From Desulfovibrio sp. TomC (lineage in GTDB: Bacteria > Desulfobacterota > Desulfovibrionia > Desulfovibrionales > Desulfovibrionaceae), in assembly GCF_000801335.2 (NCBI RefSeq), contig NZ_JSEH01000014.1:1-64000 (forward strand): a DNA stretch of 64,000 bases. Direction: 5' to 3'. The position numbers and the translations under genes are program-made. Numbering within the stretch: position 1 is the first letter of the stretch; every line of letters starts with the position of its first letter. Shown here piece after piece: positions 1 through 64,000 of this stretch. Under the pieces are notes generated by a model. It made no database searches and was not told the DNA's origin. It saw only the letters and a program-made list of their open reading frames with translations.

Positions 1-168
1 CATTAACAGATGGCAGATATCAGTCTTGGTGTATGCCCATCAAGGGCAGTAACGGTCATGCGTGGTGTCGTAGGACCAGTAGTCTCTTGACAGTTAAAAA
101 GGATTACGAAAAGTGTCGATCTCTTAATAACTATGAAAAATGAGAACTATCTAGCTGTTTATTTAAGG

Positions 169-1224
169 TTACTTTCTAAAAAGCTTTTTTAAGTCCACAC
201 GAAGCCCGAAGAACCCAGGCTTCACTTCTGCTGATTCGATTAGTCTTGAAAGTAGACTGCCTTGAACGGTAGATTTTTCTAGATATTTTTGTATATCTTT
301 GTTTGTTTGTAGTGAGTGTCTGTCGAAATTACAATCTGTAAAAACTGTGTTTTGGTCAAATTGTAAATTTGCAAGATTTGTTCTTTTTCTGCTAGTAATT
401 CCTGCTTCTATCTCCTCAAGTTCGCAGAATGTTGAGTTCTGCGCATGAGTGGATTTAAAAGAAGAGTTGACAAGTTCTGATCCGTTGAATGTCGATCCTG
501 AGCAATTGCAATAGTCGAAATTAGTGAAATTGAGGATGCATCCGTTAAACTTAGATCGAGGAATATTGCTGTATGTGAAGTCAGTTCGTTCGCATATGCT
601 GTAGTTGAAAGAAGTCGAGAAGGCGCAGGCTCCAACAAACTTCGCACCATAAAGGTTTGCGCCGGTTAAGTCTGATGCTGTTAACTCAGAAAAACTTAAG
701 TCAACTTTACGGAGGTGACACCCCCCGTACTTCTTTCCACCGAAGCGTAGGCCGGAAAGATTAATGCCTCTAAGATCGTTTTCGAGAAAAGGTGCAAATC
801 CATGAGCAGTAAGGTAATTGTTCCACTCATGGAGTGTGTTATTCAATAATTTATTTTCCCTGTCATTGTTTGTAATTAGTGTTCGAATTTTCTCTCTATA
901 GTCCGTGACGTCTCGAAATAAAGCACACCATCTGGACCTGAGCGAAAATGTCTGGGTAATCCCATCCGTACCCAAGAGAGTGTTAGAAATATTTGACTGA
1001 AGTTTGTCTAGTTTTGGCCACGGAACGATGATTGCCCCATTTAAATGCATTTGTGTGAAGCCGACCATTTCTTGAATTGGTGGGGGGAGGTAGTTCCCGG
1101 TCGAGTCAATCACTTTCCCGCAGTAGTTGCAGGGATTAACCGAGCAAAAATCGTCTGCATCAATGTCTTTATATCTTCCAGCCCAAGTGTTCCATGCCTC
1201 AATGGCCTCTTCTCTGGTTTTCAT
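169..1224 (-). CDS. pentapeptide-repeat protein, probably acquired
   Basis: This 351-aa protein has a stretch of degenerate pentapeptide repeats (A/C-D/N-L/F-x-x pattern) at about residues 150-260, for example LSGLRFGG, ADLTGANLYGAKF and FNGCILNFTNFDYCNC. The repeats predict a right-handed beta-helix. The N-terminus carries Cys27, Cys32 and Cys35 (CSVNPCNYCGK), which could hold a metal. No signal peptide or membrane segment is visible. The start is fixed by GGAGG six bases upstream. The DNA is clearly AT-richer than the ribosomal genes next to it and begins just past their terminator, which suggests transfer. Function is unknown; some pentapeptide proteins bind DNA gyrase, but nothing here shows that. 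Confidence 0.8.
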   Translation of the reverse strand: MKTREEAIEAWNTWAGRYKDIDADDFCSVNPCNYCGKVIDSTGNYLPPPIQEMVGFTQMHLNGAIIVPWPKLDKLQSNISNTLLGTDGITQTFSLRSRWCALFRDVTDYREKIRTLITNNDRENKLLNNTLHEWNNYLTAHGFAPFLENDLRGINLSGLRFGGKKYGGCHLRKVDLSFSELTASDLTGANLYGAKFVGACAFSTSFNYSICERTDFTYSNIPRSKFNGCILNFTNFDYCNCSGSTFNGSELVNSSFKSTHAQNSTFCELEEIEAGITSRKRTNLANLQFDQNTVFTDCNFDRHSLQTNKDIQKYLEKSTVQGSLLSRLIESAEVKPGFFGLRVDLKKLFRK

Positions 1225-1261
1225 CTCTTACCTCCACGGGAGTCACGTATGCGCCACGACG

Positions 1262-1291
1262 AAAAGGGCGAAAGGCCAAAGCCTTCCGCCC
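1262..1291 (-). terminator. intrinsic terminator after rpmA
   Basis: An 11-bp stem (arms 1266-1276 and 1281-1291, one G-U pair) with loop CAAA is followed on the minus strand by TTTT. It lies 28 bp past the rpmA stop codon and should end the rplU-rpmA transcript before the pentapeptide gene. Confidence 0.8.
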
Positions 1292-1318
1292 GAAATACCT
1301 TCGCCGGATCGTCGCTAT

Positions 1319-1603
1319 TTAGGCGGCGGCCGCAGCGGCCTCGACCGGCAGCACGTGGATGCGGGTCTTGACCTTGTTGTTGCGCGAATACTTTTCGAAC
1401 TTCACCACGCCGTCCACCAGGGCGAACAAGGTGTAGTCGCGGCCCATGCCCACGCCGTCGCCGGGGTGGAACTTGGTGCCGAGCTGGCGCACCAGGATGT
1501 TGCCGGCCAGAACCTTCTGACCGCCGAAACGCTTGACGCCACGCCGTTGGCCGGCGCTGTCGCGGCCGTTTCTGGAGCTGCCGCCTGCTTTTTTATGTGC
1601 CAT
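1319..1603 (-). CDS. rpmA: 50S ribosomal protein L27
   Basis: This 94-aa protein begins [16 protein letters not shown] and contains [21 protein letters not shown], the hallmark of L27. L27 sits at the peptidyl-transferase centre of the large ribosomal subunit with its N-terminal tail near the P-site tRNA. The C-terminus ends in an alanine run. It follows rplU by 25 bp, the usual bacterial pairing, and has its own terminator. The obgE gene that often follows rpmA is not present here. Confidence 0.98.
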
Positions 1604-1628
1604 CTCGCGACTCCTTCAAAAGATGAAA

Positions 1629-1937
1629 CTAGACCTGGATGGACTTCACGGTCAGCTGGGTATAGCCTTGGCGATGACCCTGCTTCTTGTGGGAATCCTT
1701 GCGGCGGCGTTTGTGGAAGACCACGATCTTCTTGCCCTTGACATGACCCGCCACCTCACAGGTGACGGCCGCGCCGGAAAGATAGGGTGCGCCGACTTTG
1801 ACGTCGGTTCCGCCGACCATGAGCACCTTGTCCAGCACGTATTCCGAGCCGGCATCGGCCGCAACGAGGTCCACGGTGATGGTGGCCCCTTCCTGGACCT
1901 TGTATTGCTTGCCGCCAGCCAAAACGATTGCGTACAT
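1629..1937 (-). CDS. rplU: 50S ribosomal protein L21
   Basis: This 102-aa protein begins MYAIVLAGGKQYKVQEG and contains KIVVFHKRRRKDSHKKQGHRQ-type residues near the C-terminus, the L21 signature. L21 binds 23S rRNA next to L20. GGAGG lies eight bases before the ATG. The PHP phosphoesterase gene ends 32 bp upstream on the same strand, so rplU is probably transcribed from a promoter within or before that gene; no L21 leader is evident in the 32 bp. Confidence 0.98.
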   Translation of the reverse strand: MYAIVLAGGKQYKVQEGATITVDLVAADAGSEYVLDKVLMVGGTDVKVGAPYLSGAAVTCEVAGHVKGKKIVVFHKRRRKDSHKKQGHRQGYTQLTVKSIQV

Positions 1938-1969
1938 AGGGATGACCTCCGATAGGGAAGAGGAGTTCT

Positions 1970-2872
1970 TTATTCCGGGTTTAGCCCGGGGTCAAGTTCT
2001 TTTTGCGCCAAAGACGATCCGGTGGCCAACAGCCGGGCGCGGCGGGCGCGCAGGATGTCCAGGGTGGCGATGTCCACCCGAAGGCTGCCCCGGCCCCGGC
2101 CCAGCTCCACCCCGGGTTTGGCAGCGCCGTGAAAGTCCGATCCGCCCGACACGGCCAGCCCGAGTTTGCGGGCCAGGGCCAGATACTCGAGCGTCTGGTA
2201 CTGGGAATGTTCGGTATAAAAGGCCTCGATGGCGTCCAGGCCGGCGTCGCGGTAGCGGGCCACGGTTTCGGCCAGGGCCGGGCCGGACAGGCCCAGGAGA
2301 TAGGGATGGGCCAGAACAGCCAGACCGCCTTCGGCATGGAGCAACCCAATGGCATGTGTCAGCGTCAGCTTGTCCTTGGGCACATAGGCCTTGCCATAGG
2401 CCCCCAGAAAGCGGGTAAAGGCTTCCTTGAAGCTCGACACCACGCCCTGGGCCAAAAGGGCCTGGGCGATATGCGGCCGGCCGACCGCCCCCTGGGCCAG
2501 GGCCGTGACGGAGGCGTAATCGAGCGAGACGCCCAGGGCCTTGAGTTTTTCCAGAATGCGGTGGTTGCGGTCGTGGCGGCGCTCCCGCAGCCAGTCCAGG
2601 CGTTCGGCCAGACGGCCGGGGCTGTCCGGTAAAAAAAGCCCGACCAGGTGGATGCTGCCCCGGTCGTCGGCCACGGACAGTTCCACCCCGGCCACCACGT
2701 CCAGGCCATGCTTTTCCCCGGCGGCCCGGGCTTCGGGCAGCCCGGCCAGGGTGTCGTGGTCGGTGATGGCCACGGCGACCAGGCCAAGGCCGGCGGCCCG
2801 GTCCACCAGTTCCTTGGGAGCAAGGGTTCCGTCCGAGGCCGTGGTGTGGGTGTGCAGATCAATAAACGCCAT
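1970..2872 (-). CDS. PHP-domain phosphoesterase (RNase AM/YciV-like)
   Basis: This 300-aa protein starts MAFIDLHTHTTASDGT and carries the PHP metal motifs HTH (about residues 7-9), DHD (about 42-44), GVE, HP and GSDFHG. Family members include 3',5'-nucleoside bisphosphate phosphatases and the 5'-3' exoribonuclease RNase AM, which act on pAp or RNA 5' ends. An upstream in-frame ATG would add 36 residues unlike the family, so the start at 2872 is preferred. It is cytoplasmic and lies directly upstream of rplU. The exact substrate cannot be told from sequence. Confidence 0.88.
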   Translation of the reverse strand: MAFIDLHTHTTASDGTLAPKELVDRAAGLGLVAVAITDHDTLAGLPEARAAGEKHGLDVVAGVELSVADDRGSIHLVGLFLPDSPGRLAERLDWLRERRHDRNHRILEKLKALGVSLDYASVTALAQGAVGRPHIAQALLAQGVVSSFKEAFTRFLGAYGKAYVPKDKLTLTHAIGLLHAEGGLAVLAHPYLLGLSGPALAETVARYRDAGLDAIEAFYTEHSQYQTLEYLALARKLGLAVSGGSDFHGAAKPGVELGRGRGSLRVDIATLDILRARRARLLATGSSLAQKELDPGLNPE

Positions 2873-2972
2873 GCCCGACCCTAGCCCGCCCCGGCCAACT
2901 TGTGAACCTCCATTGCGCCTGCCGTCCGATTTGGCTATTACCAGAACACACTCTCGCCAAAGGAGACCGTTC

Positions 2973-3188
2973 GTGAGCATTCATCCTGATCTGCTGACCA
3001 TCCTGGCCTGCCCCAAATGCAAGGGCGCGCTGACTGTTGTCGATGCCGAGGCCGGACTGGCCTGTCCGCCCTGCGCCGTGGTCTACCCGGTGCGCGACGA
3101 TATTCCCATCATGCTGGTGGAAGAGGCCGTGGCCCGCGCCGACTGGGACGCCGGCAAACGCTCGGTCAAAGACGACGCCGCAAAATAA
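2973..3188 (+). CDS. Trm112/UPF0434-like small zinc-binding protein
   Basis: This 71-aa protein starts at GTG with AGGAG seven bases upstream. It reads VSIHPDLLTILACPKCKGAL and later LACPPCAVVYPVRDDIPIML, giving two CxxC pairs (a zinc ribbon) and the 'YPV.D.IP.ML' ending typical of Trm112/YcaR-like proteins. In other organisms such proteins partner with methyltransferases or sit near lipid A and cell-envelope genes. Here it is divergent from the PHP gene and is followed after 40 bp by an Hsp20 gene, so no specific partner is indicated. Confidence 0.88.
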   Translation: MSIHPDLLTILACPKCKGALTVVDAEAGLACPPCAVVYPVRDDIPIMLVEEAVARADWDAGKRSVKDDAAK

Positions 3189-3228
3189 CGTCAAAGCCCG
3201 AAGCGCCATGCTCGGGCGGGGAGCCGCA

Positions 3229-3660
3229 ATGGGCAAACTGCACTTGACGCCGTGGATGGCCCTGGCCGAAATCGGCAATGAGGCCGGTCGGATGATGGAC
3301 GAGGCCGCAGCCGGAGCCAGGGAATGCGCCTTTGCCTGGCAGCCGGCGGCGGATGTGGTGGAAACGGCCGACGAGTTTCGGGTGACCCTGGAACTGGCCG
3401 GCGTGGCCCGGGAGGATGTGGCCGTGGAAATCCGGGGCCGGGAACTGATCATCCAGGGCCACCGGCGTTTTGAAAAAGACGCCCGGGGCGGGGTGTATCA
3501 GGTGCTGGAGCGTTCCTACGGGCCTTTTGCCCGCAGCTTCCTGCTGCCCAAGGGCGTGGCCCGCACCGAGATTGCGGCGGTCATGAAGGACGGCCTGCTG
3601 GAGGTGCGTCTGCCCAAGATCCTGCCCGAGCGCCTGTGCCGCCGCATTCCCATTAGTTGA
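3229..3660 (+). CDS. Hsp20/alpha-crystallin family small heat-shock protein
   Basis: This 143-aa protein has an alpha-crystallin domain at about residues 35-135, with DVVETADEFRVTLELAGV, the beta strand VEIRGRELIIQG, and LPKGVARTEIAAVMKDGLLEVRLPK. It lacks a clear C-terminal I-x-I tail beyond IPIS. The ATG at 3229 has GGGGAG about seven bases upstream; an ATG seven codons earlier is less well placed. Such proteins are ATP-independent holdases that bind unfolding proteins in the cytoplasm. It precedes htrA by 37 bp, which makes a stress-related protein-quality pair. Confidence 0.92.
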   Translation: MGKLHLTPWMALAEIGNEAGRMMDEAAAGARECAFAWQPAADVVETADEFRVTLELAGVAREDVAVEIRGRELIIQGHRRFEKDARGGVYQVLERSYGPFARSFLLPKGVARTEIAAVMKDGLLEVRLPKILPERLCRRIPIS

Positions 3661-3697
3661 CGCAAAAAAACCCTCACTACCGCTGCGGAGGCCTGCC

Positions 3698-5065
3698 ATG
3701 GGTCGCATTGCCCTGTGGGCGATACGCCTTTTTGTCTGCTTCTTTCTGGTGATTTCCCTTTTTCTTGCTGCGTCCGGTCCAGCGGCCGCGGCTCCCACCG
3801 GCCGGGAACTGCGCCAGACCCCGGTGGTTGCGGCGGTGGCGGCCGTGGGCCCGGCCGTGGTCAACATCACCTCGGCCAGGACCGTGGAGCGCCGGGGCAG
3901 CCGGGGGCCTTTTTTCGACGACGAGCTGTTCCGGCAGTTTCTCGGCCAGGACGGCCCTGCTCCCCGGCAGCAGACCCAGGAGAGCCTGGGCTCCGGGGTC
4001 ATCATCGACGGCAAGGCCGGGCTGGTGTTGACCAATGCCCACGTCATTGCCGGCGGCACGTCGATCAAGGCCCGGCTGCAGGACGGGCGCGTCCTTGAAG
4101 CCTCCCTGGTCGGCGCGGATCCGGATTTCGACGTGGCCGTGCTGCGTCTGTCCGGCGGCGGCGACCTGCCCCAGGCGGCCATGGGCGACTCGGCCGACAT
4201 CATGATCGGCGAAACGGCCATCGCCATCGGCAATCCCTTTGGCTACACCCACACCGTCACCACCGGGGTCATTTCGGCCGTCGGCCGGTCGCTCAAGCAC
4301 GAGGGCGGGGCCTATGCCGATCTGATCCAGACCGACGCGGCGATCAATCCCGGCAACAGCGGCGGGCCGCTGGTCAATCTGGCCGGGCAGGTCATCGGCA
4401 TCAACATGGCCATCCAGGCCGGGGCCGAGGGCATCGGCTTTGCCATCCCCATCAACAAGGCCCGGCGGGTGGTGGCCGAACTGATGCACGGCGGCCGGGT
4501 GACGCCGGCCTGGCTCGGGGTCACGGGCCAGGACGTGGATGTCCGGGCGGCGCGCTATTTCGGCTTGAATCGCCCCCGCGGGATGCTGGTGACCGAGGTG
4601 GCCCCGGGGACGCCGGCCGAAAAGGCCGGGCTGCGGCCGGGCGATCTGGTGACGGCGGTTGGCGGGACGGAGCTGGACGACAAGGACCAGTTCCGGGGGG
4701 CGCTGGCCACGTCCACGGTGGGCGAAAACCTGACGCTGACGGTGCGGCGGGGCGAAAAGGAACTGAAGATCGCTGTTGCGCCGGCTGCTTTTGGCGAGCG
4801 CGAGGCTGCCGCCCTGGCGGCGTCGCGCTGGGGGCTTACGGTCGGTTTTGGTCGCGGCGTGGCGGTGTCGGCGGTGACGCCGGGCTCTCCTGCCGCCCGG
4901 CTGGGGCTCAAGCCCGGCGACGTGCTGGTCCAGATCGGCGGGGAAAAGCTCACGTCCCAGGCCGAATTCATCCGGGCCGTCTACGTCAATCGCTTAAACC
5001 GGACCATCCTGGTCATGATCGAGCGCAACGGCCGGGGCTATTACGCCCGCATGGGCGTGGAGTAG
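3698..5065 (+). CDS. periplasmic serine protease HtrA/DegP family
   Basis: This 455-aa protein has an N-terminal signal or anchor segment (about residues 5-32), a trypsin-like protease domain with His115 (TNAHVIAGG), Asp145 (DFDVAVLR) and Ser221 (GNSGGP), and two PDZ domains (about 265-355 and 375-450). It should degrade or refold damaged periplasmic proteins. The ATG is preceded by CGGAGG. It follows the Hsp20 gene closely and they may share a transcript. The PDZ core motif GLRPGDLV and the second GLKPGDVLVQIGG are clear. Which Deg paralogue it is cannot be settled. Confidence 0.95.
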   Translation: MGRIALWAIRLFVCFFLVISLFLAASGPAAAAPTGRELRQTPVVAAVAAVGPAVVNITSARTVERRGSRGPFFDDELFRQFLGQDGPAPRQQTQESLGSGVIIDGKAGLVLTNAHVIAGGTSIKARLQDGRVLEASLVGADPDFDVAVLRLSGGGDLPQAAMGDSADIMIGETAIAIGNPFGYTHTVTTGVISAVGRSLKHEGGAYADLIQTDAAINPGNSGGPLVNLAGQVIGINMAIQAGAEGIGFAIPINKARRVVAELMHGGRVTPAWLGVTGQDVDVRAARYFGLNRPRGMLVTEVAPGTPAEKAGLRPGDLVTAVGGTELDDKDQFRGALATSTVGENLTLTVRRGEKELKIAVAPAAFGEREAAALAASRWGLTVGFGRGVAVSAVTPGSPAARLGLKPGDVLVQIGGEKLTSQAEFIRAVYVNRLNRTILVMIERNGRGYYARMGVE

Positions 5066-5122
5066 GCCGACGGTCCAGGCGCGCCGGCGCTGGGCCAGGG
5101 CGCACAAACGTATTCCCTGTGC

Positions 5123-5280
5123 CGGGGTCCGGGGGGCGAACCGCCTCCCCGGCCCCGGAGGTATCTTCCCGTCTCTTCCCGCTTCACTGCCGCCCGCCGA
5201 CGAGACAACGCACCCAGTCAAATAAAACGCCCCCCAGGTGGGATTCCAAAGGGCTCAGCCCTTTGGCCGCCGGAGGCCCT
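5123..5280 (-). repeat. two copies of the palindromic 3'-UTR element
   Basis: Read on the minus strand after the metallophosphoesterase stop codon, the region gives GCCTCCGGCGGCC followed by a hairpin with arms CCAAAGGGC and GCCCTTTGG (5246-5266). Then comes a second unit (5123-5165) with CCTCCGGGGCCGGGGAGGCGG and a GGACCCCGG end. The same element recurs after other genes of the window at 10.6, 25.9, 38.4, 39.7 and 50.4 kb. Confidence 0.75.
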
Positions 5281-5315
5281 CTTCCCTCTCTCATCCACCT
5301 CCCTCTCACCTCCCC

Positions 5316-6041
5316 CTAGCGCAGTCGCTCGGCGTAGCGCATGGGCAGGCCGCGTGCGGCCATTTTGCGGATCACGGCCTCGATGTCGTAGGGGACGGCC
5401 CGGATGGTCAGGACGTGGGTCTTGGTGTCGAAAAGGCCGTACTTGGCTCGGTTGTCGCCGTCCCGGGGCTGGCCGACGGCCCCGACGTTGACGATGTGGC
5501 GGGCGGCCGGGTCCAGGGGATTGTCGCCGATGTCCAGCTCGAAGCGGTCCACCTCGCGTCCGCGGAGCGTCGCCCCTTCGAGCATGTGGGTGTGGCCGAC
5601 CAGGGACACCGGCTCCGGGGTACGCAGAAAGGCCCGGCGCAGGGTCGTTTCGCCGGCCTCGAAAAGATAGGCGGTGGTGTCGTTGGGCGGCAGGCCGTGG
5701 ACCAGCCGGCAGCCGGCCGCCACCAGCGAGGTCGGGTAATTGGCGATGCGGGCCAGATCGTGGGGGCCAAGCAGTTCCCGGGTGCGCAGGAGCGCCTCCA
5801 GGGCCTGGGGGTTAAAGGTCCCCCGGCGCGACGGGTCCACCGCGGCCCATTCATGGTTGCCGCGCACGCTGGCGATGTTCCGCTTGGCGAGCACTGCAAG
5901 CACGGCCTGCGGGTCCGGCCCATAGCCGATATTGTCGCCCAGGCTGACCACAAGGTCGGCTTGGCAGGCCTTGCAGTCGGCCAAAACGGCGGTCAGGGCT
6001 TCGAGGTTGCCGTGGATGTCGGCGATGGCGGCGAGCAGCAT
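5316..6041 (-). CDS. calcineurin-like metallophosphoesterase
   Basis: This 241-aa protein starts MLLAAIADIHGNLEAL, with the metal-binding motifs DIHGN, GDNIGYGPDP, GNHEW, VHG and GHTH (VSLVGHTHMLEG). This is the YfcE/MJ0936-type metallophosphoesterase pattern, a phosphodiesterase of uncertain substrate. Upstream in-frame codons to 6212 are proline- and arginine-rich and unlike the family, so the start at 6041 is used. It is cytoplasmic. The terminal region is followed by two palindromic repeat units, and it converges with htrA. Confidence 0.88.
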   Translation of the reverse strand: MLLAAIADIHGNLEALTAVLADCKACQADLVVSLGDNIGYGPDPQAVLAVLAKRNIASVRGNHEWAAVDPSRRGTFNPQALEALLRTRELLGPHDLARIANYPTSLVAAGCRLVHGLPPNDTTAYLFEAGETTLRRAFLRTPEPVSLVGHTHMLEGATLRGREVDRFELDIGDNPLDPAARHIVNVGAVGQPRDGDNRAKYGLFDTKTHVLTIRAVPYDIEAVIRKMAARGLPMRYAERLR

Positions 6042-6263
6042 GGCAGGGATAGTGGCAGTTTTGGCGGCCCGGGACAAGGGAGGCGTCCGGGGTGGGGGCG
6101 TTGGTGTACGGGGGGTGCGGCAACGCTCGATGGACTGGAGGCGTGGGCGTGTCCGGGAGGGGCTGGGGGTTGCGGCGCTACAGCCGGTTTTGCTGCGGTT
6201 GGCGCGTGGCAACCGCGCGCCATACGATGCAGCCTGCCTCTGGGAATGCGATGCCAGGGCGAC

Positions 6264-6307
6264 AAAAGAAGGACGCGTCCCCGGGGCCTATCCGCCGGGG
6301 ACGCGTC
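6264..6307 (-). terminator. intrinsic terminator after the 114-aa gene
   Basis: A perfect 13-bp stem (6272-6284 with 6295-6307) and a 10-nt loop is followed on the minus strand by CTTCTTTTGT. It lies 62 bp past the stop codon at 6369. The rest of the 327-bp gap to the next gene shows nothing coding. Confidence 0.7.
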
Positions 6308-6368
6308 ATGGAGCGTGGAGGTATGGTGCGGGGGTTATGCAGGAGATGTGTTTGGGTGCGTCAGTGCC

Positions 6369-6713
6369 CTAGTTGAAATACTTGTTTTGCAGCCATTGCT
6401 TGATGGCGCCGCTGGGGGCGTAAACGCCCTTGTTAAACCCGGTTTCTGCCATGAAATCCTTGGCCAGATCCTCGGGGATTTCAAAGGCGGCAACTTCCAC
6501 GCAGTCCTCGGAGTTGCGGCGCACCAGGGACAACTGCGGCGTCCCGGTCCAGGTGTTGACCACGAAATAGGTGGAAAAATCGTTCTTCGAGGTGACGGGC
6601 TTATGTTGGGCGTGCCAGGAGTTGTTGCCCCACTCCAGGTACAGCGTCACGGCGTCTTCCGGGGTCATGTCCCAATCGATGACAAGGCCGGACAGGTCGT
6701 GCTGGGTCTGCAT
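6369..6713 (-). CDS. conserved Desulfovibrio protein, DVU0772-like
   Basis: This 114-aa acidic protein contains DLSGLVIDWDMTPEDAVTLY and LEWGNNSWHA, then SLVRRNSEDC. I recall this pattern from the DVU0772 family of Desulfovibrio, whose function is not known; the match is from memory and not searched. No signal peptide or membrane segment is visible. GGAGG lies six bases from the ATG at 6713 but directly abuts the ATG two codons earlier, so 6713 is the better start. It is monocistronic, with its own terminator and a possible operator upstream. Confidence 0.8.
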   Translation of the reverse strand: MQTQHDLSGLVIDWDMTPEDAVTLYLEWGNNSWHAQHKPVTSKNDFSTYFVVNTWTGTPQLSLVRRNSEDCVEVAAFEIPEDLAKDFMAETGFNKGVYAPSGAIKQWLQNKYFN

Positions 6714-6763
6714 GTGCATCCTCCGTAGGGTTTAGGCACAGAAATGTTCGACAAGCGATATGG

Positions 6764-6785
6764 GACAAATCTAATCCATTTTGTC
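6764..6785. promoter_or_regulatory. inverted repeat, possible operator
   Basis: GACAAA and TTTGTC are separated by 10 bases, 50 bp upstream of the 114-aa gene in an AT-rich stretch. The spacing and symmetry fit a dimeric regulator, but no known consensus is matched. Confidence 0.3.
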
Positions 6786-7255
6786 TTATGGTCAAGCCAG
6801 AATTGCAAAAAAGGCGGAAAGAATTGGGCCTATTCTATGCAACAATGCTAAATTAATAGGTAAAGTTTATTTGGCTGTTGGCCTTGGGTGGAGAGGTCGA
6901 CCCGACCCGACCCGGCACTGGCCTGGTCTCGCCTGTCGCTCGGCCCGGCCAGGACGTGCCCGGGGAGCTGAGGCCGCCAAAACAATCCGGCCCCGAAGCA
7001 GGCACAACGCCTGTTCCGGAGCCGGACGTTTGGGAGGGGGAACTTCGTCTCAACCATCAGGGCGGGAGCGCCCTTTCCTTGGACCCGACCCCGTCGGGCG
7101 GTGCGGGGGGAGCATCCCCGGCGGGGCGCGGGGCAGTGCCCCGCATCTTTCGCTTCGCGCCCGGCCGCGCCAGGCCGGGGCTCACGTTCGGGAAAAGCCG
7201 TGTTCTTGTTCGGCGCGGCAACAATCTGCAATGATGTGTTGTTGTGAGCGCAGTT
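6786..7255. other. 470-bp gap without a supported gene
   Basis: The first 90 bases are AT-rich and the rest GC-rich with short hairpins, for example the 7-bp stem GCGGGGC/GCCCCGC at 7128-7144. Reading frames here have no ribosome-binding site and no family features. Confidence 0.6.
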
Positions 7256-7687
7256 CTAGCCGGCGAGGCGGCGGGCCTTGGCCTCCTTGCGCCGTTCCTC
7301 GCGATAGGCCCTGACGGCGTCCAGTTTGGCCGGGGGCAGGACGGTTGCCAACCGGGCATCGGTTTCCTGGCCGATCTGACGCAGATCGTCGCGCAGCCCC
7401 CTCAGGCCGGCCAGCCCCGGGGTGGCGGCCAGACGGGCGCGGGCCATGTCCTGGCGTTTTCTGGTCTGCTCGATGAGGATGGGGCGCACGGCCGAGAGCT
7501 CCTGGGGGGTGAACTGGACCCGGGCGGCGAGGCCTTGAAGGAAGCCGTCCACCAGGGTTTCGGGGGGCGTGTCGAGCCGGGTCGGCACATCGGCGGCCCG
7601 GACCGGCAGACAGGACAGGATCAGGAAGGCGGAGAGGACCAGAACGGCCGTCATGATCAGGGTGGCGAGTGTTTTATTTTTGAGCAA
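7256..7687 (-). CDS. small secreted protein, Spy/CpxP-like layout
   Basis: This 143-aa protein starts at TTG with GGAGG six bases upstream (LLKNKTLATLIMTAVLVLSA). A signal peptide ends at about LPVRA-ADV. The rest is helical and charged: FTPQELSAVRPILIEQTRKRQDMARARL, then LRDDLRQIGQETDARLATVLPPAKLDAVRAYREERRKEAKAR. A helical hairpin ending in a 'L.P.Q...' type segment recalls periplasmic Spy/CpxP or zinc-resistance proteins, but I cannot confirm family membership. It is divergent from a sensor kinase gene and might be its target. Confidence 0.75.
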   Translation of the reverse strand: MLKNKTLATLIMTAVLVLSAFLILSCLPVRAADVPTRLDTPPETLVDGFLQGLAARVQFTPQELSAVRPILIEQTRKRQDMARARLAATPGLAGLRGLRDDLRQIGQETDARLATVLPPAKLDAVRAYREERRKEAKARRLAG

Positions 7688-7908
7688 GGCGAACCTCCGC
7701 ACGAGACGGTCTGCGTCTCCTGTGCCGGGGAGGTCGGGGAGGGGGCGGCTCCGGTTACAGGCAGCGGCCGGGAACCGCCCTGGCCCGGTTTCCGGCCGGT
7801 TTTCTTCCAGTGGCGATTTGGCGCGCAGGGGCGTAGTGTCTATTTCCGTGAAGTGTTTGGCGAAGCTGGCCGGGGGAGAACATTTCCGCCCGTAAGGGAG
7901 CGTGCGAT

Positions 7909-9609
7909 ATGGCACAACTGAAAACAGGGAAGGCGACAGAAATCACGTGTTGCCCCTGTCTGGGGGCAAGGCAGCGGACGCCGCACAGGGCTTGCGGCGT
8001 CCGGCTGGCGCTCCTGGCCTGGCTGGTTGCGCTGGTGCTGGCCCCGGGTGCGGGGCAGGCCGTGGAACTGTCTCCCCCGGAGGCCCGGTATGTCGAGGAA
8101 CACGGCCTGGTCACCCTGTGCGTGGACCCGGACTGGGCGCCCTTCGAGTCGATCAATGCCCAGGGTGCGCACGAGGGCATTGCCGCCGACCTGCTTCGGC
8201 TGGTGGCCGAGCGTACCGGCCTGCGCTGGCAGCTGGTGCCGACCGCCTCCTGGGACGAGAGTCTGGCTGCCTCCCGGGACGGGCGCTGCCAGCTGCTAAG
8301 CTTCCTCAATAAAACGCCGCAACGGGAAGAATGGCTCATCTTCTCCCGGCCGCTTTTCAGCGACGTCAACGTCTTCATTACCCGCGAAGAGCACCCCTTC
8401 ATTTCCGATCCGGGAAAGCTCGCCGGCGAGAGCATCGCCTTTCCCTCGGGCACGGCCATGGAAGAACTCGTGCGGCGCGACTATCCCAACCTGACCATCC
8501 ACACCACCGCCACCGAAGACGAGGCCATCGGCATGGTTGCCGCCAAAAAAGCGGACATGACCATGCGCTCGCTTATTGTCGCGGCCTACACCATCAAAAA
8601 GCAGGGGCTTTTCAATCTCAAGATTGCCGGCCAGCTGCCCTATTATTCCAATAACCTGTGCATTGGCATCGCAGGGAATGACGAACGCCTGCGAGACATT
8701 GTGAACAAAGGCATCGCCAGCATCACCACGGCCGAGCGGGCGGCCATCGAGAACCGGCACGTGTCCATCAATGTCCAGACCGTGACCGACTACGGCAATC
8801 TGGCCAAGGTGCTGGGGGTGGTCCTGGCGCTGGCTGCTCTGGGCGGGCTGTGGGCCTGGAAGATCAAGCGGCTCAACGCGGCCCTGCGCAAAGAGATCGA
8901 ACGCAGGGAGGAGCTCGAGCGGATGCGCGACGATGTGGAACAGATTATCCGCCACGATCTGGTCACGCCCCTGTCCGGGATCATCAGCATCCCGGAGTTG
9001 CTTGAGGGAGAGAAAAATCTGACCCGGCAACAGCAGGAACTCCTGCACCACGCGGCCAACTCGGGCCGGCGGATGCTGGCCACCATCCGTCTGGCCGGCG
9101 CGTTGTCCCGGATGGAGAAGGGGACCTACGCGGTCGCCCTGGCCGACTGCGACGTGCTTGACCTGCTCCGGGGCATCCGGGCCAATCTGGAGAGCCTTTT
9201 TGTGCCCAAGCGGCTTGGCTTCACCGTGCTTGTGGACGGGCGCACGGCCGCCGCCGGGGAGCGGGTGTTGGTGCGCGGGGACGCGAATTTGCTCGGCAAC
9301 CTGTTTGAGAACCTGATTAAAAACGCTGCCGAGGCGTCGCCGGTGGACGGGGAGGTGGCCCTTGCCCTGGACACGGCCGCCAAGACGTTTTCCATCCGCA
9401 ACCAGGGCGAAGTGCCGGCCGGGATCGTGGCGACCTTTTTCGAGAAATACGTCACCAGCGGCAAGACGTTCGGCACCGGGCTTGGCACCTATTCGGCCCG
9501 GATCATTGCCCGGGCCCATGGCGGCGACGTGACCCTCGACGCCTCGGAGCCGGGCGCGACCACGGTGCGGGTGTCGCTGCCCGGGGTTGGGGGCGCATCC
9601 GGCTCCTGA
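7909..9609 (+). CDS. sensor histidine kinase with periplasmic amino-acid-type binding domain
   Basis: This 566-aa protein has an N-terminal signal segment (about 31-50), an SBP_bac_3-like domain (about 60-285: LVTLCVDPDWAPFESI ... GIAADLLRLVAERTG), one membrane span (about 300-318), a short coiled linker, the phospho-acceptor His349 in IIRHDLVTPL, an N-box NLFENLIKNAAEAS and a G-box GTGLGTYSAR. It should bind a small solute in the periplasm and signal inward; no response regulator is adjacent. The H-box and the GTGLGTYSARxIA G-box are shared with the kinase at the right end of the window. GGGAG lies eight bases before the ATG. Confidence 0.92.
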   Translation: MAQLKTGKATEITCCPCLGARQRTPHRACGVRLALLAWLVALVLAPGAGQAVELSPPEARYVEEHGLVTLCVDPDWAPFESINAQGAHEGIAADLLRLVAERTGLRWQLVPTASWDESLAASRDGRCQLLSFLNKTPQREEWLIFSRPLFSDVNVFITREEHPFISDPGKLAGESIAFPSGTAMEELVRRDYPNLTIHTTATEDEAIGMVAAKKADMTMRSLIVAAYTIKKQGLFNLKIAGQLPYYSNNLCIGIAGNDERLRDIVNKGIASITTAERAAIENRHVSINVQTVTDYGNLAKVLGVVLALAALGGLWAWKIKRLNAALRKEIERREELERMRDDVEQIIRHDLVTPLSGIISIPELLEGEKNLTRQQQELLHHAANSGRRMLATIRLAGALSRMEKGTYAVALADCDVLDLLRGIRANLESLFVPKRLGFTVLVDGRTAAAGERVLVRGDANLLGNLFENLIKNAAEASPVDGEVALALDTAAKTFSIRNQGEVPAGIVATFFEKYVTSGKTFGTGLGTYSARIIARAHGGDVTLDASEPGATTVRVSLPGVGGASGS

Positions 9610-9703
9610 TCCCCAACGATTCGGTTTTGACCCAGTCGGCTTTTTGCATCCCTGCCGGGCGGCCCGGCTTCGTCGGGTCCTCCAGGGGACCCTGGCCCCT
9701 GGA

Positions 9704-10408
9704 TCAGCCGCAGCGGCGGCAGGCAGCCAGGGCGGCGGCGGCAGACAGGGCCACGGTGGTGGGGACGAGCTGCCAGCCGTTGTAGAAGTCAAAGGCGGCC
9801 GGGTCCTCTGAGGCCGCAGTCAGAGCGGCCAGCAGGGTGCGCGAGGGATCGGGCTTGAGGTTGGCCAGGGCCAGACAGGCCAGCCCCCGGGCTTCGGGGT
9901 CGCAGTCGGCAACGGCGCCGGTCAGTTCGGGCAGGGCCCGGGCGGCCAGCGCCGGAGCAGCCTCGGCCAACCGGACAATGGCCCACCAGACGCCCCGACG
10001 CAGCGGGGCGTGGTCGATAAACGTGCAATCGCCGTCCAGGTCCTGCACATAGGAAATAAGGATGCGGTGGTAGTCGGCGGCCAGGACAGGCGTCCGGGCC
10101 AGGGTCTCGCCCATGCATTGGGGGATGCCCCAGGCGATGTTGCCGGACTCTTCGTTGGCCCGCCACATGAGGTTGCGCCAGACCTCCCGGGCGTCTTCCA
10201 GCCGCGCCTCGGCCAGTTCGGCCATGGCCGCGCCAAAGGCCGTGACGGCGCGCCAGGAAATGAGCGGATCGCGGTCGAGGAGCAGGGAGAAAAGCGGTCC
10301 CAGGCGCACGGCCGGGGCAATGTCGCCGATGGCGGCCAGGGCCGGCCCGGGGTCGGGACCGGCCAGGGCCGTGCGGATGACCGGGAGCAATTGGCGGCGT
10401 GAAACCAT
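9704..10408 (-). CDS. HEAT-repeat-like protein, DVU0298-like
   Basis: This 234-aa helical protein contains SLLLDRDPLISWRAVTAFG, NLMWRANEESGNIAWGIPQCMGE and HAPLRRGVWWAIVRLAE, repeated two-helix units like HEAT or PBS-lyase repeats. I recall the same segments from the DVU0298 family of Desulfovibrio, of unknown role; this is from memory. AAGGA lies before the ATG at 10408, and the longer upstream frame is GC-rich and not family-like. The C-terminus ends ALAACRRCG with two cysteines. It is probably a scaffold or an adaptor for a protein partner. Confidence 0.82.
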   Translation of the reverse strand: MVSRRQLLPVIRTALAGPDPGPALAAIGDIAPAVRLGPLFSLLLDRDPLISWRAVTAFGAAMAELAEARLEDAREVWRNLMWRANEESGNIAWGIPQCMGETLARTPVLAADYHRILISYVQDLDGDCTFIDHAPLRRGVWWAIVRLAEAAPALAARALPELTGAVADCDPEARGLACLALANLKPDPSRTLLAALTAASEDPAAFDFYNGWQLVPTTVALSAAAALAACRRCG

Positions 10409-10599
10409 GGGTGGTCCTTGGGACCCGTACCGGCCGGGGAGGCGTTCCCGGGCCGGCGGGGATGCAGGAAGGGCGTGTTGCGATCTGCCCATCGCGGCGA
10501 CGGCATGTCAGGACGCTACACGCCAATGGATACTGTCAATTCGCCAAAACCAGCCATGCAGCTTGGGCCGCACGCCGGTTTCCCCGGGGCCAGACCTCG

Positions 10600-10698
10600 T
10601 CCGCCCGACCAGCTTGCCGGCCAACGCCAAGAACCCCTTTCCAAACTTCTCCAAGTGCAGGGGTCCGGGGGGATCATCCCCCCGGCCGCCGGAGGCAT
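10600..10698 (-). repeat. palindromic 3'-UTR element, long form
   Basis: On the minus strand, 14 bp past the TPR gene stop codon, the order is GCCTCCGGCGGCC, then a hairpin GGGGGGATGATCCCCCC, then GGACCCCTGCA and a further 60 nt (GAAGTTTGG...GGTTCTTGG...CAAGCTGGTCGGGCGG). The whole roughly 100-nt unit is repeated near 50.4 kb and, more diverged, near 38.4 kb. Confidence 0.8.
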
Positions 10699-10709
10699 CT
10701 CTCTCTTTG

Positions 10710-11345
10710 CTACTGGCCCTTGGCCAGACCTTCCTCGATCTCGCGCACCATGCCGGGATGGGGCTCGAAGCCGGTCTCCCGGGCGCGATCCATGAATTCC
10801 TTGGCCTTGACGAAGTCGTTCTGCTCCATGGCCACCAGGGCCAAGTTGTTCAGCGCCGGGCCGAACATGGGTTCGATTTCCAGCGCCTTGACGCTGAAGT
10901 GTTCGGCGGCGGCGATGTCGCCCTTCATGAACATGGCGCTGCCAAGGGTGCCCAGGGCCTGGACGTATTTGGGATCGATCTTGACCGCCCGGCGCAGGGA
11001 TTTTTCTGCCTTGTCCACATCGCCGCGCTGGAGATGGACAAAGCCGATGTTGCCAAAGGGCACGGCGAAAAGCGGTCTGGCCCGGCCGGCCTTCTCGTTC
11101 CATTCCAGGCAGCCGTCGAGGTCGCCCTTGTTCATGGCCAACCCGCCGAGCTGGACATAGCCCTCGGCCAGACTGGGGGAGCATTCGACCGCCTGGAGGA
11201 ATTCCGCCTCGGCCTCGACCAGACGGCCCTTGGCCACATAGGCCGTGCCCAGGTTGTAGTGGGTCACGCCGCAACCGGGATTGCCGGCCAGACGTTTTTT
11301 CAGTTCGTCAATGAATTCGTCAGGGGTCTGCGCGGTGTAGTCCAT
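10710..11345 (-). CDS. TPR-repeat protein
   Basis: This 211-aa protein is built of about five tetratricopeptide repeats, for example HYNLGTAYVAKGRLVEAEAEF, PFGNIGFVHLQRGDVDKAEKSL, ALGTLGSAMFMKGDIAAAEHF and ALNNLALVAMEQNDFVKAKEF. No signal peptide is visible, so it is cytoplasmic. It follows the 119-aa gene by 18 bp on the same strand and forms a run with the YkgJ-type protein upstream. TPRs act as protein-binding scaffolds; the partner is not shown, but the neighbours suggest a Cys-cluster or redox function. Confidence 0.9.
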   Translation of the reverse strand: MDYTAQTPDEFIDELKKRLAGNPGCGVTHYNLGTAYVAKGRLVEAEAEFLQAVECSPSLAEGYVQLGGLAMNKGDLDGCLEWNEKAGRARPLFAVPFGNIGFVHLQRGDVDKAEKSLRRAVKIDPKYVQALGTLGSAMFMKGDIAAAEHFSVKALEIEPMFGPALNNLALVAMEQNDFVKAKEFMDRARETGFEPHPGMVREIEEGLAKGQ

Positions 11346-11363
11346 GAAAAATCCTTCTCAGGG

Positions 11364-11723
11364 TTATTTTGCCGGGCCAAGGTCGGCTTCGATGCCTTCC
11401 CGGGCCAGCAGGTCTTTGTACCATTTGCAAAAGGCGTACATGCCCCGGTGGCGTTCCGAGCCGGTCATGACGCCCAGGCACAACTCCCAGGCCCCCTTGC
11501 CAAACTCTTCGGACGAGCCGGGGACGGTGGCCAGAAATTCGGCGATGAGCTGTTGGCTGGTGCGCCGGGAGGCGTCCTCGCGCAGGTCCAGCGGGTCCAT
11601 CGGTTCCTGGAACGGGTCCCAGACGTCATAGCCGACCTTGTCGATGAATTTGCGGCGACGGGGTTTGACCTTGTCGTAGATGGCGCGCTTGAGCGTGGCC
11701 AGTTCTTCGGGGCTGTGGGCCAT
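11364..11723 (-). CDS. conserved protein of unknown function
   Basis: This 119-aa protein starts MAHSPEELATLKRAIYDKV with AAGGAGG upstream, inside the end of the YkgJ gene (its stop codon is one base before this start). It is charged and helical, with FIDKVGYDVWDPFQEPMDP, and GAWELCLGVMTGSERHRGMYAFCKWYKDLL near the C-terminus. I do not recognise the family. Tight spacing to the genes on both sides indicates one operon of YkgJ, this protein and TPR. Confidence 0.8.
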   Translation of the reverse strand: MAHSPEELATLKRAIYDKVKPRRRKFIDKVGYDVWDPFQEPMDPLDLREDASRRTSQQLIAEFLATVPGSSEEFGKGAWELCLGVMTGSERHRGMYAFCKWYKDLLAREGIEADLGPAK

Positions 11724-11724
11724 C

Positions 11725-12594
11725 TCAGTCCTCCTTGTCAGACGGCGCGCCGTCCGGGCCGGGCAGGACCCAGGACGTGGAGCCGCCGCAGGATGCGCAG
11801 GCCGAGGAACCGGCGGTCTGGCCGCAGGAGCCGCAGTCCGAAGACGGGGCGCTGGCGCCAAGCGTGGCCTGGAGCGGCTGCATCTGGGGCTGGCGTTGCG
11901 GCTGCGGGGCCGGACCCTCGGGGATCTGGACCATATCGTCTTCGGTCAGGATGCCGAGGTAGTCATTGTCAAAATCCGTGGCCAGGGCAAAGGACACCGG
12001 CACGAGCATTTCGCCTAAAAGCGGCAGCCGGGTGGGCAGGGCGCTGACGACTTCCTGGGACAGGGCGACGAGGCGGTCCTGCAGCTTTTCGATTTTCACC
12101 GTGGGGTAGCGCTCGCCCGGGGCAAAGCCGGTGTTGCCGCAGGTGCGGGCCTCGCCGGAAATCTCCAGGGGCACGCCGTAGAGCCGGCAGGTGACGGGCC
12201 GGAACGGGTAGAGCACGCACCGCTCGTCGTCGCCCAGCAGCGGACAGCGGATGCGCTCGCGCGACATGCTTTCGAGGATGTCCCGGGTGGAGACGCCCTC
12301 TTCGCCGGCCCGAAAGGCCTTGCGCTTGAGCTTGGCGGCGTCGCGGTCGGCCTTGTTGGCCCGTTCGATCACGGCGTCGCGGGCCGGGCCGGAGGGAAAG
12401 GCCTTGTTGAACTGGTGGTTGAGGTACAGCGCCTCGATAAAGGTCAGGTCGAACAGGGCATGGCAGCAGTCGCTGCACCCGGCGCCGCAACTGACAAAGT
12501 CCGGGCACATTTCAGAGACTTTGGCAAAGGCGGCGTCGGCCTCGGCGGCGATGGCCTCATAGCGGGCAAAGGCGGGGGAAAAGTCCAACTGCAT
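11725..12594 (-). CDS. YkgJ-family cysteine-cluster protein
   Basis: This 289-aa protein has the YkgJ-type CxxxCxxCC motif (SCGAGCSDCCHALFDLT, about residues 36-52), then CPLLGDDERCVLYPFRPVTCRLYG, the usual pattern of zinc- or Fe-S-binding Cys clusters (PF03692). The C-terminal 60 residues are a Gln/Pro-rich linker and a second Cys patch (SSDCGSCGQTAGSSACASCGG) that is not typical of the family and may bind another metal. It is cytoplasmic. It heads the YkgJ, 119-aa and TPR run and lies 137 bp after the ferredoxin gene. Confidence 0.88.
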   Translation of the reverse strand: MQLDFSPAFARYEAIAAEADAAFAKVSEMCPDFVSCGAGCSDCCHALFDLTFIEALYLNHQFNKAFPSGPARDAVIERANKADRDAAKLKRKAFRAGEEGVSTRDILESMSRERIRCPLLGDDERCVLYPFRPVTCRLYGVPLEISGEARTCGNTGFAPGERYPTVKIEKLQDRLVALSQEVVSALPTRLPLLGEMLVPVSFALATDFDNDYLGILTEDDMVQIPEGPAPQPQRQPQMQPLQATLGASAPSSDCGSCGQTAGSSACASCGGSTSWVLPGPDGAPSDKED

Positions 12595-12731
12595 CGGTGG
12601 GCTCCGGCGGCCCGGACCTGCCGACCGCCGGTGTCCCGGCAAAGGGTCGGGCGGCCCGGGCCGGAGACGGCAGGGGGGCAGACACTGGCCGCCTGTCCCC
12701 GTTTGCCGGTTAACTATTTGAATCGATTTCG

Positions 12732-12920
12732 TTATTCTTCTTCAACGATGAGGGCGTTCTGGTCGCAGACCTCGACGCAGGATTCGCAGCCCAGGCATTC
12801 TTCCATGTTGACGGCCACGGCCTTGCCGTCTTGCATCTCATAGACTTCCACCGGACACACGTCGACGCATTCGCCGTCGCCAATGCATTTTTGCGTGTCG
12901 ACAATGACGCGATATCCCAT
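12732..12920 (-). CDS. 7Fe-type ferredoxin, ferredoxin III-like
   Basis: This 62-aa ferredoxin has a first motif Cys12-x2-Asp15-x2-Cys18-x3-Cys22-Pro and a second full motif Cys42-x2-Cys45-x2-Cys48-x3-Cys52. Aspartate replaces the second cysteine of cluster I. The sequence closely resembles D. africanus ferredoxin III (IDT.KC.GDGECVDVCPVEVYE), where this Asp permits a [3Fe-4S] cluster that converts to [4Fe-4S] or takes up other metals. It should be a soluble low-potential electron carrier. GGAGG precedes the ATG. Confidence 0.95.
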   Translation of the reverse strand: MGYRVIVDTQKCIGDGECVDVCPVEVYEMQDGKAVAVNMEECLGCESCVEVCDQNALIVEEE

Positions 12921-13302
12921 GACAAACCTCCGAAACCCGGGACGTCATATCCGTTTTTGCAGACATGCCGCTATGTTAGCGAGACGACCCGCATCTGATC
13001 GATAAAGATCAAGCAGGCTTATCGCCGGGTCGGTTTCGTGTCAAGGGAGCGGCGGCCGATGGGGCGTCAGTGGCGGGCATGGTCCGGTCTTTTTTCGGGA
13101 TTTTCGGCCTTTTTGGGGGATTTGTCTGGCGCGCGCGCGGGCGTGTAACCGGGGATCGGTCTGGGACGTCCCGCTATCTGTTTGAAAATGCGAAGATTAT
13201 TTTCTTACAAAAGGGCTAAAGTTCCTGTTGGAGAATGCCGAAAAGCGAGATGAAGACCCACTCTAACCTTTACGCAGGGATGCCTGAAAGCCAGGGACGG
13301 CC
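12921..13302. other. 382-bp gap between divergent ferredoxin and glycosyltransferase genes
   Basis: No gene is visible. The stretch must hold promoters for both neighbours. It contains the palindrome described at 12995-13012 and a CG-alternating tract (gcgcgcgcgggcg) near 13130-13144. Confidence 0.6.
12995..13012. promoter_or_regulatory. FNR/CRP-like palindrome upstream of ferredoxin III
   Basis: CTGATC-GATAAA-GATCAA is a nearly perfect dyad (TTGATC N6 GATCAG on the minus strand), about 75 bp upstream of the ferredoxin start. It resembles Crp/Fnr-family half-sites (TTGAT/ATCAA) but with wider spacing, so the regulator is uncertain. Confidence 0.3.
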
Positions 13303-14247
13303 ATGGGCAAGTTAACCTATTTACGACCGCGACGCGGCGATATTCAACCGGTTCTCGTGTTGCTCACCTCGCACAGGCTCGATTGCTTTCTCGTCTGCAT
13401 CAGATGCCTGGAGCGCTACACCGATCTTACCCGCTTCAAGCGTATTTATGTGGTGGCCAATGCGCCGACCCCGGAGCATCAGGCCATGGCCCGGGGTTTT
13501 ACCGCCCGCCACTCCAACGTCACCCTTATCGAACGGGGGCCGCGCGGTCTCGTGCCGGCTGTGCACAGCGTGCAAAACGAGATATTGGCCGCCCATTTCG
13601 ATGATGTGATCATCAAGATTGATGAAGACCTGTTCGTCACGCCCCACTGGCTCGAACACCTCATTGACGGCTATCTCGACCATGCCGAGCGTCCCGACGT
13701 GCCGCTGGTCATGCCGCTTGTTCCGATCAGCCCGCCCGGACGCCACGTTTTAAACCGCTTCCTGCGCCTGTCCTATCCTTCCGAGCGTTCGATGTTTGTC
13801 GGTCCGCCGATTGAGGAGAACTGGGTCTATCACCGCTGGATGTGGGAAAAGCTCATCCACGAGAATCTGGCCGACGTCTATCTGCACGACGCGCCGCCCA
13901 AGTATTCCTACGTGGGCTACCTGACCATCAACTGCGTCATTTTCGATCAGCGCATCATGCGGCTCGTGCTGCCGTTTCCCACCACCCGGGTGGCCGGCCA
14001 GACCACGTCGGACGAAAAGGCCTTCAATCTGGCCTTAAGCGCCGGCAAGATGAAGGTGGCCGTGCTTGGGCGCAGTCTTGCCCACCACTATAGTTTTTCC
14101 AAGTGCGAGGCCTACCTGCGCTCCCATATGCCGCTGGAACGGATCTGGCGTTTCATGCAGGGCCTGCCCGATGCCCCGGTGATCACCCGGCGAAGCCGCA
14201 CTCCGGCCATGCCCGGCGACCTGAAGCTTCTCAAGGTGGGCGGCTAG
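13303..14247 (+). CDS. glycosyltransferase-like protein (GT-A type)
   Basis: This 314-aa protein has an N-terminal Rossmann-like strand (VLVLLTSHRLDCFLVCIRCLERY), then IIKIDEDLFVTPHWL at about residues 104-118. The DED/DxD there is the usual metal and sugar-nucleotide site of GT-A transferases. It lacks membrane spans. A later conserved-looking TTSDEKAFNLALSAGK could hold the catalytic base. It stands alone between a divergent ferredoxin and a kinase gene, so the acceptor is unknown. GC-rich palindromes (near 14262-14275) follow the stop codon. Confidence 0.7.
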   Translation: MGKLTYLRPRRGDIQPVLVLLTSHRLDCFLVCIRCLERYTDLTRFKRIYVVANAPTPEHQAMARGFTARHSNVTLIERGPRGLVPAVHSVQNEILAAHFDDVIIKIDEDLFVTPHWLEHLIDGYLDHAERPDVPLVMPLVPISPPGRHVLNRFLRLSYPSERSMFVGPPIEENWVYHRWMWEKLIHENLADVYLHDAPPKYSYVGYLTINCVIFDQRIMRLVLPFPTTRVAGQTTSDEKAFNLALSAGKMKVAVLGRSLAHHYSFSKCEAYLRSHMPLERIWRFMQGLPDAPVITRRSRTPAMPGDLKLLKVGG

Positions 14248-14492
14248 GGCTCCGCACCCGGGCCGGCCGGCCCGGTCGGGAGTTGCCGGCCCGGCCTTGG
14301 CAGCGTAGCATTGCGAAAACGCGCACGTCGCAGGGACTTTGCCCCGGCGGCGGGCGCGTTTCCCTTTTTTAGGGGGCGGCTTCGGGAGTTGGGGCGCATA
14401 CCGCCGCCGGGGACAGCGACGCCCTGGAGCGGGCCTGGTCCCGGGGCGCAGCCGGACAGACCCGGGGACACCCACACAAGGATGAAGCACCC

Positions 14493-15839
14493 ATGCGCAG
14501 CATTGGCAAATACTCGATTCACGGCGTGCTCGGACGCGGCGGCATGGGCGCGGTGTTCAAGGCCCGGATTCCGGTCATCGGCCGGATCGTGGCTCTCAAA
14601 CTGCTTCGCCCCAATGAACTGACTCTGTCCCTGTGGGGCCGGGAGCGGGTGGAGCGGCTTTTTCGCGACGAGGCAGCCCTGCTCGGTTCGCTTCGCCACC
14701 ACAATCTGGTTGATGTCTTTGACTACGAGGCCTCCGGGCCATGGCCGTACTTTGTCATGGAATTTTACGGCGAATCCCTGGGATCGGTCATAGGCGAAAC
14801 CTACCGGGTCGAGGCTGAAAGCCGCCGGCTGCCCGTGCCCCGGGCCATCGGCTATGCCGCCCAGCTGCTTTCCGGCCTGGCCCGGCTGCACCATGCCGGC
14901 GTCATCCACCGGGACGTCAAGCCCTTCAACCTGCTGGTCAGCGACGACGACGTGCTCAAAATCACCGACCTCGGGCTGTCCAAGGTGCGCGGGGAATCCT
15001 TTGGCGGTCCGTCCAACGTCAAGGTCGGCTCGCCCTATTACGCCGCGCCCGAGCAGGAGGACGACCCGGACAGTGCCGATGCCCGGTCCGATCTCTATGC
15101 CGTCGGGGTGACGCTTTTTCGGATGCTGACCGGCCGGTTGCCGGAGTGGGGCGAGTGGGCGGCGTCGGAGCGTTCGCCGGAACTTGGCGATGCATTTGAC
15201 GCGGTGCTGGAACGCTCCCTGTGCCTGCGGCCTGACGGCCGCTATGCCGACGCCCGGACCATGGCCGAGGCGCTTACCGACGCGTTTGCCCGGTGGCGGC
15301 GGCGCATGGACGGGGTGTGCGCCATTGCCCCGGCCTCGCTGTGTCCCCGCTGCGTACCCGAGGGGGCGGACCTGCCGCGCCGGGGGCCGCGGATGGTGGG
15401 TGTGGGCGAGGCCCGGGAGGATTTCGGCCTGGACGCCCTGTGGCGGCCGTCCGCCTACTGGCCGGGGCAGCTTGAGGACGCCGGGGACGGGGTGGTCCGG
15501 GACAAAGCGGCCGGGCTAGCCTGGGTGCGCCAGGCTGCGCCCTATCCGACGTCCTGGGAGGGGGCGGCGGCCTTTGTGGCGGCGCTTAATGCCGGGCAGT
15601 TCGCCGGCCACGACGACTGGCGGTTGCCGACCGTGCCGGAACTGATGACGCTTCTCACCCCGGAGCCGGTCGGCGAAGGTTATTGCCAGCCGGCCACGCT
15701 CACCCAGCCGGTGCGCCGGGTGTGGAGCGCCGACCGGGCCAACTATGCCGCCGCCTACGTGGCCGACGTGGAACTTGGCTACGTGGCCAAGGCCGATTTC
15801 TGCTGTCCGGCCTCGGCCCGGGCCGTGCGTTCGCTTTGA
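14493..15839 (+). CDS. Ser/Thr protein kinase with C-terminal Lcl/DUF1566 domain
   Basis: This 448-aa protein has an N-terminal Hanks kinase domain (about 1-270): glycine loop GRGGMGAVFKA, Lys36 (VALK), Glu60, the catalytic loop HRDVKPFNLL (Asp141), Asp159 in DLG (in place of DFG) and AAPEQ. There is no membrane span. A linker with CPRC precedes an Lcl C-terminal (DUF1566) domain at about 330-448, with GLAWVRQAAP, WEGAAAFVAALNAG and DDWRLPTVPELMTLL. Such domains are usually extracellular or adhesion-related, so a cytoplasmic fusion to a kinase is notable. The last 61 bases overlap the convergent DHH gene. Confidence 0.9.
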   Translation: MRSIGKYSIHGVLGRGGMGAVFKARIPVIGRIVALKLLRPNELTLSLWGRERVERLFRDEAALLGSLRHHNLVDVFDYEASGPWPYFVMEFYGESLGSVIGETYRVEAESRRLPVPRAIGYAAQLLSGLARLHHAGVIHRDVKPFNLLVSDDDVLKITDLGLSKVRGESFGGPSNVKVGSPYYAAPEQEDDPDSADARSDLYAVGVTLFRMLTGRLPEWGEWAASERSPELGDAFDAVLERSLCLRPDGRYADARTMAEALTDAFARWRRRMDGVCAIAPASLCPRCVPEGADLPRRGPRMVGVGEAREDFGLDALWRPSAYWPGQLEDAGDGVVRDKAAGLAWVRQAAPYPTSWEGAAAFVAALNAGQFAGHDDWRLPTVPELMTLLTPEPVGEGYCQPATLTQPVRRVWSADRANYAAAYVADVELGYVAKADFCCPASARAVRSL

Positions 15840-16858
15840 GGATGGGCTGGGAACTCCACCGGGCACTGTTCCTTGGTCGGTAGCTTGTGGCCGGTTAGGC
15901 GCTTGTAGAGCCATTCCTCCACCGGCTTGCCGCCAAGCTTGGCCAGTTCGATTTCGGCCCTGGCCGCGCCCCGGTGCCCGCCGGCTGAGCCGATGTCGCC
16001 AAAAAGCTTGGCCGCCATGTGGCCCATGTTGCGTCCGACGCCGTCGCCGCGAAAGACCACCACCACCGTGCCCTTGACCACCGCCGCCAGCATGTTCCAG
16101 GACAGGCCGTGGACGCGGGTGAAAAAGTCCGCCAGCATGACCAGGATGTCCGGGCTTTCCAGGGCGTCCATATAGACGAACAGCCCGCGCGCCCCGACAA
16201 AGCGCATCTTGCGAAAGGCCTTGGAGAAAAACTTGAGCCAGCGGCGATGGTATTCGCTGGAGATGATCTTGCGCACCAGGGTCATGTCGGCGTGTTTGGT
16301 CAGCGCGCTAAAGGCCCGCACGTCGGCTTCCAGGAAATGGCGCTCGAAGCTTTGGGTATCGGCCTTGATGCCGTAGACCAGGGCCGTGGCCAGGAGCTTG
16401 CCCGGGCGGATATGCAGCCCGCGCAGATACTCGGCCATAATCGTGCTGACCGAGCCGTAGTCCGGGCGAATATCGGTATATTCGGCCGTGGAAGGCTGGT
16501 CGGGCAAGACAGGATGGTGGTCGATGACGATGGAATAGTGTCGTCCGGCAAAGGCCGGGTGGTGGTGGGGCTGGGAATCCACCATGGCGAACCTGGTATA
16601 GGCGGCGCACATGCCCGGCGTGAAAGGCGTCGAGGGGATGCGCAGAAACCGCATCATGGCCAGATTGTCCGGCCGCTTGACCTCGTTGACGTGGGCGATG
16701 CCCACTTCGGCTGCCTTATGGGCCATGATGCGCCGCAGGGCCATGGCCGAGGCCAGGGCGTCGGGGTCGGCGTTTATGAGGATCAGCCAGCGGTCGCCGC
16801 GACCAATGGCCTGCATCAACCCCCCTGCCGTCTGGGACATCTTTCGAAATGGACTCAT
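15779..16858 (-). CDS. DHH/DHHA1 phosphoesterase, NrnA-like
   Basis: This 359-aa protein has NADPDALASAMAL (variant of DHDPDGLAS), the VDSQ and IDHH motifs, YGIKADTQSF, and a DHHA1 end with GSAGGHRGAARAEI. This is the layout of bifunctional oligoribonuclease/pAp phosphatases (NrnA) and related enzymes. It starts at ATG overlapping the cobU stop codon by four bases (ATGA), so it is translationally coupled to cobU. Its C-terminal tail is hydrophilic and its final 61 bases are antisense to the kinase gene. A role beside cobamide genes is not known. Confidence 0.88.
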   Translation of the reverse strand: MSPFRKMSQTAGGLMQAIGRGDRWLILINADPDALASAMALRRIMAHKAAEVGIAHVNEVKRPDNLAMMRFLRIPSTPFTPGMCAAYTRFAMVDSQPHHHPAFAGRHYSIVIDHHPVLPDQPSTAEYTDIRPDYGSVSTIMAEYLRGLHIRPGKLLATALVYGIKADTQSFERHFLEADVRAFSALTKHADMTLVRKIISSEYHRRWLKFFSKAFRKMRFVGARGLFVYMDALESPDILVMLADFFTRVHGLSWNMLAAVVKGTVVVVFRGDGVGRNMGHMAAKLFGDIGSAGGHRGAARAEIELAKLGGKPVEEWLYKRLTGHKLPTKEQCPVEFPAHPQSERTARAEAGQQKSALAT

Positions 16859-17373
16859 GGAGCGTTTCCCTTGAGCTGCACGGACAGTCCGGCGGCAATG
16901 AGCCGCACGTCATGGGCCAGGGCGGCAGCGGCCTGATTGAGCGCGCCCAGGGCGTCGATAAATTGCCGCGTGGCCGCATCCCCGGCCACCGGGCCAAGGC
17001 CGGTTTCGGCGCTGACCACGATCAGTTCCGGTCCGCCCGGGTCGCCGTAGGGGGCAAAGCCCCGGGCCAGGGCGACGTTGGCCTCTACCGTATCGCCATG
17101 ACAGGCAAAAAGCCAAAAGTCCAGGCTGTCGAGCAGCACCGTGCCGCCGGCTGCCGCCTCCCGGGCCAGGACGTCCATGGCCTCGGCCCCGGCCTCGATG
17201 ACGGCCACCCGGGGGTCCCGGACCCGCTTGTGGGCGTTTATGCGCTCCCGGAAGGCGAAATCACAGGCCCGGCCCGTGGCCACCACCCGATGGGGCAGCG
17301 GACCTGCGGCGAGAAGCGCCTCGCCATGCCCGGATTTGCCCGAGCGCGTGCCGCCAAGGAGCAGCCGGATCAC
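16855..17373 (-). CDS. cobU: adenosylcobinamide kinase/guanylyltransferase
   Basis: This 172-aa protein has a Walker A motif GGTRSGKS at residues 7-14, and ATGRACDFAFRERINAHKRVRD with the His that accepts GMP in this family. Later it has TVLLDSLDFWL and ELIVVSAETGLGPV, all as in CobU/CobP. The enzyme phosphorylates adenosylcobinamide and transfers GMP to form AdoCbi-GDP, late in cobamide assembly. The start is GTG, overlapping the cbiR stop (GTGA); the stop overlaps the DHH gene (ATGA). That makes three coupled genes for cobamide salvage. Confidence 0.93.
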   Translation of the reverse strand: MIRLLLGGTRSGKSGHGEALLAAGPLPHRVVATGRACDFAFRERINAHKRVRDPRVAVIEAGAEAMDVLAREAAAGGTVLLDSLDFWLFACHGDTVEANVALARGFAPYGDPGGPELIVVSAETGLGPVAGDAATRQFIDALGALNQAAAALAHDVRLIAAGLSVQLKGNAP

Positions 17374-18152
17374 GCCGCATTCCCGGCAACCGGCGGGGTG
17401 ACGGCGTCGCTTATGGCCTCGATGCAGGCCAGACTTTCCACCAGATGAATGGGCGCAAAAATTTCCAGCACCAGGGTCCTTGGCGTCAGGTTGCCGAGCA
17501 TCCAGGCCAGCAGGTCGCGGCCTTCCGGCGACAGGCAGGTGAGCGTGCGGTGCAGGTGGGTGCGGTCCTTGGGCGGGCCTTCTGAGCCAAAGGGCGAATA
17601 GACGTGGAGCATGGCCGTTTTGGCTATGAGCCCGGGGTCGTCGGTCGGCAGCTTATGGCCCATGGCCAGCATGTGGCCGAGGTCCAGGCACAGGCCGCAG
17701 CCCAGTTCCCGGGCCAGGGCCAGATTGTCGGCCGGGGAGGCGGTGTCGGTATTTTCCAAGAGCAACGTGGCCGGGTCGCGGCCGCCGGCGGCAAAGGCCC
17801 GGACAAAATCGGCCAGCGCCCCGGCATCGGCCGGGGGATGGAGCACGAAGGCCCAGGGGTTTAAGTGGGCCGTCATGTCGAGCAGGCCTTCCATCACGGC
17901 ATAGACCGTGTCGCCGCCAAGCCGCCAGGGCAGATCAAGGGGCAGGTGGAGATGATAGGTCAGACCGTAGGTCTTTTGCGGCAGGTCGCCTGGGCCATAG
18001 GCCAGGCACGAGTGCAGCTCCAGAAGGTAGAGGCCGACTTCGGGAACATTGCGGGCCAGCCGGCGGCAATTGACCAGGGCGGTTTCCGGCCACACGCAGC
18101 TCGGGGCAGCCAGACGCCAGGAAAAACGGGAGTTGCATTTTTGTAACATCAT
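17370..18152 (-). CDS. cbiR: cobamide-remodelling phosphodiesterase, CbiR-like
   Basis: This 260-aa TIM-barrel (AP-endonuclease 2 type) protein has YHLHLPLDLPW, AFVLHPPAD, LLLENTDT, CGLCLDLGHML and MLHVYSPF, giving the ordered His/Glu/Asp metal residues of the superfamily. CbiR from Akkermansia removes the lower ligand of cobamides to give a precursor that can be rebuilt. Coupling to cobU fits that salvage role. The double ATG start has no clear Shine-Dalgarno site. No cobalamin riboswitch was found in the short upstream region. Confidence 0.82.
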   Translation of the reverse strand: MMLQKCNSRFSWRLAAPSCVWPETALVNCRRLARNVPEVGLYLLELHSCLAYGPGDLPQKTYGLTYHLHLPLDLPWRLGGDTVYAVMEGLLDMTAHLNPWAFVLHPPADAGALADFVRAFAAGGRDPATLLLENTDTASPADNLALARELGCGLCLDLGHMLAMGHKLPTDDPGLIAKTAMLHVYSPFGSEGPPKDRTHLHRTLTCLSPEGRDLLAWMLGNLTPRTLVLEIFAPIHLVESLACIEAISDAVTPPVAGNAA

Positions 18153-18291
18153 AAAATCTGGGCAAAAAAAAGTAACAGGTTTAGACTTGAGGGTTTCCCG
18201 GGCCGGGAGTATGGATTGCGGGTTGCCGGGCGGTCCCGGCGGCGGCCTGGACGATTATGCCCGGCCGTCCGTTTTCCGGAGTAGTGTTCCC

Positions 18292-18435
18292 ATGCGACAG
18301 ATTCGTGATTTCATGCAGCATATGTTCAATCCGCTGCACGTGTATTGTCGGCTAAAAGACCTGGGCGTGGCCGCGCCTACGGCCCACCGCGTCACCCGCG
18401 CTTACGAGCGCCTGGTGTGGCGACGCATCTGGTAA
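18292..18435 (+). CDS. small conserved protein, 47 aa
   Basis: The peptide begins MRQIRDFMQHMFNPLHVYCR and ends ERLVWRRIW. I recall similar 'FNPLHVYCRLRDLG' peptides in Desulfovibrio but know no function. It is basic, with no signal peptide. GGAG lies ten bases upstream, longer than ideal. The TAA stop codon abuts the convergent helicase stop with no bases between. Confidence 0.65.
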   Translation: MRQIRDFMQHMFNPLHVYCRLKDLGVAAPTAHRVTRAYERLVWRRIW

Positions 18436-21400
18436 TCAGCCTCCCCCAAACAAATCAAGCTGCTTGGCCTGACTGACGGTGCGGGCCTTTAGGGCCAGCC
18501 GTCGCACCCCGCCCAAGGGCAGGGTGTCCAAAAAACGTGATCGCCGCAACATGAGCTTTCGTCCAAACAGCTCCCGGCGCACGGCATGGGACAGGTACAG
18601 CCGGCTTTTGGCCCGGGTCAGCCCCACATAAAACAGCCGCCGTTCCTCGGCCTCGTCCATTTGCCCGGCCAGATGCCCGGGTTTGCCGCTTAAAAAATCC
18701 GTTCCGGCAAACGGTAAAATACCGTCTTCCAGGGCCGGCAGGAACACGGCGGCAAATTCCAGTCCCTTGGCGGCGTGGACAGACATGATCCGCACCTTTT
18801 CCGAGCGCGCCCCGACCAGCTCCAGTTCGGTCTGCCCGGCCACGTAGCCAAGCAGCCCGGCCCAGCCGCCGTGGGCGTCGTAGGCTCGCGTCAGTTCCCG
18901 AAATTGCGGTCCCTGCCAGAAGAGTCGGTCAAAGGGCGGGATGTCGATCAGGTAGGCGGCCAGCCCCAGCGGCCCTTTGTCCAGGATGCGTTCGGGAACG
19001 TCCGGCGGCGTGTCCTGTCCGTCCGGCGGCGGGATGCCCAGGGAGGCCGCGGCCGCGCCCAGGAGCAGGCGCACCCGCAGCTCGTTCCAGAAGGCCTCGG
19101 CCTCGGGCACGGCCACCGGGACCCCGGTGCGGGCCAGGGCGGCTTTGAGGCCCGGGATGAGGCCGGAAAAGCGCACCAGCACGGCAATGTCGCCCGGGGC
19201 CAGGGTCTGGGCGGAAAAGTCGCGGGTCAGCGTCAGCGACGAGCCGCCCAGGAGGCCGGCCACCCGCTCGGCCACCCAGGCCGCTTCTCCGGCGGCGGTT
19301 GGGGCCTCGTAGAGCTGGATTTCGCAGGCCGCCTGGATCTCGCTGCCGGCCCGGGAGGCCAGGGCCGTGCGACCGGGAAACACCCCGGCGGCCAGATCAA
19401 GGAGTGGTGCGGCCGAGCGGAAATTGTCCGTCAGGGTCACGCGGGTCAGGTCCGGCCAGCCTTCGGCCAGGGCGGCGTCCACCCGGCCCGAGGCCCCCCG
19501 GAAGCCGTAAATGGACTGGTCCGGGTCGCCGATGGCAAACAGCGCGGCCCGCTCCCGCCCGGCCAGGGCGGCAATGACGGCCAGCTGCAGCGGGGTCAGG
19601 TCCTGCACCTCGTCAACCAGCACATGGGTCCAGGGCGGGCGATGCCGGCCGGACTCCATGGCGGCCAGCCAGCCTTCCAGCAGATCGGTGAAATCGGTCA
19701 GCCCGTAGTCTTTTTTCTGGGCGGCATAGCGGGCGGCGTAGAGTTCCGGGCCGGGAATGCCTTCCGGGCGAAATTCCGGCGGCGTCAGCCGTTCCCGGGC
19801 CAGGCTCAATTCCTTCCAGGCCGTGCGCAGCCGCGCCCCGGTCAGTTCGGGATTGGCCAGGGCAAAGAGGCGTTCGCTGGATTTTTCCGACAAGATGACC
19901 GGTTCGGGGTCGCCGGCCTCGGTGCGGGCGCCAAGGGCCAGGGCGTGCAGGGTGTCGGCCCGGGGGATGTCGCTGCCGCCGTCCTCCCGGGCCAGCCGTT
20001 CGCGCAGCTGGGCAGCGGCCCGGCGGGTGAAGGTCACGGCCAGGATGTTGCCGGCGGCCACGCCCAGGGCCAGCAGCGCGCGGACGCGGGCAATGAGGGT
20101 ATGGGTCTTGCCCGTGCCCGGACCCGCCACCACCAGCACGTGGCGCGCGCTGGTCGAAACGGCCCGGGACTGGTCGTCGGTGAGTCCGCCGGCCGGGAGC
20201 GGGGCCGGCGTCGGCTGTCGGCGTCGGCCTTTTTCGGAGGCTTTGGCGGCGGCCCGGCGTTTGGCCGGGGATGGGGCCAGGACAGGGGGAGGTTCGGCCG
20301 GGGCCTCGTCGTCCGGGGCCGGTTCGCGCGGGGCGGTCCGGGCCATGGGCGCGGCGGCCAGGAAGCGCCCGGCCTTGAGATCGCGCCGCTCCTCGTCGGA
20401 AAAAACCGTGATGCGGCCGAACTGGCCGTCAAAGCCGGCCTGCCGGCTCACCTTGCCCTGGCGCATCCGGGTGATGGCCTCGGCCAGCCCGGGGCTGACC
20501 CGGCGCAGGTCCTCGGCCGGCACGTCGCGCAGGATGGCGATTTCCGTGCCGAAGCGGGCAAAAAGCGTCCCGAGGAGCGTGCGGACCTTGCCGGTCTTGG
20601 GGCCAACGCCCAAGACCTCGCCGGCCACCTCGTCCAGGGGCACAAGCGAGGTAAACCCGGGCGCGCCGTCCGGGCGCACCGGCGCATCGCGGTCGGCCAG
20701 ATCCAGCACCCGGTGAAGCACGCCGAGGGTCAGCGGTTTGCCGCATTTGGGGCAGATGCCGCCCAGGTCCCTGGCCGCAGCCGGCTCCATGGCCACGCCG
20801 CAGTCGCGGTGGCCGTCGAGGTGGTATTTGCCCTCTTCCGGGAAAAATTCCACAGTGCCGGCAAACTGCGTCTCTCCGGGGGCGCCGCGCAGGGCGTCAA
20901 AGATGCCGGCGTAGGAGGCCGGGCCGGTAAAGAGATTGGATTCCCGGCCGAGCTTTTCGCCGGAATGGGCGTCGGAATTGGAAATGAGCCGGAAGCGGTC
21001 CAGGGCCGAAAGGGTCCAGTTCATGTCCGGGTCCGAGGACAGTCCGGTTTCCAGGGCGAAGATTTCCCGGGCCAGGGAGCCGTAGCATTCCTCCACCGAA
21101 TCAAAGCCGGATTTGGAGCCGAACAGGGAAAACCAGGGCGTCCAGATATGGGCCGGCACCAGAAAGCACAGAGGATCGGTTTCAAGGGTCAGTTCCAGCA
21201 GATGGCGGCTGTCCAGGCCCAGGATCGGCCGGCCGTCGGCGGTCAGGTTGCCGATCTTGGCCAGCTTGGCATTCAGGCGTTCGGCCGCCTCAAAGGACGG
21301 GGCGTAGAGCAGGTTGTGGACTTTGCGGACCTTGCCGCCGCGCTTGTAGATGGAACTGATTTCGGCGGAAAGGAGAAATCGGGCCTTGCCGACGGGCCGG

Positions 21401-21648
21401 GCTTCGGGCAGCCAGGGAATTTCCGCGCCAAGGCCGGCGGGATCGGCCAGACGCAGGAGGCCGGCGTCGTCCGGGACCAGGGCGTCTTTGAGTTCGGCCA
21501 TCCAGCCGGGGTGGGTGAAATCGCCGGTGGCGACGACGGAGATGCCTTTTATTTCGCCCCAGGCCGCCAGATGGCGGGGGGTGAGGCCTTTGCTGGTGGC
21601 CCTGGAATGGCGGGAGTGGATGTGCAGGTCGGCGAGAAAGGACTCCAT
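18436..21648 (-). CDS. EndoQ-like PHP nuclease fused to UvrD/Rep helicase
   Basis: This 1070-aa protein joins two enzymes. The N-terminal 400 residues are PHP/endonuclease Q-like: MESFLADLHIHSRHS, TGDFTHPGW, SNSDAHSGEKLG, then GHRDCGV and a CxxC at about 296-299 (GGICPKCGKPLTLGVLHRVLDLADRD), followed by a helix-hairpin-helix region. After a basic Pro/Ala linker (about 440-480) comes a UvrD superfamily 1 helicase: Walker A VVAGPGTGKTHT (about 505-515), VDEVQDLTP (about 678), GDPDQSIYGFRGA, and FYVGLTRAKSRLYLSH. EndoQ nicks DNA 5' of deaminated bases or abasic sites; the helicase could then unwind the strand. The helicase half is shorter than full UvrD. Confidence 0.92.
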   Translation of the reverse strand: MESFLADLHIHSRHSRATSKGLTPRHLAAWGEIKGISVVATGDFTHPGWMAELKDALVPDDAGLLRLADPAGLGAEIPWLPEARPVGKARFLLSAEISSIYKRGGKVRKVHNLLYAPSFEAAERLNAKLAKIGNLTADGRPILGLDSRHLLELTLETDPLCFLVPAHIWTPWFSLFGSKSGFDSVEECYGSLAREIFALETGLSSDPDMNWTLSALDRFRLISNSDAHSGEKLGRESNLFTGPASYAGIFDALRGAPGETQFAGTVEFFPEEGKYHLDGHRDCGVAMEPAAARDLGGICPKCGKPLTLGVLHRVLDLADRDAPVRPDGAPGFTSLVPLDEVAGEVLGVGPKTGKVRTLLGTLFARFGTEIAILRDVPAEDLRRVSPGLAEAITRMRQGKVSRQAGFDGQFGRITVFSDEERRDLKAGRFLAAAPMARTAPREPAPDDEAPAEPPPVLAPSPAKRRAAAKASEKGRRRQPTPAPLPAGGLTDDQSRAVSTSARHVLVVAGPGTGKTHTLIARVRALLALGVAAGNILAVTFTRRAAAQLRERLAREDGGSDIPRADTLHALALGARTEAGDPEPVILSEKSSERLFALANPELTGARLRTAWKELSLARERLTPPEFRPEGIPGPELYAARYAAQKKDYGLTDFTDLLEGWLAAMESGRHRPPWTHVLVDEVQDLTPLQLAVIAALAGRERAALFAIGDPDQSIYGFRGASGRVDAALAEGWPDLTRVTLTDNFRSAAPLLDLAAGVFPGRTALASRAGSEIQAACEIQLYEAPTAAGEAAWVAERVAGLLGGSSLTLTRDFSAQTLAPGDIAVLVRFSGLIPGLKAALARTGVPVAVPEAEAFWNELRVRLLLGAAAASLGIPPPDGQDTPPDVPERILDKGPLGLAAYLIDIPPFDRLFWQGPQFRELTRAYDAHGGWAGLLGYVAGQTELELVGARSEKVRIMSVHAAKGLEFAAVFLPALEDGILPFAGTDFLSGKPGHLAGQMDEAEERRLFYVGLTRAKSRLYLSHAVRRELFGRKLMLRRSRFLDTLPLGGVRRLALKARTVSQAKQLDLFGGG

Positions 21649-21761
21649 GGCCCAAGGGTACAGGGATCGGCCGGCTGCGGCAAGGGGCGGCGGCGACGAC
21701 GGGGTCAAATTGCGGGGGCGGGGAGGTGTCGGCGGGGCTGCCCTGTTGCGTCAGGCGACAC

Positions 21762-21796
21762 AAAAAAACAGGGGGGACGCTTGCGCGTCCCCCCTG
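21762..21796 (-). terminator. intrinsic terminator after sat
   Basis: A perfect 12-bp stem (21769-21780 with 21785-21796) with loop TTGC is followed on the minus strand by seven T. It lies 29 bp past the sat stop codon. Confidence 0.95.
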
Positions 21797-21824
21797 GAGC
21801 AATCGGATCGATTGCGCGGACTAC

Positions 21825-23117
21825 TTATTTGGCGGAGTCGCCGGAAGCAGCGCCGTGCATCTTGATCTCGACCTTCTCGGTCAGACCTTCGTAGTAGGCG
21901 CGCAGGATGACCAGGACTTCTTCGCGGCCGAAGTGATCCGGGATCTCGCCGCCCTCGGACAGCATCTTGCGCAGCTTGGTGCCGGACAGGATGACGCGGT
22001 CTTCCTTGGTGTGCGGGCAGGTGCGCAGCGAAGCCATGCCGTCGCACTTGTAGCAGTAGAAGGTCCAGTCGATCTTCAGCGGCTCGCACAACAGCGCCTG
22101 ACCGGGCTTGGCAGCCTTGGTGGTGGCGTAGGGGATGCGATCGAAGATTTCCTGAGCCTCGAACATGCCGTAGAAGTCGCCGACGCCGGCATGGTCACGG
22201 CCGATGATCATCTTGTTGACGCCGTAGTTCTGGCGGAAGGTGGCGTGGAGCAGGCCTTCGCGGGGACCGGCATAACGCATGTCGAGGGGGTAGCCGCCCT
22301 GGATGACGTTCTTTTCCACGAAGTAGTACTTGCACAGGGTGTCAATGCACTTCACGCGGACTTCGGCCGGGATGTCGCCGGGCTTCAGGTTGCCGATCAG
22401 CGAGTGGATGATGACGCCGTCGCAAACTTCGATGGCGATCTTGCACAGGTACTCGTGCGAACGGTGCATGGGGTTGCGCAGCTGCAAAGCGGCGACGGTG
22501 CCCCAGCCGCGCTCGTCGAACATGGCGCGGGTTTCAGCCGGACGCAGGTAGACGCCCTTGTACTTGGTCGGATACTCGCCCTCGGACAGGACGTTGACCG
22601 GACCGGCCAGGCAGACTTCCTTGCGTTCCATGACCATCTTGACGCCCGGATGGTCGTCAAGAGCGATCTTCCAGAACTTGTCGTCGGCAGAGTCGTCGCC
22701 GGCGCCCTTGTAGACCAGCTCGGATTCCCACTTCTTGTCGGCTTCGGTCAGGGCGTACTTCTCGGTGACCTTCATGGTGGCGTAGATTTCGCCGTTGCGC
22801 TCGAGGGTGATTTCCTCGCCCTCTTTGATGCCGGCGGCTTCGTCTTTGGTGACCGCCAGGACGACGGGAACCGGCCAGAAGGTGCCGTCGGCCAGCATCA
22901 TCTTCTCAACGGAGCTCTTCCAGTCGGCCTTGGTCATGAAACCGTCCAGGGGCGAGAAACCGCCGATGCCGATCATGATAAGGTCGCCCTTTTCCTGAGC
23001 GGTGATCTGCACTTTCTTGAGGCCGGCGGCCTTCTTCAGCTCGGCTTCCTTGGCAGCGCCTTCGAGCAGACGGATGACCAGGCCTTTGCCTCCATGCGGC
23101 GGAACCAATTTAGACAT
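21825..23117 (-). CDS. sat: sulfate adenylyltransferase (ATP sulfurylase)
   Basis: This 430-aa enzyme activates sulfate with ATP to adenosine phosphosulfate, the first step of dissimilatory sulfate reduction in the cytoplasm. It has [11 protein letters not shown] (residues 212-222, the ATP-binding QxRNPxHxxH motif), [12 protein letters not shown], and [17 protein letters not shown] near 340-360, the metal site of Desulfovibrio and archaeal enzymes. There is no APS-kinase domain. It is monocistronic, with a strong terminator, and a Rex-like palindrome lies about 120 bp upstream. Confidence 0.98.
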
Positions 23118-23236
23118 GTAAGCCTCCTACCGGTGATTTTGTTAAAGTTTCCGCGTTTCGTCCGGGGGCCGGGATTTTCCGGAACCGGTTGTCCCCATGA
23201 GTGGGTAATCACATACACCAGGGCCAGGGGAATACC

Positions 23237-23254
23237 AAGTGAAAAATGTGTCAA
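23237..23254. promoter_or_regulatory. Rex-like operator upstream of sat
   Basis: AAGTGAAAAATGTGTCAA matches TTGTGAAAAATTTCACAA at about 13 of 18 positions by eye. In D. vulgaris the NADH-sensing repressor Rex controls sat, so this site is a reasonable candidate. It lies about 120 bp upstream of the sat start and 150 bp before lepA. Confidence 0.4.
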
Positions 23255-23403
23255 AGGTCACGGAAATGTCGTGGGACAATGGATTGCCGGGCGGATTTTT
23301 TGTCCGCCGGGACGCGTCGGCGCCGCCCGCATTGACCTTGGACACGCCTTCCATTAAGAGGCGTTTCGATCCAACGCGCGCTTCGCCAAAGGCATCCCCA
23401 CAC

Positions 23404-25206
<1,803 letters not shown>

Positions 25207-25286
25207 GCCTGCCCGTGCTGCCCTGTTCCAGCGGCCCCGCCGTGACCCGGCCGCTTTTTCCCAAACATCAATAAGGAACTGCGACG

Positions 25287-25886
25287 ATGAATCCGAGATG
25301 GCAAAAAATGCTCTTGGAATATCTGGAAGCCCTGGCTGTTGCCCTTGTTCTGGCCTTTGTCATCCGGACCTTCGTGGTCCAGGCCTTCAAGATTCCTTCC
25401 GGGTCCATGCTCGACACCCTGCTGATCGGCGACCACCTGCTCGTCAACAAATTCCTCTACGGCACGCACATCCCGTTCACCGACAAGTTCGTGCTGCCCC
25501 TTGAGGACCCCCAGCGCGGCGACGTCATCGTGTTCGAGTTTCCCGAGGACACCAGCAAGGACTTCATCAAACGCATCATCGGCGTGCCCGGCGACGTGGT
25601 GGAAATGAAGGACAAGGTCCTCTTCCGCAACGGCGAACAGCTCGTCGAACCCTACATCAAGCATACCGATCCGGGCCTGCAGCAGCGCCGGGACAACTTC
25701 GGTCCCATCACCGTGCCGGCCGGCAAGTATTTCGCCATGGGCGACAACCGCGACGAATCCTACGACTCCCGCTTCTGGGGATTTGTGGACAGGGACAAGA
25801 TCCGCGGCAAGGCCTGGGTCATCTACTGGTCCTGGGACGGCCCAAGCGACATCCGCTTTGGCCGCATCGGCCGCATGGTGCGGTGA
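25287..25886 (+). CDS. lepB: signal peptidase I
   Basis: This 199-aa membrane protease has one N-terminal span (about residues 12-32), the nucleophile Ser40 in PSGSM, the general base Lys95 in KDFIKRIIGVPGD, and the box GDNRDESYDSR. It cleaves signal peptides of exported preproteins at the outer face of the inner membrane. It follows lepA on the same strand. A palindromic 3'-UTR element starts 15 bp after the stop codon. Confidence 0.97.
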   Translation: MNPRWQKMLLEYLEALAVALVLAFVIRTFVVQAFKIPSGSMLDTLLIGDHLLVNKFLYGTHIPFTDKFVLPLEDPQRGDVIVFEFPEDTSKDFIKRIIGVPGDVVEMKDKVLFRNGEQLVEPYIKHTDPGLQQRRDNFGPITVPAGKYFAMGDNRDESYDSRFWGFVDRDKIRGKAWVIYWSWDGPSDIRFGRIGRMVR

Positions 25887-25900
25887 TAGGCAGGAAGAGC

Positions 25901-25970
25901 GCCTCCGGCAGCCGGGGCTTTGCCCCGGACCCTGCCGGGGGGATGATCCCCCGGACCCCTGCACAGGGAG
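25901..25970 (+). repeat. palindromic 3'-UTR element after lepB
   Basis: The order is GCCTCCGG, an extra hairpin (GCCGGGGC TTT GCCCCGG), then GGGGGATGATCCCCC and GGACCCCTGCA. It is in the sense orientation relative to lepB, like the other copies. It is a variant with one hairpin inserted. Confidence 0.75.
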
Positions 25971-26068
25971 AAGGGGGCAGGGGAAGCCCCGCTGCGTCGA
26001 CAGCGTTGCCGGAAGGCGGGACCCCATGCCCATGATGTGCGTGGCCATACAAACGATCTCGGCTCATA

Positions 26069-26108
26069 CGCGGCCCCGAAATCCTGCCTGGCGGATTTCG
26101 GGGCCGCG
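26069..26108. repeat. perfect 16-bp inverted repeat before the AbrB gene
   Basis: CGCGGCCCCGAAATCC pairs with GGATTTCGGGGCCGCG across an 8-nt loop. It ends 13 bp before the start codon at 26122. No T-run follows on either strand, so it is not a standard terminator. It could act on mRNA translation or stability. Confidence 0.7.
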
Positions 26109-26121
26109 CCGGTCGTAGGCC

Positions 26122-27228
26122 ATGGCCGCCGTCCTTGAGCGACCAAAGCCGCCTGTCCGCCGCCGGCCGGGCCGCCCCGGCCAATGGCTCCTGCTGCTGG
26201 TCCTGACCCTGGCCGCCACGGCCGGGCTGTCCGCCCTGGGACTGCCGGCAGCGCTGCTCCTTGGCCCCATTGTCGCCGCCGTTGCCCTGGCCCTGGGCGG
26301 CGGCTCCATCCAGTTTGGCCGCACGCCCTACATCCTGGCCCAGGCCGTGGTCGGCTGTCTCATCGCCCGGGCCGCCAGCCCGGCCGTGCTGCCGACCCTG
26401 GCCGCGAGCTGGCATCTCTTTGCCGTGGTCATCCTGGCCGGCCTTGGGGCCAGCGCCGCCATGGGGTGGCTGCTCTACCGCCTGGACATCATGCCCGGCG
26501 CCACCGGCATCTGGGGCGCCTCGCCCGGCGGGGCCGAGGCCATGGTGGTCATGGCCGACGCCTGCGGGGCCGATGCCCGGCTGGTCGCTTTCATGCAATA
26601 TCTGCGGGTGCTGTGCGTGGCCCTGGCCGCCAGCCTCGTTGCCCGTCTGGCCGTGCCGGCGGGGGCTGTCCTGCCGCTGCACGCCGCCACCGTCTGGTTT
26701 CCCCCGCCGACTCCCGGCTGGGGCACGGCCGCCGGCCTGATCCTCCTTGGCGGCCTGGTTGGTCTTTTCACCCGGATTCCGGCCGGGGCCATGCTCGTCC
26801 CCATGCTGGTCGGCGCAGCCCTGCGCCTGGCCGGCGCGACCGAGATCGAACTGCCGCCATGGCTGCTGGCCGCCTCCTACGCCGGCATCGGCTGGCGGGT
26901 CGGCCTGGGCTTCACCCGACAGGTGGCCGTCTACGCCGCCCGGGCTTTGCCGGCCATCTTGGCGGCGATCACCGCGCTCATTGCCTTTTGCGGCGGCCTG
27001 TCCTGGCTCCTTTCCCGGCTGACCGGCATGGACGGGCTGACCGCCTATCTGGCGGCCAGCCCCGGGGGCATGGATTCGGTGGCCGTCATCGCCGCCAGCT
27101 CGCCCGGGGTCGATTTCGCCTGCGTCATGACCATGCAGACCATGCGCTTTTTCCTGGTGGTGCTCCTGGCCCCGGCCATGGCCCGTTTTCTGGCCGCCCG
27201 GGCCGACGCGCGCAGCCGCGACAGGTAG
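26122..27228 (+). CDS. AbrB-family membrane protein (PF05145)
   Basis: This 368-aa protein has about ten hydrophobic helices in two similar halves. Each half carries a family motif: GATGIWGASPGGAEAMVVMA in the first and GLTAYLAASPGGMDSVAVIAA in the second. This is the AbrB/putative ammonia monooxygenase regulator family of inner-membrane proteins, of unknown transport role. The first 22 residues are basic and proline-rich. Two unrelated perfect 16-bp hairpins flank the gene. No obvious Shine-Dalgarno site precedes the ATG. Confidence 0.85.
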   Translation: MAAVLERPKPPVRRRPGRPGQWLLLLVLTLAATAGLSALGLPAALLLGPIVAAVALALGGGSIQFGRTPYILAQAVVGCLIARAASPAVLPTLAASWHLFAVVILAGLGASAAMGWLLYRLDIMPGATGIWGASPGGAEAMVVMADACGADARLVAFMQYLRVLCVALAASLVARLAVPAGAVLPLHAATVWFPPPTPGWGTAAGLILLGGLVGLFTRIPAGAMLVPMLVGAALRLAGATEIELPPWLLAASYAGIGWRVGLGFTRQVAVYAARALPAILAAITALIAFCGGLSWLLSRLTGMDGLTAYLAASPGGMDSVAVIAASSPGVDFACVMTMQTMRFFLVVLLAPAMARFLAARADARSRDR

Positions 27229-27263
27229 CGAACAGAGCCGGCGTCAACGGGGCAGACACGGCA

Positions 27264-27299
27264 ACAGGCCGGACGCCGCGGGTGCGGCGTCCGGCCTGT
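27264..27299. terminator. 16-bp hairpin between convergent genes
   Basis: ACAGGCCGGACGCCGC pairs perfectly with GCGGCGTCCGGCCTGT (loop GGGT). It sits between the AbrB gene and the convergent MCP gene. There is no U-tract on either side, so it may stop transcription weakly or protect 3' ends. Confidence 0.5.
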
Positions 27300-27353
27300 C
27301 CGGGAGCAAAAGGGCGAGGTCTGGCCGCCCCTGCGGCGTGCCGTCAAGCGCTC

Positions 27354-29408
27354 TTACCGGAGAGCCGGCGGCCCTCCGTCGTCCTTCATCTGATCAATCA
27401 ACCCCTTGAGCACCTGGGACTGGTGGGCCAGTTCCCCCACGGCCAGGGCGGACTGCTGCATGGCGTCGGAGGTTTCGGCGGAAATGCGGCTGACGTCCTC
27501 AATGCTCCGGTTGATCTCCTCGCTGGCTGACGATTGTTGTTCGGAAGCCGTGGCAATGGAGCGGACCTGATCCGTGGTCAGATCGACCAGGGACACGATG
27601 GCCTGAAGGGCCTCCCCGGATTTTCCGGCCAGACCGGTCGCGGCGTCGATTTTCTGGACGGCGTTCTCGACGTTGCCGATGTTTTTGCGCGCGCCCTCCT
27701 GAATCCCCCGGATGGCCTCGCCCACTTCCTTGGTGGCGGTCATGGTCTTTTCCGCCAGCTTGCGGACCTCGTCGGCCACCACGGCGAAGCCGCGCCCGGC
27801 GTCTCCGGCCCGGGCGGCTTCGATGGCGGCATTGAGCGCGAGCAGATTCGTCTGGTCGGCGATGTCGGAGATGACATTGAGAATTTGGCCGATGCCTTCG
27901 GCCTGCTTGCCGAGCGTGGTCATGTCCGTTTTGAGTTCAAGGGCTGTGGACTGGACTTCGCCGATGCTTCCGACCACCTGGGTGACGACCTGGGCGCCTT
28001 CCTCAGCTTTGTGCTTGGCCTTGTCGGCCGTATCGGCCGCTTGCGAGGCGTTCTTGGCAACCTCGAGCACGGTGGCGTTCATCTCTTCCATGGCTGTGGC
28101 GGTTTCGCTCACCCGGCGCGACTGCTCCTCGGAGCCGCGGCTGGATTGTTCGATCTGGGCGGAGAGTTCTTCCGAGGCGGTGGTGACCACCTCGACCACG
28201 CTTTCCAGCTCGCCTGCCGCCTGGAGCATGCCTTCGGTCCGGGCCTTTTCGGCTTCCCTGCGGGCCTCCTCGGCTTCCTGGACGGCTTGGGCCGCCCGCG
28301 TCGAGGCCTCTTCGGCCAGCCGCGTTTTCGCGTCCGCTTCGTCGATCTTGCCCTTGAGGGTGGTGACCATGCTGCGCAGGCTGTCGGCCAGTTTCCCGAT
28401 CTCATTGCCCAGATGCAGGTCCAAGGCCTTGTCCAGGTTGCCGCCGGCCACGTCCGAAGCGAACTCCTCAAGCCGTTTGAGCGGAGTGACCACAATTTTT
28501 TCCTGCGCCAGAAGGCATGCGCCGATCAGGGCCAGGACGGCGAAGGAGCCCAGCAGGATCATGAAATTGCGATCCTGCTGGGCCTCGGATTCGATCTCGC
28601 TCGTATTCATGGCAAAGGCCAGGATCCAGTCCCAGCCGGGGACGCGGGTCCAGGTGATCATTTCCTCTTTGTCGCCGCGCTTGAGGACGCCTTCCCCGTT
28701 TGGCGTTTTGAGCATCGCCCCGACGCCCGGGTCCCCGGAGATGTCCTGCAGCAGCAACGCCCGGTCGGGATGGCCGACCACGACGCCTTTGGGGGAGAGA
28801 ATGAAGGGATGTCCCGACTTGCCCAGACGGATCGTCTCAACGTAGTCGGCCAGCAGTCGATCCAGGGCGTAGGACATGCCGACGCCGCCCAGCACTTTGC
28901 CGGAAGCGTCCAAGATCGGGGCCGTGACGCTGACGATCAACTTCCCTGTGGCGATGCTTTTCGTGGGGACGTTGCTGTAGCCCTCTTTCCCGGCCAGGGC
29001 GTCCTTGATGTACTCGCGGTTGGAAATATCGTTGGGTTTCGACGGGTTGCCCTGGACCATCAGAAGGACTTGTTTGCCCTGGGCGTCGAACACGTAAAAC
29101 GAGTTCACATCGGCCGAAGCGAGCGACATGGCCTGGAGGATGTCGTTTACAACGGCTTCCTTTTCCCCGGAGCGTAAATACTCCCGCAATGCTGGGATTT
29201 TGGAAATACCGCGCATCCGTTCCATTTGCTGCACCCCAAAATCGGCCGTCGTCTTGGAAAGGGTGCTGGCCATCAATCCCATATCGTACTTTGTTGTATC
29301 AATGCTCGATTTGTATATTGATGAAGCCACAAAATATATCAAAACGGATTGAATCAATAACACGACAATGCCGATTACGCAGGCCATCGCTAATCGTATG
29401 CTTCTCAC
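27354..29408 (-). CDS. methyl-accepting chemotaxis protein with dCache sensor
   Basis: This 684-aa protein has TM1 at about 7-28, a periplasmic dCache-type sensor (about 35-275: [44 protein letters not shown]), TM2 at about 285-303, a HAMP domain, and a long signalling domain with the conserved hairpin tip [21 protein letters not shown]. It controls CheA. The start is GTG with AGGAG about ten bases upstream. The ligand is unknown; dCache domains often bind amino acids or small acids. The signalling core is nearly identical to that of the second MCP at 42.5-44.6 kb. Confidence 0.95.
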
Positions 29409-29962
29409 GGCGACAGTACTCCTGTTTTGCTGGTCATTCCCTTGTCAATAAAGAAATTGCAAGGAAACCAGTTGTCTTCGGTTAAAAAAAATAGCCTTCG
29501 TCCACAGGCAGACAACCGTACTGGCCAAGCCTCTCCTGAGCCGCGGGTGCATGGAAATCCCGGGTTTCCCAGAATCGTAAGGACGAGCAGCAACCGAAAC
29601 GTGATTTCGGGTACTCCATAATTGAAAAAACATCCAAAAGAATCTGGCACGGCAAAAAATTGAAATGATTATCCTCTTGAAATGCTATCCGAATTGCCGA
29701 ATTCATCCAGGAAGGCGTTGCGTATTGGCCAGGGAGTTTCCAAGAGGCGACATGCTGGAACAGTGTATGAGGCGATGGTGCATTCATCGTTGTCGGAAAA
29801 CAGTCAGCAGGAGGAGCGGGACGTTGGTTCCCTGGCCGTCCGGGTGAGGATCAGGCCAGACGTTTGGAGGGAGATGCATGGACAGGCGCTTTGCCCAGGC
29901 AGCCGCTTCGCGCATTGTGCAATCCAGGCGGGCGGGGATGCACTGAAGAACTGGTCTTGAAG
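29409..29962. other. 554-bp gap, no supported gene
   Basis: The stretch is AT-richer than its neighbours. Reading frames of 60-100 codons on both strands lack ribosome-binding sites and recognisable features. It should contain the promoter of the MCP gene. A sigma-54-like TGGCAC at 29645 lacks the -12 GC and is not accepted. Confidence 0.6.
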
Positions 29963-30898
29963 TCACGGTTGTGACGGTTCGACTTGCTCCGGATCGTACC
30001 CGCCGTTTTGGAGGGACTGTCGGAGCAGGTGGAGAAACACGGTCTGGGCAGTGCTTGGCCGGCGGCCGGTCAGGGTCATGACCGTCACTGCGGCATCCAG
30101 GGACCCGTCGTCCCAAGCCAGGCTGGCGAGTTGCCCGGCCCGGACCCGGTCGGCCACGGCCAGCTCCGGGGCCAGGGCCAGACCGTGGCCGGCGACCACG
30201 CAGCGCAGGAGCATTTCCAGGCTGGTGCAGGACGTCACTGCCGCCGGAATCGCGCCGGCCCGCAGCAGGGCCTGTTCGACGCGCTCCCGGGCGCTCCAGA
30301 CATGGCGGGTGACAAGCAGCTCCCGGCCATGGAGATCGGCCGGGATGACGCGGCCGCGACCGGCCAGGGGGTCGTGCGGGGCGGCGACGACGACAAGGCG
30401 CTCCCGGTGAATCACCGTGGCCGTCACGCCCTCGGCCACATAGGGCTGGCCAAGAACGATGCCGCAGTCCACCACGCCCTGGCGCAGGTCACGGACCAGC
30501 CCCTGGTCCGAGCGTGTGGCCAGGGTCAGGCGCAGGCAGGGGAAGCGGCGGCGAAAACGAGGCAACAGCACCGGGAGTACGGCCAGCCCCAGGCTCTCGG
30601 ACAGGCGCACGGACAACGACGTGGCCTCGTCATCATCGCCAGCCAGCTTCTGGCGGGCCTCGGCTTCCAGGTCCAGCAGCCGCCGGGCGTAGCCGGACAG
30701 CCGGCGGCCGTGTTCGGTGACGGTCACCCGGTTGCCGGTCCGGTGAAACAGGGCCACGCCGACGGTCTGTTCCAGGGCCTTGATCCGGGCGGTCACGGCC
30801 GAGGGCGACAGGGCCAGTTCCCGGGCAGCCTGGCGCAGCGATCCGGCGGCGGCAGCGGTCAGGAAGGTGTGCAGCTGCCAGGGGTCAAGCATGTGCAT
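29963..30898 (-). CDS. LysR-family transcriptional regulator
   Basis: This 311-aa protein has an N-terminal winged helix-turn-helix (LHTFLTAAAAGSLRQAARELALSPSAVTARIKALEQTVGVALFHRTG split over residues 9-60) and a LysR substrate-binding domain. It is divergent from the TauE/SafE-type permease gene, the normal position for a LysR regulator of its neighbour. The intergenic region of 122 bp should hold the operator; no clear T-N11-A box stands out. The start may be the second ATG (MLDPW). Confidence 0.92.
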   Translation of the reverse strand: MHMLDPWQLHTFLTAAAAGSLRQAARELALSPSAVTARIKALEQTVGVALFHRTGNRVTVTEHGRRLSGYARRLLDLEAEARQKLAGDDDEATSLSVRLSESLGLAVLPVLLPRFRRRFPCLRLTLATRSDQGLVRDLRQGVVDCGIVLGQPYVAEGVTATVIHRERLVVVAAPHDPLAGRGRVIPADLHGRELLVTRHVWSARERVEQALLRAGAIPAAVTSCTSLEMLLRCVVAGHGLALAPELAVADRVRAGQLASLAWDDGSLDAAVTVMTLTGRRPSTAQTVFLHLLRQSLQNGGYDPEQVEPSQP

Positions 30899-31020
30899 AT
30901 TTCTCGAACCTCAGGTGTTAATTATTGCATTTGCCTCGCACCGTATCCCGGATTAGCCTTGCAAACAATGTTCTTGAAATCAAAATGTGGAGCTGGCTTG
31001 GGGCGGCTTTGGGAGTACCC

Positions 31021-31767
31021 ATGGACCTTTTGACCATCGGCGTCCTTTGTCTGGGGGCGTTTTGCGCGGGTTTCACCCAGGGGCTGGCCGGGTTCGGTTC
31101 GTCGCTGGTGGCCCTGCCGCTTTTGGCCCAGGTGTTTGATCTGAAACTGGCCGTGCCGGTGTGCCTGTTCCTGTCCTTGTCGGTGAACAGCGTCATGGTG
31201 TCGCGTCTTCGCGGCCATATTCAGTTCGGGCCGCTGGCCCTGCTCCTCGTCTCCTCGCTGCCGGGCATGCCGCTTGGCGTGTATGCCCTGCGGGCGGTGT
31301 CCGGGGATTGGCTCAAGACCGTGCTGGCTGTGGCTATTTTCGTCTTTGTGGCCAACGAATGCCGGGGGGTGCGCTGCGCCGCGCCGGCCGGGCGCGGCTG
31401 GGGCGTGGCGGCCGGGTTTGTAGCTGGCTGCACCGGCGGGGCTCTCGGCATCAACGGCCCGCCGATAGTGGCCTGGATGTCTCGGCTGGGCCTTGACCGA
31501 AACGCTCTGCGGGCCACGCTGGTCTCCTATTTCCTGCTGGCCGGCTGCGGCGTGGTCACTTCCCAGTTTTTGGCCGGGCTGGTGACCGGGCCGGTGCTCA
31601 TTCGGGCGGCGGTGGCGCTGCCGGCCCTGGGCCTGGGCATTGCCGCCGGGGTGGGACTTTGCGGGCGCATCAGCGAGGCAGCCTTTCGCCGGGTGGCGCT
31701 CTTTGTCCTTGGGGGCACGGCTGCGAGCCTGCTTTTTCAGGGTGTGCGCGGCATCGTCGCCGGCTAG
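31021..31767 (+). CDS. TauE/SafE-family anion permease
   Basis: This 248-aa integral membrane protein has about eight helices. It contains the family signature GFTQGLAGFGSSLVALPLL and the second-half repeat GFVAGCTGGALGINGPPIVAW. Members export sulfite or sulfoacetate or take up sulfonates; in a sulfate reducer an organosulfonate or sulfite substrate is plausible but inferred. GGGAG sits five bases before the ATG at 31021. It is divergent from a LysR regulator that probably controls it. Confidence 0.9.
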   Translation: MDLLTIGVLCLGAFCAGFTQGLAGFGSSLVALPLLAQVFDLKLAVPVCLFLSLSVNSVMVSRLRGHIQFGPLALLLVSSLPGMPLGVYALRAVSGDWLKTVLAVAIFVFVANECRGVRCAAPAGRGWGVAAGFVAGCTGGALGINGPPIVAWMSRLGLDRNALRATLVSYFLLAGCGVVTSQFLAGLVTGPVLIRAAVALPALGLGIAAGVGLCGRISEAAFRRVALFVLGGTAASLLFQGVRGIVAG

Positions 31768-31892
31768 GGTTTCCGCGCGGTCTTGGCTTGGCCCGGTAAA
31801 ACGGCTATAGACCCGCTCTGGCATCCGCCCACGGCCGCCAGCCCGGAGAACCTCCGTCCCGCGCCGCGACCGGCCGCCCACCCAAAATACCC

Positions 31893-33260
31893 ATGTTCGT
31901 CAGCACCAATCCGGCCACCGGCCAGCCCATCGCCACCTATGCCGCCCATGACGCCGCTGCGCTGGCGAGTATTCTCGACGCCGGCCTGGCCGCCAAGGCC
32001 GACTGGAGCGCCTGGCCGCTCGATGCGCGCTGTCAGGCCCTTTTGCGGCTGGCCGATCTGTTCGAGGCGCGCGTGGCCCCCCTGGCCCGGCTGGCCGCCC
32101 TGGAAATGGGCAAGCTTTTGCCCGAGGCCGAGGCCGAGGTGCGCCGCTGCGCCCGGGCCTGCCGTTTTTACGCCCGGATGGCCCCGCGCTGGCTGGCCGA
32201 TGAACCCTGCCCGAGCGAAACCGGCCGGCGCATGGTGGTCTATGCCCCGCTTGGCGTCATCTTGGCCGTCATGCCCTGGAATTTCCCCTACTGGCAGGTG
32301 ATGCGGGCGGCCGTGCCGCTGGTGGCCGTGGGCAATGCCGTGGCCGTCAAGCCAGCGCCCAACGTCATGGGCGCGGCCATGGCCCTGGAAGGGCTTTTTG
32401 CCGAGGCCGGGTTTCCGGCCGATCTGGTCCGGGTGGTGCGTCTGCCTGAGGATCTGGTGCCGGCGGCCGTGGCCCACCCGGCCGTGGCCGGCGTGACGCT
32501 CACCGGCTCGGTGCGGGCCGGGGCGGCCATTGGCGCGCTGGCCGGAGCCAACATCAAAAAGGCGGTCATGGAGCTTGGCGGCTCCGACGCCTTTATTGTC
32601 CTGGCCGACGCGGTGCTAAACGACTGCTGCGTGGCGGCCGAGACCGCCCGGATGCGGGTGTGCGGCCAGGCCTGCATCGCGGCCAAACGGTTTATCGTCG
32701 AGCGCCCGCTCTATGAGGCTTTTGGGCGGCGGCTGGCCGACATGCTCACCGCCCACACCCCGGGCGACCCGTTTGATCCGGCCGCCACCCTTGGCCCCCT
32801 GGCCCGGCTTGATCTCTTGAAAAATCTGGACCGGCAGGTGCGGGAGTCCGTGGCGGCCGGGGCGCGGCTTGTGGCCGGCGGCCATCGCCTGGACCGGCCG
32901 GGCTTTTTTTATGCGCCGACGTTGCTTGCCGATGTGCGGCCCGGGATGCCGGCTTTTGACGAAGAGCTTTTTGGTCCGGTGGCGGCCCTGGTTGCGGCCA
33001 CGGACGCCGAAGACGCCCTGGCCCTGGCCAATGCCTCGCCCTACGGGCTTGGCGGCAGCGTCTGGACCGCCGATACGGCCCGGGGCTTGGCCCTGGCCCG
33101 GCGGCTGGAGGTCGGCATGGCCACGGTCAATGCCGTGCCCCGGTCCGATTTCCGGCTGCCCTTTGGCGGGGTCAAGCGCTCGGGCTATGGCCGGGAGCTG
33201 TCCCGCCACGGACTGCTGGAATTTGCCAACATCAAGACCCTTGTGGTGGAGGAACCATGA
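31893..33260 (+). CDS. NAD(P)-dependent aldehyde dehydrogenase
   Basis: This 455-aa enzyme has ALDH motifs: VMPWNFPYWQ, ELGGSDAFIVLADA with the general-base Glu, and the catalytic Cys in VCGQACIAAKRFIV. A C-terminal ending LPFGGVKRSGYGRELSRHGLLEF is also typical. The pattern resembles succinate-semialdehyde dehydrogenases of the YneI/Sad group, but the substrate is not certain. No Shine-Dalgarno site is evident before the ATG. Its stop codon overlaps the next gene by four bases. Confidence 0.92.
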   Translation: MFVSTNPATGQPIATYAAHDAAALASILDAGLAAKADWSAWPLDARCQALLRLADLFEARVAPLARLAALEMGKLLPEAEAEVRRCARACRFYARMAPRWLADEPCPSETGRRMVVYAPLGVILAVMPWNFPYWQVMRAAVPLVAVGNAVAVKPAPNVMGAAMALEGLFAEAGFPADLVRVVRLPEDLVPAAVAHPAVAGVTLTGSVRAGAAIGALAGANIKKAVMELGGSDAFIVLADAVLNDCCVAAETARMRVCGQACIAAKRFIVERPLYEAFGRRLADMLTAHTPGDPFDPAATLGPLARLDLLKNLDRQVRESVAAGARLVAGGHRLDRPGFFYAPTLLADVRPGMPAFDEELFGPVAALVAATDAEDALALANASPYGLGGSVWTADTARGLALARRLEVGMATVNAVPRSDFRLPFGGVKRSGYGRELSRHGLLEFANIKTLVVEEP

Positions 33261-33502
33261 CCGAACAGGATGACGCCGCTATCGAGCGGCAGGCGGCCGA
33301 ACTGGCGGCCGAGTTGGCGGCCCTGACCGAGCAACGGGACGCCGTCGAAGCCAAGGCCCGGGAACTGCTCGCCGCCGAGGACCACAAGGCCGGGGTGACC
33401 TTTGCCCAGGAAATTTTTGCGGCCAAGCAGCAAAAGCTGATGCTTGAAACCGAAATGGAAATCGCCCGCCGCCGCCGCAACCGACTGCTCATGCCGCAGT
33501 AG
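33257..33502 (+). CDS. small coiled-coil protein
   Basis: This 81-aa protein overlaps the aldehyde dehydrogenase stop by ATGA, so the two are coupled. It is nearly all helical and charged: AIERQAAELAAELAALTEQRDAVEAKARELL, then KLMLETEMEIARRRRNRLLMPQ, a likely coiled coil. I do not know the family. It could be an accessory or assembly partner of the enzyme, but only the coupling supports this. Confidence 0.75.
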   Translation: MTEQDDAAIERQAAELAAELAALTEQRDAVEAKARELLAAEDHKAGVTFAQEIFAAKQQKLMLETEMEIARRRRNRLLMPQ

Positions 33503-33560
33503 GCTGCGGCCGAAGGTCCACGACGCGCTTGTCGTAACGCTTAAGTCGCAAACCGGCAGC

Positions 33561-34184
33561 TCAGGCCGCAGTCGGCTGCGGCCTTTTGGCCTCGCCGCCG
33601 TCTTCCACGGCCAGCCGGGTGCAGTTGTACATGAGGATGACGGCGTTTATGGCCGCATCCTGCCGGCAATGCTGTCTGGCCGCGCACAGGATCGGGTGCA
33701 GGCGGGATTCGATGTCCCGGCCGCATCGGGCCAGGGCCAGCCGGGCCAGTTGCTCCGAGCCTCCCGCTCCCCGCCAGGGCAAGGTCAGTGCCCGCACCAT
33801 GCGCCGAAATGTTGCGGCCCCGTCGTCCTTGGGGGGCAGGCCGGCCCCGGCCGGCAGGCTGCTCCCGAAAAACGGGCAGCCCGAGTCGCGCATGGCCGCG
33901 ATGAGCAGCCGAAACGCCGCCCACTGGCCGGTTTCCTGAACTTCCGCCAGCTCACCTCCCCGGCGCAGGGTCAGGCATACCCGCGCATGGGAGAGAACCG
34001 GGGAAAAGGCTGCCAGCACGGGTTTGATGGCCTCCGGCAGCAGACAGCCGCCAGCCAGCCGGGCCGTCGGGCAGGGGTGGCCTCGCCGGCAGGGTACGGC
34101 GCGGCCTGTCCCGGCTTTCGGGGTGGTCCTCGACAGGAAGAATCGGGTCGAGGGAAGGCCCTCGACGGTCAGGCTGCATTCCAT
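33561..34184 (-). CDS. protein of unknown function
   Basis: This 207-aa protein starts MECSLTVEGLPSTRFFLSR with GAGG five bases upstream. It has several cysteines (PCRRGHPCP, DSGCPFFG, HPILCAARQHC) and an FFGSSLPAGAGLPPKDDGAATFRRMVRALTLPW stretch. I do not recognise it. It is convergent with the aldehyde dehydrogenase pair. Its final codons lie within a hairpin that can terminate the opposite strand. Confidence 0.65.
   Translation of the reverse strand: MECSLTVEGLPSTRFFLSRTTPKAGTGRAVPCRRGHPCPTARLAGGCLLPEAIKPVLAAFSPVLSHARVCLTLRRGGELAEVQETGQWAAFRLLIAAMRDSGCPFFGSSLPAGAGLPPKDDGAATFRRMVRALTLPWRGAGGSEQLARLALARCGRDIESRLHPILCAARQHCRQDAAINAVILMYNCTRLAVEDGGEAKRPQPTAA
33563..33588 (+). terminator. terminator of the aldehyde dehydrogenase unit
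   Basis: A 9-bp stem AGGCCGCAG / CTGCGGCCT (33563-33571 with 33576-33584) with loop TCGG is followed by TTTT in the plus direction. It is embedded in the last codons of the convergent gene. Confidence 0.6.
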
Positions 34185-34604
34185 GGCATCCTCGCTTGGT
34201 TCCCGCTCGTCAGTCGCGTCCACGTTTCCATGTCGCCCGGCCCTGGCCAGCGGTTTCACGACAACATCCTTTTATTGCAGCATTTTTGGTGTTGGCTTAC
34301 GGCAGGGCAGGTGGGGACAAGGATTTGTACCGGCCTTGTCCGGGGACGGCTTGCCTGGGTCGATTGAGCCATCCCATCCGGCGGCGTCATTCGCGCGTCA
34401 GCTTCGTAACATGTTGGAATAATGTGATATTATAAAGCAATTTCAAGGGAGTACAAAATACTGCCCCTGGCGTCTGGATTGGCCGGGAAGGGTAAAGGCT
34501 TTTGTACTGTTTTGGGGGTGAAAAACCGGGTCTGGTGCAGTCTGAAACATGTCCATTTGTTTCAATATTCTGAAATAATATGATAAAAATTGTTTGAATT
34601 GGTT

Positions 34605-34622
34605 TTGGCACGGCCATTGCTA
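34605..34622 (+). promoter_or_regulatory. sigma-54 promoter
   Basis: TTGGCACGGCCATTGCTA matches the sigma-54 consensus (TTGGCACG N4 TTGCT) with GG and GC separated by exactly 10 bases (34607-34608 and 34619-34620). An inverted pair AGTACAAAA / TTTTGTACT lies about 100-150 bp upstream (34450-34458, 34500-34508) and could be the activator site. Transcription would run rightwards into the ncRNA candidate. Confidence 0.8.
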
Positions 34623-34631
34623 GTAGAGAAA

Positions 34632-34770
34632 CATCCTTCCTCCGAAAAGGACATTTCGGAAAGCGGCTTGGGGTTGGCGACCTGAAGCCGCTTTCTCTTT
34701 TGTGAAGACGCCGTTTCCATGCAGCGGCAGAAAACAAAAACGCCGTCCCGATCCGGGGCGGCGTTTTTTT
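34632..34770 (+). ncRNA. candidate sigma-54-dependent small RNA
   Basis: No gene starts between the promoter and the terminator at 34736-34770. The predicted transcript begins near 34632 and holds a hairpin TCCGAAA / TTTCGGA with loop AGGACA (34641-34660), then a 10-bp hairpin AAAGCGGCTT / AAGCCGCTTT (34660-34694) followed by CTCTTTT. It could end there (about 70 nt) or at 34770 (about 139 nt). The GGA in a loop resembles CsrA/RsmA targets, but this is only suggestive. Confidence 0.6.
34736..34770. terminator. bidirectional terminator
   Basis: A 15-bp stem (34736-34750 with 34754-34768, one G-U pair) with a three-base loop has TTTTTTT on the plus side and T-rich sequence on the minus side. 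It serves the small RNA on the plus strand and the secreted protein gene on the minus strand. Confidence 0.9.
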
Positions 34771-34800
34771 ATGCCTTGTGGGAGCGGGCCGGTCGTGGAC

Positions 34801-35109
34801 TTAGGGGACCGGATGCTTGGTGCGACAGGCGCGTTCCACGCCCCAGACTTCCTCGTCGTGCTCCACCGGCATGGCGTTTTTGATGATGCAGTCCAGGGCC
34901 TTTTGCGAATAGTCCTTGCACTCCGGGTCGGTTGGGTCCTGGAAGCGGCATTTGCAGGCCCGGCGCATGAGCATTTTGCCGTCGCGGGAGGCGGCCTTCT
35001 TGGCGAAAAGCATGGTGCAGTCGGGATACGTTTTCGGGCCAAAGGACTGGGCCGAGGCTGGGGCAGCCAGCAGGAGGACGAAAAGCAGGGTCGTAACAAG
35101 TCGGATCAT
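34801..35109 (-). CDS. small secreted Cys-rich protein
   Basis: This 102-aa protein has AAGGAG before the ATG and a signal peptide (MIRLVTTLLFVLLLAAPASA) cleaved near Ala20. The mature part carries six cysteines (YPDCTML, RRACKCRF, PECKDY, LDCIIKN, RACRTK), likely disulfides, and is basic. It ends HPVP. I do not recognise the family. It is monocistronic with the bidirectional terminator. It is likely periplasmic. Confidence 0.82.
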   Translation of the reverse strand: MIRLVTTLLFVLLLAAPASAQSFGPKTYPDCTMLFAKKAASRDGKMLMRRACKCRFQDPTDPECKDYSQKALDCIIKNAMPVEHDEEVWGVERACRTKHPVP

Positions 35110-35297
35110 GCGAAATCTCCTTCGGGAGCATCCTGGCAATACGCCGGCAGCTTGGCGCAATCGAGCACACCCGTCAACCGGCCGCCCTTGGGACCGGGTG
35201 GGCCTTTTTCCAGATTGCAGCGCCAATGGTGCGGAAAAATCGTCCCCGGGTTTTGTCCTGTCTCGGCCCAGGAAGGTTTTCGCGGACCGGGCAGGGG

Positions 35298-36527
35298 CTA
35301 GGGGGCCGGAGCGGCGACGCCCGGGGGCGACGCTGGCTGTGTCGGTGGTTTGGCCGGAGACGATACAGTGGATTGCGCCGGGGCCTGGACCGAAGGCGAC
35401 GCCGTGGGCCGGGCAGGTTTGGCGTTGGCCGGGGCCGGCGGCGGGGCGACCGGCCGCGGGCTGGCCGGCTCGAAAGGCGTCGGCGCATCGGAGGGCGCAA
35501 CAATCACCACGTCCGGCTTGGCCGGGGCTCTGGATTTCTTTTTTTCGGTACGCTCCCCCTCGCCCGGCATCCCCGGCGACCGCTTTGTGTCCGTCCCGGT
35601 GGCGCGAGAGGGGTGTTGCCCGTCGGTCGGGACCTCCGGGCGGTGCGGCAGCCCGGCGGCGGCCGCCGGCGGGGCCATGGGCTGGGGAACGCCCAATCCC
35701 AGGGCCTTGGCTGCGGCCGCATTGCCCGGATCAGCCGCCAGGGCGCGTTCATAGGCCCGTTTGGCCTCGGCCGGCCGATCGGCCAGGGTGGCGGCCAGCC
35801 CTTCGTCCTCGGCCAGACGCGACAGGAAAAACCGGGCTCCGGGGGATTTGGGGTCGATGGCCAGGGCCTGGCCCCAGGCGCTGGCCGCCAGATTGGCCTT
35901 GCCCTGCCGGCGATAGACCAGACCCAGCAGTTCCAGGGCCGCGGTGTTGCGCGGTTCCAGCTCCAAGGTGGCCTCCAGCTCCAGCCGGGCGTTGGCCGGC
36001 GCATCCAGGGACCAGTAGGCATAGCCGGTGAGAAAGCGAAGCAGCGCGTCGTCGGATTCGGTTTGCTGGACCTTGGCCAGGAGCTTGATCCCTTCGGCCG
36101 TGTGTCCGTCCTGCAAGGCGGCAAGGCTCAGGCCAAGCACGCTTCGCCGGTTGCCTGGATCGGCCTTGTCCATGGCTGCAAACCGCCCGGCCGCAGCGGC
36201 CGGATGGCCGGCCAGCAGATCCAGGCAGCCAAGGGTCCACAGGGCAAACAGGTCGTCGGCCCGGGCGGCAAGGGCTTTTTCCAGCTCCGCCCTGGCCCGG
36301 TCGCTCTGTCCGGAACCGGCCAGGGCCAGGCCCAGACGGGTGCGGGCATAGGGGTTCTCCGGATCGGCGGCCAACGCCTCGGCAAAAGTCTGGCTGGCCA
36401 GTTCATAGCGGCCGCGAAGCAGGGCCTCGGCGCCGATAAAGAGCCGGTCATTGGCGGAGGCGGCTCCAAGCGGGGCCGGGATGGCGGTCAGGACCAGACA
36501 CAACAGCAGGAGACGGGGAAGATGCAT
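35298..36527 (-). CDS. secreted TPR protein with Pro/Ala-rich tail
   Basis: This 409-aa protein begins with a signal peptide (MHLPRLLLLCLVLTAIPAPLGAA). About 255 residues of tetratricopeptide repeats follow (for example ELASQTFAEALAADPENPYARTRLGLALAG, KANLAASAWGQALAIDPKSPGARFFLSRLA). The C-terminal 140 residues are low complexity: Pro, Ala and Lys. It is probably periplasmic. The tail could span the cell wall or bind a partner. Neighbours do not suggest a role. Confidence 0.85.
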   Translation of the reverse strand: MHLPRLLLLCLVLTAIPAPLGAASANDRLFIGAEALLRGRYELASQTFAEALAADPENPYARTRLGLALAGSGQSDRARAELEKALAARADDLFALWTLGCLDLLAGHPAAAAGRFAAMDKADPGNRRSVLGLSLAALQDGHTAEGIKLLAKVQQTESDDALLRFLTGYAYWSLDAPANARLELEATLELEPRNTAALELLGLVYRRQGKANLAASAWGQALAIDPKSPGARFFLSRLAEDEGLAATLADRPAEAKRAYERALAADPGNAAAAKALGLGVPQPMAPPAAAAGLPHRPEVPTDGQHPSRATGTDTKRSPGMPGEGERTEKKKSRAPAKPDVVIVAPSDAPTPFEPASPRPVAPPPAPANAKPARPTASPSVQAPAQSTVSSPAKPPTQPASPPGVAAPAP

Positions 36528-36672
36528 GTCCGGGGCTTGGCAAAGGGGCGGGGGCCTGTCAAGACCGGGTATGGCCGGGCGCGGGCGTTTGGTGTACAGA
36601 AAAACCCCGCGTTTCCCCGTCCATTGCCCGGGGATGCGCCGGCCGGCCTGGGCCGGCCAAGGAGTGAGGCCC

Positions 36673-37149
36673 ATGCGGCGAGTCCTTAAAAAAACGGCCA
36701 TTGCGGCCCTGATTGCCGCCCTGGCCGGCCCGGCCTGCACCACCACCGGGCCGTCCGGGCCGCCCCGGGCGCTGGAGACGTCGTATCCGTCGCCGGATTA
36801 TCCGGCCGAGGCGGCTGCTCCGGCTCCGGCCCGGGTCGCCACACCGGCCCCGGCCCCGGGGTTGGCCGAGCGGCCCCTGGCAGCCCCGGCCCGGGCGGTC
36901 GCGCCGGCGCAGACAGCGCCTCCGGCCCCGGCTGCGGCCCCGCCCGCTGCGCCAAGGCCGGCCCCGGCCCTCGATTTTCAGGCCATTGACGCCGACCGCA
37001 ACGGCCGAATCACCCTGGAGGAATGGCGAAATTTCCAGGAACGCGAATTTCGCCGATATGACGCCAATAACGACGGAGTGCTGACCCAGGACGAACTGGC
37101 CGCATCGCCGCGCAAACCGACCGGACCTGCGGCCCGGGCCATGCCGTAA
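36673..37149 (+). CDS. exported EF-hand protein
   Basis: This 158-aa protein has an N-terminal hydrophobic segment ending LAGPACTTTG, a possible but imperfect lipobox (Pro at -2). A Pro/Ala-rich linker follows (about 25-100). Two EF-hand loops complete it: DADRNGRITLEE and DANNDGVLTQDE, both with Asp at 1, 3 and 5 (or Asn) and Glu at 12. It should bind calcium in the periplasm or at the outer surface. AAGGAG precedes the ATG by eight bases. It lies just before argJ with no clear link. Confidence 0.85.
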   Translation: MRRVLKKTAIAALIAALAGPACTTTGPSGPPRALETSYPSPDYPAEAAAPAPARVATPAPAPGLAERPLAAPARAVAPAQTAPPAPAAAPPAAPRPAPALDFQAIDADRNGRITLEEWRNFQEREFRRYDANNDGVLTQDELAASPRKPTGPAARAMP

Positions 37150-37197
37150 CGGCCCCGGCCCGTTGCCCGCTGTGACGCATTCAGACAAGGAGCTGCC

Positions 37198-38400
37198 ATG
37201 CAATCGCCCGTCATTCCTGTGCCCAAGGGCTTTTCCTTTGCCACTGCCGCCGCCGGGTTCAAATACGCCGCCGGCCGCGATGACCTGACCCTGATCGTCA
37301 GCGACGGCCCGGCCGCCGCTGCCGGGGTTTTTACCAAAAATTTGTTCCAGGCCGCCCCGGTCACCGTGGCCAAGGACCATATCGCCGCCACCGGCGGCCA
37401 TGCCCGGGCCATCCTCATCAATGCCGGACAGGCCAATGCCTGCACCGGCGCGGCCGGCATCGCCGACTGCCGCGAGACCCTGTCCCTGGTGGCCAAGGCC
37501 ACCGATCTCTCGCCCGGCGAAATCCTGCCCGCCTCCACCGGCGTCATCGGGGCGCGGCTTAAAATGGACAAATGGAAGGGCATTGTGCCGGCCCTGGCCG
37601 CCAATCTCGGCGAGACCTCGCCGATGCAGGCGGCCAAGGCCATCATGACCACCGACAGCTTTCCCAAGATCGCCTGGGGCACGCTCACCACGGATTCCGG
37701 CGAAGTGCACGTCCTTGGCATGGCCAAGGGAGCCGGCATGATCGCCCCCAACATGGCCACCATGATCGGGGTGCTGCTCTGCGACGCCCAGGTCGGGTCG
37801 CTGTGGTGGCAGGAGGCCGTGGCCGCCGCCGCCGACCGCAGCTTCAACAGCATCACCGTGGACGGCGACACCTCCACCAACGACTGCGTCCTGGCCCTGG
37901 CCAACGGCGCATCCGAAGTGGTCATCGACTCGGCCGAGGGCCGGCAGGCCCTGCTCGCCGTCATGGTGGACGTCTGCCAGACCCTGGCCGCCATGCTGGT
38001 CCAGGACGCCGAGGGCGGCACCAAGGTGCTGCGCATCAAGGTCCAGGGCGCGGCCTCTCATGGCGATGCCGAACTGGCCGCCCGGGCGGTCGGCAATTCG
38101 CCGCTGGTCAAGACGGCCTTTTTCGGACGCGACGCCAACTGGGGCCGCATCGTGGCCGCCCTGGGCCGGTCCGGGGCCGTGTTTGATCCCGACGAGGTGT
38201 CCGTGCGCATCGGCGGCGTGCCGGTCTTTGAAAACGGCATGCCGGTGGCCGACGACCTCGACGCGCTTTTAGCCCCCCACATGCGCCGGGGCGAAATCCC
38301 CATCGACGTGGAACTGGGCGGGGGACCGGGGCGCTATCTGCTCCTGGCCTCGGATTTGACCTACGACTACATCAAGATCAACGCCGACTACCGTAGTTAG
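37198..38400 (+). CDS. argJ: bifunctional glutamate N-acetyltransferase/ornithine acetyltransferase
   Basis: This 400-aa enzyme has the autocleavage site and nucleophile Thr188 in KGAGMIAPNMATMIG, and VDGDTSTNDCVLALANG. It transfers acetyl from N-acetylornithine to glutamate (and may also use acetyl-CoA), closing the arginine-biosynthesis cycle. The start has AAGGAG upstream. A palindromic 3'-UTR element begins seven bases after the stop codon. Confidence 0.98.
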   Translation: MQSPVIPVPKGFSFATAAAGFKYAAGRDDLTLIVSDGPAAAAGVFTKNLFQAAPVTVAKDHIAATGGHARAILINAGQANACTGAAGIADCRETLSLVAKATDLSPGEILPASTGVIGARLKMDKWKGIVPALAANLGETSPMQAAKAIMTTDSFPKIAWGTLTTDSGEVHVLGMAKGAGMIAPNMATMIGVLLCDAQVGSLWWQEAVAAAADRSFNSITVDGDTSTNDCVLALANGASEVVIDSAEGRQALLAVMVDVCQTLAAMLVQDAEGGTKVLRIKVQGAASHGDAELAARAVGNSPLVKTAFFGRDANWGRIVAALGRSGAVFDPDEVSVRIGGVPVFENGMPVADDLDALLAPHMRRGEIPIDVELGGGPGRYLLLASDLTYDYIKINADYRS

Positions 38401-38406
38401 GGGAAA

Positions 38407-38505
38407 GAGAGGCCTCCGGCGGCCGGGGGGGATAATCCCCCCCGGACCCCCTTGGTGGGAAAGGTATTTATGGGGTTCCCGGCGCTGGCTGACAATTCGG
38501 TCGGC
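38407..38505 (+). repeat. palindromic 3'-UTR element after argJ
   Basis: GAGAGGCCTCCGGCGGCC is followed by GGGGGGATAATCCCCCC and GGACCCCC, then about 50 nt that match, in the same orientation, the tail of the copies at 10.6 and 50.4 kb (GGTTCCCGGCGCTGGCTGAC, ATTCGGTCGGC). Confidence 0.8.
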
Positions 38506-38534
38506 AGCGGGCGGGGGCCGAGAGAGATGGACGC

Positions 38535-39170
38535 ATGACGACTGACGATCTGGGCAAGGTGGACATGAGCGACCGCGACCGGCTGACCCGGCTGGCCGAT
38601 CTGGTCTTTGAGGCCGGCATGCTGCGCAAGACGCCGCGCACCGGCTACCAGTTTCTGGGCACCGGGTCGGAAAACGTGGCCGAGCACAGTTTCCGCACGG
38701 CGCTCATTGGCTTCACCCTGGCCAGGCAGGCCGGAGCCGATCCCTACCGCACCATGGCCCTGTGCCTGTTTCACGACCTGCACGAGGCCCGCACCGGCGA
38801 TTTCAACTACGTCAACAAGCTCTACAACACGGCCGACTCGCGCCGGGCCCTGGCCGACGCCGTGGCCGGCACCGGGCTGTCCGGCGACGTCCTGGGACTC
38901 CATGACGAGCTGGAAGACGCCGATACCCTGGAAGCCCGGCTGGCCCAGGACGCCGACCAGATCGACCTGATCGCCAATTTGAAGGAAGAGCTCGATCTGG
39001 GCAACCGCTACGCCGACGCCTGGATCGAGGCGGCCATGGCCCGGCTTCGCACCGACGCCGGCCGGGAACTGGCCCGGACCCTGGCTGAAACCGACCACGC
39101 CGAGTGGTGGTTCAACGGCCCGGACAAGCAGTGGTGGAACCGCAAAAACGGCGTCGCCCCCAAGGACTGA
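38535..39170 (+). CDS. HD-domain hydrolase (YfbR/HDDC2-like)
   Basis: This 211-aa protein has the HD metal residues in NVAEHSFRT, LFHDLHEARTGD and QDADQIDLI. Its layout matches HDDC2/YfbR-type 5'-nucleotidases: LADLVFEAGMLRKTPRTGYQFLG at the front, then a helical bundle ending in NGPDKQWWNRKNG. It probably dephosphorylates deoxynucleotides in the cytoplasm. An alternative start at MSDRD (38565) also has an AAGG upstream. It is four bases from the next gene, so the two are co-transcribed. Confidence 0.88.
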   Translation: MTTDDLGKVDMSDRDRLTRLADLVFEAGMLRKTPRTGYQFLGTGSENVAEHSFRTALIGFTLARQAGADPYRTMALCLFHDLHEARTGDFNYVNKLYNTADSRRALADAVAGTGLSGDVLGLHDELEDADTLEARLAQDADQIDLIANLKEELDLGNRYADAWIEAAMARLRTDAGRELARTLAETDHAEWWFNGPDKQWWNRKNGVAPKD

Positions 39171-39173
39171 GCC

Positions 39174-39644
39174 ATGCGCGCAGCCGTTATCTCCGATTCC
39201 CACCTGCGCACGCCCAATGCCTTTTTTACGGCCGTCTACGACCGTTATCTGGCCCCGGCCGACTACATCTTCCACTGCGGCGACCATACCGGCTTTGCCG
39301 TGTGGAGCCACCTCATCCAACATCCCGGCCATGTGTCGGTTGCCGGCAACTGCGACGGCTACGATCTGGGCGCGGAGCTGGAACCCCTGGCCGAGCGGAC
39401 CATCGCCGGTTTCCGGGTGGCCGCCGTCCACGGCTGGGGGCCGCGTCCCGGCCTGTCGGCGCGTCTGGCCGAGGCCCTGGCCGGGCGCTTTGACGTGGTC
39501 TTTTTCGGCCATTCCCACACCGCCGAAAACACCCTCTACGGCGCCACCCGGCTGATCAACCCCGGCGCGCTTCAGCCCGGCGGCAGCCTGGCCCTGGTGG
39601 ATTTCACCGATGCCGGCGTCCGGGTGGAGTTCGTTTCGGTCTGA
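39174..39644 (+). CDS. YfcE/MJ0936-type metallophosphoesterase
   Basis: This 156-aa protein has DSH (AVISDSHLR), HCGDH, GNCDG, VHG and GHSHT motifs binding two metals. YfcE enzymes hydrolyse phosphodiesters such as bis-pNPP; the natural substrate is uncertain. It follows the HD-domain gene by three bases, giving a two-gene nucleotide-hydrolase unit. It converges with the tandem Cache gene, with a palindromic element between them. Confidence 0.9.
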   Translation: MRAAVISDSHLRTPNAFFTAVYDRYLAPADYIFHCGDHTGFAVWSHLIQHPGHVSVAGNCDGYDLGAELEPLAERTIAGFRVAAVHGWGPRPGLSARLAEALAGRFDVVFFGHSHTAENTLYGATRLINPGALQPGGSLALVDFTDAGVRVEFVSV

Positions 39645-39660
39645 TCTGGCCCGCCCCTTC

Positions 39661-39712
39661 CCCCCGGCGGGTTTCCAAAGGACACTGCCCTTTGGCCGTC
39701 GGAGGCGTCTTT
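39661..39712 (-). repeat. palindromic 3'-UTR element, Cache gene
   Basis: On the minus strand past the Cache gene stop, the order is AAAGACGCCTCCGACGGCC, then a hairpin of CCAAAGGGC...CCTTTGG. This is the same short form as near 5.25 kb. Confidence 0.7.
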
Positions 39713-39738
39713 TCCCTTTCTTCGCCGTCAACTCCAGC

Positions 39739-41790
39739 CTAAATCCGCACCTTCACCACGCCCAGCAAATCATTCACGTACCCGTCGCCCCGCTTGAACT
39801 CCCGGTAGCCGGCGGAGTGGGCGCAGCCGACGGCGTAGAGGGCGTCGCCCTCGGCCACCAGATGCGAGGTGATCTGGCCGCAGGCCAGCTGGCAGAAGAC
39901 GCCGGCCAGATCGATCACGTCGCCCGGGGCGTGCTCGGGATTGGTCGAGGCCACGATGCGCCCGTCCGGTTCCACGAACATCCCTTCCGAGCCGGCCAGG
40001 ATGCCGCCCTGGCCATCCCGGGGCAGGCAGTCGTTTAACATCGACAGGAACTGCGGCTCGGCATCAAACACAATGCCTACCCCGCCAAGCGTCGTATCCG
40101 GGCGTTCGATGGCCGTGATCGGCGCATTGTAGATGTAGGTGGGGCGGGGTGCGCCTGCGGCCTCGTAGAGGTCGGAGGGCACGAAATCCGAGACCCGGTA
40201 GCGCTGGGAATCGGAGATGGACAGGGTCTCGCTGACGTACCGTTCGCGTATGATGCGGCCTTCCTGGCGGTGCTCGTCGGGGTTGGAGCAGGCCAGGATA
40301 CGGCCTTCGCGGTCATAGACAAAGAGGTTGGTGTACACGGTGTAGAGGCTGTTGATATAGGCCAGAATTTCGCGCATCCGGCTGCGGTCGGCCCCTGACA
40401 GGCTCGGCTTGTCCAGAAAACGGCGGAAATCCGAGGTCAAGGCCCACCAGCGGCAGTCGTTGGCCCGCTCGTAGAGATTTCTGTCCATGATGTCGATGGC
40501 CAGGGCGGCCAGGAACTGGACGTCGTGCAGGCGCGAGGCGGTGACGAGCTTGAGCAAGCCGCCGGTGGACTCCTGGAACACGTGCTGCACCTGGTCGCCG
40601 ATCTTTTTGACCTCGCCCAGGACATGGGGCAGGGCTTGGGCTTCCACCCGCTCCGAGGCGTCGGACTGGACCGACTTCTTGGCGGCCATGATCTCGCCGT
40701 TTTGCACCACCAGTTCCAGGTCGGACAAGACGTTCTCGGAGGCCTCCTCCACCTGGAGCAGCCGGGCTGAGAAGATGGCGTTGCGGCGGATGGCCTTCTC
40801 GTCGAAATGATGGCCGTTTGTGCCGTTGGCAAAGGCCGTGGCCACCCGTTTTTGCACATGCCCGTACCAGGGCAGGCCGATAAATCCCTGATAACCCTTG
40901 GTGGCGAGCGTCTTGGCCAGATAGGCTTCGCCGCAAAGCTGGGCCATATGGAAATCGTCGCGAAGGGCCAGCGGGTAGGCCCGCCCGCCCGGGGCGCGCG
41001 CCGGATCGCTGGTGGCGATGGCCCGGCCGGCCGCGTCGAGAATCATGATGACGATATCGTTGGAGGAGCGCCCCAGGCTCTCAAAAATGCCGGCCATCTC
41101 GCCTTTGAAATCAAAGAGCAGGGCCAGGACGCCGATGGGCAGGTTGGTCGCCGGATGGCGGATGGCCTGGGAGTAGGCCAACACGTCGCCGCCGCCTGGG
41201 ACAAGATCGGTTGGGCGGTAGGTTTCCACGTACTGGGAGGAGGCCATGGCTTCGGCCAACAGCGGATCGGTCGAATGGGACAGCGGATTGTCCCGGTCCA
41301 GGTGGGCCCGCACGTTTCCCTCGCTATCAAGGACCACAATCTCCCAGTAGACCGTGTACTTGTTGCGATACTCGGCCAGACGCGCTTCGATGGGTTCCAC
41401 GGCCTGGCGCGAAAAATCGCCGGCCAGGAGAAATTGGACGATGTCGTCGTCCGTGGCCAGAAACCCGACGTCGGCCGTGCGCTCAAACAGGTTGCGTTTG
41501 AGGATGTCGATGGCCACCTGGGCCACGGCAGTGATTTCGAGGACGACCTTCTGGGTGTTTTCCACCATCAGGGTATCGAGCAGGTTTTGCTGGAGCGTTG
41601 CAAAATTGTCCTGGGTGCTGCTGATGAAGTCAATAAGCGTCTGGGCGATGCGGCTGCAATTGATCTTTCCGGTCAGCGTGGCCCTGGTCCACTGGCGGTC
41701 GAGCCGGCCGAGCACGCTTTGGCACGCATCCACCGAGTCCATGGCCCGCAACAAGGTCTGCTTGTGTTGTCTGACGAGTTCCCTGTCCAT
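39739..41790 (-). CDS. soluble protein with two Cache-like sensor modules
   Basis: This 683-aa protein has no signal peptide and no membrane span. It holds two similar modules. The first runs at about 75-300 (LKRNLFERTADVGFLATDDDIVQFL ... KYTVYWEIVVLDSEGNVRAHLDRDNP). The second runs at about 430-660 (MDRNLYERANDCRWWALTSDFRRFL ... LYTVYTNLFVYDREGRILACSNPDE). A helical linker separates them. There is no MCP, kinase or GGDEF output domain. GGGAGG lies seven bases before the ATG at 41790. It is divergent from the second MCP and probably works with chemotaxis. Confidence 0.82.
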   Translation of the reverse strand: MDRELVRQHKQTLLRAMDSVDACQSVLGRLDRQWTRATLTGKINCSRIAQTLIDFISSTQDNFATLQQNLLDTLMVENTQKVVLEITAVAQVAIDILKRNLFERTADVGFLATDDDIVQFLLAGDFSRQAVEPIEARLAEYRNKYTVYWEIVVLDSEGNVRAHLDRDNPLSHSTDPLLAEAMASSQYVETYRPTDLVPGGGDVLAYSQAIRHPATNLPIGVLALLFDFKGEMAGIFESLGRSSNDIVIMILDAAGRAIATSDPARAPGGRAYPLALRDDFHMAQLCGEAYLAKTLATKGYQGFIGLPWYGHVQKRVATAFANGTNGHHFDEKAIRRNAIFSARLLQVEEASENVLSDLELVVQNGEIMAAKKSVQSDASERVEAQALPHVLGEVKKIGDQVQHVFQESTGGLLKLVTASRLHDVQFLAALAIDIMDRNLYERANDCRWWALTSDFRRFLDKPSLSGADRSRMREILAYINSLYTVYTNLFVYDREGRILACSNPDEHRQEGRIIRERYVSETLSISDSQRYRVSDFVPSDLYEAAGAPRPTYIYNAPITAIERPDTTLGGVGIVFDAEPQFLSMLNDCLPRDGQGGILAGSEGMFVEPDGRIVASTNPEHAPGDVIDLAGVFCQLACGQITSHLVAEGDALYAVGCAHSAGYREFKRGDGYVNDLLGVVKVRI

Positions 41791-42477
41791 ATAAACGCCT
41801 CCCTGGGGCACACAACAAATCGACGCCGCAAAATCTGAAGCCGTCCCATGGACGGCGAGTCAGGACCAAGTCCGGATATCACAGTGTCCTGTCCGGAGTT
41901 CCTGAGTTGATATAATAACTCGATACGCATGGAGAGGGCCACTTCGAACAGTCGGTACGCCGATGAGAGCCGTACCGTGAACAATCCGTGACAGTGGCGC
42001 GGAACGCACGAGGCAGGGACCAGGACAGAAAAACGCCGATTGTCACTCCCACAACCGGAAAAACATTGTTTTATGTCCAGGACGCGGGCAAGAAACCATT
42101 GCCTGACAAAAAAGTCAACGGTGGGGAATCTGCCTTTTTTGACACGGCCAGAAAGGCAAATCGTGACTGTAACAAGCCTTGACGGCGGTCACTACGGGCA
42201 ATATCGGAAGCAGGCCCAACGGGGATAAACGGTCGGCGCTTGTAACGCGTGCATCGGATACCCGGCGGATTGGGACTATCCCGGTCCGACATGACACCGA
42301 TTCTTTGAGAATCCGGCACGGACTTGTAGCCCAACCGAGACCGGACAGGGGGGCTGGGACGTTTTTTTTGCGTTCAGGTCCGGTGAACCATGGGGGAACG
42401 GGCTGCCGCAGGCCGGCTCGTCAACGTGGTCCAGGAAAGCAGTCTTGAGTAAGAACGGCCAGGGAAAAGGATGTCTC
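41791..42477. other. 687-bp divergent gap, no supported gene
   Basis: The gap lies between the tandem Cache gene and the second MCP. Frames of about 60 codons occur (for example 41988-42182) but have no ribosome-binding site or family features. Promoters for both neighbours must be here; none is certain. Confidence 0.6.
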
Positions 42478-44592
42478 ATGCGCTCCATTAAATTGCGAAT
42501 CATGCTTCAGTTGATTCTGGTTATCTCCATCCCGACGACTATTGTTTTGGGGATCATCTTCAACACCATTTATGACGACACAGTGTCTCTGCATGTGGCG
42601 GCCATCCAGAAGGAGATCAGGCAGCTGGAAAACGCCATGGTCATCTTTACGGATCAGGCCAAACAGAACGTGGCCCAGTTGGCCGCCGATCCGTTGCTGC
42701 CCAAGGTCGACGCCACACTGACGTCCTACGTCGCCACGACCCAGAAACCCAAATCCGTCCCCCGGGCCGACGACCTGCTCGGCCAGGAGATCACCGCCCT
42801 TTTCAGCCGGGTCCAGGCCACCCATCCCGCCTATGTCGAGGTCTTTTTCGGCTCGGGCGACGGCGGCTTTCTTTCGAGCGTGGCCGGAGAGCTGCCGGCC
42901 GGCTATGACCCCAGAAAACGTCCCTGGTATCAGGAAGCCATGCAGACGCCTGACCGGCCGATCATCTCCAAGGCCTACATGTCCACCACCGGCGAGGCCG
43001 TGGTCAGCGTCACCAAGGTGGTCACGGACAAGGGGCGCCCCCTGGGGGCCATCGGCGTGGACATCTCGCTTGGCGTACTGACCAAAATCGTCAAGGATAT
43101 CCGCATAGCCAAAACCGGCTATGTGGTCTTTGTCCAGGGCGACGGGGTGGTCATTTCCGATCCGAAAAACGACAAGTACAATTTCAAGAAGATTGGGGAC
43201 CTTGGCGTGCCTGCGCTGGAGGCCGCCTTTGCCAGCCCCGACGGCTCCAAACTGGTGGAAATGGACGGCCGGCGTTTTCTGGCCCTGACCTCGACGGCCA
43301 CGGGGCTTGGCTGGAAGTTTCTGACCTTTGTCGAATACGACGAACTCGTCGGCCCCATGCAAAGCCTCATGTGGAAGTCGGCCCTGGGCTTTGCCGCCAT
43401 CCTGGCGGCCATTTGCGGCGTCATTTCCTTTTTCCTCAATGCCGACGTGTTCCGTCCGCTCGGGCGCATGATCAACCATCTCAAAGAGATCGGGAGCGGC
43501 AATTACCAGTCCCGGTTGGCCGTGCGCCGGCGCGACGAGGTGGGCCAGGTCTACGAGGCGCTCAACCAGACCTCGGCCACGCTTCTGGCCCATGTGGGGG
43601 AGATCGAGGCCAAGAGCGCCGAGGCCGAGCACAAGGCCGCCCAGGCCGAAGAGGCGGCCAAGCGGGCCGAGGCGGCCACGACCAGAGCCGAGGCGGCCCG
43701 GGTCGAGGGGATGCTCCACGCCGCCGAGCGCCTGACCGGCGTTGTGGACATCGTCACCACAGCCTCTTCGGAACTTTCGACCCAGATCGGCGAATCCACC
43801 CAGGGGGCTGAACACCAGTCCGGACGGATCAACGAAACGGCCACGGCCGTGGAGCAGATGACCGCCTCGGTACTGGAAATTGCCCGTAATGCCGAAGGAA
43901 CCGCCCGGTTGGCCGAACAGTCCAAGGCGGCCGCCGAGGACGGCGGCCGGCAGATGGAACAGGTCAAGGCCGATGTCCACGGCATCAGCCTGGAGTTTGA
44001 GGACGTGTACGGCTCGGTGTCGGATCTGAGCTACAAGGCCGACGGCATCGGTTCCATTGCCCAGACCATCGAGGACATTGCCGACCAGACCAATCTGCTG
44101 GCCTTAAATGCCGCCATCGAGGCCGCCCGGGCCGGGGATGCCGGCCGGGGCTTTGCCGTGGTGGCCGATGAAGTGCGAAAACTGGCCGAGAAGACCATGA
44201 CCGCCACCAAGGAAGTGGGCGAGGCTGTGGCCGGCATCCGGCGCAGCGTGGGCGGCACGCTCACCGGTATGGACCGGGCCAAGCAGATCATCGAACAGTC
44301 CATGGCCCGCACCGATCAGGCCGCCCATGGGCTGGCCAATCTACTGGCCATGTTTGCCCAGTCTTCGGATCAGATCAGGGCCATTGCCACGGCGGCCGAG
44401 GAGCAGTCCTCGGCCACCGAGGAAATCAACCGCCATATCGAGGAAATCAACGGCATCGCCTCGGAGACGGTGGGGGCCATGCGCGAAGCAGCCCGGGCCG
44501 TGGCCGATCTGGCCGAACAGGCGGTGGTCCTCAAGGACCTCATCTGCGCCCTGGAATCGGAGCGCCCGGCCAGCCGGCAGCTGCCGGCCTGA
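42478..44592 (+). CDS. methyl-accepting chemotaxis protein with dCache sensor
   Basis: This 704-aa protein has TM1 at about 9-30, a periplasmic dCache domain ([60 protein letters not shown], the pattern of amino-acid-type dCache), TM2 at about 302-322, a HAMP domain, a coiled linker, and the signalling tip [21 protein letters not shown]. The start at 42478 has AAGGA six bases upstream. The signalling core is nearly the same as that of the MCP at 27.4-29.4 kb, although the sensors differ. Confidence 0.95.
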
Positions 44593-44613
44593 CCAGCCGG
44601 TCCCGGCCCTCAT

Positions 44614-44650
44614 AAACGGCCCTGGCGCGGCAACGCGCCAGGGCCGTTTT
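44614..44650 (+). terminator. terminator after the second MCP
   Basis: A perfect 16-bp stem (44614-44629 with 44634-44649) with loop GCAA is followed by TTTT, 21 bp past the stop codon. Confidence 0.9.
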
Positions 44651-44727
44651 GCGTGACTGCCCGGGGCCGGGCCGTTTCGGCCGCCTGGGCCAAAAGGCAG
44701 ACCGGCCGGCAGCGGGAAAGGAAGCCA

Positions 44728-44760
44728 CAAAAACGGGCGCAGCCAATCGGCTGCGCCCGT
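44728..44760 (-). terminator. terminator after the foldase gene
   Basis: A 12-bp stem (44733-44744 with 44749-44760) with loop AATC is followed on the minus strand by TTTTT. It ends the aconitase-foldase transcript. Confidence 0.9.
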
Positions 44761-44785
44761 ATTCTTTGAAGGGGGAGAGAGGCGG

Positions 44786-46741
44786 CTATTTGCCGCCGGC
44801 GTCTCCGGGCAGGCCGCCTGCACCCTTGGGCCGCGGTCCCAGGATGTCTTCGTTGACGACAACCACCTGGGCGCCCTGCTGCAGGGTCTGCAGGTAGGCC
44901 CGGAAGAGTTCGGTCTGCTTGGACTGGGTCAGCGTGGCCACCCAGCGTTCCTTTTCCTTGTCCCAAAGCGCCGCTTCGGCCGGGATGCGCTTGTCCAGGC
45001 CGGCCAGGACGTAAGCGCCGGACACGCCGTAGGCCGCCTTGAACCAGCCCGGCTCCTTGGCCTCAAAGGTCGTCTGGACCAGCACCGGGGCCATGCCCAG
45101 GGCCGGGATGAATCCCTGGCGGGTAAACGGGGCCGAGAGCGTAATCTTGTCCTTGTACTGGGCCAGGATCTTTTTCTGGCCGTCCTCGGTCTCCATGCCC
45201 TTGGCTGCTTCGTCGGCCTTGGCCTTGGCCAGCTTCAGGGCCTCGTCATCGGTCAGGCGGGCCTTGATGACGTCCTTGACGGCCTCAAGCGGCTCGGTGC
45301 CGGCTTCCTTGACGTCTGCTGCCCGCACCAGCAGGAAACCGTCCTGGGTGGACAGGGGGGCGTCGGCGGTCTGGCCCTTTTTGAGGGCAAAGATGGCGGT
45401 CACGGCCGGTTCGGACAGGCCCAGTTCGGCCGGAGGCGTCTCTTTGGCAAAAAACGCCGAGCTCTTGATGGCAACCTTCTCATCGGCCACGGCGGCTTCC
45501 AGGGATTCTCCGGAGGCAAGCTTCTCCTGAACCGCGTCCAGGGCCTTGGTCAGTTTGTCGGCGGCGCGCTGTTCGGCCAGTTCGGCCCGGATGTCGTCCT
45601 TGACCTCGGCCAGGCTGCGCTGGCCGCCAGCCTGCTTCTCGCCGCCCTGGATGAGGTGCAGGCCAAGGCTCGTGCGCACGGGATCGCTGACCTCGTCCTT
45701 CTTGAGCGAAAAAGCCTTCGCTTCGAACGGCCCGAATTCCTTGGGCAGGCTGCCCTTGGGCAACCAGGCCCAGTCCTCGCCGATGATGCCGTCGGCGTTG
45801 TTGGGGTCCTTGGGAATAAGCGTGGCAAAGTCCGCGCCCTGGCGCACCTTGTCGGCCATGGCCTTCAGGCGGGCCTCGGCCGCGTCCACGACTTCCTTGG
45901 GCGCATCCGCCGGCAGGATCATGAGGATGTGGCGCACGCGCACCTGTTCGGGGCGCTCGTATTTCTTGGGGTTGGCCTTGTAAGAGGCCTCGATGTCGGC
46001 GTCGGTGACTTCGGCGGGCTTGGCCATGCCTTTGGGGGTGAATTCCACGTAGTCGATCTTGACCTGGGCCGGCGTGGCGAATTCATCCTTGCGGGCATCG
46101 TAATAGGTCTTGATCTGCTCGTCGGAGATGGTCACGCTCTTGGCGAAATCCGCCGCGCTGAAGGGAATGTAGTGGATGACGGCCTGCTCGCGCATGAAAT
46201 CGAAGATGGCGCGGGCTTCGGACTCGGCCACGGTGGCCGGCAGCCCGACCATGGCGGCCAGCTTTTCCAGCAGCAGCTGCTGCCGGAAGTCGGCTTCGAA
46301 CTCCCCGGGAGCAATGTCGTTGGCCTTGAGCAGATTCTCGTAGCGCTTGGGATCGAACTGCTTGGACTCGTTCTGGAAAGCCGGAATTTTGGCGATCTCG
46401 GCCCGCAATTCCTCGGTAGGAATGGTGATGCCGAGCTTTTGCGCCTGGGCTTCCAGCAGCTTGGTGGTCACCATGTTGCTGAAGACCTGCCAGCGGAAAC
46501 CGCCTTCCTGCAGTTCCTTGTCCGTGACGTTGGGGTTCTTGTTTTTCACCAGCCGCATATTTTCCTGATAGGACTTTTCATAGTCCTTGATCAGGATGGG
46601 CTGTTCGTCCACCGTGGCCAGCACGGTGGCCTTGTCGCCTTTCGTGCTGCCAACGCCCCAAAAGATGAAGACAATAATGATCAGACCGAAAACGATCTTG
46701 ATACCCCAGGATTGGGCGTATCTCCGCATAGGATCAAGCAT
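44786..46741 (-). CDS. PpiD/SurA-type periplasmic peptidyl-prolyl isomerase
   Basis: This 651-aa protein has an N-terminal membrane anchor (about residues 14-31), a SurA-N chaperone domain (about 35-230), and a PpiC rotamase domain that starts near VRVRHILMILPADAPKEVV and contains HLIQGGEKQAGGQ. A C-terminal region follows. It helps fold or assemble proteins as they leave the Sec translocon. It follows the aconitase gene by 29 bp on the same strand and has its own GAGGAG start. Confidence 0.93.
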   Translation of the reverse strand: MLDPMRRYAQSWGIKIVFGLIIIVFIFWGVGSTKGDKATVLATVDEQPILIKDYEKSYQENMRLVKNKNPNVTDKELQEGGFRWQVFSNMVTTKLLEAQAQKLGITIPTEELRAEIAKIPAFQNESKQFDPKRYENLLKANDIAPGEFEADFRQQLLLEKLAAMVGLPATVAESEARAIFDFMREQAVIHYIPFSAADFAKSVTISDEQIKTYYDARKDEFATPAQVKIDYVEFTPKGMAKPAEVTDADIEASYKANPKKYERPEQVRVRHILMILPADAPKEVVDAAEARLKAMADKVRQGADFATLIPKDPNNADGIIGEDWAWLPKGSLPKEFGPFEAKAFSLKKDEVSDPVRTSLGLHLIQGGEKQAGGQRSLAEVKDDIRAELAEQRAADKLTKALDAVQEKLASGESLEAAVADEKVAIKSSAFFAKETPPAELGLSEPAVTAIFALKKGQTADAPLSTQDGFLLVRAADVKEAGTEPLEAVKDVIKARLTDDEALKLAKAKADEAAKGMETEDGQKKILAQYKDKITLSAPFTRQGFIPALGMAPVLVQTTFEAKEPGWFKAAYGVSGAYVLAGLDKRIPAEAALWDKEKERWVATLTQSKQTELFRAYLQTLQQGAQVVVVNEDILGPRPKGAGGLPGDAGGK

Positions 46742-46770
46742 GGGTTCTCCTCGGCGCGGTGCGCCGCGTG

Positions 46771-48693
46771 TTAGGCGCGAGCCTGACGGACCTGGTTGAG
46801 CAGGCCGCCAGCTTTGATGATGTCGAGTTCCTTGGCGGTCAGGTCGTTGACGACCATGACGTCGCCGACGCCGGCCACGGTCATGGGGCAGGCTTTGCCC
46901 GGGGCGATGGCCGTGGTGTCGATGCGGATGTCGGCTCCGGCCGGGATGCGGTCGTAGTCGGCTTTGTCCGCCAGCAAAAGCGGCAGGATGCCGAAGTTGA
47001 CGAGGTTGGCGCGGTGGATGCGGGCCATGGACTTGGCCACCACGGCAACAACGCCCAGGTAGCGGGGGCCAAGGGCGGCATGTTCGCGGCTCGAACCCTG
47101 GCCGTAGTTCTCGCCGCCAAGGATCACGCCCTTGCCGAGTTTTTTGATGCGCGCGACAAACTCCGCGTCCACCCGGCTGAAGATGTACTCGCTAATGGCC
47201 GGGATGTTGGAGCGAAGGGCCGTGATCTGGGCGCCGGCCGGCAGGATGTGGTCGGTGGTGATGTCGTCGCCGACTTTGAGGGCCACCGGGGCCTCAAGGA
47301 CGTCCGGCAGGGCGGTAAACGGCGGCAGCGGGGCGATATTGGGGCCGCGCTGGATGGTCACGTCCGTCCCTTCGGCCGGCGGGGTCAGGAACAGGTGGCG
47401 GATGCTTGGGACCATAGCCGGGAACTCGGCTTTCTCCGGGGCCTGGCCCCAGGTGGCCGGATCGGTGAAGGCCCCGCGCAGGGCGGCCATGGCTGCGGTC
47501 TGGGGGCTGACCAGATAGACCTGCCCGTCCTGGGTGCCGGAACGGCCTTCGAAATTGCGATTGAACGTCCGGGCCGAGACGCCGGCCGAGACCGGCGAGC
47601 CGCCCATGCCGATGCAGGGACCGCAGGAGCACTCCAGCAGCCGCGCCCCGGCGTCGAGCAGCGGCTCAAGAAGCCCCTCGGCGGCCAGCATCTTGAGCAC
47701 CTGCTTGGAGCCCGGCGAGATGAGCAGGTCGGTGGTCGGATCTATGCGCTTGCCGGCCAGGATCTGGGCCACGGCTTTGAGGTCGGCATAGGAGGAGTTG
47801 GTGCACGAGCCGATGCAGACCTGATCGACCTTCAGGCCGTCGAGGTCGGCGATGCGGACCATGCGGTCGGGCATGTGCGGCGCGGCAGCCAGCGGCTCCA
47901 GGCGCGACAGGTCGATTTCCACCACCTCGTCGTAGGTCGCGTCAGGGTCGGCCGCCAGGGGCGTGTAGTCTTCGGGCCGGTCCATGGCGGTGAAAAAGGC
48001 CTTGGTCACGGCGTCGGACGGGAAGATCGAGGTGGTGGCCCCGAGTTCGGCCCCCATGTTGGTGATGACGGCCCGTTCGGGCACGGACAAGGTGGCCACG
48101 CCCGGTCCGGCGTATTCCATGACCTTGCCGACGCCCCCTTTGACGGTCAAAAGCCCCAGCAGGTGCAGGATCACGTCCTTGCCCGTGGCCCAGCCCGGAA
48201 GCGCGCCGGTCAGGTGGATCTTGACCACCTTGGGCATGGCGATCACGTAGGGTTCGCCGGCCATGGCCAGGGCCACCGACAGGCCGCCGGCTCCCATGGC
48301 CATGGAACCCACGCCGCCGGCGGTGGGGGTGTGGGAGTCGGAGCCGACCAGGGTCTTGCCCGGCTTGGCGAAATTTTCCAGATGGAGCTGATGGCAGATG
48401 CCGGTGCCGGCCGGCGAAAAGGTGATGCCGAATTTGGCCGCCACGGTGCGCAGATAGGCGTGGTCGTCGGGGTTGCGGAAACCCATCTGCAAGGTGTTGT
48501 GGTCGACATAGCTGACGGAAAGCTCGGTGCGCACGCGCGGCAGGCCGATGGCCTCGAACTGGAGGTAGGCCATGGTGCCGGTGGCGTCTTGGGTGAGCGT
48601 CTGGTCGATGCGAAGAGCGACTTCGGCCCCGGCGGTCATTTCGCCGGAAACCAGGTGCTCCTTGATGATCTTTTGGGTCAGATTGAGGGCCAT
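46771..48693 (-). CDS. aconitate hydratase
   Basis: This 640-aa enzyme has the [4Fe-4S] Cys ligands in VCIGSCTNSS and CSCGPCIGMGG, GSDSHTPTAGGVGSMAMG early on, and the swivel domain with GENYGQGSSREHAALGPRYLG. It interconverts citrate and isocitrate in the partial TCA cycle that supplies glutamate in Desulfovibrio. It is of the shorter, mitochondrial-like type. AAGGA precedes the ATG. A foldase gene follows on the same strand. Confidence 0.96.
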   Translation of the reverse strand: MALNLTQKIIKEHLVSGEMTAGAEVALRIDQTLTQDATGTMAYLQFEAIGLPRVRTELSVSYVDHNTLQMGFRNPDDHAYLRTVAAKFGITFSPAGTGICHQLHLENFAKPGKTLVGSDSHTPTAGGVGSMAMGAGGLSVALAMAGEPYVIAMPKVVKIHLTGALPGWATGKDVILHLLGLLTVKGGVGKVMEYAGPGVATLSVPERAVITNMGAELGATTSIFPSDAVTKAFFTAMDRPEDYTPLAADPDATYDEVVEIDLSRLEPLAAAPHMPDRMVRIADLDGLKVDQVCIGSCTNSSYADLKAVAQILAGKRIDPTTDLLISPGSKQVLKMLAAEGLLEPLLDAGARLLECSCGPCIGMGGSPVSAGVSARTFNRNFEGRSGTQDGQVYLVSPQTAAMAALRGAFTDPATWGQAPEKAEFPAMVPSIRHLFLTPPAEGTDVTIQRGPNIAPLPPFTALPDVLEAPVALKVGDDITTDHILPAGAQITALRSNIPAISEYIFSRVDAEFVARIKKLGKGVILGGENYGQGSSREHAALGPRYLGVVAVVAKSMARIHRANLVNFGILPLLLADKADYDRIPAGADIRIDTTAIAPGKACPMTVAGVGDVMVVNDLTAKELDIIKAGGLLNQVRQARA

Positions 48694-48858
48694 GGGGGAA
48701 GTCCTTTTTGTCTGGAGGAAAGGAGAAAATGTCCGGCCTGCATGCCTCTCCGCGCCGTTTTAGTCAAGAGGGGCGGGATCGGATAGGGTCTTGTCGGCCG
48801 GTCTTGACGGGCGGTTGCGACCGGCGCACAGTGGCAGCATCACAAAAAGGAGCTTGTC

Positions 48859-49494
48859 ATGGATTTTACCGATGTGTTGCTGGCCCGTCGGGCCGTCAAC
48901 TTCTTTGATCCCACGTCCGAGGTTCCCGAGGCCGACCTGGACCGGCTGTTGGACATTGCCGCGCGCGCTCCCTCCAGCTTCAACCTGCAACCCTGGCGCG
49001 TGGCCGTCGTGCGCGATGCAGCCCAAAAAGCCACGTTGCGCGCCCTGGCCTGGGACCAGCCCAAGGTCACCGAGGCCCCGGTGATCCTTATGTTCCTGGC
49101 CGACACCGAGGCCTGGAAGGTCTATTCCCCCTCTTTTGAACGGCAATTCTCCTATCTGATGCAGTCCGGGCGCTACAAACCCGAGCAGCGCGAGGAATTC
49201 GCCGCTGCCGTGACCAGCCTTTACGGTGCGACTCCGGAAAAATCCCTGGCCTTTGCCGCCAAGAATGCCGCCTTTTTTGCCATGACCTTCATGTATGCCG
49301 CAGCCGACGCCGGCTACGTCACCCATCCCATGGACGGCTTTGACCACGACGGCGTCCGCAAGGCCTTTGGCATACCGGAACATTTCTGGATACCGCTGCT
49401 TCTGGCCGTGGGCGGCCTCAAGCCCGGCGTCACGGTGGCCCCGCCCAAATGGCGGTTTTCCGCCGACGACGTCCGTTACACCCTGCCCGATTAG
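48859..49494 (+). CDS. nitroreductase-family flavoprotein
   Basis: This 211-aa protein has LLARRAVNFFDP (FMN phosphate-binding RR), RAPSSFNLQPWRV, and a C-terminal GIPEHFWIPLLLAVGG and P.W..F segment, as in NfsB-like nitroreductases. It probably reduces nitro groups or quinones with NAD(P)H in the cytoplasm. AAGGAG lies six bases upstream. It is followed after 16 bp by the YceI gene, so they may be co-transcribed. Confidence 0.9.
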   Translation: MDFTDVLLARRAVNFFDPTSEVPEADLDRLLDIAARAPSSFNLQPWRVAVVRDAAQKATLRALAWDQPKVTEAPVILMFLADTEAWKVYSPSFERQFSYLMQSGRYKPEQREEFAAAVTSLYGATPEKSLAFAAKNAAFFAMTFMYAAADAGYVTHPMDGFDHDGVRKAFGIPEHFWIPLLLAVGGLKPGVTVAPPKWRFSADDVRYTLPD

Positions 49495-49510
49495 ACCAAG
49501 GAGAGCTGCC

Positions 49511-50284
49511 ATGCGCATCATCAACAAATCGTGTCTGATCGTTTTGGCCCTGGCCGCTTTGTGCGCCAGTCCGTCTCTGGCCCAGCCGACTGGCTCGCTG
49601 TTGCTTGACCAGCCCGCTCCCCAGCCCGCTCCCCAGCCCGCCCCCCCCGGGGGAGGCAAAGCGAATGCCGGCCCGGCCAATCTCCTCCTGACCACCACGG
49701 CCGCGCCGGCCCCGGCCAAATCCGAGGCCGACCCGGTGGTGGACGGCGCGACCCTGGACCCGCCCCATACCGCCGCCACCTTCTGGATCCGCCACATCGT
49801 GGCCCCGGTGGCCGGGCGTTTTGACGCCGTCTCCGGCGCTATCGACATTCCGGCCGCCAACCCGGCCAAGGGGCGCGTCGCGTTTGCCGTCCAGACCGCC
49901 AGCGTGGACACCGGAGTGGCTGCCCGGGACACCCATCTGCGTACGGCCGAGTTCCTCGATGCGGCCGCCTACCCGGCCATGACCTTCGCCAGCAGCCGCA
50001 TCGTCCCGGCCGGCAAGGGCAAGGTCAATGTCACGGGCACGCTGACCATAAAGGATGTGGCCAAGACCGTGACCATCCCGGTCAGTCTTCTGGGCTCCAA
50101 GCCCCATCCCATGATGCCCTGCGTGGACGTAACCGGGTATGAGGCGGCGTTCGCCGTCAACCGGCTGGAGTACCATGTCGGCACCGGCAAATACTTCAAG
50201 ATGGGAGCGGTTGGCGACGTCACCGACATCCGGGTCAGCGGCGAGACGCTGGCTGCCCGGCCGGGCTGCGTCAAACCGAAATAA
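49511..50284 (+). CDS. secreted YceI-family protein
   Basis: This 257-aa protein has a signal peptide (about residues 1-25), a Pro/Ala-rich linker with a tandem repeat (about 33-45), and a YceI lipocalin-like beta-barrel (about 80-255): HTAATFWIRHIVAPVAGRF, TASVDTGVAARDTHLRTAEFLDAAAYPAMTFASS. YceI proteins bind polyisoprenoids, possibly ubiquinone or other lipids, in the periplasm. GGAGAG lies before the ATG. The linker is unusually long for this family. Confidence 0.9.
   Translation: MRIINKSCLIVLALAALCASPSLAQPTGSLLLDQPAPQPAPQPAPPGGGKANAGPANLLLTTTAAPAPAKSEADPVVDGATLDPPHTAATFWIRHIVAPVAGRFDAVSGAIDIPAANPAKGRVAFAVQTASVDTGVAARDTHLRTAEFLDAAAYPAMTFASSRIVPAGKGKVNVTGTLTIKDVAKTVTIPVSLLGSKPHPMMPCVDVTGYEAAFAVNRLEYHVGTGKYFKMGAVGDVTDIRVSGETLAARPGCVKPK
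49609..49644 (+). repeat. tandem 12-bp repeat in yceI linker
   Basis: Three units of CCAGCCCGCTCC (the last with CCCC) encode repeated Gln-Pro-Ala-Pro. Such repeats can expand or contract without a frameshift. Confidence 0.85.
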
Positions 50285-50411
50285 GACCCTGCGGCGACGC
50301 CGGCTGGCCCCGTTTTTCGAGCCTTTGGGTCACAACGGGAAGCGGCGGCTCCCGGCGTCGTCGGAATGAAACGGGAGAAGGAAGGCGCACGCGCAACGCG
50401 CAGGCTGTCCC

Positions 50412-50516
50412 GGTCCGCAGCCGACCAGCTTGCCAGTCAGTCCCAAGAACCCCCTCTCCAAACTTCTCCCTTTGCAGGGGTCCGGGGGGATCATCCCCCC
50501 GGCCGCCGGAGGCCTC
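50412..50516 (-). repeat. palindromic 3'-UTR element, long form
   Basis: On the minus strand past the PAS kinase stop, the order is AAAAGAGGCCTCCGGCGGCC, hairpin GGGGGGATGATCCCCCC, GGACCCCTGCA, then the same 60-nt tail as at 10.6 kb (GAAGTTTGG, GGTTCTTGG, CAAGCTGGTCGG). It lies between convergent yceI and the kinase gene. Confidence 0.8.
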
Positions 50517-50558
50517 TTTTGCCTTCGTTCCCGGCCGCCGGAGCACTCTTCCCGCTGC

Positions 50559-52523
50559 TCACGCCCTGTCCCGGCTTTCGCACCCGTCGGCGTCCGGTTC
50601 GGGCGTTGGCTGGGTAAGGGGCAGTTCCATGGTGAAGGTGCTGCCGCGGCCGAGTTCCGATTCGGCCCAGATGCGGCCCTGGTAGTGCTCGACGATCTGG
50701 CGGCAAATGGCCAGCCCCAGGCCGGTGCCCTTGCGGCGGCGGTTTTCCTCGACCGTGTCGCTGGCCTGGGCCTGATGGAACTTGTCAAATATCTTTTCCA
50801 GCGATTCCCGCATAATGCCCTGGCCGGTGTCCGAGACCCGGACCCGAAGGACCGTGTCGTCGGCGCTGGCCGTCAGGGTGACCGCGCCTTCGTCGGTGAA
50901 CTTGATGGCATTGCCCAGCAGATTGATCAGCACCTGGGTGAGCCGGTCGGGGTCGATGCAAAGGGGAGGCAGGCCGTCCTTTACGGACATGGTGAAACGG
51001 ACCTCGGGTTTGGCCGAAAAATCAGCGCTGACGGCTTCCGCCGCCCGGTTGAGGGCACTGGCCACATCCACCTCGGTGTCGCGCCACTCGGCCCGCCCGG
51101 CCTCGATTTTGGACAGGTCCAGAAAGTCGTTTATGAGTCTCGTGAGGCGTTCGCCCTCGTTTTCGATGATGCCGAGGTTGGCGGTGATGCGGTTCGCCTG
51201 CCGGGCGAGCCGGTCGTGGGCCGGGGCAAACGGGGCAAAGAATTTGTTGAAATCCCGGGTAATGAGCTTGGCAAACCCCATGATGGAGGTCAGCGGGGTG
51301 CGCAGATCGTGGGAGACGGTGGCCAGGAAGCCGGATTTGAGCCGGTCGAGCTCCTGGAGCCGGGCGTTGGCGGCTTCAAGTTCGGCGGCTTTGACGGCCA
51401 GACGCCCGGTCCGTTCCTTGACGGCTTCGCGAAGGTGGCGGTTTAGGATCTCCAGGCGGCGCTCGGCCCGCACCCGGGCGGTGACGTCGGTGACGGTCCC
51501 TTCGGTGTACAGCGGCCGGCCGTCCGGGTCGCGCACCAGACGGATGTTGACCAGCACCCAGATGGACTGCTTGTCCCGACGCATGAACCGGGTCTGGAAC
51601 CCGGTCACGGCGTCATGGTCGAAGAGGCGTTGCAGGAGTTGTTCCCGGTCTTTGCTGTCATGGTAGAGTTGGGCGCCGACGTCGGTAATGGCCTCAATGA
51701 CGGCGGACGGGGATTCGTAGCCGATCATCTGGGCCAGGGCGGCATTGGCCGAGAGCAGTCGCCCGTCGAGAGTGGTCTGGAAGATGCCTTCGGTGGCGTG
51801 CTCGAAAATATCGCGGTATTTGCGCTGGGCTGCGGAGATGCGCTCCACCATCTCCTCCATGGCCCGGGCGAGGCTGCCCAACTCCCCGTGCAGGTCGCCG
51901 GGCCGGTCCTCGGCGCTGCCGCCCTGGGCCACGCGCAGGGCATAACGCTCCAGGCGGGCCAGGGGCACGATGATCTGGCGTCGCAGCACCAGGACGAGGA
52001 TCACGGCCAGGGCGGCGTTGAGTCCGAGAATGCGCAGGATAATCAGAATGATGGATCGATTGAGAGCCTCGCCCATGAAATGCTGGGTCAGCTCCACTTC
52101 GAGCACGCCGACCAGGGCGTCGCCGAAGTAGACGGCACGCTTTTCGACCACCACGTGTTCCATGGCCGGCCGGGTGGTCAGGGGGGTGGGCCGCCAACTG
52201 CGGTCCCGGCCCTGGCCGGCCAGGATGTCGTTGCCCTCAGGACTGAGCACCACAACGGCGGCCACGCGATCATTTTGCATGGACCCGGCCAGCAGGCGAT
52301 CGACATGCCCTTTTTCCAGAAACCACAGTGGTTCGCTCAGATTGATTGCAAGCTGGTCGGCAACGACGGTCAGATCGTAGCGCAGATCTTCCTGAAGGCG
52401 GCGTTTCTCGCCATAATAATCAATGATGCCAAAGAGCGTCAACAGCACGGTGTTGACGCACACAAGCGTTGCCAGGACCGCGCCGCCGACGGAACGGGTC
52501 AGGAAATAGCGCGAAAGTTTCAT
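50559..52523 (-). CDS. PAS-domain sensor histidine kinase
   Basis: This 654-aa membrane kinase has TM1 at about 10-32, a periplasmic region, TM2 at about 165-190, a HAMP domain, a PAS domain (about 225-345: IFEHATEGIFQTTLDGRLLSANAALAQMIGY), a coiled linker, HisKA with the phospho-acceptor His near 405 (VSHDLRTPLTS), and an ATPase with NLLGNAIKFT, DTGQGI and KGTGLGLAI. No response regulator gene is adjacent, so the partner lies elsewhere. The start codon has AAGG only two bases away, a weak match. It is divergent from comM. Confidence 0.93.
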   Translation of the reverse strand: MKLSRYFLTRSVGGAVLATLVCVNTVLLTLFGIIDYYGEKRRLQEDLRYDLTVVADQLAINLSEPLWFLEKGHVDRLLAGSMQNDRVAAVVVLSPEGNDILAGQGRDRSWRPTPLTTRPAMEHVVVEKRAVYFGDALVGVLEVELTQHFMGEALNRSIILIILRILGLNAALAVILVLVLRRQIIVPLARLERYALRVAQGGSAEDRPGDLHGELGSLARAMEEMVERISAAQRKYRDIFEHATEGIFQTTLDGRLLSANAALAQMIGYESPSAVIEAITDVGAQLYHDSKDREQLLQRLFDHDAVTGFQTRFMRRDKQSIWVLVNIRLVRDPDGRPLYTEGTVTDVTARVRAERRLEILNRHLREAVKERTGRLAVKAAELEAANARLQELDRLKSGFLATVSHDLRTPLTSIMGFAKLITRDFNKFFAPFAPAHDRLARQANRITANLGIIENEGERLTRLINDFLDLSKIEAGRAEWRDTEVDVASALNRAAEAVSADFSAKPEVRFTMSVKDGLPPLCIDPDRLTQVLINLLGNAIKFTDEGAVTLTASADDTVLRVRVSDTGQGIMRESLEKIFDKFHQAQASDTVEENRRRKGTGLGLAICRQIVEHYQGRIWAESELGRGSTFTMELPLTQPTPEPDADGCESRDRA

Positions 52524-52675
52524 TGCCTTCGGACGTTCCGGTGGGTCAGTGGTGAACGGGGAGCTGGATTACAACGCTTGAATCGACGTACCATTGGCGG
52601 CATGAAATGAAAAGCCCGGTCCCGCTAAAATCCTTGCACGGCGACCGGGGGAACGGTATCGGTTAGGCAACCATT

Positions 52676-53764
52676 ATGAGTCTTTCCGCAATTCGTACGG
52701 CAGCGTTGCTTGGCATTGAGGCCTACCCGGTGTCCCTGGAGGTCGATCTGGCCCGCCAGGGGATGCCGTCGTTTTCCATGGTGGGGCTGGCCGAGGGAGC
52801 GGTGCGCGAGAGCAAGGAGCGGGTGTTTGCCGCCCTGCGCAACGCCGGACTCAAGCTGCCGCCAGCGCGCATCACCGTCAATCTGGCTCCGGCCGACATG
52901 CGCAAGGAAGGCTCGGCCTACGACCTGCCCCTGGCCCTGGCCCTGCTGGCAGCGGTGGACGCCTTTCCGGCCGAGGCGGTCAGCGGCTTTTTCATGGCCG
53001 GCGAGTTGTCGCTGACCGGCGAGCTGCGGCCTGTCTCCGGCGTCCTGCCCCTGGCCGCCCTGGCCCGGCGCGAGGGGGCCAAAGGGCTGCTGGTCCCCCG
53101 GGGCAATGCGGCCGAAGCGGCGGCGGTGGAGGGACTCGCCGTTTATGCCGCCGATTCGCTCCTGGAGGTGCTGCACTTTTTCACCGGCGAAGCGGCGCTG
53201 GCCCCGGCCACGCCCCTGCCCTTTGTGCCCGACGCCGTGGACGCTGCCTTTGCCGAGGATTTTTCCGAGGTCAAAGGCCAGGAACATGCCAAGCGGGCGG
53301 TGGAGATTGCGGCAGCCGGCGGGCACAATCTGCTGTTCATCGGTCCGCCGGGTTCGGGCAAGACCATGCTGGCCAAGCGGATGCCGACGGTGCTGCCGCC
53401 GCTTGATTTCGAGGAGGCGCTCGAGGTCACCACCATCTATTCCGTGGCCGGGCGTCTCGACGGCCAGGGGCTTTTGACCGTGCGCCCGTTTCGCAGCCCC
53501 CACCACACCATTTCCGATGCCGGCCTGATCGGCGGCGGCTCCTATCCCCGGCCGGGCGAGGTGTCCATGGCCCATCGGGGGGTGCTCTTTTTAGATGAAC
53601 TGCCGGAATTCAAAAAATCGGTGCTGGAAGTGCTGCGCCAGCCCTTGGAAGACGGCAAGGTGACCATTGCCCGGGCGGCGGTTTCGCTGTCTTATCCGGC
53701 CGACGTCATGCTGCTGTGCGCCATGAATCCCTGCCCGTGTGGAACACTTCTCCAACATCAATAA
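52676..53764 (+). pseudogene. comM: comM/yifB Mg-chelatase-like ATPase, truncated by insertion
   Basis: 362 of the usual roughly 500 residues remain. Intact parts are the N-terminal Lon-like domain ([40 protein letters not shown]), Walker [16 protein letters not shown] at about 221-232, and Walker [12 protein letters not shown] near 302. The reading frame runs through the conserved MNPCPCG and then into foreign codons (TLLQHQ, stop). The C-terminal Mg-chelatase domain is missing. ComM is a hexameric helicase that aids branch migration in natural transformation, so it is probably inactive here. Confidence 0.92.
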
Positions 53765-55343
53765 ATACATCAATATCAACGAGTTGGCCTGTAACCCGAA
53801 TTTCTCTAACAATAGATTTGAGCCGCAAAGCCTTCCCCACATCGTCTAAAAATTCCCAATTTGTGGCAAACGAACAGAGGTTTTCGAAAGAGGTGAGAAG
53901 AAACGTTTTAGTTGTGTCCTTCTCATTGATTAACCCGACAAGGTGATCCCTTGTCGCCTTGGCCTCGTCTATTTCTTTCTTAAGAACAGCGTATCTTCGA
54001 TCAAAATCGTCACCATCTATTCTATTGCATTCTAAAGCACCCAACAAATTGTCAAGACGATTTTGTAACAATTGAATGTTTGATTCTATTTGCGACAAGT
54101 CACAAGCATTTATTTTGCTATTAGAATTTTGTGTATAAAATAGATCTAAAATTTTTTGCTTGTCAGTCAAAAATTCTTTGTTTTCCGAAAGTGCTAACAA
54201 ACTGTCAGCAACATACTTCTCTATTTCTACGGAAGGTATATTTAACCCAGAACAGGCTTCAAGACCTTTTTGCATGCGATTTACGCATTTATAGTACCCA
54301 TAAGTTTTGTCAGAATTTTTCTTGGAAGTAGTATTGCCAGCCATCGCTCCGCCGCACAAACCACATTTCAATATGCCTGAAAGCAAATAGTTGCGCTTAC
54401 TGTTCGTCGGCTTCGTCGATATCGACTTTAGCATCGCTTGGACAGACTCATAAGTATCAACATCAATTATCGAAGGATGTTGTCCGTCACAAATAATCCA
54501 ATCCTGCTTGTCTTGAGCAATTAACTTACCAGTTACAGGGTCACTCCTCCTTTTACCATACCACGTTTTACCTATATATGTAGGATTTGTAAGAATTCTA
54601 TGGACTGAAACAGTTCCCCAGTGCCCACCATTCCGTGTTCTAAAACCCTGATTGTTAAGAGCGTGGGCAGTCTTTCTTATGCTATTGTGAGAAATAAAGA
54701 CCTGAAATATATTATTAACGACTTTAGCCTCGCTTTGGTATACATATAATTTTTTCTGCTCAGGATATAAACTGGCACTTTGCAAGGAAGCGTCTGGGCT
54801 TTCAGTGCCTAAACCAATGAGGTGCTTAGAGTACAGTTCCTGAGTAGTGTAACCAAATGGGACAACACCTCCATTCCATTTGCCTAATCGAGCACGATGC
54901 GACATGTCTACAGACACACGTTCAGCTACCAATTCTCTCTCAAACTGTGAAAGGACTCCTATAATCTGACGTAACAACCTACCATGTGCGGAGGTCGTAT
55001 CGATATTTTCTGATATACTTGCGAAGCGAATGTTAATCCCTTCAAAAAATTCTGTTAAGTACATCAAATCTTTCGTTGACCTTGTTATTCGGTCAAGTTT
55101 TGTCACAAAAACAGATGTTATCAATCCTGATTCTGCATCCCTAAGCAAGTCTTTAAGTGCGGGTCGGTTAGTGTCTTTGGCGCTAAAGCCAGCGTCCTTA
55201 TACAACTTAAAAACCGGTATTTGGTTTGCTACACAATATGCACGGAGTCTTTCCTCTTGCGTATGCAGCGAATCTTTGTCGATTTGGTTGGCAGTAGATA
55301 CTCGAACATATATACCTGCGCTAGCGGGAGGGGTGCTATTCAT
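53706..55343 (-). CDS. large serine recombinase (site-specific integrase)
   Basis: This 545-aa recombinase has the resolvase catalytic domain with the Ser of [11 protein letters not shown] (about residue 16), Arg-rich [16 protein letters not shown], and [18 protein letters not shown] recombinase domain follows, then a zinc ribbon ([14 protein letters not shown] ... YYKCVNR ... CSG) and a coiled-coil. GGTGAG precedes the ATG at 55343; an ATG six codons earlier has no such site. The last codons, GRDSWRTAA, are read from comM DNA, so the natural C-terminus before integration differed. It presumably integrates and excises this element. Confidence 0.95.
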
Positions 55344-55701
55344 TGTGCTCACCGAGTCCATATTTTAAGCTACATTAGATCAAGAAATCTATAATATCAA
55401 CCAGGGAAACCTGCCAACGCAAAAAATATACAATTCCTTGTCGTCTGTTTATTTTGTAATTGTATGTAGATTTTTTTACGACCATTACGACCTTTCACAA
55501 ATTTGTAACAACCTAAAATAGCGACACATCATGGCTATACATCGGTTTCTTCCAAAAAACAGCTTACCTTTTTATCGCAGTCGCGACGTTTTACAGTGGG
55601 ATAAGAACCTGAACGTTATTGCTAAGGTGTGAAAAAGCTTTCATTTAGCGAACTTCACCCATGTTTACAGCCATTTAGGCCCGAGTAAATCCGGTCAAAT
55701 C
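55344..55701. other. 358-bp AT-rich gap
   Basis: No gene is supported. It is upstream of the recombinase and downstream of the MFS operon. One stretch (55440-55510) is very AT-rich and may hold the recombinase promoter. Confidence 0.55.
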
Positions 55702-55914
55702 CTATGGGTTCCGACTAGGTTTACCTACTCCACCCTCCTGACACTTGGCGTGTCCGGGTCTGTTTCTTAGGCCAAAATCTTTCGGTACTCTACCACAGAA
55801 CGTTGGCGCTTGTTGGCTCATAGTTGGTCGGAAGCGACTAAATTCAAACGCGGAGCAGCAACCCCAGTTGTCCGGACAAGGGCAATCAGCGCCCCTTGGC
55901 GGCAACTCACTCAT
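55702..55914 (-). CDS. possible small Cys-rich protein, overlapping the MFS stop
   Basis: This 70-aa frame begins ATGAGTGAG, sharing eight bases with the MFS stop codon, and has ADCPCPDNWGCCSAFEF plus two further cysteines. It could be translationally coupled, but I recognise no family and it has no ribosome-binding site of its own beyond the overlap. It may be chance. Confidence 0.25.
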   Translation of the reverse strand: MSELPPRGADCPCPDNWGCCSAFEFSRFRPTMSQQAPTFCGRVPKDFGLRNRPGHAKCQEGGVGKPSRNP

Positions 55915-57478
55915 CATCCTGGACTGAGCCAGCAAGTGGATTCTCCTTTGGGCATCTGCGGCGGCCGATGATCAGCAGAGCCATGATCGCCCCAGCCAGT
56001 GCAATGCTTCCAAGGACCGTCATGCTCATAGCGATTGTTGAGGCTTGCGCTGAAACCATGGCGTTTTCCACCATTGCTGCTGAATCGGAGGGCAGCGACT
56101 TGAGGATGGCTGCGGCTACTGCATCGTTCCCGTCTTTGACGGCTTGCGCATATTCCAGGCCCTGCTGGAGAAACGGCTTTCCGGCCAAAGCTGTCCACAC
56201 CTTGTCAAGAGAATGAGCCCCCATGATCGATGTGACCAGGGCGACACCTAGCGCGGCCGGTACGTTGAATGTCATCTGAAGAAGACCGGAGCCCATGCCT
56301 GCCTGTTCGGGCTTGAGTGTACGCATCCCGGCCGCATTGCAGGCTGGCAAGGCGATTCCAACGCCTGCTCCCATCAGCGCCAAGGGGATGATGAGTTCGC
56401 CCAGGGTTGTCTCCCGACAGAAGGTGCCCATCCAGAACAACGCGACGGCCTGCATGGCCAGTGCAGCCACAATGGGAATTCCCGGTCCGATGTGGTCGAT
56501 AAGGCGACCTGCGGGCGGTTCAAGCACCATGCAAGTTCCGGTCGTGATGACGATGACCCAACTGGCCATCACTGGCGAGTAACCAAGAACTTCGATGAAA
56601 AACAGTGATCCCACGACGGTCAGCATAGGGATATAGACGAAACCGACGGCGCTTTCGGCAAAAAAAGCGCCGGAAAAAAGACGCTCACGCCACAGGGAAA
56701 AATCGACGAGGGGACAATCTGTGCGGGTCTCGACAATGCCGAACAAGGCGAGCAGCACAACGCCGACCGCCAGAGCCCCCCAGGTGCTAGGGGTACCCCA
56801 GCCGTTGCTGGCGTTTTGCAATCCATAGGTAACAAAGGTGATCCCAAGGCCGCCGAGGACGAGACCGATGATGTCATAGCGGCCGGAAGACAGTACGCTG
56901 CAATAGTTCCTTGTAGCCGCCAGAGTGACGAGAATGACTGCGGCAGTCAGCGGCACGGCGAGCCAGAAGACCCAGCGCCAACTCAGCAGATCGTGCATGT
57001 AGCCCGCGAATATCGGACCGACCAGCAATCCGAACCCGTGGGCAAATCCCCACAAGCCGACAGCGAATCCACATCGGGAAGCGGAAAATGCGTTTACGAC
57101 GATGGACAGGGTGGCCGGTGCTGAAATACCGATGCCGATGCCTTGCATTGTGCGCCCGGACACCATGAGCAAGCCGCTCGTGGCCATGGCGGACAGGATG
57201 AGGCCGCCGCCGAAAACCATATAGCCGATCACAATCATGCGGACCTCGCCCACGAGGTCGCCGAGGCGACCGCCAGCGATCAGCGCCGTGCCGAAGGCAA
57301 GGCTGTATGAAGTGATCGTCCAGGCCTGCATCGACAGGGACAGGTCGAGATCATCTTTGATTGTAGGCAAGGCGGGACCGATCACCGTGCTGAACATCTG
57401 AGCAATGAGCGCGCCAAAGCTCATGGCTGCCAGAATCCCCCAGGCGCTGGCGTTGGCCCTGCTATTCGTTTCACTCAT
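55907..57478 (-). CDS. MFS transporter, DHA2-type drug exporter
   Basis: This 523-aa protein has about 14 hydrophobic helices and MFS motif A as GGRLGDLVGEVRM after TM2. There is SGRTMQGIGIGISAPATLSIV in TM4 (motif B with Arg), and WGFAHGFGLLVGPIFAGYM-like motif C in TM5. These fit proton-driven DHA2 multidrug efflux pumps. It sits in the integrated element, so it may give drug or metabolite resistance; the substrate is unknown. AAGGGA lies eight bases upstream. Confidence 0.92.
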   Translation of the reverse strand: MSETNSRANASAWGILAAMSFGALIAQMFSTVIGPALPTIKDDLDLSLSMQAWTITSYSLAFGTALIAGGRLGDLVGEVRMIVIGYMVFGGGLILSAMATSGLLMVSGRTMQGIGIGISAPATLSIVVNAFSASRCGFAVGLWGFAHGFGLLVGPIFAGYMHDLLSWRWVFWLAVPLTAAVILVTLAATRNYCSVLSSGRYDIIGLVLGGLGITFVTYGLQNASNGWGTPSTWGALAVGVVLLALFGIVETRTDCPLVDFSLWRERLFSGAFFAESAVGFVYIPMLTVVGSLFFIEVLGYSPVMASWVIVITTGTCMVLEPPAGRLIDHIGPGIPIVAALAMQAVALFWMGTFCRETTLGELIIPLALMGAGVGIALPACNAAGMRTLKPEQAGMGSGLLQMTFNVPAALGVALVTSIMGAHSLDKVWTALAGKPFLQQGLEYAQAVKDGNDAVAAAILKSLPSDSAAMVENAMVSAQASTIAMSMTVLGSIALAGAIMALLIIGRRRCPKENPLAGSVQDDE

Positions 57479-57659
57479 TGGCAGTTCCCTTCATTATTAA
57501 AAGAACTATTGTATTGAATTCCTCTCTCTTCGTGACAGTGCATCGATTATTACAACGCATAACAATACAAATGACAAAATTAAATATCACACCTTAGGCC
57601 ACTGCCCCGCACACAAGCTATGAGTTCATGACCAAATGAGGGGCTAATGTTCCAAGCGA

Positions 57660-57854
57660 CTATCCTCGAATAACGAGATCTAGGTCAACGAACTCGGCAA
57701 CAAGCAACAGCAAGAGCCGCCAGTTTCTCACATCAATACCCCGTCGGAACATTACACACGCTTGGGCGAGTTGTCCTGACCGGCGAAGGACGGCAGCGGC
57801 GGCAAGGAGGAAGCGCCGATTGCCTTGATCATCACGCAAACAGATAGACATCAT
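57660..57854 (-). CDS. small protein, copy B of a duplicated gene
   Basis: This 64-aa protein contains QGNRRFLLAAAAVLRRSGQLAQA and MFRRGIDVRNWRLLLLLVAEFVDLDLVIRG. It is a close copy of the 68-aa protein at 61347-61553; by eye about 84% of 180 bases match. The short helical 'LRRSGQLAQA..MFRR' resembles a single TPR-like hairpin. The family is unknown. It lies 16 bp after the hybrid kinase gene. No strong ribosome-binding site is visible, so it may be a less-used duplicate. Confidence 0.6.
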   Translation of the reverse strand: MMSICLRDDQGNRRFLLAAAAVLRRSGQLAQACVMFRRGIDVRNWRLLLLLVAEFVDLDLVIRG

Positions 57855-57870
57855 CGTGTAATAACCTAAA

Positions 57871-60800
57871 TTAAATGGGAAAATCGTGTTCTATTGTTTC
57901 TTTTAATTCACTAAATCTTTTCTCTAGCTCAGGAATAAGGCTTTCAAGCACGCCACTATCTCTATTTTTTCCAGCTTGCTCCATTTTTAAAGCAGTTTCT
58001 AACATACGTTTTCCACTCACGTTCGCAGCAGCTCCCTTGATACTATGAGATATTCGTTCAGAAATCTCAAATTCACATGTCGCAATGCTTTCTCGCAATC
58101 GTTTCAGCTGAATAGGGATATCTCCCAGGAATGTTCTGATGACATATTGCGCTAAATCCTGATCGTCCATCATCCTGACCATCATGGACCTTTTATCGAA
58201 TACGGGTAGTCCATTTTCTTTTATAGCAATCTCATCTGTGCTGCGCTCCGGGGGGAGCGTAGACTGATTTGGCGACTCCTCACTATGATTCGGCAACCAC
58301 TTGGCAACGATCTCAGAAAGGATTTTGGCAGAGACAGGCTTTGTAATATAGTCATTCATGCCTTTTTCAAGGCATTGTTCCCGATACCTAGGCATTGCGT
58401 GTGCGGTCATGGCGATGATCGGAATGGCATGATCCAGTACAGCACTCTGGGGATTTCGAACCCGCCTTGTCGCCTCGAACCCGTCCATCACGGGCATCTG
58501 AACATCCATAAGAACCAAATCGTAGGAAATATTCTCGAGGGTCCGCAAGGCCTCTACGCCGTTAGCGACCGCATCCGTGTGCACACCAAGCTTGTTGAGG
58601 ATCCCCACAGCCACTTGCTGGTTTGTGATATTGTCTTCCACGACGAGAATTCGTCCAGTACGTTGCAACGGAAGTATTCGGTCCCTGGCAGATTGCCGTG
58701 TGATGATCTGAGGACTATCCTCGCGAGGTGATTCGGACAGGACACGTTGCAGAATGTTCAGCAGATCCCTGCGACGTATCGGTTTGAGCGCATACGCACG
58801 AAAGCCGGCTTCAAAAAAACGCTGGGAGTCGCCGTGACTTCCCATGGAAGTCAGCATTACCATCGCGACCCCGGCCAGGCGGGGGTCCGCTTTGATGGCC
58901 CGACCCAAGGCCAAGCCGTCCATACCCGGCATTTGCATGTCGATGACGGCCAGACGATATGGAGCATTCTCCTCTAGTCCACGGTACAAAGCCCCCAAGG
59001 CCTGCGGAGCATCCTGGACATCAAGGGGAAGCATTCCCCAGTTAGTCATATTGATCGTCAGAATTTCGCAATTAGTAATATTATCATCCACAACAAGCGC
59101 TTTCACATCTTTTAGAATCGCTGGAGAAAGCGTATCTTGTGAATAGTTTTTTTGTTTATCTATCAAAATGGTAAACCAAAATTCTGCACCATGACCATCT
59201 TTACTGTTAACTCCTATTTCGCCACCCATCATCTCTACAAGTTGCTTGGATATGGAGAGGCCTAATCCTGTTCCACCATAATTGCGTGTAGTAGAGTAGT
59301 CTGCCTGAGCGAACTTTTCGAATAAAATAGAGTGCTTTTCTTCAGGAATACCAATACCTGTATCTCGCATTGAGAAGCACAAAAGACATTTATTATCTTG
59401 TTCCTCACACAGGATGACCTTGACGCTCACCTCACCCTTAGAAGTGAATTTGATGGCGTTCCCAGCAAGGTTATTGAGTATCTGCCGCAACCGACCTGGA
59501 TCACCTCGCAAGGAGACAGGGACATTAGTATCGACGAAACAGAGGAATTCTAAACCTTTTTCATTAGCACGCAAAGCCATTGCGTCAGAAAATTCGTCGA
59601 CAAGATCCAATAGGTCGAAATCGAGTATTTCGAGATCAAGTTTCCCCGCCTCTATCTTGGAAAAATCTAGAATATCGTTGATAAGATTGAGGAGCGATTC
59701 TCCGCTTGATCGAATGACCTCCGCGTAGTGCTGTTGTTCGGTTGTGAGATCGGTGCCAAGCAGCAAACCGGTCATCCCGATGACGCCGTTCATGGGGGTT
59801 CGTATCTCATGGCTCATATTGGCCAAAAACTCGCTTTTTGCCTGAGTTGCGGCCTGGGCCTGACTCAACGCTTGATCCAAGGTGATGTTATTGATCTCCA
59901 TCTGCTGAGCAAATTTATGCAATCGTTCCTGGGCAATTTTGTAATCGGTCATATCGGTGTGAGATCCTGCCATGCGTACTGGCACCCCCGCATCGTCGCG
60001 TACCGCCTCCCCACGGGCAAGTATCCATCTGTAAGAGCCATTCTTGTGACGCATTCTGAACTCAATACTATATCTCTGAACAATCGAGTGAAGATACTGA
60101 TCAATATAATCAAAGACACGATCTTTGTCTTCAATATGAATGAGTGACTCAAACGTGCTAAAAACATTATCCAACTCATCTTCCCGATATCCAAGTTGCT
60201 CTTTCCATTTACGCGACAGGTAAAGGTCTTCTGTGCGCAAATCCCAATCCCATATGCCATCATTTGAACCATTTACTGCCAATTCAAACTGTTCTCTAGA
60301 TCTCTGCAACTCAGCTTCGGCCGCCTTCCTGCCTCTGATATCAATAAAGCACTCCAGATACTTTTGTTTTCCCCGAACAAGGATAGGAGTGACTGTCTTA
60401 AGAACAGGGAGTTTAGTTCCGTCGGCACAAAGCATAATCCGATCCGAATTGTCTATTTTCTGCCCAAGATCTCCTATTGGGCAAGTGCATTCAGAGGCTG
60501 GGCAAAGAAATTGGTGACAGCGATTACCCTGAATTCGATCAGGAGCTGCCCCAAACATGTTTGCCGCAGCTGTATTAACAAACTCAATGTTTCGTGACTC
60601 AGCATCAATGATAGCCATTCCAATGGGAAGGCTTTCCATTATGGTTCGTTGTATTTCATCATTCTCTTGCTTTGTTACCTCCGCATTTTTTCGATCCGTA
60701 ATGTCAATGACAAACCCTTGGTAATGCATGACGCATCCATCCGTATGATGCACGACCCGAGCATTCCGTGATACCCAGAACGTGGAGCCATCCCGACGCC

Positions 60801-61089
60801 GAAGTTGGCATTCGTGATTAACAATACATCCAGTGGCGTTCAATAATTTTAAAAAAAAATCCCTATCAGAAGGGTTTACGTATGTTTGCGTAGCGATATC
60901 AGTAATGGACGACATTAAATCTTCCGGGGATTCATAGCCGTGCATCACCGCCAACGCAGGATTGACAAATAAAAACCTTCCATCTGGTGTTGACTTGAAA
61001 AACCCAATAGGAGCATCTAGGATAACACTGATTGCCTCATCTGCATCTTTATTATTAAAATTTTGGTCAAGTGTATGATGAAGTGACAT
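57871..61089 (-). CDS. hybrid sensor histidine kinase with two receivers and HPt
   Basis: This 1072-aa protein contains three PAS domains (about 20-135, 145-262, 268-390; the second carries [17 protein letters not shown]). HisKA follows with His427 ([12 protein letters not shown]), then HATPase ([30 protein letters not shown]). Two receiver domains hold the Asp in [12 protein letters not shown] and in [13 protein letters not shown]. The C-terminal HPt carries its His in [13 protein letters not shown]. There is no membrane span, so it is cytoplasmic. AGGAG precedes the ATG. It is a full phosphorelay in one chain; the final receiver target is not in the window. Confidence 0.95.
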
Positions 61090-61159
61090 ACTTGGCTCCT
61101 ATCCTATGAAGAAGAACTAGCAAATCTAAGATTTTGTATTGCCCATGTATCGATCCAGT

Positions 61160-61342
61160 TCAATGCCACTTCGTCCTGTCGATCAGGCCGCGCTTGTCTA
61201 ATTCCCCGGCCTTGTAGCCGTCGAAGTCGAAGCGCTTTTTTACGGGACTCGACTGCTTACGCTTGGTTCTCAGGATCACTAGGGTGATGACCGTGCCGAT
61301 GACGATGCCGGCAAGAGTTACACCAAGGATGAAGATGTCCAT
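61160..61342 (-). CDS. small single-span membrane protein
   Basis: This 60-aa protein has one N-terminal membrane helix (MDIFILGVTLAGIVIGTVITLVIL) and a basic tail (RTKRKQSSPVKKRFDFDGYKAGELDKRG). GAGG eight bases upstream lies in the end of the preceding 68-aa gene, with four bases between stop and start, so translation is coupled. The hybrid kinase follows after 70 bp. It may anchor or regulate the kinase, but this is inferred. Confidence 0.7.
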   Translation of the reverse strand: MDIFILGVTLAGIVIGTVITLVILRTKRKQSSPVKKRFDFDGYKAGELDKRGLIDRTKWH

Positions 61343-61346
61343 ACGA

Positions 61347-61553
61347 CTATCCTCGGATGATAAGATCTAAGTCAACGTACTCGGCAACAAGTAAAAGCAA
61401 AGCACGCCAGTTCCTCACATCAACGCTTCGGCGGAACATTTCCCGCGCTTGGGCGAGTTGTCCTGATCGGCGAAGCGCGGCAGCGGCGGCAAGGAGAAAG
61501 CGCCGATTGCCTTGATCACCACGAAGATAGATCGCCAGCACGGGTCTGGTCAT
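61347..61553 (-). CDS. small protein, copy A of a duplicated gene
   Basis: This 68-aa protein contains LRGDQGNRRFLLAAAAALRRSGQLAQAREMFRRSVDVRNWRALLLLVAEYVDLDLIIRG. It is the better preserved copy of the pair with 57660-57854 and heads the run with the 60-aa membrane protein and the kinase. The helical pattern is TPR-like, but the protein is too short for a full repeat array. I do not recognise the family. Confidence 0.65.
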   Translation of the reverse strand: MTRPVLAIYLRGDQGNRRFLLAAAAALRRSGQLAQAREMFRRSVDVRNWRALLLLVAEYVDLDLIIRG

Positions 61554-61672
61554 ACTTGACCATAGCAGGGCCGCGCTTTCATTGTCACTAATTGTCCCAT
61601 CAGCAGGCAGGGATTGTCCGGCATGAAAATGTCTGAAAAAAATCCGGCGGACCAGGGTGGCAAGTGGCGCAG

Positions 61673-61882
61673 TTAACGCTCAGATTCGTCATGGTCCCGA
61701 TCTTTGGGCTTTTTCTTGCCGAACCACTTGGCCAAAATTAAGGAGCCGTAACCCGCGACTCCAGAAGCACCTACGGCTATTCAAGGGGCGCAGGTGCCCG
61801 TTCCTACTCCAAATACGGACAGGTAGACCAAGACCGCGCCGCCAACCAGCCAGGCAAAGACGGTGGTGAGTTTGCTTTTCAT
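61673..61882 (-). CDS. small membrane ORF with in-frame UGA (CxxU or broken)
   Basis: From ATG at 61882 the frame codes 33 residues with a membrane segment (LTTVFAWLVGGAVLVYLSVFGVG), reaches TGC GCC CCT TGA, and then stays open for 35 codons to TAA. The second part has another membrane-like helix (IAVGASGVAGYGSLILAKWF) and a charged tail (GKKKPKDRDHDESER). Cys-x-x-UGA is the selenoprotein CxxU pattern, and a 7-bp stem (AGCCGTA/TACGGCT) follows the UGA. No convincing bacterial SECIS apical loop was found, so a nonsense mutation is as likely. AGGG lies nine bases upstream. Confidence 0.4.
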
Positions 61883-62192
61883 AAAGATCAACCCTGAACT
61901 GGACCTTTTGGTCAACCACGGTATGCCCGACAACCGGACACACTTACCAGCTGCATTCTCTGCGACACGTTGCCCCAACACATCGAAATTTCGCTTCTAT
62001 TTTCACTAGACAGCGGCAGCGAGTGAAACAATCCAATCTGACCCACCGTCCAGGTCTCAATAGCGCATCCAGCACTTTGAATTCACGTGAAAATTTCCCA
62101 GGACACCGGCGAGATTTTGAAAAATGTGTCCACCCGTGATGAAACTAATAAAAGACCGATGCCGCAAGGCGACAGGAACAACAATTACTTCT
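61883..62192. other. 310-bp gap, no supported gene
   Basis: It lies between the kinase at the window end and the UGA-interrupted ORF. Only short frames without ribosome-binding sites are seen. Confidence 0.55.
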
Positions 62193-64000
62193 TTATTGTA
62201 TGTTGCTATGCTGACATTTCGCGACGTTGGAATCCTTATCATGCGGAATAAGTGGCAATTCAATGAGGAAGGTCGTTTTGTTTTCCGACGAAACAGAAAA
62301 CGAGATGTCGCCACCATGGGACTTGGCTATTAGTCGTGCGCTGTATGTCCCTAATCCTGTGCCGTGTTCTTTTCCATAACTAAAATATTTGGTAAATATT
62401 TTTTTTGACACATCTTCATTGATTACTCCAGGATTAGTTACGGAAATATACGAACAATCCGACAGAACGTAACAGGTTACTTCTACCACAGATCCATCAA
62501 CTGACGCTTCAACAGCATTTTTTACAATATTAAGAAGCATATTTTCAATTAAAAACTTTTCGCCAAACACAGTGCAACTATCTGGACTATTGCATTTGCA
62601 CTTGTTAGAAATCGTAATTTTTTTATGAATACAAATACTATGAAGTGTTTGAAGTACATTGCCGAGAACTTTTGGCAATTCAAATGGCATTCTTTTCGGG
62701 CAATAAACTCCACATTCCATTTTGTATAATTTGTCAGATGAATCAACGAGATTGATTACCTGTTGGATGGAGTTAAGTATTAGTGGGGCGACATTGCGAA
62801 GGCCATCGCCAATATCTTCTTGTAGAGCCAAGGACGCCAGAGAGTGTAATCCAGCAAGAGGAGATTTAATGTCATGACGTATTATCATTTCAACATCGTT
62901 GCGAAATATTTCAGCTTGCCTTCGCTCTGTTATATCTTCTGCTGAATATATAAAATATTCAACTTCACCATCTTTGTCAAATTTTGGATGTTTTGTTACA
63001 GACAAAAGTCTTGTCTCGTTATTTCCGTCTCGCACCCATTCCTCTGTGTTTATAGTTCTTCTTCCTTTGATAACGGCGCGGTTCTTTTCAATTATTTTTT
63101 GAGCAACTTCATGCGGAAAAATCTCGTCAATTCTTTTGAATTCTACCTCCTTCTTGCTTTTGCCGAGAAATGTGGCGTGAGAGTCATTGACGGCACCATA
63201 AGTAGACTCATCGAGCTGGTACCATACCTGAAGATGAATCGTGTCGAGTAACACTTTTCTATCTTCAAGGTCTTTCAATATTTGTGCATCTGCCTCTTTT
63301 CTCTTCACAATATTTTCTTTAAATACTTGAACAGATCTTGCCATATCGCCAATTTCATCCGAGTCGCTAGAATAGGGAACATCCTGGTTGTTCTCGTTCG
63401 ACAGTTCAGACATGGTTTTTGAAAGAGCTTTTATTCTAAAAGAGACTTTGACTTTTATGTACAGAAACAACGCAATGGAGATGGTTAGAAATGAAGCAGA
63501 GTAAAATATTGCTTCGGAAAGTGATTTTTTAGAAAATGCCAGCCTTTCCATTGCATACTGATTTGTCGTCGTTATGGCGGATTCCATTAGGGGGGCGATT
63601 GAATTCAAAGCATCGACCATTGTTTTTTCGTAAGCTTGTTTTTCGTATGGCAATTTCTGCTTTGAAAATATTGCATCAAGACTTGATTTTTGAATCGGAA
63701 CAAATTGGTCTATGTATTTTGTATTAAAATTTTTCAAGGCCATGTTGAGTGCTGCATTGTCAAGTAGCCTTGCTGATAGCCTAATGTCTTGGATTAATCG
63801 CGATGTGACACCTTCTAGCTTAAATACTTTAATGAGGTCATTGTCAGAAAGCACTCCGTCAGTTCCATAGGCCGAAAGCACCAGGGAGCATTCCGGACCT
63901 GCTGAATTGCGTAGAGACAAAAGTTTTGATTTTATGGTAAAAAATTCACGCGACGTGCCATCGATGATTTTTATGTCAGAAGTTAGGGCAAAGAGTAGCT
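62193..64000 (-). CDS. sensor histidine kinase, cut by the window end
   Basis: The frame is open to the window edge, so the N-terminus is missing (at least 602 residues present). It has a periplasmic helical sensor, a membrane span (FYSASFLTISIALFLYIKV), HAMP, a PAS-like segment (QVWYQLDESTYGAVNDSHATFLGKSKKEV), HisKA with IIRHDIKSPLAGL, and an ATPase with NMLLNIVKNAVEAS and GTGLGTYSARLIAKSHGGD. The last resembles the kinase at 7.9-9.6 kb. A Cys-rich patch (NKCKCNSPDSCTVFGE) precedes the N-box. It is AT-rich, like the rest of this island. Confidence 0.9.
   Translation of the reverse strand, partial: LLFALTSDIKIIDGTSREFFTIKSKLLSLRNSAGPECSLVLSAYGTDGVLSDNDLIKVFKLEGVTSRLIQDIRLSARLLDNAALNMALKNFNTKYIDQFVPIQKSSLDAIFSKQKLPYEKQAYEKTMVDALNSIAPLMESAITTTNQYAMERLAFSKKSLSEAIFYSASFLTISIALFLYIKVKVSFRIKALSKTMSELSNENNQDVPYSSDSDEIGDMARSVQVFKENIVKRKEADAQILKDLEDRKVLLDTIHLQVWYQLDESTYGAVNDSHATFLGKSKKEVEFKRIDEIFPHEVAQKIIEKNRAVIKGRRTINTEEWVRDGNNETRLLSVTKHPKFDKDGEVEYFIYSAEDITERRQAEIFRNDVEMIIRHDIKSPLAGLHSLASLALQEDIGDGLRNVAPLILNSIQQVINLVDSSDKLYKMECGVYCPKRMPFELPKVLGNVLQTLHSICIHKKITISNKCKCNSPDSCTVFGEKFLIENMLLNIVKNAVEASVDGSVVEVTCYVLSDCSYISVTNPGVINEDVSKKIFTKYFSYGKEHGTGLGTYSARLIAKSHGGDISFSVSSENKTTFLIELPLIPHDKDSNVAKCQHSNIQ

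Follow-up and report, generated by a model that had tools for sequence, protein, structure and literature searches.

A genomic island bearing a large serine recombinase (LSR) has very probably split the comM gene of the sulfate-reducing bacterium Desulfovibrio sp. TomC, and its recombinase frame appears to continue past attP into a helix-turn-helix (HTH) domain, so that this tail would be swapped on integration, an arrangement that looks new. The window, i.e., the whole stretch of DNA analysed, comprises bases 1-64000 of contig C14 (139,399 bp in total) of the strain's draft genome, G000 (5.07 Mb in 84 contigs). Its relevant features, together with one on a second contig, C19, are the following.

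52676..53736, plus strand: comM as far as the crossover block (N-terminal part), from junction comparison; the C-terminal part lies on C19
53732..53736: attL crossover block TGCCC within the NPCPCG codons; the right junction has TGCCC too
53706..55361, minus strand: large serine recombinase, 551 aa when integrated, with Pfam Resolvase, Recombinase and Zn_ribbon_recom
53706..53736, minus strand: end of the LSR frame, antisense to comM; in the inferred circle about 108 codons from C19, with an HTH, would replace it
53732..64000: left 10 kb of the putative 108,017-bp element, from the G+C drop and the contig join
55907..57478, minus strand: 523-aa ORF adjoining the recombinase, from the ORF list; G097 has a counterpart
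C19, about 86530-87007, minus strand: C-terminal part of comM, from the PF13335 match and the junction

The two comM junctions and the recombinase

comM reads normally from position 52676, foreign DNA begins within AATCCCTGCCCGTGTGG (53726-53742), and the break falls in the conserved NPCPCG codons at 53732-53736. A second junction, which the preliminary description had expected beyond the window, was found on C19, where it reads GTACCGAACCCTTGCCCCTGCGGCTACCTG in the comM sense and the C-terminal half of comM starts within AACCCTTGCCCCTGCGG; Mg_chelatase_C (PF13335) had its single match in the genome at E <= 0.001 there (C19:86555-86839). The two junction copies share TGCCC only and differ on either side of it, as att sites of serine integrases do, and because TGCCC is common to both, the crossover in G000 can be placed only to 53732-53736. 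An intact comM elsewhere had been named beforehand as an outcome that would speak against a disruption; none was found when G000 was searched with the N-terminal half and with PF13335, the former search returning this copy and two weak partial matches (E 5e-7 and 3e-4).

The recombinase matches Resolvase (E 1.5e-36), Recombinase (4.2e-24) and Zn_ribbon_recom (5e-14), with PF00239, PF07508 and PF13408 all above cut-off, which completes the domain set of a large serine recombinase. Its final nine residues, GRDSWRTAA, are comM antisense, just as the preliminary description had read them, and its central claim, that an LSR element splits comM at the NPCPCG codons, is borne out by both junctions, the LSR domains and the relatives described below. 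We infer that the LSR made the comM insertion. The 523-aa ORF next to it has a counterpart in G097 that also lies beside the LSR, with equal length and a near-identical start. An assembly artefact at the left junction was considered and rejected, since an LSR-comM junction at this place recurs in G000, G097 and G181.

The element, its join and its cargo

From the left junction, the path of the element leads along C14 to its end (139399) and then along the inverted C19 from its end (109361) to about C19:87007. In 1.5-kb steps, G+C is 0.57-0.67 left of the junction (from 40001) and 0.34-0.59 from the junction to the end of C14, and it is 0.44-0.58 on C19 from about 87501 to the contig end. The two contig ends share five bases (GAATT); a script found no end overlap of 10 bases or more. 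An ATPase ORF of 861 aa spans the join; in six family genomes a single protein aligns through it (58-87% identity over query 1-6 to 855-859), and in two further family genomes a protein runs through the join point at 28-30% identity. Given this overlap, the ORF across the join and the whole protein in relatives, the parts on C14 and C19 are taken as one element of 108,017 bp with a G+C of 0.475, on the basis of five shared bases and gene continuity in a draft genome.

The attR side of the G000 element carries BrxC, PglX, PglZ and BrxL together, a combination typical of BREX type I, and an AAA protein closest to HEC-02A. Other matches in the element are PAS histidine kinases, a GGDEF protein, prismane, TerC, HU, a RecD2-like helicase, a DNA polymerase A-like protein, a resolvase and a phage-type (tyrosine) integrase. 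Pfam searches of approximately 31 of the 97 predicted element ORFs found no relaxase, type IV secretion or conjugation gene, and three long ORFs adjoining attR had no Pfam match. The attR side of the G181 element matches ZorB, ZorC and ZorD, and its LSR side has two proteins matching the candidate system PDC-M16; these Zorya-type and candidate PDC-M16 genes lie on C6 and C15 (L100:8748-14057; L099:947-5903). Closer to attR, the ORFs of G000 and G181 have like starts by eye, which suggests a single backbone in which defence genes are swapped, i.e., an island family that may have exchanged its defence genes, BREX in G000 versus Zorya in G181.

Empty and occupied comM sites in related genomes

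We compared G000 with a family sample of 199 genomes and with its genus subset of 14 genomes, G000 included. A comM match is present in 195 of the 199 family genomes. Within the genus, nine genomes have a full-length comM, thereby supplying the empty site that had been sought in related strains, four have it split at the NPCPCG codons (G000, G097, G181 and G121), and the remaining genome (69% complete) has no comM match. The nearest empty site is that of G143 (97% amino-acid identity), AATCCCTGCCCCTGCGG. In at least 8 of the 199 family genomes comM is interrupted at the NPCPCG codons and an LSR gene enters the junction; this is a lower bound, as 16 of the 199, chosen by eye for weak or partial comM scores, were followed, and the remaining low-scoring genomes, mostly incomplete, were left out. 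G128, G078, G005 and G124 are outside the count of eight, as are G002, G029, G044, G116 and G178, where comM is split at other positions.

The LSRs at this site fall into two lineages that are 19-24% identical to each other. Lineage I comprises those of G000, G097 and G181, three genus genomes in which the LSR occupies identical comM codons, the copies of G097 and G181 being 98% and 79% identical to that of G000. Lineage II uses the same codons in G121, G130, G075, G038 and G083 and in the IMG/VR viral contig L142 (41.9 kb), one end of which lies in comM at the NPCPCG codons. In G121, G130, G075 and G038 the comM halves flank a single element on one contig. A lineage II LSR (E <= 1e-15) occurs in 7 of the 199 family genomes, two of which (G060 and G104) keep a full-length comM, and in 1 of 395 genomes of the phylum sample, at 29% identity. 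No uninterrupted lineage I copy was found in the viral contig, phage or plasmid collections; all phage matches, and all plasmid matches among those listed, were below 60% identity. For lineage II, the phage collection gave 35 records, all below 60% identity and all short of 80% query coverage.

Other breaks in comM were also seen in the family. In G083 (L111, L112 and L134) the gene is broken repeatedly, near codons 100-220 and at the NPCPCG codons. The halves in G128 lie 1.9 Mb apart (C1:3878444-3879496 and C1:1956970-1957449; L109 and L110), the break is one or two codons away from the LSR site, and ORFs with an identical start but no Pfam match lie near both halves. G116 (L114:2629-7968) has a Tni-type element, with Mu-type transposase, TniB and TniQ matches, at comM codon 288 in another conserved stretch; G178 (L115) and G029 (L113) are likewise split at codon 288 by eye, with similar-looking ORFs, and the single ORF searched there had no Pfam match. 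In G044 (L116:3872-5801), IS66-type transposase genes lie in comM near codon 220, near the Walker A codons.

The crossover point and attP symmetry

Within the 17-base motif of lineage II, the left copies look host-like as far as position 11, and host-like sequence in the right copies begins at position 10; we read this as a crossover in the second proline codon, at its CC. The inferred attP is symmetric about this CC, with G130 matching at 15 of 18 arm positions and G038 at 14, values reached in 0 of 20,000 shuffles each, and with G121 and G075 both matching at 10 (92 and 136 of 20,000 shuffles); G083 was excluded from the scoring. For lineage I, CC (53735-53736 in G000) was dropped as the crossover, since it gives only 4-5 of 18 versus 9-10 of 18 at TG (53732-53733), three bases to the left, which is the best centre but a weak one; in G097 and G181 another centre also reaches 9 of 18. 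The junction block reads TGCCC twice in G000, TGTCC twice in G181, and TGCCC versus TGTCC in G097. With TG as the centre the attP of G097 is identical to that of G000, and thus a G-to-D change at tail codon 1 depends on the choice of centre.

The recombinase frame across attP

To represent the circular form, the element ends were joined by script and the LSR frame was read across attP. From stop to stop this frame has 651 codons in G000, 651 in G097, 646 in G181 and 625 in G038; from its own ATG, the G000 LSR would be 650 aa long in the inferred circle versus 551 aa when integrated. The frame stays open in all three lineage I elements, and in G000 it runs approximately 108 codons past attP into the HTH domain, which matches HTH_3 (3.6e-7); the G038 tail scores 21.4 bits for MerR_1, slightly under the cut-off of 21.6. 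In AlphaFold models, built for each tail on an alignment of only three sequences, the G000 tail is predicted as an HTH of four helices (mean pLDDT 65.5, about 80 in the core) and that of G038 as a winged HTH of MerR type (pLDDT 85.9 in the best model, 47-67 in the other four). With no E value under 0.001, the former is structurally nearest to a designed DNA-binding protein, P22 c2, SinR and restriction-modification controllers; a Foldseek search with the latter placed HiNmlR nearest (E 6.6e-4), with BldC among the matches. Elsewhere in lineage II the frame extends past attP without an HTH, by 12 residues in G121, 18 in G130, 20 in G075 and about 28 in G083 (hand translation); with tails of 12-20 residues in G121, G130 and G075, comM-targeting LSRs do not generally have an HTH tail.

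For the G038 prophage a fused LSR-tail form is highly likely. A scan with the fused G038 protein returned the IMG/VR contig L122 (16.5 kb), which carries an uninterrupted site equal at 81 of 82 bases to the attP predicted from the G038 junctions, and in which the frame is open from the LSR end into the tail, the frameshifts in its LSR lying farther upstream. The ATG that precedes the HTH in G038 reads CTG in L122, and over tail codons 38-95 the two differ by eight synonymous changes and one non-synonymous change, while the last six codons diverge. Moreover, G104 and the viral contig L143 encode an LSR and a tail alignable with that of G038 as one protein, in open frames of 638 codons each, and these fused proteins lack about 23 residues at the position of attP in G038. 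This layout would be explained if the tail predated the placement of attP within the gene. Two side observations concern these contigs: the frameshifts in the L122 gene (L122:905-2746) would be sequencing errors or the mark of a decayed copy, and on the 48.6-kb L143 (2875-6708) the LSR-HTH gene adjoins, by eye, a portal-like gene on the opposite strand.

For lineage I the corresponding data are less decisive. Shuffling left the 20-codon linker of G000 open in 1410 of 5000 trials, and among the 101 tail codons compared between G000 and G181, 7 changes are synonymous and 11 non-synonymous, so neither openness nor selection proves the fused frame. The agreement of the frame in three related elements, together with the HTH domain, is suggestive only, and on balance we lean towards a fused LSR-HTH form for the G000 element.

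Proposed mechanism and alternative explanations

We propose that the island of approximately 108 kb, with BREX on its attR side, entered comM by a single LSR-driven attP x attB crossover within the codons of the NPCPCG motif, thereby splitting the gene. As this target is coding DNA unable to drift far, one attB would serve many species. With attP inside the LSR gene, the circle would encode a 650-aa LSR with an HTH tail, integration would exchange that tail for the nine comM-antisense residues of the 551-aa form, and excision would restore comM and the long LSR together. The tail, as our first choice, may act in the circle only, by binding DNA close to att or on the LSR promoter, in which case integration would change the behaviour of the LSR. 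Loss of ComM would also lower transformation. ComEC and DprA family matches are present in G000; however, these families also match in E. coli and in most of 14 controls, and thus the matches do not show natural competence. That insertion in comM protects elements from removal by transformation, an idea also raised in the preliminary description, is a published proposal, as far as the accessible text of its source goes (PMC4774983).

A different account of the tail is that an ordinary LSR island sits in comM, that the HTH ORF past attR is a separate gene, in frame by chance, and that the LSR end merely overlaps att. We regard this as possible, though not as the favoured reading: 28% of G000 shuffles and 51% of G038 shuffles leave the linker open by chance, an ATG precedes the HTH in G000, G097 and G181, and the tail-less LSR retains all three LSR domains, but no ribosome-binding site is evident by eye before that ATG. 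In lineage II a separate gene also fits poorly with the replacement of the G038 ATG by CTG in L122, with the eight synonymous versus one non-synonymous changes in tail codons 38-95, and with G104 and L143, where the LSR and a related tail are already one protein. If the fused form is accepted, the tail might instead be a built-in, excisionase-like recombination directionality factor (RDF), which we consider improbable. The predicted MerR-type winged HTH of G038, with HiNmlR and BldC among its Foldseek matches, would suit such a role, since the excisionase RdfS resembles BldC according to the available part of its description (PMC11963761). However, engineered integrase-RDF fusions, which demonstrate, in the portion accessible to us, that direction can be set by a fused partner, promote attL x attR and reduce attP x attB (PMC5737554), the opposite of what an integrating circle needs, which counts against this role, as does the different, repressor-like HTH of G000.

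The split itself could be attributed to DDE-type transposition of the AbaR/Tn7-like kind with a 5-bp target duplication, in line with the 5-bp block shared by the junctions (TGCCC in G000, TGTCC in G181) and with the Tni-type element inserted in comM of G116. This is very unlikely, given that the junction copies of G097 differ (TGCCC versus TGTCC), that no terminal inverted repeat was seen by eye, and that an LSR gene of one of two unrelated lineages enters the junction in eight of the eight genome cases followed. Equally hard to sustain is a chromosomal rearrangement that split comM, with halves that do not flank one element, even though the halves lie on different contigs in G000 and far apart in G128: G+C is low from both junctions to the contig ends, the contig ends join inside one gene, and single-contig elements lie between the comM halves in G121, G130, G075 and G038. 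Insertion by the LSR therefore remains our preferred explanation of the split.

Comparison with known systems

AbaR elements are large islands in comM of Acinetobacter, and their backbones move by Tni-type (Tn7-like) transposition. The parallel with AbaR drawn in the preliminary description holds for the target gene, as a large island in comM is common to both, but fails for the mechanism, which is Tni-type for AbaR, whereas here an LSR sits at the element end; with an LSR at the left junction and differing junction copies in G097, the element does not have the character of an AbaR/Tni-type island, as judged with about 31 of 97 ORFs searched with Pfam. Rather, it fits the class of LSR elements in magnesium chelatase/comM genes, since its junction carries an LSR and related genomes have the site empty. 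In the accessible part of one survey, 12.4% of predicted site-specific LSRs target a magnesium chelatase/ATP-dependent protease gene, taken to be of the ComM/YifB family via a PF13335 match, and, as here, the enzymes are of the same class and unrelated LSRs share the target (PMC10083194). Unlike our predicted layout, neither attP inside the LSR gene nor an HTH tail is described in that part of the survey. Phage WO of the sr1WO type, as far as its available description goes, is likewise an LSR element flanked by portions of a gene, the magnesium chelatase gene of Wolbachia, but it is a tailed prophage, whereas the G000 island looks non-phage as far as searched (PMC9203015). Disruption of comM by mobile elements is also covered in the accessible text of a paper on competence genes (PMC4774983).

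For attP inside the recombinase's own gene, the search of the open-access literature found no serine recombinase, and the nearest case was that of the archaeal suicidal tyrosine integrases. In mycobacteriophage integration-dependent immunity, attP lies inside a coding sequence and the product changes on integration, but there the altered gene is a repressor, whereas in G000 it would be the recombinase. In the SSV-type archaeal enzymes, according to the available portion of a review, att lies inside the integrase gene and integration alters the gene, as we predict here; however, those are tyrosine enzymes split through the protein, whereas the serine recombinase of G000 keeps its catalytic domains and would lose only its tail (PMC8371274). 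That review, which deals with archaeal tyrosine recombinases, states that self-disrupting recombinases are confined to archaea (PMC8371274). We tentatively suggest that the comM-targeting LSRs of two lineages may be a bacterial, serine-type equivalent of the archaeal suicidal integrases, a reading that comprises attP in the LSR gene, a tail present only in the circle, and an enzyme rewritten by integration, which could set the direction of recombination while disabling comM.

Implications

Since LSR insertion in comM-type genes is common and published, the disruption alone adds one more member to a known class. The point of interest is the att layout: two lineages with approximately 20% identity share their comM target codons, and both include an element whose attP apparently separates the recombinase from an HTH tail. 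Should the fused form prove real, it would provide a natural and testable recombinase whose protein is changed by its own reaction, and would be useful for understanding and designing directional serine integrases.
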